Assembly (NCBI GenBank): GCA_024710405.1
Contig: JANJUV010000001.1
Coordinates: forward strand, 1 to 64,000
DNA from: Bacteroidales bacterium
GTDB taxonomy: Bacteria > Bacteroidota > Bacteroidia > Bacteroidales > F082
DNA: 64,000 nt
Reading direction: 5' to 3'
The first letter of the stretch is position 1, and each line of letters begins with the position of its first letter. The notes beneath the pieces were generated by a model, which made no database searches, was not told where the DNA came from, and was given only the letters and a program-made list of their open reading frames with translations. The position numbers were made by a program, and so were the translations under genes. Below, in pieces: positions 1 to 64,000 of this stretch.

Positions 1-127
1 ATCGACTCCGCTCAACCACCATCGACTCCGCTCAACCACCATCGACTCCGCTCAACCACCATCGACTCCGCTCAACCACCATCGACTCCGCTCAACCACC
101 ATCGACTCCGCTCAACCACCATCGACT
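1..127. repeat. 20-bp tandem repeat array
   Basis: Six perfect head-to-tail copies of atcgactccgctcaaccacc fill 1-120, and a seventh copy decays after its first seven bases. There are no spacers, so this is not a CRISPR array. The window begins inside the array, so it may extend further left. The reverse complement contains a TGAGCGGAGTCGA core, a low-complexity intergenic motif I associate with several bacterial phyla (from memory). Confidence 0.95.
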
Positions 128-369
128 ACCTCGTCATGCTGCCGAGGCGAGCGCTCAAACAATCAACTCAGCAACCACTACACAGCAGCCTGTAGTGTGT
201 CCAGCTTAATTCGGTACACAATGCGTTCCAAATTCGAAAGGTCAGTTAGAACCGTTGCATCTTGGTGAGGGTGTAGGGTTCCGAGATTTATGATTTGAAG
301 CGATGGGCTATAGAGCGACGTAGTCAGGAGGCAGAGCCGAGCTGGGGTTAAAATTGATTAATTGACAGA
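128..369. other. Gene-free stretch between repeats
   Basis: No open frame with recognisable protein content is seen on either strand. The sequence joins the 20-bp array to the long direct repeat and carries no hairpin or promoter that I can support. Confidence 0.6.
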
Positions 370-550
370 GTTCACGCCACCAACGCAACGAAAAACATCA
401 CGCCGCGCCCGCTGCGATGACGACTAAGACGAACTAAGCGAACGAAACGATGTCGCTCAAGTCGCACAATTAGCCCTGATGCGAGTAAGAGTTTCACGCC
501 ACGTCCGCCACGATAATTATAACGTCGCGCTCGTTGCGAGAAAAAAAAAG
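370..550. repeat. Long direct repeat, copy A
   Basis: About 180 bp that recurs almost unchanged at 702-890. It starts with gttcacgccac, contains the run aacgaaaaacatcacgccgc, and ends with tcgttgcgag followed by an A-run. The copies differ by scattered substitutions and a small length change in the gaactaagc stretch. The interior is itself made of smaller related modules such as ttcacgccacg-ccgccacg. No open frame is conserved between copies. Confidence 0.9.
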
Positions 551-551
551 A

Positions 552-700
552 GGTTCACGCCACGACCGCCACGATAATTTTAACGCTGCGCCCGTTGCGG
601 TAGAACTCCCCCTTCTTTGGGAAAACTCCGCGTCCTTTGCGGTTAAACCTCTGCGTCCTTTGCGGTTAAACCTTCGCGCCCGCCGCGAGAAAAACAAAAA
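552..700. repeat. Degenerate modules between the direct repeats
   Basis: Shorter modules of the same family lie here, including two successive copies of cctttgcggttaaacc (about 635-675) and ttcacgccacgaccgccacg. These resemble the dispersed tttgcggttaaa type of intergenic repeat. Nothing indicates coding. Confidence 0.7.
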
Positions 701-701
701 A

Positions 702-890
702 GTTCACGCCACGTACGCAACGAAAAACATCACGCCGCGCCCGCTGCGATGACGACTAATGCGAACTAAGCGAACTAAGCGAACGAAACGATGTCGCTCA
801 AGTCGCACAATTAGCCCTGATGCGAGTAAGAGTTTCACGCCACGACCGCCACGAGAATTATAACGTCGCGCTCGTTGCGAGAAAAAAAGA
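702..890. repeat. Long direct repeat, copy B
   Basis: Second copy of the ~180-bp repeat described at 370-550, in the same orientation, 332 bp downstream. The tract gcgaactaagc is duplicated here compared with copy A, the kind of change expected from slippage. Confidence 0.9.
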
Positions 891-966
891 GCTCCCACCA
901 ATGTCCCCGGCCAGAAAGGCGAAACCAGAGATCGGAGATCAGAGATCGGAGGGCAAACCAACCCGC

Positions 967-1070
967 AACCAGAAACCAGAAACCAGAAACCAGAAACCAG
1001 AAACCAGAACCCAGAAACCAGAAACCAGAAACCAGAAACCAGAAACCAGAAACCAGAAACCAGAAACCCG
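967..1070. repeat. Heptamer tandem repeat (unit CCAGAAA)
   Basis: About fourteen consecutive units of the 7-bp motif ccagaaa, with one imperfect unit (acccaga) in the middle. Because 7 is not a multiple of 3, every frame through the array encodes the same seven-residue period built on NQKPETR, which explains the long but meaningless open frames here. Confidence 0.95.
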
Positions 1071-1104
1071 CAACCCGGAACTCGGAACCCGCAACTGACT
1101 TAAG

Positions 1105-1203
1105 AGACGACTAAGAGACTAAGAGACTAAGAGACTCAGTGACGCAGAGACATTCACCTAACCAGAAACAAGAAACAAGGAACAAGAAACAAGAAACCCG
1201 CAA
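1105..1203. repeat. Octamer and heptamer low-complexity tracts
   Basis: Three units of gactaaga and degenerate relatives lie at about 1108-1150, followed by five or six units of the heptamer agaaaca and variants (about 1161-1203). These continue the repeat-rich character of the first 1.2 kb up to the promoter of the carbamate kinase gene. Confidence 0.8.
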
Positions 1204-1222
1204 CCCACTTAACAAAAACGTA

Positions 1223-1240
1223 TTGTGAAATTTATCACAA
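1223..1240. promoter_or_regulatory. Palindromic operator candidate upstream of carbamate kinase
   Basis: TTGTGAAATTTATCACAA is an 18-bp palindrome with one central mismatch pair. It fits the CRP/FNR-superfamily pattern TGTGA-N6-TCACA exactly, and the Rex pattern TTGTGAA-N4-TTCACAA with one changed position. It is centred about 42 bp upstream of the -7 element at 1270. rex itself is the next gene downstream of arcC, which makes Rex a natural candidate, but the sequence alone does not separate the two families. Confidence 0.6.
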
Positions 1241-1269
1241 ACAAAAGACCTTCCATAAGGTAAAATCAC

Positions 1270-1277
1270 TATTTTTG
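1270..1277 (+). promoter_or_regulatory. -7 promoter element for carbamate kinase
   Basis: TATTTTTG matches the Bacteroidota sigma-ABfr -7 consensus TAnnTTTG and lies 43 bp before the ATG. No convincing -33 TTG was found. Confidence 0.6.
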
Positions 1278-1320
1278 CATTTCTTAAAGAAATTAGTCTC
1301 ACTAAAGAACTTTAATCAAG

Positions 1321-2265
1321 ATGAAGAAACTTGCCGTGGTCGCTTTCGGGGGCAATGCCCTGCTGAGGGGAAACCAAAAAGGAACGATAGACGAACAGGA
1401 AGCCAATGCCTACACAGCATGCGAGAACCTGTTGAAACTCATGGAACGTAATTACAATCTGGTGGTTACACACGGAAACGGCCCTCAGGTGGGCAACATC
1501 CTGCTGGCCAACACAGCCGGCCACAAACTCTATGGCATACCGGATATGCCCCTCGACATCAGCGTAGCTTATTCGCAGGGATTTATCGGCTACGTGATTG
1601 AGCAACAATTGCGCAATGTGCTTATGGCCAAAGACATGGATCGCGATATCATTTCGATCATTACTCAGGTATTGGTCAACAAGGACGACCCTGCTTTTCT
1701 GGAGCCCACCAAACCCATCGGTCCATTTTACACCAAAGATGAAGCCGACCAGATTTCGAAAGAAACAGGTTCCATATTTAAAGAAGATGCCCGCGGACGC
1801 GGCTGGCGCAAGGTAGTGGCCTCCCCCACCCCTCTGGTGATCTTCAACAGGCAAACCATCGAAAAGATTGCCCGCGAAGGACACATTGTCATAGCCGTTG
1901 GTGGTGGCGGAATTCCGTGTTTCTATGTGGAAGCCAACAAACTGCAAGGGATTGATGCGGTAATTGACAAAGACCTTGCCTCATCCTTGCTGGCGTCGCA
2001 GATCAGGGCCGACAAACTGTTTATCCTGACCGATGTGCCCAAGGTGTGCATCAACTTCAACACCCCTCAGGAGAAAGCCCTCGACCAGATGACCATTGCC
2101 GAAGCCAAGAGATACCTGGCCGAAGGTCAGTTCGGCGAAGGCAGCATGGCACCAAAAATCAGAGCTGCCATCCATTTCGTGGAAAGAAGCGGCAAGGATA
2201 CCATCATCACCGAATCCACACTGCTGGGCGTGGACAATGGCGGAACACGCGTAACGATCGTTTAA
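1321..2265 (+). CDS. arcC: Carbamate kinase
   Basis: A 314-residue cytoplasmic enzyme of the amino-acid kinase fold. It transfers phosphate between carbamoyl phosphate and ADP, giving ATP, CO2 and ammonia. Visible family marks are the N-terminal AFGGNALLR loop (residues 8-16), HGNGPQVGN (51-59), the AVGGGGIPC segment near 213 and DKDLASSLLA near 235. Length is normal for the family (about 310). No arginine deiminase or ornithine carbamoyltransferase gene is adjacent, so the source of carbamoyl phosphate is not shown here; arginine decarboxylase lies far away at 25 kb. It is transcribed alone from a TAnnTTTG promoter with an upstream palindrome and ends at a hairpin terminator. Family assignment is firm; pathway is open. 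Confidence 0.96.
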   Translation: MKKLAVVAFGGNALLRGNQKGTIDEQEANAYTACENLLKLMERNYNLVVTHGNGPQVGNILLANTAGHKLYGIPDMPLDISVAYSQGFIGYVIEQQLRNVLMAKDMDRDIISIITQVLVNKDDPAFLEPTKPIGPFYTKDEADQISKETGSIFKEDARGRGWRKVVASPTPLVIFNRQTIEKIAREGHIVIAVGGGGIPCFYVEANKLQGIDAVIDKDLASSLLASQIRADKLFILTDVPKVCINFNTPQEKALDQMTIAEAKRYLAEGQFGEGSMAPKIRAAIHFVERSGKDTIITESTLLGVDNGGTRVTIV

Positions 2266-2286
2266 ACCGGATTCCATTAAAACAAT

Positions 2287-2322
2287 AACTGCCGCTGTCA
2301 GCATGGACAACGGCAGTTTTTT
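2287..2322. terminator. Bidirectional terminator between arcC and rex
   Basis: The arms AACTGCCG and CGGCAGTT enclose a second inner stem TGTC/GACA, with one mismatch between them, and are followed by T6 on the plus strand. The minus strand also runs into a T-rich tract, so the hairpin probably serves both convergent genes. Confidence 0.85.
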
Positions 2323-2342
2323 CTTTTACGCAGCGGCTGTTT

Positions 2343-2993
2343 TTATGCTTCCTCTTCGTGCATCTTCACATAAAACGCCACCTTTTCGAGCGAGGTAATC
2401 ATATCGTATTCCTCCAGATATACATCTTTGGGGACGTTCACCGGCTTGGGTGTATAGTTCAGGATGCCTTTTACCCCTGCCCGCACCAGTTTATCGGCCA
2501 CCTCCACGGCAAAATCACCCGGAACGGTCATGATACCAATACGGATGTCCAGCCGTTTGATGACCGATTCCATCTCGTCAATACCGAAGCAAGGCACGCC
2601 CGACATGGTGTTGCCGATTTTATCGGGATTAATGTCGAATCCGGCCACTATGGATAAATGGCTTCTCTTGCCGGTAAAATAGTTTATGAGTGCCCTTCCC
2701 AGGTTGCCCATACCCACAATGGCCACATTGATTCCTTCGGTGGCATCAATGATCTGTCCGATCAAATCAATCAACTCTTTAACATTGTATCCCTTGCGCA
2801 GGGTTCCTGTATAGCCGATCAGCATCAGGTCGCGACGCACCTGTACGGCAGTAATATGCTGAATACGGGCAATTTCGTGTGAATAGATATGTGTCTTACC
2901 GCTGTCGAGGCAAATAAGCAGAGCCCTGCGGTACTGGCTCAGCCGCTCAATGGTTTTGTGCGGCAAGTGCTTCATAATTTGGTTTGGTTTCAC
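2343..2993 (-). CDS. rex: Redox-sensing transcriptional repressor Rex
   Basis: A 216-residue dimeric repressor that reads the NADH/NAD+ ratio. It binds DNA through an N-terminal winged helix and releases it when NADH fills the Rossmann domain. The winged-helix part carries the conserved AVQVRRDL segment (about 49-56); the Rossmann loop GMGNLGRA is at 94-101, followed by FDINPDKIG. The C-terminal NYTPKPVNVP stretch is typical. The gene is monocistronic and convergent with arcC. Its own promoter region holds two Rex-like inverted repeats, suggesting autoregulation. Its position next to hyp genes fits a role in switching fermentative or hydrogen metabolism, but targets are inferred only. Confidence 0.96.
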   Translation of the reverse strand: MKPNQIMKHLPHKTIERLSQYRRALLICLDSGKTHIYSHEIARIQHITAVQVRRDLMLIGYTGTLRKGYNVKELIDLIGQIIDATEGINVAIVGMGNLGRALINYFTGKRSHLSIVAGFDINPDKIGNTMSGVPCFGIDEMESVIKRLDIRIGIMTVPGDFAVEVADKLVRAGVKGILNYTPKPVNVPKDVYLEEYDMITSLEKVAFYVKMHEEEA

Positions 2994-2997
2994 GGTT

Positions 2998-3017
2998 GCT
3001 GTTCATTAACTAACAGC
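2998..3017. promoter_or_regulatory. Inverted repeat just downstream of the rex -7 element
   Basis: GCTGTTCATTAACTAACAGC has perfect six-base arms GCTGTT/AACAGC. It partly matches the Rex operator TTGTTAA-N4-TTAACAA (TGTT and AACA kept, outer and inner bases changed) and would overlap the transcription start of rex. Confidence 0.5.
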
Positions 3018-3024
3018 AAAAATA
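3017..3024 (-). promoter_or_regulatory. -7 promoter element for rex
   Basis: On the minus strand this reads TATTTTTG, a TAnnTTTG match, 24 bp before the rex ATG. Confidence 0.6.
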
Positions 3025-3053
3025 AAACCATGAGCGCAGAAACGCAAATAATT

Positions 3054-3071
3054 TTGTTAAAAAAATAACAT
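3054..3071. promoter_or_regulatory. Candidate Rex operator upstream of rex
   Basis: TTGTTAAAAAAATAACAT keeps a perfect TTGTTAA half-site and a 5-of-7 second half compared with the Rex consensus TTGTTAA-N4-TTAACAA. A further TTGTTAA half-site starts at 3071. The site sits roughly 30-50 bp upstream of the rex -7 element, between hypB and rex. Confidence 0.5.
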
Positions 3072-3095
3072 TGTTAATAATGTAATGCGTTTGGT

Positions 3096-3983
3096 TCAGG
3101 CATTCCGGAGTCCTTTCAGCCAGTCGTACCACAGCTCAAATCCTTCTCCGCTGCGGGCACTCACCACAATAAAACTGAGCTTCGGGTTGATCCTCAGGGC
3201 ATGTTCCTTCACCTCCTCGATGCTGAAATCAACATAGGGCAGCAAATCGCTTTTGTTGATCAGACAAAGCTGGGCAGTCTCGAACATGGTTGGATACTTT
3301 GACGGCTTGTCGGCACCTTCGGTAACACTTATGATGACAACTCTTTTGGACTCACCAAGGTCGAAGAGCGAAGGACACACCAGATTGCCTACGTTTTCGA
3401 TAAAGAGATAGCTGCCCTTTTTTGGTTCGAGTTGTTTCACTGCCTTGTTCACCATCAAGGCATCCAGATGACATCCGTTTCCTGTGTTGATTTGGATAAC
3501 AGGCGCTCCGGCTGCTTTAATCCTTTCGGCATCGAGCATAGTCTGCTGATCGCCTTCAATAACGAAGGCATCCAGACTTCCTGCAAGTTCTTTGAGTGTG
3601 CGCTCCAGCACTGAGGTTTTTCCCGAACCGGGCGAACTTACCAGGTTGAGCACTGTGATGTTCAGTGCTTCAAAGTATCCCCTGTTGCGCTCGGCCATCA
3701 TATCATTCTTCGCCATGATATTTCGCTCCAGTCTGATGGTGCTGGTTTCGTGGCTGTGGTCGTGATGCGCCGGATGGTGGCTGTGCGCATGTTCGCTGTG
3801 CACATGTTCGTCCTCGTGGCTGTGCACATGGTCATGGTCGTGGTGGTGATGGTGGCCATGCTCGTGTTCGCTGCCATCGTGTTCATGTGGATGAACATGG
3901 TAATGAAGATGTCCCTTTTCAGGCGCACCGGGTTTCCGGTAGATGATGTGGCTGTCTTCGCCACAACCGCAGGTTCCGCACAT
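3096..3983 (-). CDS. hypB: Hydrogenase nickel incorporation GTPase HypB
   Basis: A 295-residue cytoplasmic metallochaperone GTPase that works with HypA to load nickel into [NiFe]-hydrogenase precursors. The N-terminus has the high-affinity nickel motif MCGTCGCG (Cys2, Cys5, Cys7). Residues about 25-79 form a very histidine-rich tract with roughly 27 His, likely a nickel store. The GTPase domain carries the P-loop SSPGSGKT (116-123), the metal-binding GCHLDA segment, ENVGNLVCP and the NKSD guanine motif. The gene starts 8 nt after hypA, so the two form an operon. No hydrogenase subunits are nearby. The His tract is longer than in many orthologues, otherwise the protein is standard. Confidence 0.97.
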   Translation of the reverse strand: MCGTCGCGEDSHIIYRKPGAPEKGHLHYHVHPHEHDGSEHEHGHHHHHDHDHVHSHEDEHVHSEHAHSHHPAHHDHSHETSTIRLERNIMAKNDMMAERNRGYFEALNITVLNLVSSPGSGKTSVLERTLKELAGSLDAFVIEGDQQTMLDAERIKAAGAPVIQINTGNGCHLDALMVNKAVKQLEPKKGSYLFIENVGNLVCPSLFDLGESKRVVIISVTEGADKPSKYPTMFETAQLCLINKSDLLPYVDFSIEEVKEHALRINPKLSFIVVSARSGEGFELWYDWLKGLRNA

Positions 3984-3991
3984 AATATTAT

Positions 3992-4342
3992 TTATTTAGT
4001 GGTTTCTATATCAATACTTTTCACAATCAGTTCCTTTCCATGAATGAGTTCAGGCATGGGATTTCCGCAGTCAGGGCAAGGCAAATACAGCCCTTCGGGC
4101 GTGAAGTTCAGTCCGCATTCCTGACAACAACTTTGTGCTTCAATTGATACATATTCAATCACAGCATGTTCGAGCAGGGTGCTTTTCACAGCCTCCTCCA
4201 TCGCAAACTCAAGTGCTTCGCGGATCACACCCGAGTGATTTCCCAGGCCGATTTCCACACGGGAAACTGATGAAGCGCCGTTGGCCAGGGCTTCGGTAGT
4301 CACAAGATCAACAATGCTGAGTGCAATGGACAATTCGTGCAT
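3992..4342 (-). CDS. hypA: Hydrogenase maturation nickel metallochaperone HypA
   Basis: A 116-residue protein when started at the ATG at 4342, which gives the obligatory MHEL N-terminus (His2 is the nickel ligand); the ATG six codons upstream would bury it. The C-terminal half has the structural zinc site made of CCQEC and CPDC pairs. HypA delivers nickel to the hydrogenase large subunit together with HypB, encoded directly downstream. A TAnnTTTG element at 4360-4367 places the transcription start just before the chosen ATG and supports this start. Confidence 0.95.
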   Translation of the reverse strand: MHELSIALSIVDLVTTEALANGASSVSRVEIGLGNHSGVIREALEFAMEEAVKSTLLEHAVIEYVSIEAQSCCQECGLNFTPEGLYLPCPDCGNPMPELIHGKELIVKSIDIETTK

Positions 4343-4359
4343 CAGGGGTGAATTTGGCA

Positions 4360-4367
4360 CAAAAATA
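4360..4367 (-). promoter_or_regulatory. -7 promoter element for hypA-hypB
   Basis: Reads TATTTTTG on the minus strand, 18 bp before the hypA ATG at 4342. This position excludes the upstream in-frame ATG at 4360 as the usual start. Confidence 0.6.
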
Positions 4368-4395
4368 CACCAAACCCGCGTACCCTAAGCTGAAA

Positions 4396-4409
4396 TTGCC
4401 ACATGGCAA
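4396..4409. promoter_or_regulatory. Palindrome upstream of the hypAB promoter
   Basis: TTGCCACATGGCAA has perfect six-base arms around a CA centre. It begins about 29 bp upstream of the hypA -7 element, where an activator or repressor could act. The cognate regulator is unknown. Confidence 0.45.
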
Positions 4410-4514
4410 CGCTAAGACAAATCCGGTTGAATAAATCAAGTCGTGAGACCCGTCATTTTTATCGCAGCAATCTGCCGGATGCTGTACTGTGTTGTCCTGC
4501 TGTTGGTGATATTA

Positions 4515-4531
4515 TTTAGAAACCTTCTAAA
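4515..4531. promoter_or_regulatory. 7-3-7 inverted repeat upstream of the zinc-ribbon gene
   Basis: TTTAGAAACCTTCTAAA is a perfect inverted repeat with a 3-bp centre, about 90 bp before the ATG at 4622. It has no T-tract and is too short-looped for a terminator, so an operator is more plausible. No regulator is suggested by the sequence. Confidence 0.35.
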
Positions 4532-4621
4532 TTATATAAAAACCTTGATTAAACGGAATTGAATATCGTACATTTATGCTGTGAAAACATTTTTAACAAC
4601 AGCCACAAAAAACACAATGCC

Positions 4622-5023
4622 ATGGAAAAGGTAGTATCACTGCATGTGAAATGTCCGCTATGCGGCAAATCACTGATGGACGATGGGGTAATCCTGAACG
4701 GGAAACCCAGTGTAAAGGTCAACATTATTTCGGAGAAAGACCGCGGGGTATTGTATTTATGCTCCACCTATGGCTGCGAACAGAAGAAGATGGATGTGCA
4801 GGTTGGCGCCCATGAAGTTGTTGAGTTTTATTGCCCCCACTGCAACAAAGATCTGAGTACCAGCGAACACTGCACTGAATGCGATGCTCCTATGGTATCG
4901 TTTTTCATTCGTGCCGGTGGCGAAGTACGCATCTGTTCCCGCAACGGATGCCTGAACCACCACATTGTGTTCAAGGACATCTCATCTGAGTTGTCGAAGT
5001 TTTACTATGAATACGGTTTCTGA
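4622..5023 (+). CDS. Uncharacterised multi-cysteine zinc-ribbon protein
   Basis: A 133-residue soluble protein without signal peptide. I do not recognise a named family. It contains three CxxC knuckles (CPLCGK, CPHCNK, CTECDAP) and two CxxxxC pairs (CSTYGC, CSRNGC), which would make two or three zinc-ribbon or rubredoxin-like modules. The ATG at 4622 is chosen because the upstream extension begins at a TTG and adds only non-family residues. It lies between the divergent hypAB operon and the PEP-synthase regulator gene, whose start is 66 nt downstream and on the same strand, so the two may be cotranscribed. A metal- or redox-related role is only an inference. Confidence 0.7.
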   Translation: MEKVVSLHVKCPLCGKSLMDDGVILNGKPSVKVNIISEKDRGVLYLCSTYGCEQKKMDVQVGAHEVVEFYCPHCNKDLSTSEHCTECDAPMVSFFIRAGGEVRICSRNGCLNHHIVFKDISSELSKFYYEYGF

Positions 5024-5089
5024 TTCCGGGAAACTTCATGAACCTTATTTCAATGAGCTTATTCGGTTTGTTGCACTGAAGAACAGATT

Positions 5090-5899
5090 ATGCTGATTAT
5101 TTTTATTGTATCCGACGGTACGGGACGTACAGCGACACAGGCGCTGAGTGCTGCCCTCACCCAGTTTCCGTCGCAGGAGGTTGACATAGTACTGCACAAG
5201 GAGGTGCGTTCGCGGGCCAAGATACAGAGCGCTGTTAAGGAAGCACAGAAGCAAGAGGCTTTCATCGTGCACACAATGGTGAGCAATGAATTAAGGGAAT
5301 ACATGATCACGTGCAGCCGCCAGCACAATGTGGAAACCATCGACCTGATGGGGCCTTTGCTGGGGCGCTTGTCCGAAAAACTCATCCGAAGCCCTTCCGA
5401 GAAACCCGGTCTGTTCAGCGAGCTGAACAAGGAGTATTTTCAGCGCATCGACGCCATGCAGTTTGCATTTCAGCACGATGACGGGCAAAGACCCGAAGGG
5501 CTTCACAAAGCCGAAATCGTTCTGCTTGGTGTTTCACGCACCTTTAAAACGCCTTTAAGTATTTATCTTGCCTTCAAAGGATGGTTTGTGGCCAATGTCC
5601 CCATTGTGCTTGGCATTGAACCGCCTGCGGAACTATTCACCCTTCCGCCCGAAAAAGTCATCTGCCTGACCAACAACGCGCACAACCTGGCCACCCTGCG
5701 CCATTCGCGTCTGGAAAAATTGGGCATGGGCACCGACACTTACGCCAGTCCGGCCTACGTGAACCGTGAACTGATGTATGCGCAATCCGTCTTCAACCGC
5801 CAGCGAAAATGGGCTGTTGTTCGCGTGACCAATAAACCGATTGAAGAGATTGCCAGCGAAATACTTGCAATTATCAACGCACATCAAAAAACAGAATAA
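5090..5899 (+). CDS. Pyruvate,phosphate dikinase / PEP synthase regulatory protein
   Basis: A 269-residue DUF299 (Kinase-PPPase) protein. The family phosphorylates, using ADP, and dephosphorylates the active-site threonine of PPDK or PEP synthase, switching gluconeogenic PEP formation off and on. Visible marks are the N-terminal VSDGTGRTA (7-15), HDDG (129-132) and the P-loop-like GVSRTFKTPLS (147-157). The residue after the conserved Thr is Phe, where Ser or Gly is more usual. Whether the target is PPDK or PEP synthase cannot be told, because neither gene is in the window. The gene is convergent with hypE, stop to stop only 6 nt apart. Confidence 0.93.
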   Translation: MLIIFIVSDGTGRTATQALSAALTQFPSQEVDIVLHKEVRSRAKIQSAVKEAQKQEAFIVHTMVSNELREYMITCSRQHNVETIDLMGPLLGRLSEKLIRSPSEKPGLFSELNKEYFQRIDAMQFAFQHDDGQRPEGLHKAEIVLLGVSRTFKTPLSIYLAFKGWFVANVPIVLGIEPPAELFTLPPEKVICLTNNAHNLATLRHSRLEKLGMGTDTYASPAYVNRELMYAQSVFNRQRKWAVVRVTNKPIEEIASEILAIINAHQKTE

Positions 5900-5905
5900 T
5901 TCGTT

Positions 5906-6925
5906 TTAACAGATACGGGGCAATTGCTCACCTGCCGGCAGGTCAACTATACGGCTGCCGCCGACGGAGGTTTTCATCCATACCCTGCCGGGATGGGCAG
6001 TGGTTACCGTTCCGATGATTTCAGCATGTATGCCCAGTACGTGACTGCGCATGACATCAAGTGCCTTAGAGGCATGCTGTTGATCAACAACCATCACCAC
6101 CTTACCTTCGTTGGCCACATACACAGGGTCGAATCCGAGCACTTCACACATCCCCCTGACTTCCTGCCGAAGCGGGATTTTTTCCTCAAAAAGGTCGATA
6201 CCCCACGGTTTTCCCGAAACCAGTTCTGAGGACACTGCACCGAGGCCGCCGCGTGTGGCATCGCGCATAAACCTGATGCCGCCTGACTTTATCCATACCT
6301 CATCGATCATTTGATTCAGGCTGGCGCAGTCCGAAAGGATTCCGGCCTGTACATTGATCTGTTTACGGGCACTCATCACAGCCATGCCGTGGTCGCCGAT
6401 GAAGCCGTTGACGATGATGGCGTCGCCGGGTTTTATATCACAGCCTGAAGCCACCTTTCCGGCTCCTTCGCGCTGCCTGCCAATCCCGCTGGTGTTGATA
6501 AACAGCTTGTCGCATTTGCCGCGTTCCACCACCTTTGTATCCCCGCTGACAATCTGAACCCCGGCCTTAGCGGCCTCGTCTGCCATCGAAGCAACAATTT
6601 GTTCGAGCAGTTTCATACTGAAACCTTCCTCAATGATGAAGGCAGCAGTAAGGTACAAAGGCTCAGCTCCGGACACTGCAAGGTCATTGACAGTGCCGGC
6701 AATGGCAAGCTTCCCGATATCGCCTCCCGGGAAAACAAGTGGATCAACAACAAATGAATCTGTGGTGAATGCTATAGCTCCGTGACCAATTTCCAAAAGG
6801 GCCGAATCGGTCATTCCTGAAAGGGTTTCGTTGTTGAAATACCTGACAAAAAGGTTCTGTATCAACTCGTTTGTAAGTCGCCCGCCACTTCCGTGTCCGA
6901 GCAAAATTGTATCATTTGTTTTCAT
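5906..6925 (-). CDS. hypE: Hydrogenase expression/formation protein HypE
   Basis: A 339-residue enzyme that dehydrates the thiocarbamate on its C-terminal cysteine to thiocyanate, the source of the cyanide ligands of the [NiFe] centre. The C-terminus ends in the required PRIC, so the acceptor cysteine is intact. The N-terminus has LGHGSGGRLTNELI and DSFVVDPLVFPGGDIG, typical of the PurM-like fold. The start at 6925 gives MKTNDTILLGHGSGG and a 4-nt gap after hypD; the upstream ATG at 6958 would overlap hypD by 29 nt. HypE needs HypF to make the thiocarbamate, and hypF is not present in the window. Confidence 0.96.
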   Translation of the reverse strand: MKTNDTILLGHGSGGRLTNELIQNLFVRYFNNETLSGMTDSALLEIGHGAIAFTTDSFVVDPLVFPGGDIGKLAIAGTVNDLAVSGAEPLYLTAAFIIEEGFSMKLLEQIVASMADEAAKAGVQIVSGDTKVVERGKCDKLFINTSGIGRQREGAGKVASGCDIKPGDAIIVNGFIGDHGMAVMSARKQINVQAGILSDCASLNQMIDEVWIKSGGIRFMRDATRGGLGAVSSELVSGKPWGIDLFEEKIPLRQEVRGMCEVLGFDPVYVANEGKVVMVVDQQHASKALDVMRSHVLGIHAEIIGTVTTAHPGRVWMKTSVGGSRIVDLPAGEQLPRIC

Positions 6926-6929
6926 TCTC

Positions 6930-8012
6930 TTAGTCCCTTTTATAGCGATACCAGGCATGACAGGCGCCCTCGTTGGAAACCATGCAGGCGCCTACCGGAT
7001 CGGCAGGGTTACATACCTTGTCGAACAGCCTGCATTCAATTGGTTTTTTCAGGCCTTTCAGCACCTCCCCGCAGATGCAGCCCTTCTCCTCTCTGGTTGG
7101 CTCAATGCTTGGTGCAAAGAGTTTTGAAGCATCAAAATCAGCATATTTCTCCCTGATCCCCATACCGCTGTCTTTGAGCACACCAAGTCCGCGCCACCAG
7201 TCATCAGTCGGTTCAAAAACTTCTTCAAGCATCTGTTGTGCCTTCAGGTTACCTTCAGGTTTCACTACCCTGCTGTATTGAATCTCAACGGACGGGTTTC
7301 CGGTTTCATGTTGTCTGATAAGCATCAGTATGGACTGCATCAGGTCGAGCGGCTCAAATCCGCTGATGACCACACCCAACTGGAATTGTTCGGGGATGAA
7401 ATCAAAAATATGGGAGCCTGTAATGGTGCTCACATGACCCGGGCCTATATAACCGTTGATATTGACCCCTTCCTGAATCAGGGCTGCCATGGCCGGTGGC
7501 ATAACTTTATGGGCACTCAGCACCGAGAAATTGAACAATCCTGCCATCTGCGCTTTAATGATGCCTGCAGCGGAGGCCGGGGAGGTAGTTTCAAAACCGA
7601 TTCCCAGAAAAACGACCTTTTTGTCGCGGTTCTGCTTCGCAATCATCAGGGCATCAAGGATGGAATAAACAATGCGGACATCGGCACCGGAAGCTTTTTC
7701 CCTGTCGAGTGAAGTAGTGGAACCGGGAACCCTGATTAAATCCCCATAGGTAGCAATGATCATTCCTTCGGTGCGGGCCAGCGCTACGGCATGGTCAATA
7801 AAGCCGCGGGAAGTAACACAAACAGGGCATCCCGGTCCGGAGACCAGTTCAACCAGTTCGGGCAGAAGGGATGGGATACCAAACCGATGAATTGACATGG
7901 TATGTCCTCCGCATACTTCCATGATTCTGATGGGCTTTCGGGCTGTTTTCCGAATGAGGTCGGCCAGTGCAAGTACCTTATCCCGGTCGCGGTATTCGTC
8001 AATATACTTCAT
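6930..8012 (-). CDS. hypD: Hydrogenase formation protein HypD
   Basis: A 360-residue iron-sulfur scaffold on which, with HypC, the Fe(CN)2CO unit of [NiFe]-hydrogenase is assembled. The N-terminal CGGHTMSIHRFG and GPGCPVCVT motifs carry the cysteines used for iron binding and thiol redox chemistry. The C-terminal part has the spaced cysteines GCICGEVL, ECRLF and CNPADPVGACMVSNEGAC that hold the 4Fe-4S cluster. It lies 6 nt after hypC and 4 nt before hypE, a tight operon in the order hypC-hypD-hypE. Confidence 0.97.
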   Translation of the reverse strand: MKYIDEYRDRDKVLALADLIRKTARKPIRIMEVCGGHTMSIHRFGIPSLLPELVELVSGPGCPVCVTSRGFIDHAVALARTEGMIIATYGDLIRVPGSTTSLDREKASGADVRIVYSILDALMIAKQNRDKKVVFLGIGFETTSPASAAGIIKAQMAGLFNFSVLSAHKVMPPAMAALIQEGVNINGYIGPGHVSTITGSHIFDFIPEQFQLGVVISGFEPLDLMQSILMLIRQHETGNPSVEIQYSRVVKPEGNLKAQQMLEEVFEPTDDWWRGLGVLKDSGMGIREKYADFDASKLFAPSIEPTREEKGCICGEVLKGLKKPIECRLFDKVCNPADPVGACMVSNEGACHAWYRYKRD

Positions 8013-8018
8013 GAATAA

Positions 8019-8288
8019 TTATATGATGCGTTTGCCGGTAGTCCGCTCCTCTTCATCGAGTTCGTCGTTCAGCTGCCCAAACTCCTCAAACAGCCGCAAA
8101 GTTTCCTCGGCTTCTTCTTTTGAAATTTTCTGTAAGGCAAAACCTGTGTGTAAGAGCACATAATCGCCGGGTGCCAGTTCAGCCGGATCGAGCATTTCAA
8201 TACTTGCCTGATAAACAGCACCTCCTACAGTGCAGGTGGCCATTTCACCTTCTATTACTTCGATCCGTGCCGGTATGCTTAAACACAT
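8019..8288 (-). CDS. hypC: Hydrogenase assembly chaperone HypC
   Basis: An 89-residue HypC/HybG/HupF family chaperone that escorts the iron unit between HypD and the hydrogenase large subunit. It starts MCLSIPARI, giving the essential Cys2 after methionine removal, and contains the conserved APGDYVLLHTGFALQKI segment. The C-terminal third is acidic and helical. It is the first gene of hypCDE. Confidence 0.95.
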   Translation of the reverse strand: MCLSIPARIEVIEGEMATCTVGGAVYQASIEMLDPAELAPGDYVLLHTGFALQKISKEEAEETLRLFEEFGQLNDELDEEERTTGKRII

Positions 8289-8312
8289 AAACTTAATCTT
8301 GTTTTACGGCTT

Positions 8313-8320
8313 CAAAATTA
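8313..8320 (-). promoter_or_regulatory. -7 promoter element for hypCDE
   Basis: Reads TAATTTTG on the minus strand, 25 bp before the hypC ATG. A TTG lies about 21 bp further upstream (rc of 8344-8346 region), an acceptable -33 position for this promoter class. Confidence 0.55.
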
Positions 8321-8734
8321 CGCAGAAATTGCAAGCAGTATGACAACTGTAAGCATACGATGACAATCAATAAGCACAAAACACAGCTTTGCGCAAAAGA
8401 CCATGTTTATTTAAGCTAAGTTCTGAAAAAGAGTGACAACAACCAAAGTTTAAAAAGTAAACATTTATGAAAGGGCAGCAAACAAGAAATATTGATAAGA
8501 CAACTAATGTGTTTTGAACGGACAGACACTAAAGCCGGCCTGATGCCTAGTATTTTCTGCCTACAGAAATATTTTAACAATTTTATTGGCTGCTCACAAA
8601 CCGCACAATTACTTTCGCTATAACACTCGTAACCAATTATTTGACACACATGAAAAATTGTTTTTTTTCGATCCCATCTGGGAATACTTTAACATTTTTT
8701 AAGAAATATGATTAATCATTGCAAATAAAATGAT
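8321..8734. other. AT-rich intergenic region at the left edge of the efflux block
   Basis: No gene is supported on either strand. A short dyad cccatctggg occurs near 8674 after a T8 run. Base composition changes here by eye, from roughly half G+C in the hyp genes to about 40 percent in the following block, so a boundary of transferred DNA may lie in this stretch. Confidence 0.5.
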
Positions 8735-8742
8735 TACTTTTG
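8735..8742 (+). promoter_or_regulatory. -7 promoter element for the TetR/efflux operon
   Basis: TACTTTTG matches TAnnTTTG. The palindromic operator begins on the next base, so repressor binding would block the transcription start. Confidence 0.7.
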
Positions 8743-8760
8743 TGAGCGAATATTCACTCA
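8743..8760. promoter_or_regulatory. TetR-type operator
   Basis: TGAGCGAATATTCACTCA is an 18-bp palindrome with a single mismatched pair, located exactly downstream of the -7 element and 16 bp before the tetR start codon. Its size and position fit autorepression by the adjacent TetR-family gene. Its core recurs at 10151-10162. Confidence 0.75.
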
Positions 8761-8776
8761 CTTAAAATCTATAAAA

Positions 8777-9364
8777 TTGAAAACAGATATAACAGAACGG
8801 CAACAAGAGATTATAAATGCTTCTCTTGAGTTAATTGCAGAAAGCGGTATACAATCTTTAACCATAAAAAACCTTGCGAAGAAAATCGGTTTCGCTGAGT
8901 CCGCACTATATCGTCATTACGAAAATAAAGTTCAAATTCTATTAGCAATTCTTGATTATTTCAAGCAAAACACGGAACATTTTTTTACAAATCAATTAAT
9001 ATCAGATACTAACGCGCTTCTTAAAATTGAAAATTTGTTTCAAAATCATTTCAAGAAGTTTACTACTTCACCATCGCTGGTTTCGGTAATTTTTTCGGAA
9101 GAGATATTTCGAAACGAGGTAGAGCTCACCGACAAAGTGAAAGAAATAATGAATAAAAATACAGCAAGTCTAAAAACCATTATTGAAACCGGCCAAAGAA
9201 AGGGAGAAATAAGGTCTGATATTGAAGCCGCCCATTTGTCTATAATGATTATGGGTTCATTAAGAATGTTTGTTAAGCAATGGCATATGTCCAATTATGA
9301 CTATAACTTGATTGAGAGAGGTTCAGCGTTCAGCAATTCGATCAAAATTTTACTTAATAAATAA
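8777..9364 (+). CDS. TetR/AcrR family transcriptional regulator
   Basis: A 195-residue repressor with an N-terminal TetR helix-turn-helix (about residues 5-52; SGIQSLTIKNLAKKIG then ESALYRHYENK) and an alpha-helical ligand domain with a conserved TetR-C-like half. The start codon is TTG at 8777; there is no in-frame ATG between the operator and the HTH. It opens a long operon for an RND efflux system and probably represses it through the palindrome at 8743-8760. The inducing ligand is not predictable from sequence. Confidence 0.92.
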   Translation: MKTDITERQQEIINASLELIAESGIQSLTIKNLAKKIGFAESALYRHYENKVQILLAILDYFKQNTEHFFTNQLISDTNALLKIENLFQNHFKKFTTSPSLVSVIFSEEIFRNEVELTDKVKEIMNKNTASLKTIIETGQRKGEIRSDIEAAHLSIMIMGSLRMFVKQWHMSNYDYNLIERGSAFSNSIKILLNK

Positions 9365-9375
9365 AACCTAGAAAT

Positions 9376-9714
9376 ATGAAAATTACCGTTGTAAAAGAAA
9401 CCCCAATTGTAGAAACGCCACATAAACTTGACGTTCGCAAATTGTATGACAATGATTCTGCACAAGCCATGCACATCACCCTTCAACCGGGTGAAGCACT
9501 AAAACCACACATTACTCCGGTCGATGTATTCTTTTACATTCTGGAGGGTTCACCAGAAGTATTAGTTGGCGATGAAAAAATACAAGTACAAGCCGATTGT
9601 TTGGTAGAAAGCCCGAAGGATATTATACATTGTCTTTATAATAATTCTAGTGCAAAAGCTCGAATTTTAGTAGTGAAAGCACCAAAACCAACAACGCAAA
9701 CCAAATTATTATAA
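9376..9714 (+). CDS. Cupin-domain protein
   Basis: A 112-residue single-domain cupin with no signal peptide. The first motif is degenerate, with His near residue 46 (LKPHITP) and the following VFFYILEGSPEVLVGDE strand pair; the second motif carries a His in DIIHCLYN. This set of ligands is smaller than in classical metal-binding cupins, so metal binding is likely but not certain. It lies 11 nt after tetR and 12 nt before a small membrane protein. A sensor or detoxifying role in the efflux operon is inference from context. Confidence 0.8.
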   Translation: MKITVVKETPIVETPHKLDVRKLYDNDSAQAMHITLQPGEALKPHITPVDVFFYILEGSPEVLVGDEKIQVQADCLVESPKDIIHCLYNNSSAKARILVVKAPKPTTQTKLL

Positions 9715-9726
9715 CTCCTACTAAAC

Positions 9727-10128
9727 ATGAAATTGAACACGGTTTTTCGCTATGCCATTGCATTCATTATTATTGCTTTTGGGTTACTAACTCTGTTTTT
9801 AAGCAGTTCGGTAGTTTTTGATTTATTTGGCATCAGAGCTAAAGAGGGAAATTATGTGCTTTTTGTAGTTGTTGCAAATCTAATAAACAGCCTTCTATAC
9901 CTTCTGGCAGGGTATGGTATTATCCAAAAAAAGACTTGGACAACCAAAATTCTAAGCATTTCAGCCGGTTTACTCATAATAGCTTTTCTAGGGCTTTTTG
10001 TACACATTAATACCGGTGGTGTTTATGAGACTAAAACAATTGGAGCAATGATTTTCAGGATTTCCTTGACACTATTATTTGTAACAGTTTCTTTTCTGCT
10101 CAATAAAAGAATGAAAAATGAAAGATAA
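9727..10128 (+). CDS. Small four-helix membrane protein of unknown function
   Basis: A 133-residue inner-membrane protein with four predicted transmembrane segments (about residues 8-30, 42-64, 74-92 and 104-125). No known family motif is recognised. The C-terminal KKRMKNER-type basic tail and charge distribution suggest a cytoplasmic end. Its last codons overlap the start of the TolC-like gene by 11 nt, so translation of the two is probably coupled. Confidence 0.7.
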   Translation: MKLNTVFRYAIAFIIIAFGLLTLFLSSSVVFDLFGIRAKEGNYVLFVVVANLINSLLYLLAGYGIIQKKTWTTKILSISAGLLIIAFLGLFVHINTGGVYETKTIGAMIFRISLTLLFVTVSFLLNKRMKNER

Positions 10129-11476
10129 AAAAAATTTAAGCATCAGGTTAGTGAATATTCACACGCATAAATGGTTGTTATCATTTGCACTAGTGATATT
10201 GATATCCGTTCAAGGACAGACACAAACATGGTCGTTAGAGCAATGTATTGATACTGCCTTGGTTCATAACAAAAGCCTTCAAATAAGTAGAAATAATATG
10301 GCTATTGGCGAACAAAAACAAAAAGAAGCCATATCAAATCTTTTCCCCAAAGTCAATTTAGTTGGAGATTACAAATATTTTATTGATTTGCCATACCAAC
10401 TCATGCCCATGTCAACCTTTAACCCGACAGCGCCAGAGGGGCAATTTAAGGAGGCTCAGTTTGGCGTCCCTCATAACATAAGTGCTTCCATACAGGTAGC
10501 ATTGCCTTTATACAACCCGCAACTATATGGTGGTATCAGAACCACTAAAATTGCTGCTGAGATAACCGAATTACTAAATAAAAAAACTGAGGAACAGGTT
10601 TTTTTCGAAATTTCGAACTTCTATTATAATATTCAGATTCTACAACATCAGTTGGCTTTTGTTGACAGCAACATCGTCAATATGGCTAAACTTCTTGAGA
10701 ACCTGCAACTATTGCATCAACAGTTGATGATAAAAGGTACTGATGTTAAAAAAGTAGAGCTTCAACTGGAGCAATTAAAAACCCAAAAAGATATCATTGC
10801 AAACAATGTAGAACAGGTTATGAACGCCCTGAAATTGTCAATGGGACAGCCATCGACTCTAAACATACAGATAGAAACTGATATTCAGTTCAATATCAAT
10901 GAATATTCGAATGTAACAACTGTCGATTTGCAACTTACAAATATGCAATATCGCCTTGCGACGAGCGAGTTAAAGACCCTCAGAAATTCAAGATTGCCAT
11001 CGGTTTCATTATATGGAAGCTACGGACAAACAGGATTTGGCTACGATAAAAAGCCCAATGATTTTCTCAAATTCTTTCCTGCAAGTTTTGTGGGGATTCA
11101 ACTCTCCTATCCCCTTTTTAATGGCACAGTTACTTATCGAAAAATAAATCAGAAAAAGATAGAAATTCTAAATAGTCAGTTGCAAATAAGCTTAGTTAAG
11201 GACCAAAATAATATGCTCATTGAAAATGCTGACCGTCGCAGAGCGGTTACTCAAAAGACAATAGCAAATACTTTGTCGCAAATAAATTTGGCACAAACTG
11301 TTTATGAACAAACAATCTTACAGCAAAAAGAAGGTACCGCCAGTTTAACCGATGTGCTATTGGCAGACAATGCTTTGCGAGAGGCGCAACAAAACAATTT
11401 ATCAGCTATAGTTGAATATCTGAAAGCCGATTTGGAATTAAAAAAATTGACAGGAAATATTTCAGTAAGAAATTAA
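10118..11476 (+). CDS. TolC-family outer-membrane efflux channel
   Basis: A 452-residue outer-membrane channel of the OEP family. An N-terminal signal sequence (about residues 18-36, cleavage near GQTQT) is followed by WSLEQCIDTALVHNKSLQISRNN, the usual start of the first OEP repeat. The second repeat contains long helices and the strand PSVSLYGSYGQTGFGYDK. It would form the trimeric exit duct for the adaptor and pump encoded downstream. The ATG at 10118 overlaps the preceding gene, and a second copy of the TetR operator core lies within codons 12-15. Confidence 0.92.
   Translation: MKDKKNLSIRLVNIHTHKWLLSFALVILISVQGQTQTWSLEQCIDTALVHNKSLQISRNNMAIGEQKQKEAISNLFPKVNLVGDYKYFIDLPYQLMPMSTFNPTAPEGQFKEAQFGVPHNISASIQVALPLYNPQLYGGIRTTKIAAEITELLNKKTEEQVFFEISNFYYNIQILQHQLAFVDSNIVNMAKLLENLQLLHQQLMIKGTDVKKVELQLEQLKTQKDIIANNVEQVMNALKLSMGQPSTLNIQIETDIQFNINEYSNVTTVDLQLTNMQYRLATSELKTLRNSRLPSVSLYGSYGQTGFGYDKKPNDFLKFFPASFVGIQLSYPLFNGTVTYRKINQKKIEILNSQLQISLVKDQNNMLIENADRRRAVTQKTIANTLSQINLAQTVYEQTILQQKEGTASLTDVLLADNALREAQQNNLSAIVEYLKADLELKKLTGNISVRN
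10151..10162. promoter_or_regulatory. Second copy of the TetR operator core, inside the tolC 5' end
   Basis: GTGAATATTCAC is a perfect 12-bp palindrome matching the centre of the operator at 8743-8760 with one base changed; AG precedes it in both places. It lies 33 bp into the TolC reading frame. Binding here could act as a roadblock or control an internal promoter. A chance match of this length within 1.4 kb is unlikely but possible. Confidence 0.55.
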
Positions 11477-11500
11477 AAACACGAAATACAATAAAAGACA

Positions 11501-12574
11501 ATGAAAAAATCGATCATTTATATAGTTGTAGCATTGGCTTTAATAGCCATCACGGTATTTCAACTAAAGAAAAATAAGGAAATCACTGTAAACAGGGTTT
11601 ATCAATACGATAAAGAGCAGGCAATTAATGTACAAGCAATCACTCTGAAGCTTGAAAGTGTTCAAAACGATATTTCTTACACGGGAACTTTCGAACCCAA
11701 CAAAGAAACAAGAATCAGCGCGGATATTCAGGGGAAGATTAATTCGGTTTTGGTGGATGTTGGAAGCACGGTGCGAAAAGGTCAGGCCTTGGTTCAATTA
11801 GACAACTCTTTACTGAAACTACAATTACAAGCCATTGAAATTCAAATTGATGGATTGGAAGTGGATGTAAAACGCTACACCATACTTGTCGATGCCGATG
11901 CTATTCAAGGCGTTCAGCTGGAGAAGACCGAATTGGCTTTAAAATCGGCCAAAGTACAGAAGGCTACTTTAATGGAACAAATCAAAAAAACGACGATTAC
12001 AGCGCCTTTCAGCGGAATTGTTACCGCTAAACTAACCGAAGAAGGAGCCTTCGCAGCACCAGGTATTCCTTTACTCCAAATAACAGATATCTCAAGCCTG
12101 AAGTTTACCGTAAATGTTCCCGAACAGGACTTAAGTCAGTTCGAAACCAATCAAATCTATTCTCTTTCCGCAGATGCTTATCCGGAAACGGTGTTATCGG
12201 GTAAGGTGATCATGACAGGCAGTAAAGCCAATATGGGGAATAGTTTTCCTGTACAATTTTCGGTAAACAACACTGCCGATTTAAAAATCAAATCAGGAAT
12301 GTTTGGAAATGTACTTCCGAAAGCTACCGGGATGAAAAACGATGGGGAAGAAAAGTATATCATTATCCCGGCATCTGCTATCGTTGGAACAAACATTCAA
12401 CCACAGGTTTATCTGGTCAAAAATGGGAAAGCCATTCTTCAAAATATCACCACTTCAAACCGGTTTCAAAATAAAGTACAGGTTTCTAGTGGTTTAACCG
12501 AAGGCGATGTAATAATAACCAACGGGTTTATCAATCTTTTTGATGGCGCAAATGTTGTTTCAATTACGAATTAA
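11501..12574 (+). CDS. RND efflux periplasmic adaptor (HlyD/MFP family)
   Basis: A 357-residue membrane-fusion protein anchored by one N-terminal helix (about residues 4-21). The lipoyl half-motifs ISADIQGKINSVLVDVGSTVRKGQALVQLD and ITAPFSGIVTAKLTEEGAF flank an alpha-hairpin, followed by the beta-barrel and membrane-proximal domains. It joins the TolC channel to the RND pump. The stop codon TAA lies inside a 7-bp repeat array (12562-12582), and the next gene starts 11 nt later. Confidence 0.93.
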   Translation: MKKSIIYIVVALALIAITVFQLKKNKEITVNRVYQYDKEQAINVQAITLKLESVQNDISYTGTFEPNKETRISADIQGKINSVLVDVGSTVRKGQALVQLDNSLLKLQLQAIEIQIDGLEVDVKRYTILVDADAIQGVQLEKTELALKSAKVQKATLMEQIKKTTITAPFSGIVTAKLTEEGAFAAPGIPLLQITDISSLKFTVNVPEQDLSQFETNQIYSLSADAYPETVLSGKVIMTGSKANMGNSFPVQFSVNNTADLKIKSGMFGNVLPKATGMKNDGEEKYIIIPASAIVGTNIQPQVYLVKNGKAILQNITTSNRFQNKVQVSSGLTEGDVIITNGFINLFDGANVVSITN

Positions 12575-12582
12575 AAATTACG
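12562..12582. repeat. Heptamer array, left flank of four-helix-bundle cassette 1
   Basis: Three 7-bp units, AATTACG, AATTAAA and AATTACG. The array supplies the last codons and the stop of the adaptor gene. It is the exact inverse of the units in the right flank at 12934-12996. Confidence 0.85.
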
Positions 12583-12585
12583 AAA

Positions 12586-12945
12586 ATGAAAACTGATAAT
12601 ATAGTACAAGAGAAGTCATTTGCTTTTGCCATAAGAATTGTAAACTTCTACAAATTCCTGATAGCAGAAAAGAAAGAATATATTTTATCAAAGCAACTGC
12701 TAAGAAGCGGAATTTCAATTGGAGCGAATGTAGAAGAAGCAATTGGTGGTGTTTCTGGCAAGGACTTTTTGAATAAATTGGGAGTTGCATACAAAGATGC
12801 GAGAGAAAGTATCTATTGGCTTAAACTCTTACATGCCACAGATTATATCACAAAAAACGAATTTGAAAGCATGTTTACTGATGCCGAAGAGATTTGTAAA
12901 ATTCTCAGTAAAATTCAAATCACAACAAAAAACCGTAATTCGTAA
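12586..12945 (+). CDS. Four-helix-bundle protein (S23 / 23S rRNA intervening-sequence type)
   Basis: A 119-residue helical protein of the TIGR02436-like family first known from intervening sequences in 23S rRNA genes and related to the Avd accessory protein of diversity-generating retroelements. The conserved stretch QLLRSGISIGANVEEA (about 43-58) and the following YKDARESIYWLKLL are clear. Function is unknown. It interrupts an efflux operon between adaptor and pump, where no such component is expected, and is enclosed by inverted heptamer arrays; its stop codon lies in the right array. This suggests insertion as a cassette. No rRNA or reverse transcriptase is nearby. Confidence 0.88.
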   Translation: MKTDNIVQEKSFAFAIRIVNFYKFLIAEKKEYILSKQLLRSGISIGANVEEAIGGVSGKDFLNKLGVAYKDARESIYWLKLLHATDYITKNEFESMFTDAEEICKILSKIQITTKNRNS

Positions 12946-12996
12946 TTCGTAATTCATAATTCGCAATTCGTAATTCGTAATTCATAATTTTTAATT
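12934..12996. repeat. Heptamer array, right flank of four-helix-bundle cassette 1
   Basis: Nine consecutive 7-bp units: CGTAATT three times, CATAATT, CGCAATT, CGTAATT twice, CATAATT and TTTAATT. Each is the reverse complement of a unit or variant in the left flank. The array ends 7 bp before the ATG of the RND pump gene. Confidence 0.93.
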
Positions 12997-13003
12997 GAAA
13001 AAG

Positions 13004-16000
13004 ATGAACATTACAAAAATAGCAATCAATCGTCCATCGCTGATCATCGTTCTTTTCAGCGTATTCGCCTTGATGGGGATCATTGGATTTACAAACCTGG
13101 GGTATGAACTGTTGCCTGACTTTAACCAGCCGGTGGTTGTAATAAAAACATTGTACCCTGGTGCCGAACCCAATGAAGTGGAAACTTCGGTTTCCAGAAA
13201 AATAGAGGATGCCTTGTCGAATCTCGAAGGAGTCGATTACCTGGAAACCAAGTCGATGCCCAACGCTTCAGTTATTATTGCCAACCTGAAATACGGAACG
13301 GACTTGAACATCGCCATGCAGGATGCCCAGCGGTATATCGACAATATTAAAAAAGATCTTCCGGCAGACATTTTGAGTCCGGTGATGAGCAAGGTTTCGC
13401 CAAACGATTTGCCAATCATCTCGATCAGTGCAACAAGCAGCTTGCCTGCGACGGAATTTTATCAGAAAATGAAGGACGAATATCTGCCACAAATTCAACA
13501 ATTGAAAGGGGTAGCTGAAATTACAATGCTTGGTGGCGAAGAACGGGAAATTCAGGTGAAGGCCAATCAGGACAAACTGAAACTGTATAAAATATCGCTC
13601 TATCAGGTTGTTGAAGCCATTAACCGCTCTGGAATTGATTTGCCTGCCGGTAAAGCGCAAACCGATGAAGAGAGTAATTCAGTCAGGCTAACCGGAAAAT
13701 TCTCGACCGTAAACGACATCATGAATGTGCAGGTAGCCATGCCTGCGCCGGGAATGCCGGTCTATGTAAAAGATGTGGCAACTGTTATAGATGGTGTGAA
13801 AGAAGTAAGTTCCGTAAGCCGCTACAATGGAGTGAATGGAATAGGCCTTATGCTGAAAAAACAAGGTGATGCTAATGCAGTGGAAGTTTCAAAATTGGTC
13901 CATGCAAAACTCACCCAAATTGAAAACGCCAATACAAAATACGGGGTTAAATTTATTGTAGCAGATGATTCAACCGACATGACCATTGCGGCAGTAAATT
14001 CAGTAGTTTTTGATTTGATTTTAGCGGTAATCCTGGTTTCACTGGTTATGTTCCTGTTTTTAAGAAGCTACCGGAACTCCTTAATTGTTTTAGTCGCAAT
14101 CCCGACCTCATTAATCACCGCTTTTGCTGTGATGTGGCTGATGGGCTTCACCTTAAACCTGATGACTTTGCTGGCCATGTCGTTAATTATCGGAATCCTG
14201 GTAGATGATGCGATCGTCATCCTGGAAAACATTCAGCGACACCTCGATATGCGCAAAGACAAGGAAACTGCGGCATTGGAAGGGCGTATGGAAATAGGGT
14301 TTTCAGCCATTTCAATCACCCTGGTTGACGTGGTTGTATTCTTACCCATTCTGTTTTTGCAGGTTTTTGTGGCCGATATGCTGAAACAATTCTCAATCGT
14401 AGTAATAACATCAACACTTACCAGCTTATTGGTGGGTTTTACCCTGGTACCCTGGCTGGCTTCGCGAATAGGCAAAAAGGAAGATTTACAACCTACCAAC
14501 TTCGTGAACCGTTTTTTGCTGTGGTTTGAAAACCAGTTAACAATATTTATCAATTGGTACGGCCGTCAGTTGGAATGGGTGCTTAGCCATAAACTCATCT
14601 TTACAGGAATAGTTATTTTCCTTTTGGTAATGACAGGGGTGATGATGAAACAAGGTATTATCGGAAAAGAAATGATGTCGACCGGAGATCAGGGAAAGTT
14701 TCGTTTGAATTTGGAATATGATAAAACTACCACCGTTCAGGAGAACAATATCAGAACTCAAAAGGTAGAAAACTTTATCCTTCAGCAACCTGAAGTAGCC
14801 ACACTTTTCAGCAACGTTGCCGGACCAAGCACTGGAATCGGCAGTTTGGGGGTTGGCTCAGCCAATTTATCAGAATTTACCATTCAATTAAAGCCGGAAA
14901 AGGAGAGGGATATCAAAACTGAGGCGTTTATGAAATCGCTTCGCGAAGAGCTGAAAAAGCATTTTTCTGGAGTAAACTTTTCAATGGCCGTTCTGGGCTT
15001 ACTGCCCAAACAGGCGCCTATCAAAATAACCCTGAGCGGAAGCGATCTGGATTTGGTAATGAAAACCGGGGATAAACTGAAAGCGGCTATTGAGAAAATA
15101 CCGGGCGCCGATAATGTTCGTTTATCAGTAGAAGAAGGAAGCCCTGAATACAAAGTAATTCCTGACAAAGATAAGATGCAGCGGTTGGGATTAACAACTG
15201 CTTATGTCGGGTTAAATTTAAGGACTGCCTTCACCGGAAACGATGATGCCACGTTAACTGAAAATGGAACAGAATATCCGGTAAGGATATGGTTAGATGA
15301 TTTTGACCGGAAAAACTTTGAAGACGTACAGCGTATTTCCATCGTAAACCCAATGAACATTCCCATTGAAGTATCTCAATTTGCGGAAGTAAGACAGGAC
15401 AATTCGCCTTCGTTGCTCGAAAGATTGGACCGTCAACCGTCTGTAACCATTACTTCCGAATCGTTTGGCAGGCCATCGGGAACACTTGCTGATGAAGCAA
15501 TTGCCTTTCTGAAAACGCAGCCATTGCCCGAAGGGGTGAAATTAACCTGGGGGGCTGATATCAAAACACAGAATGAAAGTTTCGGCGCTTTGGGTTCGGT
15601 TCTTTTAATCTCATTTATACTGATTTATCTGATCATGGTAGCCCTTTATGATAGCTACATTTATCCGTTTGTGGCTCTTTTCGCAATTCCCGTGGCAGCA
15701 ATTGGTGCATTTTTAGCATTGAATTTATCATTAAACCACTTGACCCTTTTTGCACAACTTGGACTCATTATGCTTATGGGGCTGGTAACAAAAAATGCCA
15801 TCCTGATTGTGGATTTTACCAACCAGCTAAAAGCCCAGGGAAAACACTTTAAAGAGGCTTTGATCATTGCAGGCAAAGAACGGATGCGCCCTATTTTAAT
15901 GACCACGCTTGCCATGGCAATCGGTATGTTGCCCATTGCTTTGGCCCGGGGTACAGCCAGCGAATGGAAAAACGGCCTGGCATGGGTGATCATCGGTGGT

Positions 16001-16588
16001 TTGCTGTCGTCTATGATTTTGACGGTTTATTTAGTCCCGATGGTTTACTACGTTGTAGATCGTATTAAAGAGAAAATTGCAGACAGAAAGGGAAATCAAT
16101 TAAAAATTACGAATGACGAATTAAAAAAAAAATCGAGAATGAACAAAGTATTTAAAATTATAATGGTAGCCTCGGTATCGCTGATGTTATCATCATTTAG
16201 TATTCAAAAGCAGGAAACATGCTCATTAACAATTGATGTGAGTGAATTGCGAAATTCAAAAGGTACTGTACAATTCGCATTGTACAACAGAGAGGATGCA
16301 TTCCCCGATGAGCATTACAAAAAGTATTTCAAAAAACTTACCGGGGAAATAGTAAACGAGGCATCATCTGTAACATTTGAAAACCTGCCGGAAGGAAAAT
16401 ATGCGGTGAATATTTTGCACGATGAAAACAATGATGGGAAAATTGATAAAGGATTTATTAAACCAATAGAAGGTATAGGATTTTCAAATTTTAAAAAACT
16501 TGGCTTTTCAAACAGACCTTCATTTTCAAAAGCATCTTTTATTCTAAATAGCGACAAAGCGATGATGATTAAAATGATATACATGTAA
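13004..16588 (+). CDS. RND-family efflux pump read through into a DUF2141 domain
   Basis: One open frame of 1194 codons. Residues 1 to about 1030 are a full HAE-type RND proton antiporter, with the first helix after NITKIAINRPSLI, two large periplasmic domains and VDDAIVILEN (from about 400) carrying the paired proton-relay aspartates. Pumps of this class normally stop here. A 28-bp heptamer array at 16098-16125 follows without a stop, encoding LKITNDELK, and leads into M-N-K-V at 16139, a hydrophobic segment and a DUF2141 domain (VSELRNSKGTVQFALYN, LPEGKYAVNILHDENNDGKID). The ATG at 13004 is preferred to the TTG at 12995, which lies in the repeat. The DUF2141 part could also be made separately from 16139. 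Confidence 0.88.
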   Translation: MNITKIAINRPSLIIVLFSVFALMGIIGFTNLGYELLPDFNQPVVVIKTLYPGAEPNEVETSVSRKIEDALSNLEGVDYLETKSMPNASVIIANLKYGTDLNIAMQDAQRYIDNIKKDLPADILSPVMSKVSPNDLPIISISATSSLPATEFYQKMKDEYLPQIQQLKGVAEITMLGGEEREIQVKANQDKLKLYKISLYQVVEAINRSGIDLPAGKAQTDEESNSVRLTGKFSTVNDIMNVQVAMPAPGMPVYVKDVATVIDGVKEVSSVSRYNGVNGIGLMLKKQGDANAVEVSKLVHAKLTQIENANTKYGVKFIVADDSTDMTIAAVNSVVFDLILAVILVSLVMFLFLRSYRNSLIVLVAIPTSLITAFAVMWLMGFTLNLMTLLAMSLIIGILVDDAIVILENIQRHLDMRKDKETAALEGRMEIGFSAISITLVDVVVFLPILFLQVFVADMLKQFSIVVITSTLTSLLVGFTLVPWLASRIGKKEDLQPTNFVNRFLLWFENQLTIFINWYGRQLEWVLSHKLIFTGIVIFLLVMTGVMMKQGIIGKEMMSTGDQGKFRLNLEYDKTTTVQENNIRTQKVENFILQQPEVATLFSNVAGPSTGIGSLGVGSANLSEFTIQLKPEKERDIKTEAFMKSLREELKKHFSGVNFSMAVLGLLPKQAPIKITLSGSDLDLVMKTGDKLKAAIEKIPGADNVRLSVEEGSPEYKVIPDKDKMQRLGLTTAYVGLNLRTAFTGNDDATLTENGTEYPVRIWLDDFDRKNFEDVQRISIVNPMNIPIEVSQFAEVRQDNSPSLLERLDRQPSVTITSESFGRPSGTLADEAIAFLKTQPLPEGVKLTWGADIKTQNESFGALGSVLLISFILIYLIMVALYDSYIYPFVALFAIPVAAIGAFLALNLSLNHLTLFAQLGLIMLMGLVTKNAILIVDFTNQLKAQGKHFKEALIIAGKERMRPILMTTLAMAIGMLPIALARGTASEWKNGLAWVIIGGLLSSMILTVYLVPMVYYVVDRIKEKIADRKGNQLKITNDELKKKSRMNKVFKIIMVASVSLMLSSFSIQKQETCSLTIDVSELRNSKGTVQFALYNREDAFPDEHYKKYFKKLTGEIVNEASSVTFENLPEGKYAVNILHDENNDGKIDKGFIKPIEGIGFSNFKKLGFSNRPSFSKASFILNSDKAMMIKMIYM
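16098..16125. repeat. Solo heptamer array at the RND/DUF2141 junction
   Basis: Four 7-bp units, AATTAAA, AATTACG, AATGACG and AATTAAA, in the same polarity as the left flank of cassette 1 but with no four-helix-bundle gene. It reads in frame and joins two protein domains. Confidence 0.85.
16139..16588 (+). other. DUF2141 domain, possible separate gene with internal start
   Basis: From the ATG at 16139 a 149-residue product would begin with a signal peptide (VFKIIMVASVSLMLSSFSI) followed by a complete DUF2141 beta-sandwich domain. Family members are normally independent exported proteins of about this size. If translation instead runs through from the pump, the hydrophobic segment would act as a thirteenth membrane helix and place the domain in the periplasm. 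The sequence allows both. Confidence 0.6.
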
Positions 16589-16597
16589 TCCAATGGC

Positions 16598-17404
16598 ATG
16601 AGAATAGTAATTAAAATAGCGTTTCTGATTAATATTCTTTTTATGCCTGCCTGTGAGGATATGTTTGACTATTCGCCATATACTATTGATTTTAGCGATG
16701 AAAACAGAAATGTTAATCAGCGGAATATTGAAAAACTTCATGCCCGTGAAAAAAACGATACAATTACAATTGCCTTTACCGGTGATACCCATCTTTTTTT
16801 TGATGAAACAGAGTGGTTTGTAAACAATGTGAATAAAAATCATTCCATTGATTTTGTAATACATGTGGGTGATTTCGCTGATTTTGGGTTACCCAAACAA
16901 TATTTGTGGGGGAATTCTTTCTTGTTGAAATTAGAAGTTCCGTACTTTGTTGTTATCGGAAATCACGATTTGGTGGGCAATGGCTCGAAAGCTTATCAGG
17001 AAATGTTCGGTTCATTTAATTATAGTCTAATTTACGACAGCATTAAATTCATTTTTGTAAATACGAACAGTCGTGAATTCAAATTCAACGGCAATGTGCC
17101 TGATATTCTGTGGATAGAAAACCAATTGCAGCCGGGAGTTGATTTTACAAGAGTCGTTGTGATATTCCATGTACCACCAACAAATAGTGATTTCGATGAA
17201 TCACTGGAAGAAGCTTTTCACAACTCCCTGTCACATTACAAAAATGTATTATTTACCGTGCACGGACATTTGCATAACCATGAAATATATAAGCCTTATG
17301 CAGATAGTATTCCCTATGTTAATGTTTTCGGCGTGGCCCACAGAAAATATAATTTGATAAAAATATCCAAGAATCAATTTGAAGTTGAAACAGTTGAATT
17401 TTAA
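16598..17404 (+). CDS. Lipoprotein metallophosphoesterase
   Basis: A 268-residue calcineurin-like phosphoesterase. A short signal sequence ends in a lipobox-like FMPAC with Cys19, so the protein is probably lipid-anchored. The dimetal motifs are complete: GDTH (62-65), GDFAD (91-95), GNHD (121-124), His191 and GHLH (223-226). The substrate is unknown; the family includes phosphodiesterases and pyrophosphatases. It begins 9 nt after the RND-DUF2141 frame and overlaps the next gene by 26 nt, so it belongs to the same operon. Confidence 0.88.
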   Translation: MRIVIKIAFLINILFMPACEDMFDYSPYTIDFSDENRNVNQRNIEKLHAREKNDTITIAFTGDTHLFFDETEWFVNNVNKNHSIDFVIHVGDFADFGLPKQYLWGNSFLLKLEVPYFVVIGNHDLVGNGSKAYQEMFGSFNYSLIYDSIKFIFVNTNSREFKFNGNVPDILWIENQLQPGVDFTRVVVIFHVPPTNSDFDESLEEAFHNSLSHYKNVLFTVHGHLHNHEIYKPYADSIPYVNVFGVAHRKYNLIKISKNQFEVETVEF

Positions 17405-18005
17405 AATAGTATGGATAATCATACTGATTATGCTTGTTACCGGAGTTGAAACCTTTAGTCAGGTTTCACAAAACTCCGATTCTGCAAGGTATCAAATGTT
17501 TTTACCTGATTATGTTAAACTGCAATTTGCAGGTGGCATAGGATTTCTTTCTTTGGGAGTAGGATATACCTTTTTTAAGCAAAAACTGGAAGTCTCCTAT
17601 TTTTATGGTTATGTGCCTGAATTTGTTTCAACTGACGATTTACATAGTGTAAGTTTACAATTAACAGCCAGATTATTTCGATTTAAAGTCAACCCAAACA
17701 TTGAATTAATGCCTTTGAATATAGGCTGGTTCATCCATCATACCTTTGGCAGCGAATATTGGATAAAATTACCCGAACATTATCCTGAAGAATATTATTG
17801 GTGGTCGCCCGGTAGAAATTCAGGGGTTTTTCTGGGAGGAGAAATAAGGACAAAGCTATTAAGTAATGCAACTCCTGCTTCAGGAACTGCATTCTATGTT
17901 CGTATGGGAAGCCGTGGATTATACCTGGCAAGTAAATTTGGAAACTCATCAATCCCACTAAAAGATATCATAGAATTTGGTTTTGGAGTAGCAGTTTATC
18001 GTTAG
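17379..18005 (+). CDS. Exported protein of unknown function, probably outer-membrane beta-barrel
   Basis: A 208-residue protein with a signal peptide (about residues 9-28, ending GVETFSQ). The mature part alternates hydrophobic and polar residues in the manner of beta strands and ends in an aromatic-basic VAVYR, suggesting a small outer-membrane barrel. No named family is recognised. It overlaps the phosphoesterase gene by 26 nt and precedes the OMPLA-like gene by 11 nt. The start could be later, as the first eight residues lie within the overlap. Confidence 0.65.
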   Translation: MKLKQLNFKIVWIIILIMLVTGVETFSQVSQNSDSARYQMFLPDYVKLQFAGGIGFLSLGVGYTFFKQKLEVSYFYGYVPEFVSTDDLHSVSLQLTARLFRFKVNPNIELMPLNIGWFIHHTFGSEYWIKLPEHYPEEYYWWSPGRNSGVFLGGEIRTKLLSNATPASGTAFYVRMGSRGLYLASKFGNSSIPLKDIIEFGFGVAVYR

Positions 18006-18016
18006 TAACAAATATT

Positions 18017-18916
18017 ATGAGAAAGTTAATTGTTTCTTTTATAATACTTTTGCTGACAAATTCACTTGCAAGCATCGGGCATGAAGGAGACTCAGTGCCT
18101 CAGATTGGGCTTTCTATAATTTCGCAGGTCAATCAGGGGAATAGCTATATCACATTTCCTACTGATATTGGTAATATTGAGCCACTCTGGTTCGAAGGAA
18201 ATGTTATCCCGAATTTTTATCTCCGTGAAAGCAGGAACTCCCGGTTAATGGGAGTTCTGACGCCGCAGATTATCATCCGGATGTACAATGAGCCTTCTTT
18301 TCCTGTGCGCACTCCGAGTTATTTGCCACAGATAGCAATCTATTATCAATTGAAAAACCAATTGGGTTCACGCACTAAAAGTTTATTCTTAAGGCTGGCA
18401 CATCATTCAAACGGTCAGGAAGGAGATTTTTTTCTGGAAAATGGTGATCTGAATTTAAAATCAGGCGATTTTGCTACCAATTATTTTGAGCCAGGGTTTA
18501 TCATCACAAATATAAATAAACGACTCAATGCTTACCAGTTTTTCAAAACTTCACTTGAAATCCATCCACCAGGATCGAGTAGCGATGAACTCGATGGAAT
18601 TTACAGTAAAGTTCGCTGGCACAATGCGGTTTCTATATTTAAGGTTCCAGTAAAAAATGAACAGTATCCCAGAAAAAATGCGGATATCTCGGTAAAAGGT
18701 GAAGCTACATGGATGTTTGGAACCGTGAACAATTGGGATCAGGTTTCATTCGACAGGCTAAACCTGACCTTTACTTTTTATTATCACCCAAAATTTCTGG
18801 AGGATATCGGGCTATTTGTGCAGTATTATCATGGTTTAGATTATTACAACATATATTTCAGTCACAGGGTGGATATCCTGCGGTTTGGGTTAATGACAGA
18901 AAAGTTAAGGTTTTAA
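18017..18916 (+). CDS. OMPLA-like outer-membrane phospholipase A candidate
   Basis: A 299-residue exported barrel-like protein with signal peptide (1-20). The segment LAHHSNGQEG (128-136) matches the catalytic HxSNG signature of outer-membrane phospholipase A, with His129 and Ser131 in register; asparagines at 142 and 146 could replace the OMPLA Asn156. Length is close to OMPLA (about 290). Strands alternate and the protein ends in a basic-aromatic KLRF. If correct it hydrolyses phospholipids in the outer leaflet. The match rests on one motif plus length and topology, so a non-enzymatic barrel is possible. Confidence 0.6.
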   Translation: MRKLIVSFIILLLTNSLASIGHEGDSVPQIGLSIISQVNQGNSYITFPTDIGNIEPLWFEGNVIPNFYLRESRNSRLMGVLTPQIIIRMYNEPSFPVRTPSYLPQIAIYYQLKNQLGSRTKSLFLRLAHHSNGQEGDFFLENGDLNLKSGDFATNYFEPGFIITNINKRLNAYQFFKTSLEIHPPGSSSDELDGIYSKVRWHNAVSIFKVPVKNEQYPRKNADISVKGEATWMFGTVNNWDQVSFDRLNLTFTFYYHPKFLEDIGLFVQYYHGLDYYNIYFSHRVDILRFGLMTEKLRF

Positions 18917-18926
18917 GTCTAAAGGC

Positions 18927-19298
18927 ATGGATAATAATGAGTTAAATACCGAAACCAAGATATTAGAGGCTGCGAATAGCATCTTTATGTTATATGGATA
19001 TCATGGCACTACGCTTCAACAAATTGCTGTCAAAGCAAATGTTCATAAATCAGCAATTCATTACTACTTTAGGTCAAAAGAAAAGTTATATAGCAAAGTA
19101 ATTAAGTTGCTATTTGATAATATTTTAAAAACTGATAGTAATAAAATTGCGAATCTGGAAATAATTGGCAAACAAAAATGGTTCCTGAACACTGAGTTGT
19201 ACAATAATCAAATTTGTTTTGAAAGAACGCTTAAAGAGTTGTACTTAAACGATTGGGATAAAAAACTAAACGAAATAAGAGGGCTCTTCAAAATTTAA
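18927..19298 (+). CDS. Short TetR-family regulator
   Basis: A 123-residue protein with a complete TetR helix-turn-helix (residues 8-54; YGYHGTTLQQIAVKANVHKSAIHYYFRSKEKLY) but only about 65 further residues, where about 130 are usual for the ligand and dimer domain. It follows the OMPLA-like gene by 10 nt, so the operon both begins and ends with a TetR gene. It may be truncated at its 3' end or act as a partner or antagonist of the first TetR. Confidence 0.8.
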   Translation: MDNNELNTETKILEAANSIFMLYGYHGTTLQQIAVKANVHKSAIHYYFRSKEKLYSKVIKLLFDNILKTDSNKIANLEIIGKQKWFLNTELYNNQICFERTLKELYLNDWDKKLNEIRGLFKI

Positions 19299-19721
19299 GG
19301 ATATTTTGATGCTAATTAAGTTGTTTTATAATTAAAGCGATGTTTACAAGGCATAAGCACAAGGCCAAAGGCAAATTAGCCAAATTTTCATTTAAAGCTT
19401 TGTCATAGGGTTTATAAAGTCAATGATTGGTGAAGAAATGATTGCCAGTTGGTATATTTACCAACACATAGCAAACAAAAACGCCACCACACGTGCCGAC
19501 CAAAAAGACAGAAAACAAAGTAATAATGGTTTAAAACACTGGAAGACAGAACACCAGGCGATAATAATCAAGAAGCCATGTGGTCAGCACGAACCAGCAT
19601 GAACGCTCTATCCTTTCGCCATTAACGTAACCTACTTTGAGTAATTTAGGAGATCATGTTGAGATTTTAAATAAAAAACCAGATCATATTTACTACTTTT
19701 ACACCTTAATCCTTATATAAT
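19299..19721. other. Gene-free region at the right edge of the efflux block
   Basis: Stop-rich on both strands with no recognisable product. It contains the inverted repeat TTGGTATATTTACCAA at 19449-19464 and, close to the next gene, TACTTTTA near 19697, a near match to the -7 element. It may hold the decayed 3' end of the short TetR gene or old insertion debris, but nothing identifiable. Confidence 0.5.
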
Positions 19722-21122
19722 ATGTCACGTAGAATTACATTGCTGGTTTTTGCAACATTCATGATATTCAACACAATAGTTTCGTTTGCACAATCTGATT
19801 CAGTCGATATGCCTGAACAAATCACGGATACAGTTACTGATGCAAAGACGGAACCATTAAAGGTTTACCTCTTCGACATGAAGGAAATGATTGCTCCACC
19901 CGTATGGCGAACCACCCAAAAGGCATTTGAAAAAGCCAGAGAAATCAATGCTGACCTCATTTTGATCCACATGAACACTTACGGGGGCATGGTAGATGCA
20001 GCCGATTCGATAAGGACCAAACTGCTGAATTCCGAAATTCCTGTCTATGTGTTTATTGACAACAACGCTGCCTCAGCCGGAGCACTAATCTCAATTGCAT
20101 GCGACAGTATTTATATGGCCCCGGGCGCCAACATTGGCGCGGCAACCGTGGTAAACCAGTCTGGTGAAGTGGTTCCTGATAAATTCCAGTCGTATATGCG
20201 CTCCATGATGCGTTCAACGGCCGAAGCCAAGGGCCGTGACCCGGAAATAGCAGAAGCAATGGTTGACCCAAGGGTTTATATTGAAGGCATTTCTGATACC
20301 GGTCAGGTACTCACCTTCACCACCAGTGAAGCCATCATGCACGGATTTTGCGAGGGACAGGCAGAAAGTCTCGAAGAAGTGCTCAGCATCGCCGGCCACA
20401 GCGAATACACCATAGTGAGGCAGGAGTTGAGTTCGATGGACAAAATCATCAACTTTTTGATCAGCCCGGTTATCAGTGGCCTGCTAATAATGATTATCAT
20501 CGGCGGGCTCTATTTTGAGCTTCAGACACCTGGAGTAGGATTTCCGCTTGCTGCTTCTGTCACTGCCGCCATGCTCTACTTTGCGCCCCTCTACCTCGAA
20601 GGGCTGGCATCAAACTGGGAGATCATCATTTTTGTGCTTGGTGTAATACTGTTGCTGGTCGAAATATTTGCTATTCCCGGCTTTGGCATCACCGGAGTGC
20701 TCGGTGTGCTGTTTATGGTTACCGGTCTCACACTGGCTATGGTCGAGAGCGTGGGTGAGACCACCTTTCATGTGGATTTTGCACAGCTTACACGGGCTTT
20801 CTTCATCGTCATCATCAGTATGTTTCTTGCCCTGGCGGGTTCCATTTACTTAAGCAAACAGCTCTTCGACACCAAAGGTTTTGCCCATCTGGCGCTGGAA
20901 ACGGTTCAGGACAAACAAGCCGGTTTCACTACAGCATATGATGACTACAGCGGTATGATCGGGAAATCAGGCAAAACACGTACCATCCTCAGACCATCGG
21001 GGAAAATTGTGATTGATGATGAAATCTATGACGCTACTGCTTTGAGCGGTTATATCGATGAAGATGAGCCAATCGAGGTGGTGTCGTATCAAACAGGCCA
21101 GCTGTTTGTGCGCAAGGCATGA
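19722..21122 (+). CDS. NfeD-family membrane protein with ClpP-class serine protease domain
   Basis: A 466-residue full-length NfeD (1510-N type). It has a signal peptide (1-23), a SppA/ClpP-like protease domain with nucleophile Ser118 in [10 protein letters not shown] and general-base Lys170 in AEAKGRDPE, four or five transmembrane helices (about 250-375) and a C-terminal OB-fold NfeDC domain ([19 protein letters not shown]). Such proteins are thought to cleave stomatin-like membrane proteins and assist membrane quality control. No stomatin/slipin gene is adjacent. Its stop overlaps the macro-domain start in ATGA, indicating translational coupling. Confidence 0.92.
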
Positions 21123-21628
21123 AACCTGAAGTCATCCTTGCAGATATTACAGGACTTCAGGTTGATGCTGTGGTTAATGCAGCCAACAACAGCCTGCTTG
21201 GAGGCGGTGGTGTTGATGGTGCCATACACCGTGCGGCAGGGCCAAAATTGCTCGAAGCCTGCCGGCAACTGAATGGTTGCGAAACAGGACAAGCGAAAAT
21301 CACACCAGCCTTTTTAATGCCGGCAAAATGGATAATCCACACCGTTGGTCCTGTGTATCGCGGCGGAAATCAGGGTGAAGCCGAAATGCTTGCACAATGT
21401 TATACCAACAGCCTGAAGCTTGCCCGAGACTATGGATGCCGCTCCATCGCCTTTCCGGGAATTTCGACCGGTGTGTATGGCTATCCGAAACAAGCTGCAG
21501 CAAATATTGCTGTGAACACTGTGCTGCATGATCTAAAGAAACACAACCTGCCCCTGAAGGTGGTTTTTGTGTGCTTCGATGAGGAAAGCCTGAACATGTA
21601 CCGCGAGTTGCTTAATTATCGTCCTTAA
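21119..21628 (+). CDS. Macro-domain protein, O-acetyl-ADP-ribose deacetylase type
   Basis: A 169-residue single macro domain close to the MacroD/YmdB class. The catalytic and ligand motifs are intact: [22 protein letters not shown] (20-41) and the phosphate loop [10 protein letters not shown] (about 114-123). Expected activity is removal of acetyl from O-acetyl-ADP-ribose and of mono-ADP-ribose from acidic residues. It is cotranslated with NfeD through a 4-nt overlap. Confidence 0.93.
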
Positions 21629-21697
21629 ACTGATTTTACGGCTGCGCAAAAAACTTTTTATTTATTTTAGCGAACGATACTATTAGATAACATCATA

Positions 21698-24271
21698 TTG
21701 ATTTTGAGTCTGTCACGCCATTTATTCCTCATTCTTCTGATACTTACCGGAGGCAGACTGATGTCTCAGGAAAAAAAAACACTTGCTGTGGTTCGGGCCT
21801 CAGGCAGCCTTGAGGTTGACGGACGGCTTGATGAGCAAGCCTGGCAACATGCCTCAACAGCCAAAGACTTTGTTCAGTTAAGGCCTTTCAATGGAAAACC
21901 GGCCAGCCAGCCCACCGAAGTAAGGATTTTGTATGATGACAGCGGACTCTACATAGGCGCTTTGATGCTGGATGAAAAACCCGACAGCCTCAGGGTGGAA
22001 TTGTCACGACGCGACGATCTGGAAATGGCCGACCATTTTGGCCTCACCATCGACCCATACAACGACGGGCTCAACGCTTTCGGATTTTTTGTGAGCACAC
22101 GCGGCGTGCAGATGGACATGAAAACCGATAAGGATGGTTTTGAAGACAGCAACTGGGACGCCGTTTGGTTAAGTGCTGTAATGATTCACGATTCGGGCTG
22201 GAATGCCGAAATGATGATTCCATGGTCGGCCCTGCGTTTTTCAGGCAACAAGCAACAGGTCTGGGGCGTTAATTTCTTCAGAAGCATTCAGCGCCTCCGC
22301 GAAAACGTATCATGGAATTTCATTGACTCACGCATAAAAGGTGAAATCACGCAAAGCGGCATCATTTACGGCATGCACGACATCAGCCCGGCACTCAGGC
22401 TGAGCGCCACACCATACCTTTCAGCCTATGCTGATCACAACAGCAGCAGCGATAACTGGGATACCTATGCAAATTACGGCATGGATCTGAAATGGGGTCT
22501 CAGCAGAAGTTTCACCCTTGATATGACATTAATCCCTGATTTCGGGCAGGTGGAGTCAGATGCCACCATCTTTTCCCTGTCACCTTTTGAAGTGTTTTAT
22601 GAGGAAAAAAGACCCTTTTTCACCGAAGGAACTGAACTGTTCAGCAAAGGGAATGTATTTTACTCCCGCAGGGTTGGCGCCAGACCCTCTGGGTATTTTT
22701 CGGTGCCTTTTAATCCCGGCGTGGCCGAAGTGATTGACAATCCTGAGCAGGCCCAATTGATCAACGCGGTCAAGTTGTCGGGCAAAACCGGAAACGGACT
22801 GGGAATAGGCGTTTTCAACGCCATGACAGCCAACACCTATGCCACAGTAAGGGACACTTCCGGTGACACCAGAAGAATACTTACAGAACCATTTACCAAT
22901 TTCAATATGGTGATTGCGGACCAGTCGTTTCGCAACAACTCCTATCTTAGTGTGTACAATACTTCTGTGTACAGGCCCGAACAAGGGAAAGCGGCACTGG
23001 TAAGCGGAACGGATTATCGTTTCAGAGACAAACGTAATCAGTATGAGATCAGCGGGATATTCAACCTGAGCCAGCATTACGACCCAAATAACATGCCCGA
23101 CCTTGGTTTCAGGTCATATACCAAAATCGGCAGGGTAAAAGGTGTTTTTCAATATGATGCCTGGTTTAATGTGGAAACTGATAACTACGACCCCAATGAT
23201 ATGGGGTTCCTGATGAACAATAACGATTTCGCTACAGGAACAAATTTCCGCTACAACATTTTCGAACCGAGAGGCAACATACTCAGAATGTTCAACACGC
23301 TAAGCACCAGACTAGTGTACCTGTATGCTCCCCGAAAATTCAGCGAGTTTATCATCAGCGGCACAAACTGGACAACATTAACCAATCATTTGACTCTGGG
23401 TGGGTTTTACAATATAAGACCACTGGAATCAAATGATTACTTCGAAGCCCGTACGCCCGGACGTGTTTTTGTGTGGCCCTCAAGCGTCTGGCTCAACGTT
23501 TGGTCTTCGCCCGACTATAGAAAAAAATATCTCGTTGACCTGACTTTGGGCGTTTGGCAAACCTTTGGCGATGACCAGACATCCATCAATGCCGAAATTG
23601 AACCCCGGCTGAGATTCAGCAACAGTTTTATGCTCAGGCCCGAAATTTCTTTCGACTACCATGTCAACAGCAAGGGATTTGTTCGCGACAGCATCGTGCC
23701 CGGACAGGATAAAACAATCATCTTTGGCCGACGTAATATAACCAACCTGACCACCTCACTAAAAGCTGACTACATCTTCAACAAAAACACCTCTGTGTCA
23801 TTCAGACTGAGACATTACTGGATGCTGGTTGACTATTTGTCGTTCTACAACCTGAATATGGCGGGCCGACTCGATCCGGCCGATCATCAGCGATTCGAAG
23901 ATTTTAGTGTGAATGCTTTTAATATTGATATGGTGTTCAAATGGGATTTTGCACCGGGAAGCGAATTGCTGCTGATATGGAAAAACGCCGTGTTTCAAAA
24001 CAACCAAAGCGAGCAATTGGTGGTCAACTACTTCGATAACCTGAACAAAATGTTTGAATCACCGGTACACAACAGCTTCAGCATCAAATTACTGTACTAT
24101 CTCGACTGGCAACAGTTCAAAAGAAAAGGCCGCAGGGACGAAACCGGTTTATTCAGGCCTGAACGATTCAGAGACATAATTAGAAATACTGCCGCAGACC
24201 TCCGCAGCGAACTGCATTCCGGTAGCGAGCATAGCCTCGACCCACTGAGCCGGAAACCGTCCTTCCACTGA
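21698..24271 (+). CDS. DUF5916 outer-membrane protein with CBM9-like N-terminal domain
   Basis: An 857-residue exported protein. After a signal peptide (1-23) comes a carbohydrate-binding family 9-like beta-sandwich (EVDGRLDEQAWQHA to about residue 215), then a long DUF5916 region that ends as a barrel-like series of strands. Function of the family is unknown; a surface or outer-membrane role is inferred. No ATG precedes the signal peptide, so TTG at 21698 or 21704 is the start. The last 40 codons run 123 nt into the 3' end of the convergent kinase gene; the family usually ends near YYLDWQQFK, so the tail is likely a stop-codon loss. Confidence 0.85.
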   Translation: MILSLSRHLFLILLILTGGRLMSQEKKTLAVVRASGSLEVDGRLDEQAWQHASTAKDFVQLRPFNGKPASQPTEVRILYDDSGLYIGALMLDEKPDSLRVELSRRDDLEMADHFGLTIDPYNDGLNAFGFFVSTRGVQMDMKTDKDGFEDSNWDAVWLSAVMIHDSGWNAEMMIPWSALRFSGNKQQVWGVNFFRSIQRLRENVSWNFIDSRIKGEITQSGIIYGMHDISPALRLSATPYLSAYADHNSSSDNWDTYANYGMDLKWGLSRSFTLDMTLIPDFGQVESDATIFSLSPFEVFYEEKRPFFTEGTELFSKGNVFYSRRVGARPSGYFSVPFNPGVAEVIDNPEQAQLINAVKLSGKTGNGLGIGVFNAMTANTYATVRDTSGDTRRILTEPFTNFNMVIADQSFRNNSYLSVYNTSVYRPEQGKAALVSGTDYRFRDKRNQYEISGIFNLSQHYDPNNMPDLGFRSYTKIGRVKGVFQYDAWFNVETDNYDPNDMGFLMNNNDFATGTNFRYNIFEPRGNILRMFNTLSTRLVYLYAPRKFSEFIISGTNWTTLTNHLTLGGFYNIRPLESNDYFEARTPGRVFVWPSSVWLNVWSSPDYRKKYLVDLTLGVWQTFGDDQTSINAEIEPRLRFSNSFMLRPEISFDYHVNSKGFVRDSIVPGQDKTIIFGRRNITNLTTSLKADYIFNKNTSVSFRLRHYWMLVDYLSFYNLNMAGRLDPADHQRFEDFSVNAFNIDMVFKWDFAPGSELLLIWKNAVFQNNQSEQLVVNYFDNLNKMFESPVHNSFSIKLLYYLDWQQFKRKGRRDETGLFRPERFRDIIRNTAADLRSELHSGSEHSLDPLSRKPSFH

Positions 24272-25063
24272 CATTCCGTCTGACAAGCGGATAAGCCGGT
24301 GAATCATTCCGGCATTAAAAGCATCACCGGCTCCAATGGTGCTGACAACCTCCACAGGGGGCACATCAAGCCTGAGCATTCTTTCACCATCAAAAGCATG
24401 TACGTGACTTCCTCCATAAGTGATGACGAGCAGCCGGCACCTTTCGGGACTGATTGTCTGCCAAATTTTCATTGGGTCAGCCGTGCCAAAAACCCCAAGC
24501 ATATCTTCATCAGATGTCCGGACAATATCGGCGAGCGACATAAACTCAACGATCCTTTGGTACTGGCTTTCTTCGTCAGTAAGACAATGTTTTCTGATGT
24601 TTGGGTCGTAAAAAATTAACGCATGGTTCCTGGTTGCTGTTCCCAACAAATGGTCGAGTGCAGGTCGCAATGCATGATCGAGTGCCGAGAACGAGCCAAA
24701 TAAAAAGACTGCATCGTTATGAATTTCCGGTAACTGGTTTGAAAAACGTATCTGAGGATAGTCCTTGTGAAACGTATAGCTTGCCTTTCCCAGTGTGTCG
24801 AGCACTGCCTTGGCTGTTGCCGTTTTGCGTTGGGAATAGGTTATGGCATATTCTGTGAGTACTCCGTTTCCAGATAGAAATTCTTTTAAGAAACTGCCAT
24901 GATCGTCGCTGCCAAACTCAGTAATCAACTGAACCTGATTGCCACATCGGGAAAGCGAAACAGAAGTGTTCACAATGCTTCCGCCAGCATAGGCACCGGC
25001 AAAAACATTACCACGGTAGATCAGGTCAACCAGTGCCTCGCCAAAAGCTACAACTGTTCGCAC
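24149..25063 (-). CDS. PfkB-family carbohydrate kinase (fructokinase/ribokinase-like)
   Basis: A 304-residue sugar kinase. The N-terminal FGEALVDLIYR and AGGSIVNTSVSLSRCG segment and the C-terminal signature TIGAGDAFNAGM with the catalytic Asp are present. Sequence features resemble bacterial fructokinases more than ribokinase, but the substrate is not certain. It lies 9 nt after the arginine decarboxylase stop, on the same strand, so it may be the second gene of that operon. Confidence 0.9.
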   Translation of the reverse strand: MRTVVAFGEALVDLIYRGNVFAGAYAGGSIVNTSVSLSRCGNQVQLITEFGSDDHGSFLKEFLSGNGVLTEYAITYSQRKTATAKAVLDTLGKASYTFHKDYPQIRFSNQLPEIHNDAVFLFGSFSALDHALRPALDHLLGTATRNHALIFYDPNIRKHCLTDEESQYQRIVEFMSLADIVRTSDEDMLGVFGTADPMKIWQTISPERCRLLVITYGGSHVHAFDGERMLRLDVPPVEVVSTIGAGDAFNAGMIHRLIRLSDGMSVEGRFPAQWVEAMLATGMQFAAEVCGSISNYVSESFRPE

Positions 25064-25072
25064 TTCAGGTGA

Positions 25073-26965
25073 CTATTCGAGGTAGGTGTAGCCGTAAAGA
25101 CCTGAGCGGTAGTTCGACAGAAACTCTTTTCCTTCTTCAGCGGTGATGCGGCCTTGTTTTACTGACGACATTACCCAGGTTTCTACCGTGCGGACAAGTT
25201 TCTTGGAATTGTACTGAACGTAGTCAAGCACTTCAGCAACTGTTTCTCCGTCAATGATCTGATCAATATAATACCCTTTTTCGTCCACCGAAACATGCAC
25301 GGCATTGGTATCTCCAAACAGGTTGTGGAGGTCGCCGAGGATTTCCTGATACGCGCCCACAAGGAATACGCCGATATAATATGATTCTCGGGCCCTCATG
25401 CTGTGAACGGGAAGGTGATGCGAGAAATTACGTGTGCTGATGAAATTGTCGATTTTCCCGTCCGAATCACAGGTAATATCCTGAATAGTAACGGTTCGGT
25501 CGGGTTTTTCGTCGAGGCGGTGAATCGGTATGATGGGGAATATCTGGTCGATGGCCCATGAATCGGGCAAAGACTGAAATAATGAGAAGTTGCAGAAATA
25601 TTTATCAGACAAAAGTTTGGGCAGGTTCAGCAATTCTTCCGGCGGCCTTTTCATTTCGGAGGCCATCTGATGTATTTCGCGCGCCACCGACCAGAACAGA
25701 CGTTCGATACGGGCTCTGGTTTGCAGATCGAGCATGCCCAGGCTGAACATATCGAGGGCTTCTTCACGGATTTGTTGGGCATCGTGCCAGGTTTCGAGCA
25801 TTTTCGACTGATTGAGCGATTCCCACGCGTTGTATAATTCGTGTAGGAGTTCATGGTCGTCCTCCTGAACAACTTCGTCCTCCTCCCAAACAGGCAGGGT
25901 GGCAGATTCAAGCACTTCAAAAACAAGCACCGAGTGATGCGCTGTAAGTGAGCGTCCCGATTCGGTGATGATGTTCGGATGCGGCAATTCGTTTTTGTCG
26001 CAGGCATCCACCATGGCAAAAGTGGCGTCGTTCACATATTCCTGAATGCTGTAGTTTACGCTGCTGCCGCTGTTCGACGAACGGGTTCCGTCGTAATCAA
26101 CACCAAGTCCGCCTCCAACATCCACAAAATCAATATCGAAACCAAGTTTACGTATCTGAACATAAAACTGGGCGGCTTCGCGCAAGGCAATCTTTATCCT
26201 GCGGATTTTATTCACCTGACTGCCAATATGGAAATGTACCAGTCGGAGTGTATCCTGCATTTTGTTTTTTTCGAGAAAATCAAGCGCTTCGAGCAACTCA
26301 CTCGAAGTAAGGCCAAATTTGCTTACATCACCGCCCGAGTCTTCCCATTTACCGGAGCCTGAACTGGCAAGTTTTACCCTTATTCCAATCAGAGGCTTCA
26401 CCCTGAGTCTCTTGGCCACGCGTGCGATGAGCTTCAATTCATTGAGTTTTTCTACCACAATAAAAATGGTTTTACCCATCTTTTGTGCCAGCAAAGCCAG
26501 TTCGATATAGCTTTCGTCCTTGTAGCCATTGCAGATAATCAGCGAATCACTGTCGGTATTGATGGCGATAACCGCATGCAGCTCAGGTTTGGAACCGGCT
26601 TCCAGTCCGATATTGAATTTCTTGCCATGACTGACAATTTCTTCCACCACAGGACGCATCTGGTTGACTTTGATAGGGTAAACAGTGAAACTCTGCCCTT
26701 TGAAACCGTATTCCTCAGCAGCAACTTTAAAACACGAGCTCATCTGCTCGATACGGCTGTCGAGAATATCGGGGAAACGCAGCAATACCGGTACAGAAAC
26801 ATCACGAAGCTGCAGTTCATCAATAAGTTCTTTCAGGTCGACCGGCTGACAACCCTTGCGTGGTGTTACCACTACATTGCCCTTCTCGTTGATGGAGAAA
26901 TAATTAATTCCCCATCCGTTGATGTTGTACAGTTCGGCCGAATCTTCAATGCGCCATTTTCTCAT
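25073..26965 (-). CDS. speA: Biosynthetic arginine decarboxylase
   Basis: A 630-residue PLP enzyme of the fold-III (alanine racemase/ornithine decarboxylase) type that converts arginine to agmatine, the first step of agmatine-derived polyamine synthesis. Lys99 in YPIKVNQ is the PLP lysine; HFHIGSQ and the GGGLGVDYDG loop bind cofactor. The insert rich in charged helices (about 360-430) is normal for SpeA. Length matches the family. Agmatine-using genes are not in the window. Promoter candidate at 27041-27048 gives a leader of about 70 nt. Confidence 0.96.
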   Translation of the reverse strand: MRKWRIEDSAELYNINGWGINYFSINEKGNVVVTPRKGCQPVDLKELIDELQLRDVSVPVLLRFPDILDSRIEQMSSCFKVAAEEYGFKGQSFTVYPIKVNQMRPVVEEIVSHGKKFNIGLEAGSKPELHAVIAINTDSDSLIICNGYKDESYIELALLAQKMGKTIFIVVEKLNELKLIARVAKRLRVKPLIGIRVKLASSGSGKWEDSGGDVSKFGLTSSELLEALDFLEKNKMQDTLRLVHFHIGSQVNKIRRIKIALREAAQFYVQIRKLGFDIDFVDVGGGLGVDYDGTRSSNSGSSVNYSIQEYVNDATFAMVDACDKNELPHPNIITESGRSLTAHHSVLVFEVLESATLPVWEEDEVVQEDDHELLHELYNAWESLNQSKMLETWHDAQQIREEALDMFSLGMLDLQTRARIERLFWSVAREIHQMASEMKRPPEELLNLPKLLSDKYFCNFSLFQSLPDSWAIDQIFPIIPIHRLDEKPDRTVTIQDITCDSDGKIDNFISTRNFSHHLPVHSMRARESYYIGVFLVGAYQEILGDLHNLFGDTNAVHVSVDEKGYYIDQIIDGETVAEVLDYVQYNSKKLVRTVETWVMSSVKQGRITAEEGKEFLSNYRSGLYGYTYLE

Positions 26966-27040
26966 AAGGCAAATTCAATGTTAAGATGTATGAAAACCTG
27001 ATGATTACATCGGGCTACTTTAACCTATTTTCAGTGGGTG

Positions 27041-27048
27041 CAAAACTA
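27041..27048 (-). promoter_or_regulatory. -7 promoter element for speA
   Basis: Reads TAGTTTTG on the minus strand, 76 bp upstream of the speA ATG. Confidence 0.5.
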
Positions 27049-27090
27049 CAAAAAACATCGAAAGATGCAGCAGAAAGATACTCAGTGGTT

Positions 27091-27855
27091 TTAGTTTACA
27101 GAAGTATTGAACCACAGGTTCTGCCTGTTAACAGAAAGTCTGGATTTCATTCTTATCGTGATGAGAATGCTCAGCGCTATCGTGATGCCGCGAAAAACAT
27201 TGGGCAGCAATGTCCCCAGGGCATTGTCGCTGACATCAAACAAGGTCCACGAAAGGTTCATCAGCACATGCATCAACACCGGAACCCAGAGGTTTTCGTT
27301 CCACTCAACATACAGCCATGCAAACCACACTGCTCCGATGGCGGTGATAAAAAATACTCCCGAAGATTCCAGAAGTGTTGAACCCTGATATATATGACCC
27401 AGTCCAAAAATCACAGCGCCTGTCAACGATGCAGGAACAAAACCCCACAATGCCCTGCGGAACAACAGCCCAAACAGGAAACCCCTGAACAAAAATTCCT
27501 CGAAAAATCCTGCAAACAGGCTTGCATTCAACACCAGCCATATATCAAGTTCATTTCTGATACTTCCTGTAAATGCCGATCCAATCATCATTGGTGAGAC
27601 CGTGATCATCGCAAACAGCAGTGCTGCCAGGAAGCCACCTTCAAGACCAAGCTCGCGGCCAAGGTTACGGAGGCCATAGCCTAAACCAACAAAAAGCACC
27701 ACCGGAATAACCCACCAGGCATAAACATAAGCCACACGTGCCATGCCTTGAGGCAAATCAAAGGGAATATAAGCATGCAGCAACTTCCGGCCATAAAAGG
27801 CAATCAGAAAAACCAAAAGAATCAATATACTTTCAATGAGTTTTGACTTTGTCAT
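27091..27855 (-). CDS. CPBP-family intramembrane metalloprotease (Abi/CAAX type)
   Basis: A 254-residue membrane protein with seven or eight helices. The metal-binding motifs are EEFLFRG (Glu119, Glu120, Arg124), the FGLGH histidine near 175 and HVLMNLSW near 210. The family cleaves peptide bonds within membranes, as in CAAX processing or bacteriocin self-protection. No bacteriocin gene is adjacent and the substrate is unknown. Confidence 0.9.
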   Translation of the reverse strand: MTKSKLIESILILLVFLIAFYGRKLLHAYIPFDLPQGMARVAYVYAWWVIPVVLFVGLGYGLRNLGRELGLEGGFLAALLFAMITVSPMMIGSAFTGSIRNELDIWLVLNASLFAGFFEEFLFRGFLFGLLFRRALWGFVPASLTGAVIFGLGHIYQGSTLLESSGVFFITAIGAVWFAWLYVEWNENLWVPVLMHVLMNLSWTLFDVSDNALGTLLPNVFRGITIALSILITIRMKSRLSVNRQNLWFNTSVN

Positions 27856-27969
27856 GGCAGTAACAATAAAGGGTAAGAAAACGCAAAGAAAATCAAAAAG
27901 TTTAAACTTAAAGTTAACCTTATTGATCCTGCCTGATGATTGATGTTTATCCGAAAAGAGAAAGGTGCT

Positions 27970-27977
27970 TATCTTTG
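27970..27977 (+). promoter_or_regulatory. -7 promoter element for the BadF-type kinase
   Basis: TATCTTTG, 18 bp before the ATG at 27995. Because it lies inside the longer open frame that begins with GTG at 27965, it supports the shorter start. Confidence 0.65.
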
Positions 27978-27994
27978 TCCGTCAAACCATCAGC

Positions 27995-28831
27995 ATGAAA
28001 CTCATTGCCGACAGCGGCTCTACCAAAACCACCTGGGCATTGCTTCACAAGGGTGAAGCTATTTTGGTTTTCAACACATCAGGGTTCAACCCCTATTATT
28101 TCGGCAGCGGCGACCTGAGCAGGATATTAAGGCAGGAATTGCCTGATAGTCTTCCAATAGCTGAGGTCGATGAGGTAGTGTATTACGGGTCAGGCTGTTC
28201 CACGGATAAAAATTGTGCCATAGTGTCGGATGCTTTAAAAAGCTTTTTTTCCGGAACTTCCATCACAATTCACCATGATCTGCTGGCCGCAGCCCATGCC
28301 CTGCTGCAACACAATTCAGGCATTGCCTGTATTCTGGGCACAGGAAGCAACTCGTGCCTGTACGATGGCAAACAAATTGTGGCACAGGTTCCTTCATTAG
28401 GCTATCTGCTTGGTGATGAGGGAAGCGGATATCAGATCGGACGCCGGTTGCTTGCTGCCATGCTCAACGGTTCGGCACCTGCTGAATTAATACAGGCATT
28501 CGGCAAACAATACGGTCTGACACTTTCTGACGTACTGCACCGCATTTACTATGAGGATAAGCCTGGCCCGTTCATCGCCTCATTCACTCAGTTTGCACAA
28601 CAACACAAAGGGCACCCCTGGTGTAATCGGCTCGTGATGCGCTGCTTCGAAGATTTCCTTGCCTTAATGCCCGTGCATTATCCTGCACACGAATCTGTCC
28701 CCCTTTCGTTCACAGGATCGGTAGCCTATCACTTCAGATCACAGCTGATGTCCTTGCTGGATTCCAAAGGACTAAAAGCAGGCCGCATTCTTCGATCCCC
28801 GATCGAAGGGCTGATTGAATTTCACAGATAA
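27995..28831 (+). CDS. BadF/BadG/BcrA/BcrD-type ATPase, probable N-acetylglucosamine kinase
   Basis: A 278-residue ASKHA-fold kinase. Motifs are the phosphate-1 loop ADSGSTKTTW (5-14), HDLLAAAHALL, the phosphate-2 loop ILGTGSNSCLYDG and LGDEGSGYQIGRRLL. Bacteroidota members are usually annotated as N-acetylglucosamine kinases acting in amino-sugar or murein salvage; the substrate is not proven here. It is transcribed alone and is convergent with miaA. Confidence 0.88.
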   Translation: MKLIADSGSTKTTWALLHKGEAILVFNTSGFNPYYFGSGDLSRILRQELPDSLPIAEVDEVVYYGSGCSTDKNCAIVSDALKSFFSGTSITIHHDLLAAAHALLQHNSGIACILGTGSNSCLYDGKQIVAQVPSLGYLLGDEGSGYQIGRRLLAAMLNGSAPAELIQAFGKQYGLTLSDVLHRIYYEDKPGPFIASFTQFAQQHKGHPWCNRLVMRCFEDFLALMPVHYPAHESVPLSFTGSVAYHFRSQLMSLLDSKGLKAGRILRSPIEGLIEFHR

Positions 28832-28857
28832 AAGCAGTTTCGGGCACTGCAGGGCAA

Positions 28858-29775
28858 TTATGATTCCATGGCCGACTTAACAAAGCCGGTGATACCTCTG
28901 AAATCATCAAAATCAAACCATTTTATTTCCTTGTTCTTGCGAAACCATGTCATTTGCCTTTTGGCATATTGACGCGTATTCACCTTGATCTCATCAATTG
29001 CCTGCTCCAGAGTTATCTTTTTGTCAAAATAACGGAATAACTCCTGATAACCAACCGTCTGTAATGGATTCAAAGCAGCATACTGATGCAGTGAACGGGC
29101 TTCGTCAACAAGTCCCTGGGCGATCATAGCTTCCACCCTGAGGTTGATGCGGTTGATCAGTTGCGTTCTTTCTGTTCTGATGCCGGCCCATATGGTGTTG
29201 AAAGGTCTCGGCGCTGGCTGTCTCTTCCGGTAGAAAGTGAAGGTTTGTCCGGTTTGCAGGCAGACTTCAATGGCCCTTTGAAGCCTGCGTGGGTTTCTCT
29301 GATCAACAATATTATAATACTCAGGGTCAAGCTGTTTTAACAAGACTTGAAGGCCTTTCAGACCCTCCTTCGCGAACAATAGGTTCACTTGATTTCTGAC
29401 AACTTCACCGGTTTCCGGTATGTTGTCCAATCCACGGCATACGGCATCGAGATACAAACCTGAGCCTCCTGTAATAACAACAAGATTATGGTTTCGGTGC
29501 AGTTCCGCAATGACTTTCAGCGCCTGATTTTCGAAGCTTGCTACATCAATTGGCTGATGAATACCTGTATGACCCACAAAATGATGTCTGACAGCAGCAA
29601 GTTGATCATCGGAAGGCACTGCTGTTCCAATCTTCATCTCTCGGTAAAACTGTCTGCTGTCGGCCGAAATGATTTCAGTGCCATAATACCCGGCCAGTTT
29701 GACTGCCAGTTCCGTTTTGCCGGATGCAGTAGGCCCTGCAAGAGCCAGCAGATATTTTGGGATCAACGAATCCAT
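28858..29775 (-). CDS. miaA: tRNA dimethylallyltransferase
   Basis: A 305-residue enzyme that transfers a dimethylallyl group to N6 of adenosine 37 in tRNAs reading UNN codons. P-loop GPTASGKT (14-21), SADSRQFYREMKIGTA, the GGSGLYLDAVCRGLD segment and the C-terminal RQYAKRQMTWFRKNKEI are all present. It lies 4 nt after the CCA-adding enzyme gene, so two tRNA-maturation genes are cotranscribed. Confidence 0.97.
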   Translation of the reverse strand: MDSLIPKYLLALAGPTASGKTELAVKLAGYYGTEIISADSRQFYREMKIGTAVPSDDQLAAVRHHFVGHTGIHQPIDVASFENQALKVIAELHRNHNLVVITGGSGLYLDAVCRGLDNIPETGEVVRNQVNLLFAKEGLKGLQVLLKQLDPEYYNIVDQRNPRRLQRAIEVCLQTGQTFTFYRKRQPAPRPFNTIWAGIRTERTQLINRINLRVEAMIAQGLVDEARSLHQYAALNPLQTVGYQELFRYFDKKITLEQAIDEIKVNTRQYAKRQMTWFRKNKEIKWFDFDDFRGITGFVKSAMES

Positions 29776-29779
29776 GAAA

Positions 29780-31237
29780 TCAGAGGGGCAGCGGGCCGTT
29801 ACTTTTTATCTGAGGAGCTTCACCTGGCTCCTTCACAATATGAAGACCCATTTCGAGTCCCTGCTTTCTCATCAGGCCAAAGGCTTCTTCAAAATTGTTT
29901 CCAATAATTCCGTCAAGTATGGCTTCCCGAATAGCAGTTTTGATAATCCCGACTTCTTTTCCGGGTTTCAGGCCAAAAACTTCCATGATCACCTCTCCGC
30001 TTACCGGTGGCTGCCAGTTCCTGATACGGTCCTTGGCTTCTATTTCCTTGAGTTTATCCCGCACCAACCTGAAGTTATCCCGGTATTTCTTCACTTTGTA
30101 TTCGTTCTTTGAAGTGATGTCGGCTTCACATAAGGTCATCAGCGCGTCAATGTCGTCGCCTGCATCGAAAAGTAAACGGCGAATGGCGGAATCTGTTACA
30201 ATTTCCTGAGCCAACACGATTGGCCTCAGATGCAGCAACACCATTTTCTGCACAAATTTCATCCGGTCGTTCTGCGGCAGCCTGAGCTGCTTGAAAATCC
30301 TGGGTACCATTCGGGCTCCCCTGAATTCATGGCCATGAAAAGTCCATCCGGCCTGAGGATCAAACTTTTTGGTAGGCGGCTTGGCAATGTCGTGCAAAAT
30401 TGCTGACCAACGTAACCAAAGATCGTCCGACAGGCGTGCAAGGTTGTCCAAGACCTCAAGTGTATGATAAAAATTGTCCTTGTGCGACTTGCCGTTAATG
30501 GTCTCAACACCCTGCAAAGCAGCCATTTCAGGAAAGATCACGTGAAGCAGGCCTGTGTCGAACAACAATTTAAAGCCCACCGAAGGCACAGGCGACAAAA
30601 CAATCTTGTTGAGTTCGTCTGCGATCCTTTCTGCAGACACAATCCTGATTCTGTTCCGGTTTCTGATAATGGCTTCGTAGGATGCCTGTTCGATGCGAAA
30701 ACCAAGCTGTGCCGAAAACCTTATGGCTCTCATCATCCGCAAAGGATCATCCGAATAAGTTATGTCAGCATCGAGCGGGGTGCGGATGGTCTTTTGTCCG
30801 AGGTCGGTCAGTCCGTTGAACGGGTCGAGCAACAAACCATAATCATAGGGATTCAGACTGATTGCCATGGCGTTGATGGTGAAGTCTCTTCTGTTCTGAT
30901 CGTCCTGCAAACTTCCTTCTTCCACTTCAGGTTTCCGGCTAAACAGTTTATAGGATTCCTTGCGGGCACCGACAAATTCAATGTTCCAGCCTTTGTGGGC
31001 GATCATGGCCGTGCCAAACTGCCCGTAATACTTGGCTTCGGCACCTTTGCCCAGCTTGCGTGCAACATGCTTTGCTGCTTCAAGGCCATCACCTACAACT
31101 ACAATATCAATGTCCTTCGACTTTCTGTTCAGGAACAGGTCACGCACAAATCCGCCTATCACATATGTTTCGAGCCCAAGGTCGGAACATACCTTTGAAA
31201 TAGTCCTGAATAAGGGATTCGACACGTAACTGCTCAT
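29780..31237 (-). CDS. cca: CCA tRNA nucleotidyltransferase with HD domain
   Basis: A 485-residue class-II nucleotidyltransferase. The head has GGFVRDLFLNRKSKDIDIVV with the metal-binding DxD; the neck has RRDFTINAMA; an HD domain (ILHDIAKPPTK, then HGHEFRGARM) follows. It adds or repairs the 3' CCA of tRNAs, though poly(A)-polymerase activity cannot be excluded by sequence. The start is ambiguous: ATG at 31246 lies at the expected transcription start of the promoter at 31251-31258, so ATG at 31237 is preferred. Confidence 0.93.
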   Translation of the reverse strand: MSSYVSNPLFRTISKVCSDLGLETYVIGGFVRDLFLNRKSKDIDIVVVGDGLEAAKHVARKLGKGAEAKYYGQFGTAMIAHKGWNIEFVGARKESYKLFSRKPEVEEGSLQDDQNRRDFTINAMAISLNPYDYGLLLDPFNGLTDLGQKTIRTPLDADITYSDDPLRMMRAIRFSAQLGFRIEQASYEAIIRNRNRIRIVSAERIADELNKIVLSPVPSVGFKLLFDTGLLHVIFPEMAALQGVETINGKSHKDNFYHTLEVLDNLARLSDDLWLRWSAILHDIAKPPTKKFDPQAGWTFHGHEFRGARMVPRIFKQLRLPQNDRMKFVQKMVLLHLRPIVLAQEIVTDSAIRRLLFDAGDDIDALMTLCEADITSKNEYKVKKYRDNFRLVRDKLKEIEAKDRIRNWQPPVSGEVIMEVFGLKPGKEVGIIKTAIREAILDGIIGNNFEEAFGLMRKQGLEMGLHIVKEPGEAPQIKSNGPLPL

Positions 31238-31250
31238 ATCTTCCATGATG

Positions 31251-31258
31251 CAAAGGTA
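31251..31258 (-). promoter_or_regulatory. -7 promoter element for cca-miaA
   Basis: Reads TACCTTTG on the minus strand, very close to the coding start, implying a leader of only a few bases. Confidence 0.55.
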
Positions 31259-31365
31259 CAGCGAAAATTAAATGAACAGCGCCTGTTGTTCTCAGCACAT
31301 AAGGTAACTCCCGCAATTTGTAAAAATACCCATATATAGGTATTTCTCCACCACATTGCCATTGT

Positions 31366-31373
31366 TAGTTTTG
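31366..31373 (+). promoter_or_regulatory. -7 promoter element for the porin/FMN operon
   Basis: TAGTTTTG, 30 bp before the ATG at 31403. The earlier in-frame ATG at 31379 would fall at the transcription start. Confidence 0.6.
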
Positions 31374-31402
31374 CTGCCATGATTTACCAAAACTTTACTT
31401 TT

Positions 31403-32608
31403 ATGAAACTACTTTTTTCAATATTCACAGTTGCTCTTATAAACATTCAGTTGTTTGCACAACTACAAGACAACCAATCGGTGTTTCAAAACAGCGCTGA
31501 CCTGCTACTTGCTTCAGACAGCAAATTAAGCATCGGCGGATACGGCGAAATACACTATCACCAGCCTCTGGATGCCGATCTGCGGCAGAACGGCGAGCTT
31601 GATGTTCACAGATTGGTGATGTTTTTCGGGTACAATTTCAGCAACCGGGTGCAGTTTGTTACCGAAATAGAATATGAACATGTTTCGGAAGTTTATGTTG
31701 AGCAAATGTTTTTGCAGTATAAACTGAATTCGTGGCTTAACTTCAGAGGTGGTTTGTTGCTGATACCAGTTGGCATCATAAACGAGTACCACGAACCAAC
31801 GACGTTTAATGGCGTTGACCGTCCCTTTATCGACAACAAGATCAGCCCGACAACCTGGCGGGAAATTGGGTTTGGAATCACCGGTAATTTTCTGGAAACT
31901 TCCTTAAAATATCAATTATACCTTGTCAACGGCTTCAACGGTTATGATGGTCAGGCTAAGTTCAACGGACGAAACGGGCTCAGGGGCGGACGTCAGAAAG
32001 GTGCTGAATCCTACATCAGTGCACCAAACCTTACTGCCCGTGTCGAATACTATGGTATCAGAGGACTGAATATGGGTCTGTCAACCTATATGGGTGATTC
32101 TCAAAGCCGTCTGTATCATAAGATCGACAAATCGGATGACGCAGCCATGCTGCGTGCCGACTCCTCTGTGGTGGGTATTGCCATGATCGGCATCGACGGC
32201 AGATACAACATCAAAGGCTGGCAGTTTCGCGGGCAATACTATCATTTGAGTTTATCCAACACCTTGCAATACAACCATTTCACAAAAAGCAGCGACGGAA
32301 CACCCAACGATCTGGGGAGCGTTCTGGGAGGGTTTTATGTTGAAGCGGCATACAATGTTCTGCGAAACAGCAACTCAACATCAACCGGCTTGTATCCTTT
32401 TATACGGTATGAGCAGTGGGACACCCAGAAAAAAGTTGCTGAAGGGATAAAGCGGTCGGCAAGCAACGAAAACACGGCCATAACAACTGGTATTAGCTGG
32501 TTTGCGGCAAAAGGCGCTGTGGTCAAAGCCGAAATGCAATTGATCAAGCCGGCTTCTGCCGACAAATACAATCAGGTGTTTAATGCCGGTATTGGCGTAA
32601 TGTTTTAA
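31403..32608 (+). CDS. Outer-membrane porin-like protein
   Basis: A 401-residue exported beta-barrel. The signal peptide (1-20, ending IQLFAQ) follows the ATG at 31403. The mature protein opens with KLSIGGYGEIHYHQPLD and contains many alternating strands such as FVTEIEYEHVSEVYVEQMFLQYKL, typical of phosphate-selective or carboxylate-type porins of Bacteroidota; it ends in GIGVMF with a terminal Phe. The gene lies 3 nt upstream of an FMN-binding protein, so the two are cotranscribed. Confidence 0.8.
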   Translation: MKLLFSIFTVALINIQLFAQLQDNQSVFQNSADLLLASDSKLSIGGYGEIHYHQPLDADLRQNGELDVHRLVMFFGYNFSNRVQFVTEIEYEHVSEVYVEQMFLQYKLNSWLNFRGGLLLIPVGIINEYHEPTTFNGVDRPFIDNKISPTTWREIGFGITGNFLETSLKYQLYLVNGFNGYDGQAKFNGRNGLRGGRQKGAESYISAPNLTARVEYYGIRGLNMGLSTYMGDSQSRLYHKIDKSDDAAMLRADSSVVGIAMIGIDGRYNIKGWQFRGQYYHLSLSNTLQYNHFTKSSDGTPNDLGSVLGGFYVEAAYNVLRNSNSTSTGLYPFIRYEQWDTQKKVAEGIKRSASNENTAITTGISWFAAKGAVVKAEMQLIKPASADKYNQVFNAGIGVMF

Positions 32609-32611
32609 TAC

Positions 32612-33172
32612 ATGTATCTGATTCTGACATTTCTGGTTTTATTTTCAGGTATCAGTCAACCACCAGGCGAATTACCTTCGAAACTGCTGAAGGAAATCCG
32701 GAAAAACTACAAAGAGGAAGTTGCGGAGTGGAATGTGATTCAGGTACACGAGAGTGCCCAGAGCTCAGCAGCCGGATATTTTCTGGCCCTTCAGTTTGCT
32801 TCAGGCATCGAACGCCAATATGCCTATGTCGGAAGAGTAAACACCTGCAGGGCCGGCGGTTGCAGTGTCGGAAAAGATAGTGATGACCTCGTATTCGAGT
32901 ATTTCGAGTATTTCATTCTTTTTGATGCTGCGGGTAAAATCATACTAACCGGAATACATAACTATCAGGCCAGTCACGGACAGGAGATCTCTGCACGTGG
33001 CTGGCTTCGTCAGTTCAGGGGACATCAGGCCGGCAAGGCTCTTGAAGTTGGCAGACAGGTAGATGCCATAGCCGGTGCCACAATATCTGTTCATGCCATC
33101 ACCGACGACATAGGGTACAGAGCTGAGCAGTTGGGCAAGTGGTTGTCAGGCAAAGATATTTCGAAAAAATAA
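32612..33172 (+). CDS. FMN-binding domain protein, exported
   Basis: A 186-residue protein with an N-terminal signal or anchor (1-15) and one FMN-binding domain of the RnfG/NqrC type. The covalent flavinylation site is DAIAGATIS (151-159), with Ala in place of the more common Ser before GAT, and Thr157 as the likely FMN acceptor. A CRAGGC cysteine pair (79-84) precedes it and could bind metal or form a disulfide. Flavin would have to be attached by an ApbE transferase encoded elsewhere. With the porin upstream it suggests extracytoplasmic electron transfer, which is inference. Confidence 0.82.
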   Translation: MYLILTFLVLFSGISQPPGELPSKLLKEIRKNYKEEVAEWNVIQVHESAQSSAAGYFLALQFASGIERQYAYVGRVNTCRAGGCSVGKDSDDLVFEYFEYFILFDAAGKIILTGIHNYQASHGQEISARGWLRQFRGHQAGKALEVGRQVDAIAGATISVHAITDDIGYRAEQLGKWLSGKDISKK

Positions 33173-33188
33173 ATATGCGGCTGCGGGT

Positions 33189-35195
33189 TCAATCTATCAG
33201 CTTAAGCTCAGTACGACGGTTTAGTGCCCTACCCTCCTCCGTTGCATTGTCTGCCACAGGGATTTCTGAGCCATAGCCTTTGGTGCTGACCCTTAGCGGA
33301 CTGATGCCCTTTGATTCCAGGTATTTCTTAACAGCTTCAGCTCTGGCCGATGACAATTGACGGTTACGTTCCTCGTTGCCGGTATTGTCGGTGTGACCGC
33401 CCAGTTCAATACGGGTTAAAGGATGATCATTCAGAAATTTAGTCAGCTTATTCAGTTCATCATATGACTCTTTTCTGATGGCAAAACTATTGAGGTCGAA
33501 GAATACGTTGCGCAAAACCAGAGTTGTTCCAGGTTTCACAGGATTAAGCTTGATATTCAGCACATAAGGTTCTGTTTCGCTTTCATCGGTAAGTGCAAAA
33601 TGCCCTGAATAAAACAGATAACCTTTGTGTGTCACATGTAATCCGTAATCACGCCCTGCCGGTAGCGCTGCCAGAAAACTGCCTTCCGGCAGGCTGCATT
33701 GACCAGAGGCAATCGCTGAACCTGTTTGCAGGTCGGTAAGTGTATAATCTGCACGTAACCTGAGTCCAGTGACGGCATCCATGACGATAGCCCGCACGTA
33801 AGAAACACTTGCCGGACGGGCTGAAGGCGGCAGTGCAAACGAATAGATGTCATACCCACCCAGCCCTGCTTCCCTGATGGCCGACAAATAGGCGTTTCGG
33901 CCCGGTGCATCAACAATGATGTTGATTTCGTCGCCTGAAGTGTTGACCGGAAAACCGAGGTTAACGGGCTTCATCCAGCGTCCCGCTTCATCACGCCGGG
34001 CCACAAACAGATCAGCCCCGCCGAGTCCCGGATGGCCAGTGCTCGAAAAATAAAGAGTTTTACCGTCAGGATGCAGAAAAGGAGCCATTTCATTGCCAGA
34101 GGTATTAATGCTGTCGCCAAGATTCACCGGAAATCCCCATCGACCATCGGGCAGCCTTATACTCAACCACAAATCCGATCCTCCCAATCCTCCCGTCCGG
34201 TTACTCACAAAAATCATTTCAGTGCCATCTGCCGAAAGCGTGGGCTGCGAGTCCCATTGAGGCGAATTCACACGGTTACCCAGACTCTTTGGCTCATCCC
34301 ACTGAATTCCTGTCCATTCAGATTGGTATAAATCACAACTTCCAACCCCTCCGGGCCAGCCGCAAGCCGAAAAGTATAAATGTCTGGCATCAGCCGACAG
34401 TGTCATGGCACCCATGAAATCAGTAATGGTCCAGTTGGTAACCAAAGGACTTGAAGCTGTCCATCCTTCGGGGCCTTTCATGCTGTAAAAAAACTGTTCG
34501 GTTATTACAGGACTTGCACCAAAAATGGCATCATCCAAAAATTTTCGGGTGAAATAAAGAACACCGCCATCCAGCCTGACCGCATTGACATATTCGTCAT
34601 CTTCGGAATTTACTTCAGGGCCGAGATTTTCAGGAGTATATGCAACCGGATGTTCAATTGCCCAAGCGCTGAACTCAGCACTGAGCAGCAGGTTTTCGAC
34701 TGTTTTTTTTAATTCGTCACTGCCTTTGTGCAATCTGAGAAATGTCTTAAGGGCATTCACTGATTCTTTGTATCGCGCGGCCTGGAAATAATGCCTGCCC
34801 AACAGGTAATGCGCCGGCACAAAAAAAACAGAATCAATCGAAACCGCTTTCTCATAAGCGTTTATGGCCTGGTCGCGTTTACCCATATCCGAATAGGTAT
34901 CGCCCAAGAGCAGCCATGCTTCCTTAAACTGCGGATCGGCCTGTGTGCTTTTGCCGAGCAGTTTGACAACCTTTGGGTTATCGCGGGCAATGAAGGCTTC
35001 TTCAGCAGCCTTATAGTGTTTCAGTGCCTTTCGGGATGTTGATTCCAGATCATAATCAAATCTTTGTCCGGCAAGCTGAGCATGAAGAATCAGGAGGACG
35101 AACAAAAACAAAAAACTCAGGGAATATGCATGTATTTGTGGCTTTGCAGACTTACCCTCCACTTTGGGTTGTTCATAACATACTCTGTAAGCCAT
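33189..35195 (-). CDS. OmpA-family protein with TPR and PD40 repeats
   Basis: About 668 residues. A signal segment (SLSFLFLFVLLILHAQLAG) is followed by TPR helices (about residues 45-170), several PD40/WD40-like beta-propeller repeats (LYFSACGWPGG, MIFVSNRTGG, LYFSSTGHPG), a short carboxypeptidase-regulatory-like segment and a C-terminal OmpA domain (IELGGHTDNTGNEERNRQLSSARA) that binds peptidoglycan. This is a common Bacteroidota envelope architecture. The start lies inside queE: ATG at 35195, or GTG at 35162, which gives a more usual signal peptide. Confidence 0.9.
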   Translation of the reverse strand: MAYRVCYEQPKVEGKSAKPQIHAYSLSFLFLFVLLILHAQLAGQRFDYDLESTSRKALKHYKAAEEAFIARDNPKVVKLLGKSTQADPQFKEAWLLLGDTYSDMGKRDQAINAYEKAVSIDSVFFVPAHYLLGRHYFQAARYKESVNALKTFLRLHKGSDELKKTVENLLLSAEFSAWAIEHPVAYTPENLGPEVNSEDDEYVNAVRLDGGVLYFTRKFLDDAIFGASPVITEQFFYSMKGPEGWTASSPLVTNWTITDFMGAMTLSADARHLYFSACGWPGGVGSCDLYQSEWTGIQWDEPKSLGNRVNSPQWDSQPTLSADGTEMIFVSNRTGGLGGSDLWLSIRLPDGRWGFPVNLGDSINTSGNEMAPFLHPDGKTLYFSSTGHPGLGGADLFVARRDEAGRWMKPVNLGFPVNTSGDEINIIVDAPGRNAYLSAIREAGLGGYDIYSFALPPSARPASVSYVRAIVMDAVTGLRLRADYTLTDLQTGSAIASGQCSLPEGSFLAALPAGRDYGLHVTHKGYLFYSGHFALTDESETEPYVLNIKLNPVKPGTTLVLRNVFFDLNSFAIRKESYDELNKLTKFLNDHPLTRIELGGHTDNTGNEERNRQLSSARAEAVKKYLESKGISPLRVSTKGYGSEIPVADNATEEGRALNRRTELKLID

Positions 35196-35755
35196 GGCAT
35201 TATCTTTTCTGAAACACTCCATTCAGGTTGCAAATATAACAGGCATTGGGGAGATACGTAAGCTGCATTTTTTTCGGCCCATTCCAGGTCGGCTTGTTTT
35301 TCAATAACCACCTTTAGCTCATGGGCTTTAGCGAATATTTCCGGGCGTGGAGGAGAAAATTTTTTGGGAGAAAGGCAAATCCAGTCCCATATTCCGGTTA
35401 ACGGATGGGCGCCTGAGGTCTCGACCATTGTTTTGATGCCGCGCTCTTTCAATCTGGAAGTGAAGTAATCAAGAGGATACATACTTGGCTCTCCTCCTGT
35501 AACAACAACTGTAAGTGCAGGTGCCGAGGCTGCTTTTTCGATGATTGAATCAGCTGAAACCGGTGGAAAAAGGCCCGCATTCCACGAAGGCTTCGTATCA
35601 CACCAATGGCAGCCAACATCACATCCACCAATACGGATAAAATATGCAGCCGAGCCCATATTATATCCTTCACCCTGAATGGTATAAAACTCTTCCATAA
35701 GCGGAAGCATCCTGCCCCCTTGCAGAAGATCTTCTATATTTCCGGGCTTGTTCAT
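35117..35755 (-). CDS. queE: 7-carboxy-7-deazaguanine synthase
   Basis: A 212-residue radical SAM enzyme that converts carboxy-tetrahydropterin to 7-carboxy-7-deazaguanine in the queuosine pathway. The cluster cysteines are in GGCDVGCHWCD (C45, C49, C52), the spacing CX3CX2C. The C-terminus VSLQSHKYMHIP matches the usual QueE end, which confirms the stop. It overlaps the preceding gene by 4 nt and the OmpA gene by up to 79 nt. Other queuosine genes are not in the window. Confidence 0.95.
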   Translation of the reverse strand: MNKPGNIEDLLQGGRMLPLMEEFYTIQGEGYNMGSAAYFIRIGGCDVGCHWCDTKPSWNAGLFPPVSADSIIEKAASAPALTVVVTGGEPSMYPLDYFTSRLKERGIKTMVETSGAHPLTGIWDWICLSPKKFSPPRPEIFAKAHELKVVIEKQADLEWAEKNAAYVSPQCLLYLQPEWSVSEKIMPWLTEYVMNNPKWRVSLQSHKYMHIP

Positions 35756-36993
35756 CGTTCAAATGTGCTTGTAAAAAACTTCCGTCCGCTAACAAGAATT
35801 ATCTCCAGCTTGTTGCCATTAATTTCCAAACCATCGAGCGGAAAAACAAAATCCTCGTTCTTCTTTAACCCAAGATAACCGCGGTATAAGAGCCTCTGGT
35901 CAGCATCTGTTATTTCAAGACGCGCTTTCCGGCCCACTCCGGAGCGAACAACCAGCTTGCCCCATCCCTTGTCTTCGGGTCTTACCCATTGGACATCGAT
36001 CTTTCTGAGTGCTTTTCCTTTGGGATGATCTGTTATGGAGTCGGTCCAGGGTGATGAATCAAACCGAAAAGTTCTGGCACTGAAGGTGGGGCTGCTTTCG
36101 GCTGAAATAAAGTATTGCTTGTTTCCAAGATGGCAAACAGCTTCGGTTTGCGTGGTTGCCAGATTCACAAGTTCAATGCGTCTTTTGTTGGCAGAGAAAA
36201 ACTGATCTTCTTCAAAATCAGTGAAAATCCACAAAAAAGGCGTCCAAAGATTCTGAACATAACCCACAAGTATCAATTCGTTTTCAAATTCATTCAGCGA
36301 TGCACCTGTAATTAGTCCACCTGATGGAAAGTCAGCCAAAAGCACGGCAGCGTGTTTTCCCGGAACAGCTGGCAATCGATACAATTGTGTGTTTTGCCTC
36401 CCCCGGTCTTTCGTAAACAGGTAAAGATTATCGTTAAAAGCAACAAATGCCTCACAATCAAAACTGTGTGTTTTGCTTTTTTTAAACTCTTTTTGTTCGG
36501 GGTAATGAAGACCAATGACATCAGCCCTGACGGTTGTATCTGCCTTTGCTGAAAGTGCATCAATACTGATGCGATAAATCGTCAGATCGCGTCTGGTTCC
36601 AGAATTATTTCCAAAATCACCGATGTACAGATAGTCCTCATCTGATGTAATTTCTTCCCAGTCAATTGCTGAAGCATTTGAAACGGTAAGCCTGCTGACT
36701 ATTTTCGCTGAAGTGGTATCCAGGCCATAAAGCACTGGCTTGCCTCCACTGTCATTATGTGTCCAGAGTAATCCCTTGTGGAAAACCAGTCCTGAAGTTT
36801 CGCTGACTTCGCCAGGAAGTTCAAATGCAAAGGGAGGTGTGTGCACCACAGGAGCATAGCGGCACGAACCGTCATTGACTTCGGCTCGCTCATCGAAATT
36901 GAGGGCAAGGGGATCAGTGCACCCTGCTGACTGGCCGTAAGCCTTTGTCAACACAGATGTTAAAACAAATAATACAATTAAATAGCTTCGCAT
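35752..36993 (-). CDS. Exported beta-propeller-like protein of unknown function
   Basis: A 413-residue secreted protein when started at ATG 36993, which gives a signal peptide ending AYGQ. Just after it comes CTDPLALNFDERAEVNDGSC, the Bacteroidota cysteine-bounded CTDPxAxNF...DDGSC motif found at the edges of secreted proteins. The remainder is rich in short strands (GLLWTHNDSGG, DYLYIGDFGNNSG, NLYLFTKDRG) suggesting a six- or seven-bladed propeller. No enzymatic motif is seen. It sits between folD (4-nt gap) and queE (4-nt overlap), so it is part of the ffh operon. Confidence 0.75.
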   Translation of the reverse strand: MRSYLIVLFVLTSVLTKAYGQSAGCTDPLALNFDERAEVNDGSCRYAPVVHTPPFAFELPGEVSETSGLVFHKGLLWTHNDSGGKPVLYGLDTTSAKIVSRLTVSNASAIDWEEITSDEDYLYIGDFGNNSGTRRDLTIYRISIDALSAKADTTVRADVIGLHYPEQKEFKKSKTHSFDCEAFVAFNDNLYLFTKDRGRQNTQLYRLPAVPGKHAAVLLADFPSGGLITGASLNEFENELILVGYVQNLWTPFLWIFTDFEEDQFFSANKRRIELVNLATTQTEAVCHLGNKQYFISAESSPTFSARTFRFDSSPWTDSITDHPKGKALRKIDVQWVRPEDKGWGKLVVRSGVGRKARLEITDADQRLLYRGYLGLKKNEDFVFPLDGLEINGNKLEIILVSGRKFFTSTFER

Positions 36994-36997
36994 TGAT

Positions 36998-37882
36998 TTA
37001 GGTATAGATCTCTTTTCTGCGTGCCAGAAGGGTGTTGTGCAGCAGCGAGACAATAGTCATAGGGCCTACGCCTCCGGGCACAGGTGTGATGGCTGATGCG
37101 ATGGCCGAAACCGCCGGATAATCGACATCGCCTGTGATGCGGTAACCTTTTGCCTGACTCAGATCTGTTATCCTGTGTATGCCCACGTCCACAACTACAG
37201 CACCTTGCCTGACCATGTCAGCAGTTACAAATCCCGGAATTCCGATGGCAGCAATAAGCACATCGGCCTGACGGGTGATGTCAGCCAGATTCTCTGTCTT
37301 GCTATGGCACAGTGTTACTGTTGCATTGGCGTTTGCCGATTTCCGCGAGAGAAGTATGCTAACCGGAGTTCCTACTATATTGGAACGGCCGAGGACAACA
37401 ACGTGTTTTCCTTCAACGCTGATGTTGCTCCTTTTGAGCAGTTCCACAATACCAAAAGGGGTGGCCGGCAGATATGCCGGAAGACCAAGTGTCATGCGGC
37501 CCACATTGCGGGGGTGAAAACCATCTACGTCTTTTCTTGGGTCTATGGCCTCGATAATCTTGTCGGCATTAATGTGGGCAGGAAGCGGCAGTTGAATGAT
37601 AAACCCATCAATTTCAGGGTCGCTATTCAGGAATTCGACAATCCTAAGCAACTCATTTTCTGTGGTTGATTCAGGAAGGCGATAAACAGTCGAAGTGATT
37701 CCCGACTCATGACAGGCTTTTTCTTTTGAGGCCACATAAGTCATGCTGGCTGCATCTTCGCCTACTATGACGGCAGCAAGGTGCGGAGGGTCAAGGTCAG
37801 CATCAATCATTGCTGCCACTTCGGCTGCGATTTCTACTTTAATGGCAGCGGCTATGGCTTTTCCGTCAATTATCCTGCTCAT
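36998..37882 (-). CDS. folD: Methylenetetrahydrofolate dehydrogenase / methenyltetrahydrofolate cyclohydrolase
   Basis: A 294-residue bifunctional one-carbon enzyme. The catalytic YVASKEKACHESGI has the active-site Tyr and Lys; PLPAHINADKIIEAIDPRKDVDGFH and the NADP-binding GRSNIVGTPVSILL follow; PVPGGVGPMTI is near the end. All key residues are conserved. It starts 17 nt after ffh. Confidence 0.97.
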   Translation of the reverse strand: MSRIIDGKAIAAAIKVEIAAEVAAMIDADLDPPHLAAVIVGEDAASMTYVASKEKACHESGITSTVYRLPESTTENELLRIVEFLNSDPEIDGFIIQLPLPAHINADKIIEAIDPRKDVDGFHPRNVGRMTLGLPAYLPATPFGIVELLKRSNISVEGKHVVVLGRSNIVGTPVSILLSRKSANANATVTLCHSKTENLADITRQADVLIAAIGIPGFVTADMVRQGAVVVDVGIHRITDLSQAKGYRITGDVDYPAVSAIASAITPVPGGVGPMTIVSLLHNTLLARRKEIYT

Positions 37883-37899
37883 TGTTTGTTCAATAAAGT

Positions 37900-39237
37900 T
37901 TATCGTCTGTTTTTCATCTGATTCATCATCTGCATCATCTTTCGGGGGCCACCCGAAGTCATCATTTTCATCATTTTGGATGTTTCTTCAAACTGTTTGA
38001 TGAGCTGATTGACTTCAACGATATCGGTTCCGCTTCCGGCAGCGATACGCTTGCGGCGGCTCCCGTTCAACAGTTTCGGATTCTCCCGTTCAGCAGGGGT
38101 CATGGAATAGATGATTGCCTCTATGCTTTTAAATGCATCGTCTTCAATTTCAGTATTTTTCAAGGCTTTGCCCATTCCCGGTATCATCGAAGCCAGGTCC
38201 TTGATGTTGCCCATTTTCTTAATTTGATTGATCTGCTTCAGAAAGTCATTGAAGTTGAATTCATTTTTCTGAAGCTTTCGCTGAAGTTTTATTGCTTCAT
38301 CTGCATCAAACTGCTCCTGCGCCTTCTCGACAAGCGAAACTATGTCACCCATTCCCAAAATTCTGTCGGCCATACGTTTGGGATAGAACACATCCAGCGC
38401 ATCGGGCTTTTCTCCAATACCGACAAATTTTATTGGCTTGTTGACCACAGACCTGATGGTTAATGCTGCCCCACCGCGGGTGTCGCCGTCAAGTTTTGTC
38501 AACACTACTCCATCATAATCAAGCTTGTCGTTAAATGCTTTGGCAGTGTTTACGGCATCCTGTCCGGTCATAGAGTCAACGACAAACAGAATTTCGTGTG
38601 GGTTTACAGCCGATTTGATGGCGGCAATCTCGTTCATCATCATTTCATCGATGGCCAGACGACCGGCAGTATCAATGATGATCACATTGCGGGCGTGTTC
38701 TCGCGCATAGCGGATGGCATTGCGGGCAATGGATACCGGATCTTTGCTGTTTTCTTCGGTATAAACCTCCACTTCAACCTGTTCGCCAAGAACCTTCAGC
38801 TGATTGATAGCAGCCGGACGATATACATCGCAGGCGACCAACAGGGGCTGGCGGCCTTTCTTGCGCTTGATGTGGCTGGCCAGTTTGGCCGAAAAAGTTG
38901 TTTTACCCGAACCCTGCAACCCTGCAATTAAAATGATGGAGGGGTTGTTCTTCAGGTTGATATCCTCGTGATCGCCTCCCATCAGTGCCGTAAGCTCATC
39001 GTGGACAATCTTCACCATCAGTTGTCCGGGAGAAACCGATGTTAAAATCTTCTGCCCAAGAGCTTTTTCCTTGACTGTGGTTGTAAAATCCTTGGCTATT
39101 TTAAAGCTAACGTCGGCATCCAGAAGGGCTTTCCGCACTTCTTTCAGGGTTTCAGCCACATTGATTTCCGTGATGTAGCCCTGCCCCTTGAGCAATTTGA
39201 ATGACCGTTCGAGTTTTTCGCTTAAACCTTCAAACAT
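37900..39237 (-). CDS. ffh: Signal recognition particle GTPase Ffh
   Basis: A 445-residue SRP54 homologue that binds 4.5S RNA and signal peptides and docks with FtsY. N domain (1-90), G domain with P-loop GLQGSGKTT, DTAGRL, TKLDGD and GIGEKPDAL, and a methionine-rich M domain ending MKMMTSGGPRKMMQMMNQM. It is the first gene of a five-gene operon ffh-folD-propeller-queE-ompA, driven by the -7 element at 39264-39271. Confidence 0.98.
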   Translation of the reverse strand: MFEGLSEKLERSFKLLKGQGYITEINVAETLKEVRKALLDADVSFKIAKDFTTTVKEKALGQKILTSVSPGQLMVKIVHDELTALMGGDHEDINLKNNPSIILIAGLQGSGKTTFSAKLASHIKRKKGRQPLLVACDVYRPAAINQLKVLGEQVEVEVYTEENSKDPVSIARNAIRYAREHARNVIIIDTAGRLAIDEMMMNEIAAIKSAVNPHEILFVVDSMTGQDAVNTAKAFNDKLDYDGVVLTKLDGDTRGGAALTIRSVVNKPIKFVGIGEKPDALDVFYPKRMADRILGMGDIVSLVEKAQEQFDADEAIKLQRKLQKNEFNFNDFLKQINQIKKMGNIKDLASMIPGMGKALKNTEIEDDAFKSIEAIIYSMTPAERENPKLLNGSRRKRIAAGSGTDIVEVNQLIKQFEETSKMMKMMTSGGPRKMMQMMNQMKNRR

Positions 39238-39263
39238 GGTTATTTGACTTAATTTTGAGGCGG

Positions 39264-39271
39264 CAAAGGTA
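39264..39271 (-). promoter_or_regulatory. -7 promoter element for the ffh operon
   Basis: Reads TACCTTTG on the minus strand, 27 bp before the ffh ATG. Confidence 0.6.
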
Positions 39272-39363
39272 GCAATTTATCCATTATTCTTTTCTGGCTG
39301 TTAGCAAACAGATGCTGATTAGGGCGTTCGGGCAAAATTGTGCACTTTTGCAGGACAATCACC

Positions 39364-39837
39364 ATGAAGATACTTATACTCGCCATCGGAAAAACAGATG
39401 AATCCTTTTTGGAGGTAGGCATTGAAAAATACCTTAAACGCATAAACAGATATACCAAAACCGAGTTTAAAACCCTCCCCGACCCACCCAACCGCAAGAG
39501 CCTCACTCCCGAATTGCAAAAAAAAGCCGAACAGGAATTGATACTTGCCTGTCTCGACAAGGCTGATGATTTGATTCTGCTGGATGAAAACGGAACTCAG
39601 TTCAATTCAAGGGCATTTGCCGTATGGCTTGAACGAAAGACACACGAAAGTGTCAAAAAATTGGTCTTTGTCATCGGGGGCCCATATGGATTTACGGATG
39701 ATCTTAAAAAACGTGCATCTTCGTCAATTTCACTTTCGACTTTCACTTTTTCGCACCAGCTGGTGCGGCTAATTTTTGCTGAACAACTTTACAGGGCATT
39801 CACAATAATCAAAGGTGAACCTTATCACCACGACTGA
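39364..39837 (+). CDS. rlmH: 23S rRNA pseudouridine-1915 N3-methyltransferase
   Basis: A 157-residue SPOUT-family methyltransferase that modifies helix 69 of 23S rRNA. The start at 39364 gives MKILILAIGKT, the normal N-terminus; the longer frame from 39340 adds eight unrelated residues. VFVIGGPYGF and LSTFTFSHQLVRLIFAEQLYRAFTIIKGEPYHHD are diagnostic and include the knot that binds SAM. Confidence 0.97.
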   Translation: MKILILAIGKTDESFLEVGIEKYLKRINRYTKTEFKTLPDPPNRKSLTPELQKKAEQELILACLDKADDLILLDENGTQFNSRAFAVWLERKTHESVKKLVFVIGGPYGFTDDLKKRASSSISLSTFTFSHQLVRLIFAEQLYRAFTIIKGEPYHHD

Positions 39838-39919
39838 TCAGTTCCGGCCATTTTTATGCTGTCAAAACGCTCTGCTATTGTTCGCAAATAAACTTAAACC
39901 GTCCTTAATATAAATCGAA

Positions 39920-39927
39920 TATCTTTG
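39920..39927 (+). promoter_or_regulatory. -7 promoter element for the ABC-F gene
   Basis: TATCTTTG, 21 bp before the ATG at 39948. Confidence 0.6.
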
Positions 39928-39947
39928 CCGCTCCTTAAAAAAACCGA

Positions 39948-41591
39948 ATGATTACAGTTGACGGATTGACAGTTGAGTTTGGCGGCACCACACTTTTCAG
40001 GGATATAACATTCTCAATCAACGAAAAAGACAGGATTGCCCTCATGGGAAAGAATGGGGCCGGAAAATCCACATTGCTTAAGATAATAGGTGGTGTCAGA
40101 CAAGCCACACGCGGCAAAATTTCGGCGCCTGCAGATGCTGTGATCGCCTATCTTCCTCAACATTTACTGACAGAGGACAAACGAACGGTTTTTCAGGAAG
40201 CCGCCCAGGCATTTGCGCGCGTTCATCAGATGGAACTTGAGATTGAATCACTGAACCAACAGCTCAACGAAAGAACAGATTATGAATCAGAAAGTTATTA
40301 TGCCCTGATCGAACAGGTTTCTTCGTTGAGCGAGAAGTTATACTCCATCGAAGAAGTTAATTTTGACGCCGAAGTTGAAAAAATCCTTCTCGGACTGGGG
40401 TTCACGCGGAATGACTTCAACAGACCCACCAGCGAATTCAGCGGAGGCTGGCGCATGCGGATCGAACTGGCGAAAATTCTGTTGCAGAAACCTGACCTGA
40501 TTTTGCTCGATGAGCCCACAAATCATATGGATATCGAGTCGGTGCAATGGTTTGAAGACTATCTGATTAACAGCTCCAGCGCAGTAATTGTAATCTCGCA
40601 CGACAGGGCATTTGTGGACAACATCACCAACCGAACAATCGAAATTACACTGGGCAGAATTTACGATTACAAGGTGAAATACTCCGCATATGTGCAGTTG
40701 CGCAAAGAAAGGCGTGAACAGCAGCAGAAGCAATATGAGGAACAACAGAAGTTTATCGCCGACAACCAGGATTTTATAGACAGATTCAAGGGAACTTATT
40801 CTAAGACCAACCAGGTGCAATCGCGGGTGCGGATGTTGGAAAAAATCGTTCAGGTTGAGGTTGACGAAGAAGATACATCGGCGCTAAGGCTCAGGTTTCC
40901 GCCCTCACCAAGAGCCGGAAGTTATCCGGTTATTGTTGAGGACCTTGCGAAATCCTACGGTGATCATCTTGTGTTTTCACATGCTTCTTACATCATCGAG
41001 CGCGGCCAGAAAGTTGCTTTCGTCGGTAAAAACGGCGAAGGCAAATCAACCATGGTGAAGTGTCTGATGGGACAACTTGAATTTGAAGGAAAACTTACTA
41101 TCGGACACAATACGCGTATCGGGTATTTTTCACAAAATGAAGCATCATTGCTCGACGAGGAAAACACGGTGTACAACACTATTGACGATGTAGCTAAAGG
41201 TGAAATACGCACTAAGATCAAAGACCTGCTTGGCGCCTTTATGTTTGGTGACGAAAGCTGGAACAAAAAAGTAAAAGTGCTGTCAGGAGGTGAAAGAACG
41301 CGCCTCGCTATGATTAAACTGCTGCTCGAACCGGTGAATCTGCTCATCCTCGATGAGCCAACCAATCATCTGGACATGCGCACAAAGGACATTCTGAAGA
41401 GTGCGTTGATGGCTTACGACGGCACACTGATTGTGGTATCGCACGACCGCGACTTTCTGGATGGAATGGTGGGCAAAGTATTCGAATTTGGTCAGAAGAA
41501 AGTCCGCGAACACATTGGTGATATTGGCAGTTTCCTCAGCAGGAAAAAAATGGAAAACCTGAAGGAAATCGAAATTAGCAATAAAAAATAA
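39948..41591 (+). CDS. ABC-F family ATPase
   Basis: A 547-residue soluble protein with two ABC domains. Walker A motifs are GKNGAGKST (34-42) and GKNGEGKST; signatures are SEFSGGWRMRIELAK and LSGGERTRLAM, each with DEPTNH. A charged helical linker (RKERREQQQKQYEEQQKF) joins the two domains. There are no transmembrane helices, so it is not a transporter; the family acts on the ribosome E site or gives antibiotic resistance. The exact subfamily is uncertain and no resistance gene is adjacent. Confidence 0.94.
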   Translation: MITVDGLTVEFGGTTLFRDITFSINEKDRIALMGKNGAGKSTLLKIIGGVRQATRGKISAPADAVIAYLPQHLLTEDKRTVFQEAAQAFARVHQMELEIESLNQQLNERTDYESESYYALIEQVSSLSEKLYSIEEVNFDAEVEKILLGLGFTRNDFNRPTSEFSGGWRMRIELAKILLQKPDLILLDEPTNHMDIESVQWFEDYLINSSSAVIVISHDRAFVDNITNRTIEITLGRIYDYKVKYSAYVQLRKERREQQQKQYEEQQKFIADNQDFIDRFKGTYSKTNQVQSRVRMLEKIVQVEVDEEDTSALRLRFPPSPRAGSYPVIVEDLAKSYGDHLVFSHASYIIERGQKVAFVGKNGEGKSTMVKCLMGQLEFEGKLTIGHNTRIGYFSQNEASLLDEENTVYNTIDDVAKGEIRTKIKDLLGAFMFGDESWNKKVKVLSGGERTRLAMIKLLLEPVNLLILDEPTNHLDMRTKDILKSALMAYDGTLIVVSHDRDFLDGMVGKVFEFGQKKVREHIGDIGSFLSRKKMENLKEIEISNKK

Positions 41592-41608
41592 GCCCCGTCT
41601 GGGGCTTA
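41589..41608. terminator. Hairpin terminator between ABC-F gene and PorT-like gene
   Basis: Arms TAAGCCCC and GGGGCTTA around GTCT. On the minus strand the stem is followed by TTTTTT-rich sequence, so it clearly ends the PorT-like gene; on the plus strand the T-tract is weak. It overlaps the ABC-F stop codon. Confidence 0.75.
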
Positions 41609-41650
41609 TCTGAATCATTTTGCCTAATCAGGCTCAAACGGTTGGTTTGC

Positions 41651-42262
41651 TTAATCCATTCCAAGTTTATAGGCGACCGAAATGCCGATTACTCTGTGTC
41701 TGTAGGTTTCGTCATCATCATTGGATAGATTGCCTAGTCCAAGCCCATAACCAAGACCCGCCTCAATGGCACCAAACTTTACTCCGGCTCCAATGTTCAA
41801 TCCAAAATCAAATCTGCTGGCATCATTCTCTCCGCTGCCCCATTCAACATCCTCTGAATTATCGCCTAACTTTCCTTTTCCGGTAACACCAAGTCCCAGA
41901 TATGGGCCTGCAATGGCGTATACTTCAATACCTCCAAGGTCAAAATAGGTTTTGGCATTCAGCGGAATCTCAACATAAACGAGGTTAAATATGAAATCAT
42001 CAGGATTACCGTCTATTTTATATCCCTTTGTCGTGATCAGCAAACCGGGTTCGAACGACAACATGTCGCCAAATGGCATCTCATAGGTTGCACCGATGTG
42101 AAAACCAGGTTTCAGCTTTATGTCATCCACCTTGTTGTCACCTGCTTTAATGAGCATGTTTGAAAAGTTCAAACCGGCTTTAACGCCGATTGTTTGCGCC
42201 TGCAAATTCAGGCCAAGTGCCATAATCAATAATATGGCTGCCAGATTGATCAGTCGTTTCAT
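41651..42262 (-). CDS. Outer-membrane beta-barrel protein, PorT-like family
   Basis: A 203-residue exported protein. Signal peptide 1-23 (LGLNLQAQ) is followed by IGVKAGLNFSNM, the opening of PorT/outer-membrane beta-barrel (Pfam OMP_b-brl_2) proteins. Strands EPGLLITTKGYKI and FGLNIGAGVKFGAIEAGLGY are clear, and the protein ends on a terminal strand. Small size suggests an eight-stranded barrel. No operon partners; a leader of about 120 nt is predicted. Confidence 0.88.
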   Translation of the reverse strand: MKRLINLAAILLIMALGLNLQAQTIGVKAGLNFSNMLIKAGDNKVDDIKLKPGFHIGATYEMPFGDMLSFEPGLLITTKGYKIDGNPDDFIFNLVYVEIPLNAKTYFDLGGIEVYAIAGPYLGLGVTGKGKLGDNSEDVEWGSGENDASRFDFGLNIGAGVKFGAIEAGLGYGLGLGNLSNDDDETYRHRVIGISVAYKLGMD

Positions 42263-42385
42263 TGTTTTAATTTTAGTTTTCCTACTCGTCAGGCTTTTCG
42301 GAACCGCCCCGCAGACATTTGCGGAAATTGATTATAACAAGTCCATGGAAGGTTAGTCCAACTGTAACCGCATCTAGCTTTTGAA

Positions 42386-42393
42386 CAAAGATA
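42386..42393 (-). promoter_or_regulatory. -7 promoter element for the PorT-like gene
   Basis: Reads TATCTTTG on the minus strand, about 124 bp before the ATG. Confidence 0.5.
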
Positions 42394-42461
42394 AGGTAGA
42401 AAAAGAATAAATCAAAAAAAATAAAAATTAGTTGTTAACCATGATGGACACAGAATTTTGA

Positions 42462-44318
42462 TCAGTAAGACATAAATTCATCCAATAATCCCTGCATATA
42501 AGCCTTGCCCTGCATGGTAATCTCGCTTTGGAGAGAGTCAGCAACCTGCATCTGCCATGGACTTCCCGCATAATGATTCCACACAAGGTAACCCTCAGGG
42601 CGTTTAAATCCAAATCCATCATTCAGCTCGAAAAATGCAAACGGACGGTAACACTTGTTCATGAAATTCTTACTCCACGTATAGGATGAAGCATCCATCC
42701 CCAATTGTGCCAGCAAAGTTGCCGGAATGTCCGTATTTCCGCATATCTGTTCCATTCTCTGCCCTCTGTATCCGGGTTTCAGTGCCGGACCATAGAACAA
42801 CAGGGGCACTTTATGGTATTCAAAAGACTCCAGGGGGTGGTTACGGTAGGTTTTGTGACTGTGATCGGCCATGATAACAAAGAGCGTATTTTCATACCAT
42901 GTCTGCTGACGCGCTGCTTCAAAAAAAGTACCCAGTGCCTTGTCAGTGTAATGCGCTGAATTCACGAATTCTTTTTCTGTCTCGGGCCACTGAATAATGT
43001 GCTCCATCGGAAAATCATAAGGCGAATGCGAGCTTAATGTAAATATCGTACTGAAAAACGGCTCGGGATATTGATTCAACGCTGTTGCTGCAAATTTTAG
43101 AAAATCAACATCATGCACACCAAGTTTGCCCCTTCTCAGATTAGAAGGAAGGTGTTTCCCCTCGACAATATCGTCAAAACCATTATGCACCAAAAAACTG
43201 AGTATGTTTCCATAAAGCAATTGCCCGCCAAAAAGAAAACTGCTGTGATACCCGGCCGTTGAAAGGTCGCGCACAAAACTGGGAAGCGCTTGATATTTTT
43301 CAGGATACGAAGTAATTGTGATCAGCGGCAATGCAGGAAGTCCGGCATAAAGGGAACCCATCGCCTGTTGTGTCCGGTTTCCACTGGCATAAAAGTTCGT
43401 GAACAACAAACCTTCCTGTTCCAGTTTGCCGAAATTCGGGGTGATACCTGGTTCACCGCCAAGGGTTTCTATCAGGTCGGCCGACCAACTTTCGAGAAGA
43501 ACAAGAACGATATTTGGTTTTGCTTTATGATGAATCACCATAGTACTGTCACAATCAACACGATGCAGTTGTGCAACGATATCTGCAGCTTGCTCAGCCG
43601 ACATGTAGGTAAAGGGATTTACCCTGCCTATCCTGCTCGAGTCGAGCGTGCTCACCATTAGGTTATAACCTGAATTTGTCGCCGCCAGATTGAGTACCTG
43701 ATGTGGACTGAACCATGAGGCACTGATGCTGATGGGGATTTCGCGGATGCCACCGCGGATACCAAGAAAAAGCATAAATGGAATGAACAAAAGTGTGTAT
43801 CCGGCATGAAAACTCCTTTTATTTGGTACTTCTACAGGAAACACTGATCTCTTGTAAAATACCACACCAAGCCATGCCTGAACAAACCAGACAGCTACAA
43901 GAACAAGAAACAAAAATGTTGAAAATGAATTGAATACTTCGGCAGGATTGGTCAGATAACCCAAAGCCTTATACGAAAGCTTGGTATTCCACTCTCCGTA
44001 CAAACCCAACTCTGCTGCATGAATCAATGAAAAAAGATATATAAACATTGTGCTTACAGCTCTTTCAACAGTGCGAAACTGCCTTTTACCTGTTGTCACA
44101 AACAACAACAGCAGAATAAAAGAGATAGAAACCAGATAAGATGCAGTAGAAATATCAAGCGGCAAAGCATGCCAGAAACCAAGCATCACCTGCGAAAAAG
44201 GTACACCGGCTTCAAAAAGCTGCGACTGGTACCAGGCCAGAAATACGAGCCGTAGAAAAGCAAAATATAAAATCCAGAAAAGCAGCCGTTTACCTATCGC
44301 CAAAACAAGTACTTTCAT
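42462..44318 (-). CDS. LTA-synthase-like membrane phosphatase/sulfatase-superfamily transferase
   Basis: A 618-residue inner-membrane protein with five N-terminal helices (about 1-185) and an extracytoplasmic alkaline-phosphatase-superfamily domain. The catalytic region has VLVLLESWSADLIETLGG (first metal ligand) and SGNRTQQAMGSLYAGLPALP with the nucleophilic Thr; the metal site is completed by IMADHSHKTYRNHP. Gram-positive relatives make lipoteichoic acid; in Gram-negative bacteria they usually transfer phosphoglycerol or phosphoethanolamine to glycans or lipids. Which substrate applies here is not visible. Confidence 0.88.
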   Translation of the reverse strand: MKVLVLAIGKRLLFWILYFAFLRLVFLAWYQSQLFEAGVPFSQVMLGFWHALPLDISTASYLVSISFILLLLFVTTGKRQFRTVERAVSTMFIYLFSLIHAAELGLYGEWNTKLSYKALGYLTNPAEVFNSFSTFLFLVLVAVWFVQAWLGVVFYKRSVFPVEVPNKRSFHAGYTLLFIPFMLFLGIRGGIREIPISISASWFSPHQVLNLAATNSGYNLMVSTLDSSRIGRVNPFTYMSAEQAADIVAQLHRVDCDSTMVIHHKAKPNIVLVLLESWSADLIETLGGEPGITPNFGKLEQEGLLFTNFYASGNRTQQAMGSLYAGLPALPLITITSYPEKYQALPSFVRDLSTAGYHSSFLFGGQLLYGNILSFLVHNGFDDIVEGKHLPSNLRRGKLGVHDVDFLKFAATALNQYPEPFFSTIFTLSSHSPYDFPMEHIIQWPETEKEFVNSAHYTDKALGTFFEAARQQTWYENTLFVIMADHSHKTYRNHPLESFEYHKVPLLFYGPALKPGYRGQRMEQICGNTDIPATLLAQLGMDASSYTWSKNFMNKCYRPFAFFELNDGFGFKRPEGYLVWNHYAGSPWQMQVADSLQSEITMQGKAYMQGLLDEFMSY

Positions 44319-44337
44319 AACTAAGTTAATCTGGGGT

Positions 44338-44345
44338 CAAAAGTA
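44338..44345 (-). promoter_or_regulatory. -7 promoter element for the LTA-synthase-like gene
   Basis: Reads TACTTTTG on the minus strand, 20 bp before the ATG. Confidence 0.6.
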
Positions 44346-44448
44346 CTTGAATTTTTATTGCCAATAATTCGTTTACCTTCATTGAATTCAGGCATTATCT
44401 TACATTCTCATCAGGTCCCGGAACCTTACAAAAACTGAACAAAATGGT

Positions 44449-44456
44449 TACCTTTG
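44449..44456 (+). promoter_or_regulatory. -7 promoter element for the YggS-type gene
   Basis: TACCTTTG, 30 bp before the ATG at 44486. Confidence 0.6.
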
Positions 44457-44485
44457 TTGTCGTATTGGATGAAGGATAACTAATT

Positions 44486-45157
44486 ATGTCAATATCAGAC
44501 AACTTACTCAAAATTAAAGAGAGCATACCTGAACATGTTGCTTTGGTTGCTGTTTCGAAAACCATGCCTGCTTCAGTGGTACATGAAGCTTATGAGGCAG
44601 GACACCGCCTGTTTGGCGAAAACAAAGTTCAGGAATTATCTGCGAAGCATCCCCGGTTGCCATCTGATATTCAGTGGCATTTTATTGGTCACCTGCAAAC
44701 AAACAAGGTGAAGTATATTGCACCGTTTGTCCATATGATTGAATCGGTCGACAGTCTGAAGCTTCTCATTGAAATCAATCGTCAGGCGGCAAAATCGGGC
44801 AGAATCATCAATTGTCTATTACAGTTCCATATTGCAGAAGAGGAAAGTAAATTCGGACTTAATCGTAAAGAAGCTGCACTGATGCTGGGCGATCCGGCCA
44901 TGAGCGAACTCAACAGCATTAATATTGCCGGCGTGATGGGAATGGCTACATTTACCGATGATATGGAACATGTCCGTCAGGAATTCAGGAACCTCAGGAA
45001 TATTTTCGACTGGCTGAAGTCAACATATTTTTCAGACCACGCTGCATTCAGGGAGATCAGCATGGGTATGTCGGGCGACTACCCGGTTGCCATCGAAGAA
45101 GGTGCAACTATTGTACGCATCGGGAGCCTGATCTTTGGTGAACGGCAATACCACTAA
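44486..45157 (+). CDS. YggS-family pyridoxal-phosphate homeostasis protein
   Basis: A 223-residue PLP-binding protein of the alanine-racemase-like barrel without a second domain. LVAVSKTMP carries the PLP lysine, then FGENKVQELSAKHPRLPSDIQWHFIGHLQTNKVKYI is diagnostic, with MGMSGDYPVAIEEGATIVRIGSLIFG as the phosphate-binding end. The family balances vitamin B6 and amino-acid pools and has no confirmed enzymatic activity. Convergent with abgT. Confidence 0.95.
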   Translation: MSISDNLLKIKESIPEHVALVAVSKTMPASVVHEAYEAGHRLFGENKVQELSAKHPRLPSDIQWHFIGHLQTNKVKYIAPFVHMIESVDSLKLLIEINRQAAKSGRIINCLLQFHIAEEESKFGLNRKEAALMLGDPAMSELNSINIAGVMGMATFTDDMEHVRQEFRNLRNIFDWLKSTYFSDHAAFREISMGMSGDYPVAIEEGATIVRIGSLIFGERQYH

Positions 45158-45161
45158 AGCT

Positions 45162-46697
45162 TTAGTGATTGAGCCAAAGGCCGGCATCTGGCCCAAGCGG
45201 CAGATCCAGCAGCATCCACCCCACCAGCATTATTGTCCACACCACAAAGAATACCACCGTATAAGGCAGCATCACCGAAATCATGGTGCCCACACCCGCT
45301 TTTTTGTCATACCGCTGGATAAATGCCACAATCAAGGCGAAATACGACATCATAGGGGAGATAATATTAGTCACTGAATCTCCAATACGGTAAACAACCT
45401 GTGTGAGTTCGGGCGTGTAGCCTATGAGCATAAACATAGGAATAAATACAGGCGCCATAATGGTCCATTTGGCCGACGCACTTCCCATAACCATGTTGAT
45501 CACGGCAGTTAATATGACAAAGCCAATCATGAGCGGAATACTTCCCAGACCAGAAGCTTGCAGTGCTTCAGCTCCCTTGATGGCAAGAATCAACCCTAGA
45601 TTGGTCCATTTGAAGTAAGCCACAAACTGCGCCGCAAAAAACACCAGCACAATATAAGTTCCTAATGTTTCCATCGACTTACCCATGCCTTTCATCACGT
45701 CTGAGTCGTTCCTCACCGTGCCGGCACCAATGCCGTAGGCAATGCCCATGATTGATGCCGTTATGAAAAGCACGGCAACAATCCCGCTCATAAAAGGAGA
45801 ATGAAGCAAACTTCCTGTTTCCGGGTCGCGCAGAAATCCGTTTGCAGGTAACGTACCGGCCAGCACGATCAATCCCATAACAACAGCAGATATCAATGCA
45901 AACCAAAGACCACGCTTTTCTTCATTGCTCAGCTTCTTGATCTCTTCAGCCTGCTCAGTACCACTGTATGAGCCAAGTCGGGGTTCTACAACTTTCTCGG
46001 TAACCCAGGTGCCGGCTGCAGCGATAATAAAAGTGGATACAAACATGAAGTAATAATTGGCAGCCGGATTAACCATATAATCCTTGTCGATAATCTGTGC
46101 AGCCTCCTGCGAAAGTCCTGCCAGCAAAGGATCTATCGTCCCCAACAACAGGTTGGCACTATACCCGCCCGACACACCCGCAAAAGCGGCAGCAAGCCCG
46201 GCAATGGGATGACGGCCCACAGCCAGAAAGATGACCGCACTTAGAGGAACCAGCAAAACGTAACCAACCTCACTTGCTGTGTTGGACATGATGCCGGCAA
46301 ATACAACCACAAATGTCAATATCTTTCGCGGTGATGACAACACAAGCAAACGCAGAGCCACTCCGATAAGCCCAGTTCCTTCAGCTATTCCGATGCCCAG
46401 CATGGCCACAAGCACTACCCCAAGGGGTGCAAAACTCGTGAAATTATACACCATCTTTGTGAGTATAAGATGCAGTCCTTCAACCGACATCAGGTTAACA
46501 GGCCTGATCAGTTCACCTGTTCCGGGATGCACCACTTCGAGATGAAACATGCTTGCTACCCAACTGACCAACAATGCCATACCTGCAAACATAGCAAAAA
46601 GCGTAGCCGGATGCGGCAAAGCGTTGCCTACACGCTCAACAATGTAAAGAAATCTGCTTACAAAACCACTTTTACCGGATGGAGCTGTTTTAGTCAT
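45162..46697 (-). CDS. AbgT-family transporter
   Basis: A 511-residue membrane protein of the AbgT family, which includes p-aminobenzoyl-glutamate importers and sulfonamide exporters. Signature regions include [51 protein letters not shown] and [32 protein letters not shown]. About twelve helices. The start at 46697 is chosen because the -7 element at 46719-46726 covers the upstream in-frame ATG at 46721. The family motif is unmistakable; the direction and substrate are unknown. Confidence 0.94.
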
Positions 46698-46718
46698 GGT
46701 AGTCTTTTTTGCGACCGG

Positions 46719-46726
46719 CAAACATA
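46719..46726 (-). promoter_or_regulatory. -7 promoter element for the AbgT gene
   Basis: Reads TATGTTTG on the minus strand, 22 bp before the ATG at 46697. Confidence 0.55.
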
Positions 46727-46816
46727 GAATAAAATAATTTAGAATTATTATAAATAATTGTTAAAAGTTTGAAAAACATGTAGAAAGGGTATCGTTTCGT
46801 CTTCGGTTAATTTGAT

Positions 46817-46824
46817 TAGTTTTG
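46817..46824 (+). promoter_or_regulatory. -7 promoter element for the DUF3108 gene
   Basis: TAGTTTTG, 22 bp before the ATG at 46846. It lies over the TTG start of the longer frame and so excludes it. Confidence 0.65.
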
Positions 46825-46845
46825 GCCCTCCGAAGCTCATCTTTT

Positions 46846-47658
46846 ATGATCAGGTTTTTGACAATATCGCTTGTTATTTTCTTTAGCTCTTTTCAACAGA
46901 CAATAGCGCAGCAATGCGTCAAACAGCCATATGCTTTCAAGCCCGGCGAAAAGATAGTTTATGAGGTTTCCTACAACTGGGGACTGATCTGGATTGATGC
47001 AGGTGAAGTAGATTTTTCTGCTGAATTAACCACGTATCAATCCGAACCTGCATACCATTTTTACAGCACGGGCAGATCATACAGGCACTACGACTGGCTG
47101 TTCAAAGTACGTGACACTTTTGAGGTCATCAACTCTTTGAATATGAGACCGATCACTTACAGGAGACATACTCTGGAAGGCGGATTCAGAATCAACAACA
47201 GGTATGATTTCAAGGCTACGGAGAACGTGGTGTTCGCCAGAATGGAAGAAACCCGAAGAGCCTACAGCGAACGATTGATACCCATTGATGAATGCACGAT
47301 CGATGTTCTGACTGCCACTTATGTGGCCCGCTCTATGGATTTCGGTCATATGAAAGCCGGCGATACTACAGGTTTTTCGATAATCCTCGATGGTCGCGTA
47401 TTTATATTACCTATTGTGTTTCTGGGGAAAGAGATATTCACTGACAGGAGCAACCGTAAGCATAATACGATAAAATTTACTGCCGTTCTTGAAAAAGGAT
47501 CCATGTTTCGATCGGGCGAGGCAGTGACTGTTTGGGTAAGCGACGACCATAAAAAGATACCTTTGCTCATTGAGGCCAAAATCACAGTTGGCAGCATAAA
47601 GGTGCACCTCAAAAGTTATATTCAGGGCATAGATAAAAATGTGCCGAAACAAAGATGA
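46846..47658 (+). CDS. DUF3108 exported protein
   Basis: A 270-residue secreted protein. The signal peptide (1-21) is followed by the DUF3108 opening YAFKPGEKIVYEVSYNWGLIWIDAGEVDF, then a series of strands (HFYSTGRSYRHYDWLFKVRDTFE) that make a closed beta fold. The family is envelope-located and its function is unknown. Convergent with the next gene, stop codons 6 nt apart. Confidence 0.88.
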   Translation: MIRFLTISLVIFFSSFQQTIAQQCVKQPYAFKPGEKIVYEVSYNWGLIWIDAGEVDFSAELTTYQSEPAYHFYSTGRSYRHYDWLFKVRDTFEVINSLNMRPITYRRHTLEGGFRINNRYDFKATENVVFARMEETRRAYSERLIPIDECTIDVLTATYVARSMDFGHMKAGDTTGFSIILDGRVFILPIVFLGKEIFTDRSNRKHNTIKFTAVLEKGSMFRSGEAVTVWVSDDHKKIPLLIEAKITVGSIKVHLKSYIQGIDKNVPKQR

Positions 47659-47664
47659 TATCAG

Positions 47665-48096
47665 CTATTTCCCGGCAATCTTGCCTCCGAGATATGCCAC
47701 AGGCAAATAAGCAAGTATCAAATCAACCAGGGTAAACCAAACCGGCGACGGCAACATAAAAGCGTTTGCAATGCCACCTGCCAGAAAGAAAAATCCGATC
47801 CCCAACGCAAACCATTTTTGGCTGGTCCGGGCTATCATGCCAGCAACTAGGGCTCCGCTGAATGTTCCGGATGCATGAGCCAGAAAAGGCATCAGAAAGT
47901 GTTTTGGCTCGAACAGGTGCAAAGAGGCGCGCAATCCCTCCATGGTGGTTATGTCGGCACCTTCGGGAGGGGGAATAACCGAACCACTCAGCGTCACTAT
48001 GGCCATATTAACCAAACTGCCAACCGTGACTCCGGCCAAAACAGCTAGTATATTAATAACAGTTATTCTGCCTCTTGATAACACTTTTCTGGTCAT
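47665..48096 (-). CDS. Small four-helix membrane protein
   Basis: A 143-residue inner-membrane protein with four predicted helices (about 14-36, 66-86, 92-110, 118-138). A short periplasmic or cytoplasmic loop between the first two contains VIPPPEGADITTMEGLRASL, a conserved-looking stretch. I do not know the family name. It lies 51 nt after the large EF-hand membrane protein on the same strand and could be cotranscribed. Confidence 0.7.
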   Translation of the reverse strand: MTRKVLSRGRITVINILAVLAGVTVGSLVNMAIVTLSGSVIPPPEGADITTMEGLRASLHLFEPKHFLMPFLAHASGTFSGALVAGMIARTSQKWFALGIGFFFLAGGIANAFMLPSPVWFTLVDLILAYLPVAYLGGKIAGK

Positions 48097-48147
48097 AATC
48101 TTGACTTATTAAAATTCATTAATGGTCACAATACAATTGCAGAATAA

Positions 48148-50331
48148 CTACTCAATAGCTACACTACCGGCATTATCTGCTGTATGAAAAACGCCAAAAT
48201 ACCACAACAAATAGAGCACTGCAGCTACAATCAACATAATGAGCAGAGTGTACAACGGGTTTCGCCTTTTGCGGAACGGATCACGGGGGTCGAGTTTCGC
48301 TCCGCCGGGCAATTTGGCCAGATTGGTCAATGTTGCTCCAAATGCTATGTTGATGGTTGTCCGGGCGTTTATGGCCCAGCCATTGGCATCAAGCACCATA
48401 GCCAGATTTCGTTTGCGCAGCTTAAGCCATGCCAGAATCATCGACGGCCCCGAGATCAACAATATCACGCCCAATACAACCAGTGGCATTTTCCACCAGG
48501 TTAAACTCAAAAAACCTGTGAGAATCTGTGTCAGGACAGCACCTATGGCTGCAAAAGCAAGTCCGATGGCGGCAAAAATACCCGCAAACTTACCAATATC
48601 AAAAGGAGCTGCTTTGCCCTGTACCTCAGCAGATCCGGCAGATGGTTGCAGCGTCTTGTCTCCTGCCTTTTCAATTCCTGATGAAGCAGAAGCATTCACT
48701 TTGTCATCCTGCGATGATGCAAACTTTTCGATCTGCTTCGAAATCATTTTCGACATTTTGCGATATGGAGTCCAGAAAGCCTGCCTGATGCTGATCGGAT
48801 TCTCCATGATTTTAGTGATTGTAGCGTCCCAGTCACTGCCCTGATTATCGTAGAAAACAGCATTGCGTCCAACCTCCAGGTTATCCACATCGCCATCGGT
48901 GAAGGCAGCAACAATGGTCATCTTCTCGCCTTTTTTCTTCGACACACAATCGCAATAGACAAGGCATATGCCGCTCTTTGCTGCTATGACGTTGTGCTTG
49001 CCCATATCCGTCACTTTGATGCACAAATCACAACTGCGCTGATCAAAGTAAAGCGTGCCGGCCTGGAAGATACTTTTGCGGTCGGGAGAATAAAAATCAG
49101 AAAAAGTGATGAAATTATTGAGCAGGGTAAACAGATGGGTATAATACCGTACTAATTTGTCTACCATAAAGATATTGCGCGTTTCCTCTTCATAGGTCTT
49201 GTCTTTTTCAATGAGCCTGATTATTCTTTCCATACCATCCGAATTCAGGAAAGCGCGCACTTTCTCCAATCCAAGAGGTTCTGCAACAACACCTTCCGCA
49301 CGATTTTTCCATTGCGCATAGGAGGCAAACTTTTTGCTGATTGTTGCCCACTCCTCTTCGCTGATTTCCTTGGCGAGCGTCTTGCTCTTTCCGACCACAA
49401 GCTGCCTGAAATCCATAATAAAAGTAGCCCACGCAGGATTCAAAGCTTCGCTCCAATTCAACTTGTTGCCTGCTTGAATCTTTGCTATTGGGAATGATTC
49501 GATTTCGCTCAAACAGTCCGTCAGGTTCTTGTGGTTGATGAATTCAATACGGTCTGACATCTTGTTAAGTGTTTCGGCCGATTCGGGATCAAAAGCTGCC
49601 AAACGACAACGAAGAAAATAATCCTCAATCTTCGGTTTAAGCCTCAGGTACAAAGCATAAGCTTCATCTGTCTGGTCTCCATATGGCATAACTTCCACTT
49701 TGTTTTCTTCGAAAAACCTGATGCGATCTGAATATGCCTTGCATTCGCCGGCAAAAAGATTCAGTTTTTCCATATTCACACCATCTGCTCCACTCAGATC
49801 AGGTACGGGACCAACAACTGCAATAATGTCCCTGATGAGGATTTTATCCTGTTCTTCGCCTGCCGATGACTCGGTGATTACACCATCACCGTTGAACAAA
49901 GTCTGTGCAAAAATTGCCTGAACATCCGAAGTTTCAGCTATGGATAAACTTTCCTGCCCTTCTTTACCCAAATTGCTTAATATCTGCAGTGCAGAGGCTT
50001 TGAGAATTTTACCTTCTTCGGTTGCGTCGTTAATTGCTGCCACAGGCATTATCTGACCACGAAGTAAGAGGTCATCAGGATTTTTAATTAATGAAAGTGT
50101 CCAGTCGACTGCCGCAAGGATTTCAGGAACCCTTATCTTACCATCGTCGTCACTATCAATAAGCTGCAATGTTTTTGGTTCAATCTCAAGGCCGTTTACC
50201 GGACAACTCAATGCTGTCCAGAGCTTTTGATCAAGTTCTGCAAGATGCTGCAAATCACTTCCGGAATTGAGGTTGACACGATTAACTCCTCCAATGCGTA
50301 CAAAATTCCATATATGGCTCTTATGCTTCAT
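48148..50331 (-). CDS. Large EF-hand-containing membrane protein of unknown function
   Basis: A 727-residue protein started at ATG 50331; the longer frame opens at a TTG. There is no signal peptide. Residues 59-70 (DSDDDGKIRVPE) are a perfect 12-residue EF-hand loop with Asp at 1, 3 and 5, Gly at 6, Ile at 8 and Glu at 12; a second, weaker GDGVITE loop lies near 165. The central 350 residues are soluble, with a CDLCIKV...CLVYCDCVSKKKGEK cysteine group. Three helices near the C-terminus (about 590-720) anchor it. A calcium-responsive role is inference. Confidence 0.75.
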   Translation of the reverse strand: MKHKSHIWNFVRIGGVNRVNLNSGSDLQHLAELDQKLWTALSCPVNGLEIEPKTLQLIDSDDDGKIRVPEILAAVDWTLSLIKNPDDLLLRGQIMPVAAINDATEEGKILKASALQILSNLGKEGQESLSIAETSDVQAIFAQTLFNGDGVITESSAGEEQDKILIRDIIAVVGPVPDLSGADGVNMEKLNLFAGECKAYSDRIRFFEENKVEVMPYGDQTDEAYALYLRLKPKIEDYFLRCRLAAFDPESAETLNKMSDRIEFINHKNLTDCLSEIESFPIAKIQAGNKLNWSEALNPAWATFIMDFRQLVVGKSKTLAKEISEEEWATISKKFASYAQWKNRAEGVVAEPLGLEKVRAFLNSDGMERIIRLIEKDKTYEEETRNIFMVDKLVRYYTHLFTLLNNFITFSDFYSPDRKSIFQAGTLYFDQRSCDLCIKVTDMGKHNVIAAKSGICLVYCDCVSKKKGEKMTIVAAFTDGDVDNLEVGRNAVFYDNQGSDWDATITKIMENPISIRQAFWTPYRKMSKMISKQIEKFASSQDDKVNASASSGIEKAGDKTLQPSAGSAEVQGKAAPFDIGKFAGIFAAIGLAFAAIGAVLTQILTGFLSLTWWKMPLVVLGVILLISGPSMILAWLKLRKRNLAMVLDANGWAINARTTINIAFGATLTNLAKLPGGAKLDPRDPFRKRRNPLYTLLIMLIVAAVLYLLWYFGVFHTADNAGSVAIE

Positions 50332-50451
50332 ACTGAATTGCTTTTGAATTAAGGCTGAAAAGTACAAAAATTATCCCTGCAAACTTTTACATACCCTCAC
50401 AAACATTAAGGGTATAAAAATACGGATGTTCATCCTTAAGGGAACCTCAAG

Positions 50452-51681
50452 CTAAAAAAAGTAAAAAAAAGTGAGTAAAAGCCTTAAATTGGCAACCTCC
50501 TGCGCATTCATAACTATCCCTTTGTTATCAGGTGTACCATATGCCGCAGCAGTATATTCCGGTTCAAAAGAAATCTGAACCTTGTTTGAAACCCATGATA
50601 CAGAAGGTGCCACACGGTAAACGTAAGCTATGTCAGCGCCCCTGCTGTAATACTTACCGGTGTTTTCAGCAGATGTACCGAAATTATGGGCATAACCGCC
50701 AAACAGTCCGAAAACGAACTTGTTACCATATTGAAGGTTACCCCAAATGAAGAGGTGATTTGTAGGAGTGTAGGTTTCGCGTCCGTTTACCGGATCAAAT
50801 GTATGAACAGCATATCCTCCCAGCAATAAATGTTCGGTAAGATTTTGACCGTAAATAGATTTAAACCTCCACACGAATGATTGCTGTGTATACTTCCAGT
50901 AAACCATTCCCGAATAGCCCGAAATTTTATCGGTTGTAATAATGCTATCAGTCGCAAGTCTTGGACGAAGCACCTTCCAGTCGGCTGCCACACCAAAAAC
51001 ATGGTCATTATGCTTGTATTGAAGCTGAACATGAACATTTGGAACCAATGCGTTACGCATATAAACTCCATTGTATCCCAACGGTCCGTCGTTGGCATTG
51101 TCGCGCTGTGAAAGCAAAGTCAACTGAAGTTTAAAAGAATTGAAAATTCTCTTATAGCTTATCTGAGGATTTCTGATAAAAGGTTGAAAAGGCGCGCCTG
51201 TGTTGAGCGAGATCACATTTGGGAAAACTTCTGAAACAAACATCGGATGCCAATACTGCCCGAAAAGCAGTTCTGATTTTTCCCATTGAAGCAGACCGTA
51301 GGCATGCCGCAGCCTGAAACCATTGATATCAGCATTGGTAACTCCCGAAAAATCTGCTTCAATAATTCCGTTGGTTTTGGCCCCAAATGCATCAGGGCCG
51401 GTAATAACACCCGTCAGCCTTGATGTTACAGGGCTGAAATTCACATAATCCTCATCATTAATATCTTTTCCGTCAACCAACTGAATCCCTTTCGGATAAA
51501 ACAAAAAAAGCTCTTCGCGTGAAGCTACAACCTGACGGGTATCATACCAGTAATCGCTTTTTACGAAGCCATGAAATTCAATGGATGACTTCTTCTTTTT
51601 TGTTTCGGTTGTATCGGTCCGGGCGATGAGACTGCTTCCGGCGATTAAAATCAAAAATATTACGAATAATCTCTTTAACAT
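50452..51681 (-). CDS. Outer-membrane beta-barrel porin-like protein
   Basis: A 409-residue exported protein. The signal peptide (1-21) is followed by a lysine-rich stretch and SIEFHGFVKSDYWYDTRQVV. Many alternating strands follow, and the end is LLTFFYFF, a typical barrel-closing aromatic terminus. It starts 6 nt after the SSS symporter stop, so it is probably the outer-membrane partner in uptake of the same solute. Substrate unknown. Confidence 0.82.
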   Translation of the reverse strand: MLKRLFVIFLILIAGSSLIARTDTTETKKKKSSIEFHGFVKSDYWYDTRQVVASREELFLFYPKGIQLVDGKDINDEDYVNFSPVTSRLTGVITGPDAFGAKTNGIIEADFSGVTNADINGFRLRHAYGLLQWEKSELLFGQYWHPMFVSEVFPNVISLNTGAPFQPFIRNPQISYKRIFNSFKLQLTLLSQRDNANDGPLGYNGVYMRNALVPNVHVQLQYKHNDHVFGVAADWKVLRPRLATDSIITTDKISGYSGMVYWKYTQQSFVWRFKSIYGQNLTEHLLLGGYAVHTFDPVNGRETYTPTNHLFIWGNLQYGNKFVFGLFGGYAHNFGTSAENTGKYYSRGADIAYVYRVAPSVSWVSNKVQISFEPEYTAAAYGTPDNKGIVMNAQEVANLRLLLTFFYFF

Positions 51682-51687
51682 CCCCTG

Positions 51688-53115
51688 CTAATTTATCTTG
51701 ATCAATCTGCTGGTAAGTGGATTCAACAGCAATGAGGTCATCATTCCGATGGTACCCGCCTCGGGAGACGACATCCCGTAAAGATAAAGACCGAGACAAA
51801 CAGCTAACCCGCCAAGTCCGGAAATCATTGCGCCGGCTTTGGTTACTTTATCGGAAAATAGTCCCCATACGAAAGGCCCTAGGAAAAACGACCCTAAGGC
51901 GCCCCATGAAATACCCAGTATCTCGACTATCACATCCAGTTCAACAGCAGCAAAAAGAACAGCCAGCAACACAAAGAAAGCACTCATCACACGCATCATT
52001 ACAGTGATTTGACCATCGGGCATATCCTTACGCACAAAACCCTTCCAGAAATCCCTGGTAAAAGATGAACTTGAAATAAGCACCAGTGATGCCAGTGTTG
52101 ACATGGAAGCCGAAAGAATCAGCAATAAAATGACGACTGAAAGCGATGAAGGAATAACATTGGTGAGCAATTCGGGCATAAGCTGATCAAAATTGGGCTT
52201 ACCTGAAACAAATATCTGCGGTGCGTTATCCGGATTAATAAAAACCCTTGTCGTGGAACCGATAAAATAGGCTACTCCACCTATCAGAATGGCAAAAACA
52301 GTTGATGCAACGGCTCCTGTTTTCACCGATTTCCTGTCACGAATGGCATAAAACTTCTGCACCAACTGAGGCATTCCAAATGGTGCCACACTGGTAAGAA
52401 AAACAAGGGCAAACAGCGGCCACCATCCCGGAGGGCCAACCGAAGATACAAGCCTGGGCTCAATGCTGCGCAGAGAATCGACAATATTGTCCATACCATC
52501 ACCTTTTTCAAGTGTGAAATAAAATAGCAGCAGCACGCTCACAGTCATTATTATACCAAAAATTGTATCGATTATGGCCATGGATTTATAGCCCCCCAGA
52601 ACAATATAGGTTGCTGTGAAGATTCCCATACCAATGAGCACATAAGCATAGGGTAGTCCAAGAGAAATCTCAAAAAGATAAGACAAACCCATAAACACCG
52701 CGGCAGAATATGGAATCAGAAAAATAAAAATAACGATAGCCGAAAAAAGCTTCAACATGGATGAATCATACCGCTTTTCTAAAAACTCGCTCATCGTTCC
52801 GATATCATATTTCACCGAAACCTGCTTGATCCGCCATCCGAGCAAAACCCAAACTACATAAACCCCGACGATTGCATTGAACAAAGCAATCCAAAGTCCC
52901 GACAACCCAAATCCCCAGCCTATCTTTCCTGCGAAACCGATAAACAATACAGCTGAAAAATATGCTGTACCATAGCTGAATGCCGACATCCATGCTCCGA
53001 CATTGCCACCCCCAAGCAGAAAATCCCTGGAAGACTTAGTCCTCCTCAACCCCATAAAACCCACGAGTAGAATAACTATTGCATAAAGTGCAATAACAAT
53101 CAGTTTTGCTGTCAT
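51688..53115 (-). CDS. Sodium:solute symporter (SSS family)
   Basis: A 475-residue symporter with about 13 helices, started at ATG 53115. Motifs include RRTKSSRDFLLGGGNVGAWMSAFSYGTAYFSAVLFIGFAGKIGWGFG and SVAPFGMPQLVQKFYAIRDRKSVKTGAV, the latter close to proline/pantothenate-type symporters. SSASMSTLASLVLISSSSFTRDFWK is the usual sodium-site helix. Proline is a plausible substrate but not proven. It precedes a porin gene by 6 nt. Confidence 0.93.
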   Translation of the reverse strand: MTAKLIVIALYAIVILLVGFMGLRRTKSSRDFLLGGGNVGAWMSAFSYGTAYFSAVLFIGFAGKIGWGFGLSGLWIALFNAIVGVYVVWVLLGWRIKQVSVKYDIGTMSEFLEKRYDSSMLKLFSAIVIFIFLIPYSAAVFMGLSYLFEISLGLPYAYVLIGMGIFTATYIVLGGYKSMAIIDTIFGIIMTVSVLLLFYFTLEKGDGMDNIVDSLRSIEPRLVSSVGPPGWWPLFALVFLTSVAPFGMPQLVQKFYAIRDRKSVKTGAVASTVFAILIGGVAYFIGSTTRVFINPDNAPQIFVSGKPNFDQLMPELLTNVIPSSLSVVILLLILSASMSTLASLVLISSSSFTRDFWKGFVRKDMPDGQITVMMRVMSAFFVLLAVLFAAVELDVIVEILGISWGALGSFFLGPFVWGLFSDKVTKAGAMISGLGGLAVCLGLYLYGMSSPEAGTIGMMTSLLLNPLTSRLIKIN

Positions 53116-53216
53116 ACATTTGGTTTTGGCCGGTAAAATTAGCACTTAATCATTTAAGACAGGCAGACATAAGAAATAACGAGGATATTTAATCACTAAT
53201 TCCGCTCAGCAGACAT

Positions 53217-53268
53217 TAGGCGTAAGGAAAAAGGCGTAAGGAAAAAGGCGTTAAGCAGAAGGCGATAG
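53217..53268. repeat. Heptamer array, left flank of four-helix-bundle cassette 2
   Basis: About seven 7-bp units: AGGCGTA, AGGAAAA, AGGCGTA, AGGAAAA, AGGCGTT, AAGCAGA and AGGCGAT. AAGGCGT is the reverse complement of the ACGCCTT unit in the right flank. Confidence 0.85.
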
Positions 53269-53429
53269 GGACTTAGTACAAGACATTTGGTCAATAGTGC
53301 ATGGCTCACAACCAAAAGAGTAAGAGGGTCTGTTTAAGTAACTATGCTAACAATAATTCTTTAATTCTTGTTATTATCAATGTCATAAGCTTTCGATTGC
53401 CGACTAACAGAAAGCAATAGAACTCTTTA
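53269..53429. other. AT-rich spacer inside cassette 2
   Basis: No open frame or hairpin supported; lies between the left heptamer array and the 3' end of the four-helix-bundle gene. Confidence 0.5.
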
Positions 53430-53804
53430 TCAAGTTATTCTCTTATTCTTTCCTTTCATTTCTAAAGATTTAATCAACCCACGAAGTATTTTTGAGATTT
53501 CATTGGCATTTTCAATCAGTTTTGAGGCTTTATCAGGTTTAAGATAACCTAAACGTATCGAAAGGTATAGCATAGATTTAACCTCACTGCAAGATCCAAT
53601 TGCCATATAAATAAAACGTGCAAAATCAGCATCTGTCCTCCGGTCGAAACCTTCTGCAATATTGTTTGAAATGGAAACAGCCGCTCGGCAAATCTGATCT
53701 TTAAAACCATAATCCTTAACTGCATTAAAAACGAAATAGATATTGACTGTCAAATCTTGTGCCTTTTGCCAACCAATAACATCTTCAAACTTCTGAATAG
53801 CCAT
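53430..53804 (-). CDS. Four-helix-bundle protein (S23 / 23S rRNA intervening-sequence type)
   Basis: A 124-residue helical protein of the same superfamily as the gene at 12586-12945 but a different subgroup. The diagnostic stretch QICRAAVSISNNIAEGFDRR (about 38-57) and FARFIYMAIGSCSEVKSMLYLSIRLGYL are clear; the N-terminus KFEDVIGWQKAQDL is typical of the larger subgroup. Function is unknown. It stands alone between a symporter gene and the sigma-factor operon, enclosed by inverted heptamer arrays. The basic C-terminus (KGKNKRIT) could bind nucleic acid. Confidence 0.9.
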   Translation of the reverse strand: MAIQKFEDVIGWQKAQDLTVNIYFVFNAVKDYGFKDQICRAAVSISNNIAEGFDRRTDADFARFIYMAIGSCSEVKSMLYLSIRLGYLKPDKASKLIENANEISKILRGLIKSLEMKGKNKRIT

Positions 53805-53853
53805 ACCTTATTTTTTTCAATTATTGATCTAATCCACTTATATTTATGCATTT

Positions 53854-53957
53854 ACGCCTTACGACTTACGCCTTACGACTTACGACTTACGACTCACGCC
53901 TTACGACTCACGCTCTAAAACTCACGCCTTACGACTCACGCCTTACGACTCACGGCT
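53854..53957. repeat. Heptamer array, right flank of four-helix-bundle cassette 2
   Basis: About fifteen 7-bp units dominated by ACGCCTT, ACGACTT and ACGACTC, with single degenerate units such as ACGCTCT and AAAACTC. The shared pentamer TTACG (or TCACG) recurs at every unit boundary. Confidence 0.95.
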
Positions 53958-54029
53958 AAATCTTTTCCCTAAACTATAGAAAATCATCCATCAAAACTTA
54001 ATAAATTACAAAAAAAATCAAAAAACATC

Positions 54030-54764
54030 TCATAACGGACTGACCGAACTTGCCCCTGAAGTATTTTGTTGTATCTGCTTTGGAGCACCTTTGTATCGGA
54101 TGCCCGAAGCACCTGAAGCATCAACCACAATGCTTTCGGACGCCCAAACTTCAACCAGCGAAGCACCACTGGCGTCAACTACAGCACTGCCTGATTCAAG
54201 CAAATCAGCATAAACCTTTGAAGCACCTGAGGCATCTACTTTTAGTTTGTTCGCATTTCCTTTCAGATTAGCATTACTGGCACCACTCATGTCAATTACA
54301 AGATAATCAGCCTTTAAATCAAGGCGGAATTCGGATGCCCCGCTCCCCTCCAACTCCAGATGTTCAAAGGACATATTATTTGTGCCATATAACCTGACAG
54401 CACCGCTGATGTCGATGGATTCAAGCTTTTTAAAATTCACACTTACCTTCATGGTTCCGACATTTCGAACTGGCTCTTTCAATCTTATTCTAAGTACACC
54501 ATCAGATACAATACTTTCAATCAATGGCAATATATTGTCGTCTGCTGTAACTACTAAAGATTCTGTTTGGGATTGCGTGAGTTCGACCTCAATGCCACCA
54601 CTTACTTTTAAAGCAATGAATGATCTGATACTTCTCTCCTCGGTAGCAGTTTTTTCACTACCCTCAATGGGACTCAATTCAAGGTTGCATGCGCTTCCGA
54701 TGTGCAGCATAAACATGAGCAACAGAAGAAGTGCCATTTGTGATTGTTTGACTATTCGTTTCAT
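54030..54764 (-). CDS. GIN-domain (DUF2807) lipoprotein
   Basis: A 244-residue exported protein with a lipobox-like HIGSAC (Cys26). The body is a right-handed beta-helix of the putative auto-transporter adhesin head GIN type, with the repeated DASGAS phrase at about residues 184, 199 and 216 (SGAS six or more times). It is the last gene of the ECF sigma operon, 57 nt after the previous stop. Role as adhesin or stress-sensing surface protein is inferred from the family name. Confidence 0.88.
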   Translation of the reverse strand: MKRIVKQSQMALLLLLMFMLHIGSACNLELSPIEGSEKTATEERSIRSFIALKVSGGIEVELTQSQTESLVVTADDNILPLIESIVSDGVLRIRLKEPVRNVGTMKVSVNFKKLESIDISGAVRLYGTNNMSFEHLELEGSGASEFRLDLKADYLVIDMSGASNANLKGNANKLKVDASGASKVYADLLESGSAVVDASGASLVEVWASESIVVDASGASGIRYKGAPKQIQQNTSGASSVSPL

Positions 54765-54821
54765 TTAATCTAAATTTAATGTTTAAGTAAAAGTATTTAT
54801 TATAATGATATATAGTATTTT

Positions 54822-55859
54822 TCACATCACTTTAACTGAGCTGTATTTTGCCGAAACCCTGAAAAGCTGACCTTTAGCTTGAGCATCAACTGCGGTGTAT
54901 TTAGTAGTAGTATAATCCGGCTTTTCGGTCTTGAGTGACCATCTGTTCGGATAATTAAAGCCGCCATTCTCGATGATGACTTCAGCTTTTTTGAAATTGA
55001 TTTGCCTGGTGTTTTCAATACTCAACGATGAAAAATCAACGCTCACATCACATAGTTGAAATCTATCCGAAAGACTTTTCACTTTAACCGAGCCATAGTT
55101 AAAAGCTCCCTGAAATCGTTCTCCCAATTCATCCAACTTAAATGTGGAAAATTCTCCTTTGGCAGTTAACTGCTCAATAGTTCCAATACTGATTTCATCA
55201 TAAGAAGAGGTAATGTTTGCTTCTGTCAATAACTTGATATTCATATGCGAAAATTCACTAAACACCTCTAAGCTTCCTGCCCTGTCAGCATTCAGTGTTG
55301 AGTAACTCAGCTTAATATCCGCATCGGCAAAATACTGGACATTGCCTTTCGAGAAAGCGATGTTGAGTTTATTGGTGTTGCCTTCGAGTCCCATGAGGGC
55401 AAAACTACCATAAGACAAGTTCATTTCAAAATCGCCGGTTCTTTTTTCGGCAGCGATATTTCCAAACTCATTACTGATTTTCATGGGTGTTTTCGCAGGT
55501 AGTTTAACTACGTAATCCACACTGAAAGTTTCTTTTTTATTCCGCTGAGGCATCTTCCCTAATTTTGTCTTCAGCACAATTTCGTCTCCTTGCTCCTGCA
55601 TCGATACTTCAACTGCTTCGAGCATGCGGTCGGCCCTTTTCTTGTCATTACTCGAAGCTTTAATGGTCACCTCAACAAGCAGCACTGGCTTGTCCCAATT
55701 CTCTACCTTCACCATTCCAAACTGATTGGAAATACGCACCAAAGTTTGCTCTCCTAAAGGAAACTCTTTTTGCTGTGTTTGTGCATAGTCCTGCAATTGC
55801 TGTGCCTGTGCACCGATAAGAAGGAACAGAATTACTAAAATCAAGTTAATTTTTTTCAT
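54822..55859 (-). CDS. Exported DUF4097-like beta-helix protein
   Basis: A 345-residue secreted protein when started at ATG 55859 (an ATG three codons upstream is possible). The signal peptide ends GAQAQ. The body alternates short strands with recurring phrases such as ISNQFGMVKVENWDKP, ISNEFGNIAAEK and LSYGSFALMGLEGN, resembling DUF4097 adhesin-like repeats. It overlaps the anti-sigma gene by up to 23 nt. Its place directly after an anti-sigma factor is common in Bacteroidota. Confidence 0.8.
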   Translation of the reverse strand: MKKINLILVILFLLIGAQAQQLQDYAQTQQKEFPLGEQTLVRISNQFGMVKVENWDKPVLLVEVTIKASSNDKKRADRMLEAVEVSMQEQGDEIVLKTKLGKMPQRNKKETFSVDYVVKLPAKTPMKISNEFGNIAAEKRTGDFEMNLSYGSFALMGLEGNTNKLNIAFSKGNVQYFADADIKLSYSTLNADRAGSLEVFSEFSHMNIKLLTEANITSSYDEISIGTIEQLTAKGEFSTFKLDELGERFQGAFNYGSVKVKSLSDRFQLCDVSVDFSSLSIENTRQINFKKAEVIIENGGFNYPNRWSLKTEKPDYTTTKYTAVDAQAKGQLFRVSAKYSSVKVM

Positions 55860-56424
55860 TTGATTCACTTTTAGTTAGATTTGAATGATTTGCTTTGGAT
55901 TGAGACTGTACAAGTTCAAAAACCGATGATATCATCATATAATGCTGTACAATAGCATTTAAGACGCGCTCGTCCTGATTAAGTCTCAGATATTCTTCGG
56001 CCAGCGAACGGCTCAGATCGAGTAAAACCTGAATGCGTCCTTTGGCATCTTCAGCAGCCGATGGTGTTATTTTGTTTTCCAGTGTCATTGAATCAATGGA
56101 AACAATTTTTTCTTCAGCAAGTGTTACATAATATTGCTCTAACTGCCGGATCTGAACTGAACCATCTACCAACTGCTCAGCAGAGGCAGTATCAGAAAAT
56201 TGCATGAGAGCAACTGTAGTTATGCACAGAGCTACTATGACGGCTGCAGCTGATGCGTACCATCTGTTCAGTTGTCTCAGCCGCTTAAGTTTTTTCAGAT
56301 CATCTGCATCGCGGGCATGCTGCGCATCCAGTTTCATCAAAAAACGCTCAAGATGCCCGCCGTCAGGCTGTTCCGTGTCGAAACGGTCACGACGGTTATT
56401 TATCATATCATTAAATCGATCCAT
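55846..56424 (-). CDS. Anti-sigma-factor-like single-pass membrane protein
   Basis: A 192-residue protein with an N-terminal cytoplasmic part of about 50 residues (DRFNDMINNRRDRFDTEQPDGGHLERFLMKL), one transmembrane helix (about 54-74) and a periplasmic helical tail. There is no zinc-binding HxxxCxxC site. Position, 15 nt after an ECF sigma gene, and topology identify it as the likely anti-sigma factor. It overlaps the next gene by 14-23 nt. Confidence 0.8.
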   Translation of the reverse strand: MDRFNDMINNRRDRFDTEQPDGGHLERFLMKLDAQHARDADDLKKLKRLRQLNRWYASAAAVIVALCITTVALMQFSDTASAEQLVDGSVQIRQLEQYYVTLAEEKIVSIDSMTLENKITPSAAEDAKGRIQVLLDLSRSLAEEYLRLNQDERVLNAIVQHYMMISSVFELVQSQSKANHSNLTKSESNEKN

Positions 56425-56439
56425 AGTTGTTCCGATGTC

Positions 56440-57021
56440 TTAGTTAAGCAGTATAGAGTTAAAATGTTGCTTCACCTTCTCCTGCAATGCTTTTCGCGCT
56501 CTTGAATAGCAGGTTCTGACCGAGCCATAAGTCATGCCCAATTCTTTTGCGATCTCTTCATGGCTGTAACCTTCAAGCAGATGAAGCGAAAGAACTATCC
56601 GATAGTGATGGTTCAGCGTTCCCAGAAGCATTGAAATTTGTTCGGGAGCAGCAGCCATAAATTCGTTCTCTTCTCCCATATCATCAGGTAATTCTCTTAA
56701 AACGCCTGAAATTTCATCAAAAACCAGCCCTTTTCTTTTACGCAGATAATCAATGGACTTGTTCACCACAATTTTCCTGAGCCAATGACAGAAAACTGAT
56801 GTTCCGTCAAAGGAATCTATTTTCTGAAATGCTGTCAGAAATCCATCATGCATAGCTTCTTCGGCTTCCTGTCTGTTACCAAGTACTCTGAATGCTGAGT
56901 TGAACATGGGTTTAGCATACAAGCTATATAGCCTCACCTGAGCAGACCTATCGCCTTTGCGGCAGGCCTCAACCAATTGTTTATCAGCTTCTGAAGATAT
57001 GTTGCTACCGTTCATGTTCAA
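56440..57021 (-). CDS. ECF-family RNA polymerase sigma factor
   Basis: A 193-residue sigma factor. Region 2 has YSLYAKPMFNSAFRVLGNRQEAEEAMHDGFLTAFQKIDSFDG and FCHWLRKIVVNKSIDYLRKRK; region 4 has LHLLEGYSHEEIAKELGMTYGSVRTCYSRARKALQEKVK. Length is normal. It heads the operon sigma - anti-sigma - DUF4097-like - GIN. The controlled signal is not evident; autoregulation is likely by analogy. Confidence 0.95.
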   Translation of the reverse strand: MNMNGSNISSEADKQLVEACRKGDRSAQVRLYSLYAKPMFNSAFRVLGNRQEAEEAMHDGFLTAFQKIDSFDGTSVFCHWLRKIVVNKSIDYLRKRKGLVFDEISGVLRELPDDMGEENEFMAAAPEQISMLLGTLNHHYRIVLSLHLLEGYSHEEIAKELGMTYGSVRTCYSRARKALQEKVKQHFNSILLN

Positions 57022-57317
57022 CGTTTCTCATTCTAAAGACGCAACATTTTTCTTTTTGTTACACTTTACTGAATAAACTTTAGAAGATTTTCCTGAAAAC
57101 AAATCTTGATTATGAGAGTGATTAATCAAACTGAAAGTCTTTGACTGTTCCGGCAAATATTTATAATTTCTTTACACGAATCGTCGCTTGTTTTATACCT
57201 CATTTACCTAATCATAACCAATTTTGATCGTGAATTTCCTTTCTTAAAAAAGTAATTACACATGCTTGTTAATAAACACTTAACACAAGAATTCATTACT
57301 AATTATCAGTTTAATTA
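57022..57317. other. AT-rich divergent intergenic region
   Basis: Between the sigma factor (minus) and trkH (plus). It contains the inverted repeat TTGATTA-N10-TAATCAA at 57106-57129 and otherwise only AT-rich sequence. No small gene is supported. Promoters for both sides must lie here but no TAnnTTTG match is convincing. Confidence 0.5.
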
Positions 57318-58763
57318 ATGTTTATTAATCCAATACAGCTATGTAAAGTCTTTAGCCGACTTTTGCTTATCTTGTCTTGTGGATTTATTATAAGTATTAT
57401 CGTTGGTTTGCTGTATAATGAAGACATAAGTGCATTTGTTATATCATTCGCCATTACATTTATAACAGGTTCTTTGCTTTATCAATTCAAAGAGAAATCT
57501 GAAAATTTTAGAAGCAAAGAAATCAGAAGCTCTTACTTTACAGTGACAACTTCATGGCTCCTGATGAGTCTTGCAGGAAGTCTCCCCTACTTGATCTCAG
57601 GCTCAATTCCTGGTTTTACCAATGCATTCTTCGAGTCGGCTTCCGGGTTTACGACTACCGGTTCATCTATTCTGTCCGATATTGAGGCGCTACCAAAATC
57701 TATTCTTTTTTGGAGAAGTCTCACCCATTGGATTGGCGGCATTGGAATCATTGTTTTGGTTATCATAATAATGCCTTCACTAAAAACCGGTGGATATCAT
57801 CTTTTTACGCTTGAATCGTCATTTCATGAAAAAATAAAACCAAAAATAAAGTCAGTTGCACGTAGGATATTTTATATCTATCTTTTGCTAACCCTTGCTC
57901 AGACGGTCTTACTCATGGCAGGTGATATGAATTTGTATGAAAGCCTGTGTCATTCGTTCGGAACAGTCGCAACTGGAGGATTCTCACCAAAAAACGATAG
58001 TTTGGCTGGTTATTCCCCATATATACAGTATGTTGTTATGATCTTCATGATACTTGCCGGAACAAATTTTATTATTCATTACTATATCCTTAAAAGGGAA
58101 TTTACAAAAGTTCGTCAGAATGATGAATTCTGGTTTTACCTTTTCGTTATCGGTTTGATTGGTCTGATTGTTTCTTCTGCTTTGTATTTTAGCATGAATA
58201 AAAACATGGAACAGTCTTTCAGAGAAGGATTTTTTCAAGTTATTTCGATAATCACTTGCACAGGTTTTGCTACAACTGATTATTTGCAATGGCCGGTTTT
58301 TGCATGGGTAACTATTTTCTTCTCAATGTTTTTAGGAGGTTGCACAGGCTCAACAGCAGGGGGTATAAAAATGGTGCGGCACCTCGTTCTTTTGAAAAAC
58401 GTTAAAAGGATGTTTTTGCAAGAAACTTCACCGCACGGTGTGTTTGCTGTTAAAATTAATAACAAGAAACTCACTGATGAATTTAACAGCAAAATTCTTG
58501 CTTTTATCACAACTTACCTCATGATATTTGCTTTTGGAAGTCTTCTCTTAATATTCATTGGGATTGGGCCCCAAACTGCAACAAGTGCAGTGGCCACATG
58601 TATGGCAGGAATAGGTCCAGGGATAGGATCGGTTGGCCCAGCAGGCAATTTTGCACACCTTCCTGACATGGCTAAAACTCTTCTCTCCCTACTTATGATT
58701 ATGGGACGTCTCGAAATCTATACTGTTTTAATACTTTTTTCAGGCAAATTCTGGCGTGTTTAA
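57318..58763 (+). CDS. trkH: Potassium uptake protein TrkH
   Basis: A 481-residue channel subunit of the SKT superfamily with four pore-loop repeats. The filter-region loops are SASGFTTTGSS, GTVATGGFSPKND, ITCTGFATTDY and CMAGIGPGIGSVGPAG, each with the selectivity glycine. It imports K+ driven by the membrane potential and normally needs the TrkA gating ring, whose gene is not in the window. It is the first of three same-strand genes, followed by a sensor kinase and response regulator. Confidence 0.94.
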   Translation: MFINPIQLCKVFSRLLLILSCGFIISIIVGLLYNEDISAFVISFAITFITGSLLYQFKEKSENFRSKEIRSSYFTVTTSWLLMSLAGSLPYLISGSIPGFTNAFFESASGFTTTGSSILSDIEALPKSILFWRSLTHWIGGIGIIVLVIIIMPSLKTGGYHLFTLESSFHEKIKPKIKSVARRIFYIYLLLTLAQTVLLMAGDMNLYESLCHSFGTVATGGFSPKNDSLAGYSPYIQYVVMIFMILAGTNFIIHYYILKREFTKVRQNDEFWFYLFVIGLIGLIVSSALYFSMNKNMEQSFREGFFQVISIITCTGFATTDYLQWPVFAWVTIFFSMFLGGCTGSTAGGIKMVRHLVLLKNVKRMFLQETSPHGVFAVKINNKKLTDEFNSKILAFITTYLMIFAFGSLLLIFIGIGPQTATSAVATCMAGIGPGIGSVGPAGNFAHLPDMAKTLLSLLMIMGRLEIYTVLILFSGKFWRV

Positions 58764-58814
58764 AGTATTAATTAAAATTACCACCTTTGTAATGATACAT
58801 ACTTTCAGAAAATA

Positions 58815-60329
58815 ATGGGGCTAAATAATTTCAAAACACTTTTCAAATCAGGATTTATCCAATATCTGATCTCAGTAATATCTATTGGAATTACTGCCCT
58901 GGCATGTATACCTCTTGCCAAAACACAAGGTTATCATGTGGTTTCATTTCTTCTTCTTTTTGCGGTTTCACTATTGTCAATATTCCTTACCGTAGGTCCA
59001 GTAGTTTTAGCTTCAACTGTAGCTGCGATAATATGGAACTTTTTCTTTATCCCGCCTCATCTTACTTTTCATATTGACAAAACAGAAGACATTTTAATCT
59101 TTGGACTTTTCTTCATTATTGCTTTGATTAATGGCGTGATGCATTCCCGCATCCGTAATCAGGAAAAAATTACCCGCGAACGGGAACAGCGTACCCATGC
59201 ACTTTTCCAGTTGACAAAAGAATTATCCGTTGCAAGTGGAATAAATGAAGTAATCAAAATCGCCGGCCACCACACTTTTAATTATTTTCATTTTACGCCT
59301 GTCTTTCTCATTCAAAACGAAAATAATGCCCTTGAATTGATTTCCGACCTGAGACACGAGGATGCACTTACCGATGTTGAATTAGAAATTGCCAAAAATG
59401 TTCATAATACCTCAGTTATTTCAATTACAGAGATTAAAAGCAAAAGTTTACCCCGGAAATGCATCATACAACCTATGATCGGCTCAAAAATAAATCCTGG
59501 TGTTGTGATTATCCGATCTGATGAAATATACGATAATTTGCCTTCCAATCTTTGGGATGCATTTTTAACACAGATAAGTAATGCACTTGAAAGAGAGTTC
59601 CTTGCTGAAATGGCCCAAAAAGTAAGGTTTCTTGACGAATCAGACAGGCTTTATAAAACTCTATTTAATTCTATTTCCCACGAGTTCAGGATTCCGGTAG
59701 CAACAATCATGGGAGCAGCCGACTCATTACTTAACGAATCAAATAACCCTCAGGTTCAGAATGCTCTTGCTCATGAGATTCTCACGGCTTCACTAAGGTT
59801 AAACCGCCTCATCGAAAACCTGCTGAACATGTCCAGACTCCAGAGCGGCCATCTTTCGTTGCGGCTTGACTGGTACGATCTGAATGATTTGTTCAATAAA
59901 GTTTCGAATGACCTCAAAGATGAATTGCAACCATTTTTGTTTGAAATTGAATATTCTGATAACATCCCTTTAGTCAAAATTGATTTTGGACTCATGGAAC
60001 AGGTCTTGTACAACATCCTGCTTAACGCTACACAATACTCCAAACCCGGAACAAAAATCAGGCTTACAGCAGCTTTTGACGAAGAGAATCTAATCTTATC
60101 GATAAGTGATCAGGGCGTAGGTTTTCATCACGAAAGGATTAATCATGCTTTCGATACATTTTATCGTGCTAATCAAAACAAAACAGGTGGTTTAGGATTA
60201 GGCCTATCTATTTCGAGAGGATTTGTGGAAGCACATAAAGGACAAATACAAGTAAATAACAACGAAGATGGCGGAGCTTGCTTCGTCATTAAGCTTCCAA
60301 CAGAATTACCAAGCTTCATTACATTCTAA
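58815..60329 (+). CDS. KdpD-like sensor histidine kinase lacking the KdpD/USP domains
   Basis: A 504-residue kinase. Four helices with the DUF4118 motif IPPHLTFHI (residues 10-115) are followed by a GAF-like region (about 130-265), HisKA with the phospho-acceptor in NSISHEFRIPVA, and HATPase with N box NILLNATQYSK, SDQGVGFH and GLGLGLSISRGFVEAHKG. Genuine KdpD has about 380 extra N-terminal residues with a KdpD-N and USP domain; these are absent. With trkH and a KdpE-like gene it should sense K+ limitation or turgor. It starts 51 nt after trkH. Confidence 0.92.
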   Translation: MGLNNFKTLFKSGFIQYLISVISIGITALACIPLAKTQGYHVVSFLLLFAVSLLSIFLTVGPVVLASTVAAIIWNFFFIPPHLTFHIDKTEDILIFGLFFIIALINGVMHSRIRNQEKITREREQRTHALFQLTKELSVASGINEVIKIAGHHTFNYFHFTPVFLIQNENNALELISDLRHEDALTDVELEIAKNVHNTSVISITEIKSKSLPRKCIIQPMIGSKINPGVVIIRSDEIYDNLPSNLWDAFLTQISNALEREFLAEMAQKVRFLDESDRLYKTLFNSISHEFRIPVATIMGAADSLLNESNNPQVQNALAHEILTASLRLNRLIENLLNMSRLQSGHLSLRLDWYDLNDLFNKVSNDLKDELQPFLFEIEYSDNIPLVKIDFGLMEQVLYNILLNATQYSKPGTKIRLTAAFDEENLILSISDQGVGFHHERINHAFDTFYRANQNKTGGLGLGLSISRGFVEAHKGQIQVNNNEDGGACFVIKLPTELPSFITF

Positions 60330-60342
60330 ACACCAATATAAA

Positions 60343-61026
60343 ATGCTTGAAGGGATTACCATCCAAATTATTGACGATGAACTTCAGATTAGAAGGCTGC
60401 TCGATATTACGCTTTCCGCAATTGGCGCAAAGACAATTCTTTCTGAAAACGCACGACAGGGATTGATTGATGCGGCAACATACAATCCTTCATTAATTAT
60501 TCTCGATCTGGGATTACCCGACATCGACGGACAGCAGGTATTAAAAATGCTTAGAGAATGGTACACAAGGCCAATCATAATTCTTTCAGTGCGATCCTCT
60601 GAAGATGAAATTATTTCAGCCCTCGATAATGGAGCAAACGACTTTCTTGGCAAACCATTCCGAACAGGTGAACTTCAGGCCAGAATCAGAGCCACTCTTC
60701 GTTCAAATGAGAACAAAGCAGACTTAACCGTGCTCGAATTTGAACACATAACCATCGATCTGGCAAATCATAGTGTCCGAAAAAGTAACGAAGTGATCAG
60801 GCTTACAGCAACAGAGTTCTCTCTTCTTGCTTTGTTTGCAAAAAATGCAGGAAGGGTTTTAACCCATCAATATATCCTAAAAGAAGTCTGGGGACACACC
60901 TATATGCAACAATCACAGTACCTTAGAGTTTTTGTTGCACAGTTAAGAAAAAAACTTGAAGAAAACCCCTCTAAGCCTAAATTGCTCATCACTGAATCTG
61001 GCATCGGATATCGGTTTGGTGAGTAA
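60343..61026 (+). CDS. KdpE-like OmpR-family response regulator
   Basis: A 227-residue regulator. The receiver has Asp11/Asp12, phospho-acceptor Asp55 in ILDLGLPD and Lys104 in GKPF. The C-terminal winged helix (about 128-225) has LTATEFSLLALFAKNAGRVLTHQYILKEVWG. The ATG at 60343 follows the kinase stop by 13 nt; the overlapping upstream frame has no family match. It presumably activates trkH, in place of the absent kdpABC. Confidence 0.94.
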   Translation: MLEGITIQIIDDELQIRRLLDITLSAIGAKTILSENARQGLIDAATYNPSLIILDLGLPDIDGQQVLKMLREWYTRPIIILSVRSSEDEIISALDNGANDFLGKPFRTGELQARIRATLRSNENKADLTVLEFEHITIDLANHSVRKSNEVIRLTATEFSLLALFAKNAGRVLTHQYILKEVWGHTYMQQSQYLRVFVAQLRKKLEENPSKPKLLITESGIGYRFGE

Positions 61027-61253
61027 TTCTCATATTAATGAACAATATTATAAAGGTTGAACTGGTTTCAAATCTATTTGACTCCATCTCAAGTTATTTG
61101 CTTGTCCATTTTCAAGCCTGACAAAAATTAGCAACTTCATGGTGCAATGAACTTTTTAATATTGATGACTCAAAATTTAAGTGCACACTTGTTAGAATCA
61201 TTGTTTTCAGTTTCAAAGTCTGAACTTTTCGCTGCAGCCGGTGGATTTTCATG

Positions 61254-61261
61254 TACTTTTG
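61254..61261 (+). promoter_or_regulatory. -7 promoter element for the methyltransferase gene
   Basis: TACTTTTG, 17 bp before the ATG at 61278; it overlaps the first codons of the longer frame from 61251 and so excludes that start. Confidence 0.6.
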
Positions 61262-61277
61262 CCGCAAACTTCTCTAT

Positions 61278-62024
61278 ATGGCACTCATCCATTCATTTGA
61301 AAAAAGCGGAAACTGGCTTTTCAGACACAGAGGCGAATTGCCGGTTGTTCTTTTTATACTGGCCATTCCTGTAGTATATTTTACTGATCTTTCGTGGTTA
61401 AACCCAACCAGTACTGCTATTCTCACCTGGGTTTCCATTGCCATAAGCGTCATTGGCTTTCTGATCCGTTCCTACAGCATCGGCACCACTCCCAAAGGCA
61501 CATCAGGGCGCAACACCAAAGCCGGTCAGATTGCTGAAAGCCTTAATGTTACAGGCATCTATTCAATGTTGCGTCATCCGCTGTATGTGGGCAATTTCCT
61601 GATGTGGATCGGGATTGTTCTGTTCACCTTTAATTTTAGTTTTGTCATCATCGTATCTCTTGCATTCTGGCTCTATTACGAACGTATCATGTTTGCAGAA
61701 GAACGTTTTCTGGAGCGAAAATTCGGGCAGGCATACCTCGATTGGTCACTGACAACGCCTGCTTTCATACCATCCTTCAGGAATTACACTCCCTCAACTG
61801 TACCTTTCAGCCTTAAAAGTGTGCTGCGACGCGAATACTCGGGGATGATGGCTACGGTTACGGGTTTTGCTTTTGTAGCTCTTTTGCGGCAATGGTTTCA
61901 GGACGGAAGCATTAACTGGCTGTCAATGCCTGTTTATGTGTTTACAGTAGCCCTGTTCATCACCCTCATGCTCAGAACATTAAAGCACAGCACAAGCCTG
62001 CTCAAAGAAAAAGATCGTTCTTAG
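61278..62024 (+). CDS. Isoprenylcysteine/phospholipid methyltransferase-family membrane protein
   Basis: A 248-residue membrane protein with about six helices, started at ATG 61278. The ICMT/PEMT signature GIYSMLRHPLYVGNFLMWIG and the downstream YYERIMFAEERFLERKFGQAYLDW carry the SAM-binding and catalytic residues. In bacteria such proteins methylate lipids or unknown membrane substrates, not isoprenylcysteine. It is convergent with the racemase gene, 1 nt apart. Confidence 0.88.
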   Translation: MALIHSFEKSGNWLFRHRGELPVVLFILAIPVVYFTDLSWLNPTSTAILTWVSIAISVIGFLIRSYSIGTTPKGTSGRNTKAGQIAESLNVTGIYSMLRHPLYVGNFLMWIGIVLFTFNFSFVIIVSLAFWLYYERIMFAEERFLERKFGQAYLDWSLTTPAFIPSFRNYTPSTVPFSLKSVLRREYSGMMATVTGFAFVALLRQWFQDGSINWLSMPVYVFTVALFITLMLRTLKHSTSLLKEKDRS

Positions 62025-62025
62025 G

Positions 62026-63105
62026 TCAGTCAACGATTCTTTTTTCGATGTATCTTGAGTTCATTACCTTCAGAACTCCCATATAGTTCAGGTGAAACGA
62101 AATAAAATCACCCAATTTTAATCCACCTTTATTTGAGCCCAAATCAATACTAATCATGTCAGAGCTGGCACCCACTATCTTAACATATTTGCTTAAAGGC
62201 CGGATATCTCCCGGGTCTACATCAAGTAACCCTATATCAAGCAAAGCCCTGCACGAAGTTTTTCCGTAGTCGTTTTCATCAATCTGTATTTGTTCTCCGG
62301 CAACATTCTTGCCAAGCTCACCAAATGGGACGAGAGGTTTGTTCATCATCTCAACGATCTCAGCGTGAAGGGTAAACAAATTTGGTTTCATTCCCCTGAT
62401 CGTCCTGCCTGTTATCAAGTCGTTTCCAAAGAATAAAGTTTCTCCCAGACGGAAATGATTGATACCGGAAGGGATTGATTTCCTGAGCAACAAAGGAACC
62501 GTAACCGACGATCCACCAGATATCCATGGAATTTTAACCTTGAATGTGGCTTCAATCAATTGCTTATACAAACTTAATTGGATCATTTTATCAGTACTCG
62601 GCAGAATGCCGTTCAAACAGTTCAGGTTTGCCCCTAAACCAATTACCTGTATGCTATCCAATTGAAATACTGATCGATAAAACTCAATTAGGTTTTCCCC
62701 TAACACACCTTCTCTCAGATCGCCCAATTCTATCATGATGATAATTTTGTGGGTTTTTCCCTGCTTTTTTGCCTCAGCTGAGATCTGGCGGATTGTAGGC
62801 AGTTGGGTATTGAAACTAACATCTGCATATCTGACCAGATTTTTAATCACCTGACTTGATGGCGGTTTGATATACACAGTTTGAATGTCAGGGTTTATCA
62901 TTTTAATTGTCTTCAGGTTGCTGATGCGGCTGTCATGAAGCTCTGTTAGACCGGCCTGAACCAGCTCCTCAATATACTTACGGTTTCCGCACAGCAATTT
63001 TGTAACAACACCCCAATGCACCTGATGAATGCCAAATAAATCATTCAGAAATGCAACATTTGAGCGAAGCTTGCTCCGGCTAAATTCTACATATGCCATT
63101 TTCAA
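62026..63105 (-). CDS. Ornithine-racemase-like PLP enzyme (alanine racemase N-terminal fold)
   Basis: A 359-residue PLP barrel protein. Lys36 in VVTKLLCGN is the Schiff-base lysine; IIMIELGDLREGV, GLGANLNCLNG and ISGGSSVTVPLL are typical of the Orr/YhfX group, which lacks the classical alanine racemase signature. The likely reaction is racemisation of ornithine or another amino acid; substrate is uncertain. It is followed upstream by a GNAT gene and an SSS symporter on the same strand, so a small amino-acid module is likely. Confidence 0.88.
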   Translation of the reverse strand: MKMAYVEFSRSKLRSNVAFLNDLFGIHQVHWGVVTKLLCGNRKYIEELVQAGLTELHDSRISNLKTIKMINPDIQTVYIKPPSSQVIKNLVRYADVSFNTQLPTIRQISAEAKKQGKTHKIIIMIELGDLREGVLGENLIEFYRSVFQLDSIQVIGLGANLNCLNGILPSTDKMIQLSLYKQLIEATFKVKIPWISGGSSVTVPLLLRKSIPSGINHFRLGETLFFGNDLITGRTIRGMKPNLFTLHAEIVEMMNKPLVPFGELGKNVAGEQIQIDENDYGKTSCRALLDIGLLDVDPGDIRPLSKYVKIVGASSDMISIDLGSNKGGLKLGDFISFHLNYMGVLKVMNSRYIEKRIVD

Positions 63106-63123
63106 TCAATTAGTTACATTAAA

Positions 63124-63564
63124 CTACCGGGTTAATCTGTATTCCAGATACTTATTCGAAAACCCCAGCTTTTCGTATAAGAATCGGGCCGGATTATCAT
63201 GCTCCACATGAAGCGCAATATTGCCTTCTGCCAGTTCAAGAGCTTTCTCCATGAGTGTTTTCCCCAGTCCTTTTCCCCTGAGCTCTGAATGAACAGCAAT
63301 ATAAACAAGAATATTCTCAGGAATATAACCTTTCATGCCTGTCTTGTTTACCACAACAACACCCGCAATTTCTTCATTGAAGTAGGCAACAATTACAAAA
63401 CCACCCATTCTTGAGCTCTCACCAAGAGCATACTCAATAGCATTGTTAATGGAATCCTTGTCGTCGCGGAATTGCTCAAGATGCTGATAAAGAAAATCTA
63501 CAATCTTCATCTTTTCAATCATTCCCATGGTCTGAAAACCATCAAATATTTTCAATTCTTTCAT
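63124..63564 (-). CDS. GNAT-family N-acetyltransferase
   Basis: A 146-residue GNAT domain. The acetyl-CoA loop is RGKGLGKTLM (about 96-105), preceded by VYIAVHSEL; NPARFLYEKLGF marks the C-terminal strand. It sits 18 nt before the racemase gene and 5 nt after the symporter gene, so all three are cotranscribed. Substrate is unknown but an amino acid is plausible from context. Confidence 0.9.
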   Translation of the reverse strand: MKELKIFDGFQTMGMIEKMKIVDFLYQHLEQFRDDKDSINNAIEYALGESSRMGGFVIVAYFNEEIAGVVVVNKTGMKGYIPENILVYIAVHSELRGKGLGKTLMEKALELAEGNIALHVEHDNPARFLYEKLGFSNKYLEYRLTR

Positions 63565-63569
63565 ATTAC

Positions 63570-64000
63570 TTATTTTTTGAAATTTGAAATCAGTATAAAG
63601 ACTATAAATCCGGCTGCAATACCAAAAATATTGGCATCCAGTGAAAATGGCAGTTCAACAGAGAGCAACAGCAGCACCAGGGTTGTTCCGCCTCCGGCGA
63701 CCATAGATGAAATCGCAGCATATCTGTTGCGTATGCCAAAAAACAGGCCGCCGATCAAGGGAACAAACAGACCACTGACCATAAATGCATAGGAATAAAG
63801 CATGAGCGATAAAACTTCTGTCAAGGACATTGCCATCCAAACGGCAAAAGCACCCAGCAAGAGAGTCAATCCCTTCGACCACAGCATCATGTTTCGGTGA
63901 TCGTGGTCAAAACCCGTAAACGATCGGACAATATCCTGCAGGAAGTTTGACGATGATGCCATCAGACAACTATCGGCAGTCGAAAGTATCGCCGAAAAAT
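63570..64000 (-). CDS. Sodium:solute symporter, C-terminal part (runs off the window)
   Basis: The reading frame is open to the window edge, giving the last 143 residues or so. The sequence FSAILSTADSCLMASSSNFLQDIVRSF is the sodium-site helix of the SSS family, followed by four C-terminal helices with LTEVLSLMLYSYAFMVSGLFVPLIGGLFFG. The N-terminal part lies beyond 64000. It is the first gene of the symporter-GNAT-racemase group. Confidence 0.9.
   Translation of the reverse strand, partial: FSAILSTADSCLMASSSNFLQDIVRSFTGFDHDHRNMMLWSKGLTLLLGAFAVWMAMSLTEVLSLMLYSYAFMVSGLFVPLIGGLFFGIRNRYAAISSMVAGGGTTLVLLLLSVELPFSLDANIFGIAAGFIVFILISNFKK

Follow-up and report, generated by a model that had tools for sequence, protein, structure and literature searches.

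Two cassettes built on a common plan are present in the window, by which we mean the whole 64,000-nucleotide stretch analysed here (contig JANJUV010000001.1 of a Bacteroidales bacterium). Each contains a single S23 gene enclosed by tandem arrays of short words, with the words on one side inverted relative to those on the other. We propose that the cassettes are mobile elements resembling the intervening sequences (IVSs) of 23S rRNA, with heptamer-array ends that the S23 protein would recognise, bind and mobilise; we give this reading a probability of roughly 0.55.

The S23/23S_rRNA_IVP gene of cassette 2 (53,430-53,804, minus strand) encodes a four-helix-bundle protein of 124 aa that matches TIGR02436 (E=1e-32) and PF05635 (E=1.9e-32; 112.1 bits against a curated cut-off of 33.8, over residues 7-108 of 124). 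Passages of PMC3936711 give GxxRxxxSxxxNxxE as the S23 family motif; its R40, S44, N48 and E51 are invariant in alignment A2, and the G position is occupied by Q37. The solved relatives, PDB entries 2GSC and 2RLD, each contain five chains. S23 is the sole ORF of the cassette and PF05635 its sole Pfam match, leaving it without an HUH/Y1 transposase. In S23 sense, the 5' array (53,851-53,957, minus strand; TRF, repeat family D1) consists of GTGAGTCGTAAGGC units, in which 7-bp words form 14-bp pairs; on the plus strand, TRF reports it as ACGCCTTACGACTC at 53,854-53,954 (14-bp unit, 7.2 copies, score 153). The 3' array (53,211-53,254, minus strand; TRF) reads AACGCCTTTTTCCTTACGCC in S23 sense and AGGCGTAAGGAAAA on the plus strand at 53,218-53,251 (14-bp unit of 2x7, 2.4 copies). 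The 3' and 5' arrays form an inverted pair (I1, with 53,851-53,894) that is 70% complementary over 44 nt, with 596 nt between its members, so the original prediction of an S23 gene between inverted heptamer arrays holds at this locus. Taken alone, the inversion is modest (score 26, with the null at 25 for 95% and 30.7 for 99%), and it is secured by the population of S23 loci, which shows the same pairing. About 180 bp separate the S23 stop codon from the downstream array, longer than usual. Both neighbouring ORFs lie on the S23 strand and were named by reading their sequence: a putative sodium/solute symporter-like gene downstream (51,688-53,145), with a DNA match to its orthologue in the relative G001, and a putative adhesin-type lipoprotein gene, DUF2807-like, upstream (54,030-54,764). 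No clean empty site for cassette 2 was found, G001 having the symporter gene without the cassette and a different upstream gene.

Cassette 1 has the same build, as had been claimed. Its S23 gene (12,586-12,945, plus strand; 119 aa; PF05635, E=1.7e-25) is preceded by a 5' array (AATTACGAATTAAAAATTACGAA, with words ATTACGAA before the gene; 12,561-12,585, plus strand) that overlaps the stop codon of an upstream RND membrane-fusion gene. The inverted 3' array of TTCGTAA/TTCATAA units, with words TTCGTAAT after the gene, spans 12,934-12,996 on the plus strand (TRF: 12,934-12,989, period 7, 8 copies). Comparison with empty sites in five relatives (G045, G195, G016, G048 and G066) defines the insertion interval as 12,556-13,003 on the plus strand. 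In these relatives the same two RND-pump genes are present at 87-94% identity, and the 448 bp of this interval correspond to about 21 bp that contain neither S23 nor any array. The insertion is present in G077, where the 3' side has two or three heptamers against about nine in the window. Words of the ATTACGA type are common to cassette 1 and its relatives L074 and L076, which lie at unrelated sites. The RND efflux locus as a whole (window 11,501-16,588) has counterparts of 87-94% identity in other genera of the family and no DNA-level match in two congeners searched, a distribution that suggests horizontal transfer of the RND operon.

Within the window, period-7 runs are confined to the surroundings of the two S23 genes and to 953-1,210, where no S23 is found. 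The latter run belongs to a region at 1-1,210, also without an S23 gene, in which unrelated short tandem repeats are densely packed: a 20-bp unit (1-127), AACCAGA heptamers (960-1,095), GACTAAGA 8-mers and AACAAGA heptamers. The genome to which the window belongs has seven S23 genes, five of them with 6-7-bp arrays on both sides and a different word each; the two most divergent have no arrays. S23 is found in 35 of 41 related genomes (this one included), with up to 15 copies. In 1.45 Mb around 94 S23 ORFs of these relatives, 6.6% of the sequence in the 300-bp S23 flanks belongs to period-7 arrays, compared with 0.29% elsewhere, a 23-fold difference by bases; for period-8 arrays the figures are 3.4% and 0.15%. 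Coverage peaks less than 100 bp from S23 on either side. In a wider set, a strict period-7 run was detected in 127 of 376 S23 flanks and in 10 of 354 control segments 1 kb away, and a strict period-8 run in 52 flanks and 2 control segments; periods 7 and 8 predominate among the flank arrays. The predicted 7-bp periodicity beside S23 genes is therefore real. Solo arrays are also found elsewhere, yet equal abundance of arrays at a distance from S23 is excluded. About one third of the S23 genes (32 of 94), including the two most divergent of the window's own genome, have no strict array within 300 bp.

Some loci in these genomes are more complicated. At L109 (G000:C2:1-20000), heptamer arrays with several words (CTGGTTT, GCCCTTC, GATCAGTAA) are crowded together, and a putative RhuM-like gene, identified by eye, lies between arrays at 8,820-8,902 and 9,924-10,076. 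Tandem S23 genes with arrays between them occur at L016, L021, L060 and L059, together with remnants of the S23 C-terminus ahead of arrays; this arrangement suggests repeated insertion beside existing S23 copies.

Inversion was assessed by aligning each upstream flank with the reverse complement of the downstream flank, with mismatched loci as the null. Among 87 loci in relatives, 56 exceed the 95% null (about 4 expected) and 40 the 99% null. Pairing in direct orientation exceeds these levels at 18 and 16 of the same loci, while control small ORFs show inverted pairing above the 99% null in 3 of 161 cases. Among 76 named loci spread over many phyla, 47 likewise show inverted pairing above the 95% null, and the original proposal of a real element class, drawn from two examples, is thereby upheld. 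Most of the bacterial phyla sampled show the pattern; it was seen in Clostridia, Delta-, Gamma- and Alphaproteobacteria, Acidobacteria, Planctomycetes, Verrucomicrobia, Chloroflexi and CPR, and also in Cyanobacteria (word GGGTGTA in Nodularia). Since the word varies from locus to locus, the arrays are not one repeat family. S23 is the gene enclosed by 25 of 40 inverted array pairs; other cargo was considered and rejected, as no other gene recurs among the 40. A location inside rRNA was likewise rejected, with an rRNA match in 0 of 20 named loci and both cassettes lying between protein genes.

Two further features of the original prediction did not survive. It had assigned opposite array polarities to cassettes 1 and 2, an apparent contrast that arose because the words were anchored on TTACG. 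On the S23 strand, G outnumbers C in the 5' arm at 92 of 97 loci; given the inversion of the arms, the G-rich words run towards the ORF from either side (92:5). The TTACG pentamer itself had been taken as a shared signal; it was dropped because most S23 array words lack it. The S23 proteins of the two cassettes are only 25% identical, and the shared pentamer is probably a coincidence.

Judged by comparison of genome sequences, the S23 gene and its arrays are gained and lost jointly, in the manner of a mobile element. Besides the empty sites of cassette 1, the site upstream of dtd in genus g14 exists in three states among species: S23 with arrays (L159-L161); inverted arrays alone, folded as a hairpin around a short loop (L162, L163, L172 and L182); and an empty site, where the genes lie 4-8 bp apart (L165, L170 and L186 are examples). 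An unrelated palindrome, GGGCCCTTCGACAGGCTCAGGGACCC, occupies the same gap in L164, L166, L168, L176, L181 and others, so the gap appears to be a hot spot for small elements. No clear target-site duplication was seen at the cassette 1 or dtd sites, where the empty-site flanks, about 75-94% identical, have diverged too far for a certain verdict, and no transposition event was seen within one strain.

The insertions are strongly oriented. By simple ORF calls, 81 of 89 S23 genes lie in same-strand gaps, compared with 481 of 767 other genes (p=1e-8). Between two same-strand genes, S23 is in sense with both in 80 of 81 cases (other genes, 425 to 56; p=0.002), and the named loci divide 50 to 6 between sense and antisense. 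This orientation fits an element that needs read-through transcription, and it fits the habit of 23S IVSs too. S23 is under purifying selection, with a median dN/dS of about 0.07 in 27 pairs.

Covariation of the heptamer with S23 subgroup, which had been proposed as a check on the original prediction, was found in a loose form. Among non-syntenic pairs of at least 50% identity, word similarity follows S23 relatedness more closely than in any of 2000 permutations (p=5e-4, with kinship not modelled). A word strictly set by S23 was rejected, since the word differs in many pairs of more than 65% identity. With an alignment led by the cassette 2 S23, about 85,000 species genomes were scanned, and the best 80 of the matches listed were used. 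The best two among the matches listed, L229 (65% identity) and L230 (66%), lie beside rfbA and, in Maribacter, beside another gene set, respectively; both have AGTCGTAAGT arrays, corresponding to the cassette 2 word GTCGTAA. The record of L229 is titled Azovibrio and may represent a mis-binned contig. At orthologous sites the arms are more complementary within a locus than across loci (p=9e-5). Between L155 and L156/L157, which share an orthologous site, the word has changed on both sides together, a change for which independent insertion at the same site is a possible explanation.

Tandem heptamers are already known from several bacteria. Those of Xanthomonas have the word GGGAATC and include 70 convergent pairs in X. 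campestris, those of Nostoc have GGGGATT (Rehm et al. 2015, PMC4692102), and those of Beggiatoaceae have TAACTGA (PMC4679880). A term search of the main texts of both papers returned no mention of S23. In a 59-genome family holding GGGAATC arrays, taken to be Xanthomonadaceae from its repeat and locus pattern, S23 is present in 20 genomes. Five S23 loci with GGGAATC lie at an accB-accC site (gene names by our own reading), and two elsewhere have GGGACTC. GGGAATC arrays occur in all five genomes whose S23 carries GGGAATC and in 14 of 54 others (p=0.002); GGGACTC arrays occur in both genomes whose S23 carries GGGACTC and in 8 of 57 others (p=0.03). These counts, which reach tens in most genomes, may include the S23 locus itself. 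The presence of S23 alone does not predict GGGAATC arrays in this set (p=0.11). In two Xanthomonadaceae-like genomes, G594 and G612, no S23 was detected and 56-67 GGGACTC double units are present; either S23 has been lost or the arrays persist without it.

Inverted copies without the protein are found both as dispersed GGGAATC/GGGACTC hairpins in Xanthomonadaceae and as the array hairpins at the dtd site. Most solo hairpins have loops that are related neither to the interiors of S23 elements nor to one another. A single MITE family was rejected for the Xanthomonadaceae hairpins because the loops differ, and only L342 among them shares a subterminal stretch, GTTCAAGC, with an S23 element. Solo arrays are common elsewhere, including in genomes without S23. 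Solo ATTATGA/ATTACGA arrays were considered as hidden S23 elements and rejected: S23 adjoins 0 of 20 such sites, and most are in a single orientation. The association of S23 with the repeats may explain some of the orphan heptamer repeats of bacteria.

Several known systems resemble the S23 cassettes in part. The 23S rRNA IVSs of Leptospira and Coxiella likewise have one small ORF, for a PF05635 protein, between inverted ends. They are sporadically present or absent, are transcribed in the sense of the host gene and exist in ORF-less forms. Their terminal inverted repeats are able to form a stem, as are those of S23 cassettes (the fold of cassette 2 being no better than shuffles). IVSs, however, lie inside an rRNA gene, whereas S23 cassettes lie between protein genes of operons, end in tandem 7/8-bp arrays with a locus-specific word and occur in many copies per genome. 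The RAYT-REPIN/REP system also combines one conserved protein gene with inverted short repeats and many protein-less copies carrying the same word. It differs in that S23 lacks the HUH/Y1 transposase domain, in that REP sequences are single palindromes rather than tandem heptamers, and in that several divergent S23 families with different words share one genome. The orphan heptamers (GGGAATC, GGGGATT and TAACTGA) are tandem 7-bp intergenic words, often in convergent pairs; the main texts of the two papers on them leave them unlinked to S23, whereas in Xanthomonadaceae the S23 genes at accB-accC were seen here to lie between GGGAATC arrays. Avd of diversity-generating retroelements (DGRs) is an accessory four-helix-bundle pentamer of the same Pfam family, named as PF05635 in a DGR context in passages of PMC10053308, and is comparable to the five-chain S23 relatives 2GSC and 2RLD. 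S23 is instead a standalone gene, and no reverse transcriptase or template/variable repeat was seen by eye among the neighbouring ORFs around cassette 2. S23 genes within cas operons have been described in PMC3936711, whose relevant passages do not mention arrays. Neither the S23 protein family nor the inverted ends of IVS elements are new (PMC4990558); a search of an open-access library found no paper joining S23 to heptamer arrays.

Under the proposed reading, each cassette would be one copy of an element built as tandem 7/8-bp words, an S23 ORF and the same words inverted, with the arrays as its ends, arriving and leaving with the gene. The element would insert, or survive, in sense orientation in short gaps between co-transcribed genes, and S23 would be expressed by read-through. 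An S23 pentamer may bind the tandem words, G-rich strand inward, as DNA or RNA, and may join both ends for copying or mobilisation; such joining would keep the left and right arrays alike as the word drifts. The original suggestion that the protein recognises or propagates the arrays agrees with the observations, which bear on it indirectly. As S23 has no recognisable nuclease or transposase domain, a host enzyme would probably supply the catalysis. Hairpins of arrays that lack S23 would stand to the element as REPINs stand to RAYTs, either as relics or as non-autonomous derivatives.

The second-ranked explanation, which we consider unlikely, operates on RNA. The arrays would pair in polycistronic mRNA, RNase III would cut the resulting stem around the S23 ORF, and the words would serve only to keep the stem alive under slippage. 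The Coxiella IVS offers a precedent in its 28-bp stem of terminal inverted repeats, which is cut by RNase III (PMC4990558). The shared protein family and inverted ends, the strict sense orientation within operons, the retention of left-right complementarity as words change, and the RNA fold of cassette 1, which pairs its two ends (z = -3.35), are all as this explanation would have them. Mismatches between the arms are not: G-U wobbles of the sense-RNA type number 100 and those of the antisense type 146 (p = 0.004), an asymmetry in the wrong direction, for which selection for a sense-RNA stem was rejected. Cassette 2 folds no better than its shuffles (z = -0.5), intergenic gaps require no processing, and a stem does not require a 7-bp word. 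The wobble result and the unremarkable fold of cassette 2 are the reasons for ranking the mobile element first and RNA processing second.

It is less probable still that S23 is a stationary autoregulatory gene, binding its own words in both untranslated regions (5' and 3') in a TRAP-like manner to control itself and its operon neighbours, and spreading by ordinary horizontal transfer. Covariation of word and clade, arrays only tens of bp from the ORF (medians of 34 and 14 bp), the position inside operons and purifying selection on S23 would all suit such a regulator. A stationary gene is harder to reconcile with sites found empty or holding an array-only hairpin, with up to 16 copies per genome in unrelated operons, with the many arrays that lack S23 and with neighbours among which no conserved function was noticed. 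Passive microsatellites, in which polymerase slippage makes intergenic heptamer runs and S23 merely tolerates or prefers such places, are already disfavoured and the least credible of the explanations. Solo arrays are frequent in the same genomes and unit number differs between copies of one insertion, as slippage would produce; yet slippage does not account for locus-specific inversion on both sides of S23, the fixed G-rich polarity (92:5), empty sites without arrays or the absence of any other recurrently enclosed gene.

Extending the mobile element reading, we tentatively suggest, at somewhat less than even odds, a pan-bacterial class of mobile elements whose ends follow a new design: terminal inverted arrays of a 7/8-bp word that drifts yet stays matched between sides, recognised by a pentameric S23 that is not itself a known transposase. 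Such elements would be the source of part of the orphan heptamers. If this is true, renewal of the word on both sides would entail templated copying from one end to the other. No function is known for the widespread S23/IVP proteins, and earlier descriptions treat the heptameric repeats of bacteria as orphans. Over many phyla the two belong together, as a unit that is present or absent whole; S23 thereby gains a candidate substrate, its own word, and the repeats gain a candidate maker. S23 cassettes, which lie outside rRNA, are numerous and can be compared with clean empty sites, also give a new opening on the old question of how IVSs move.
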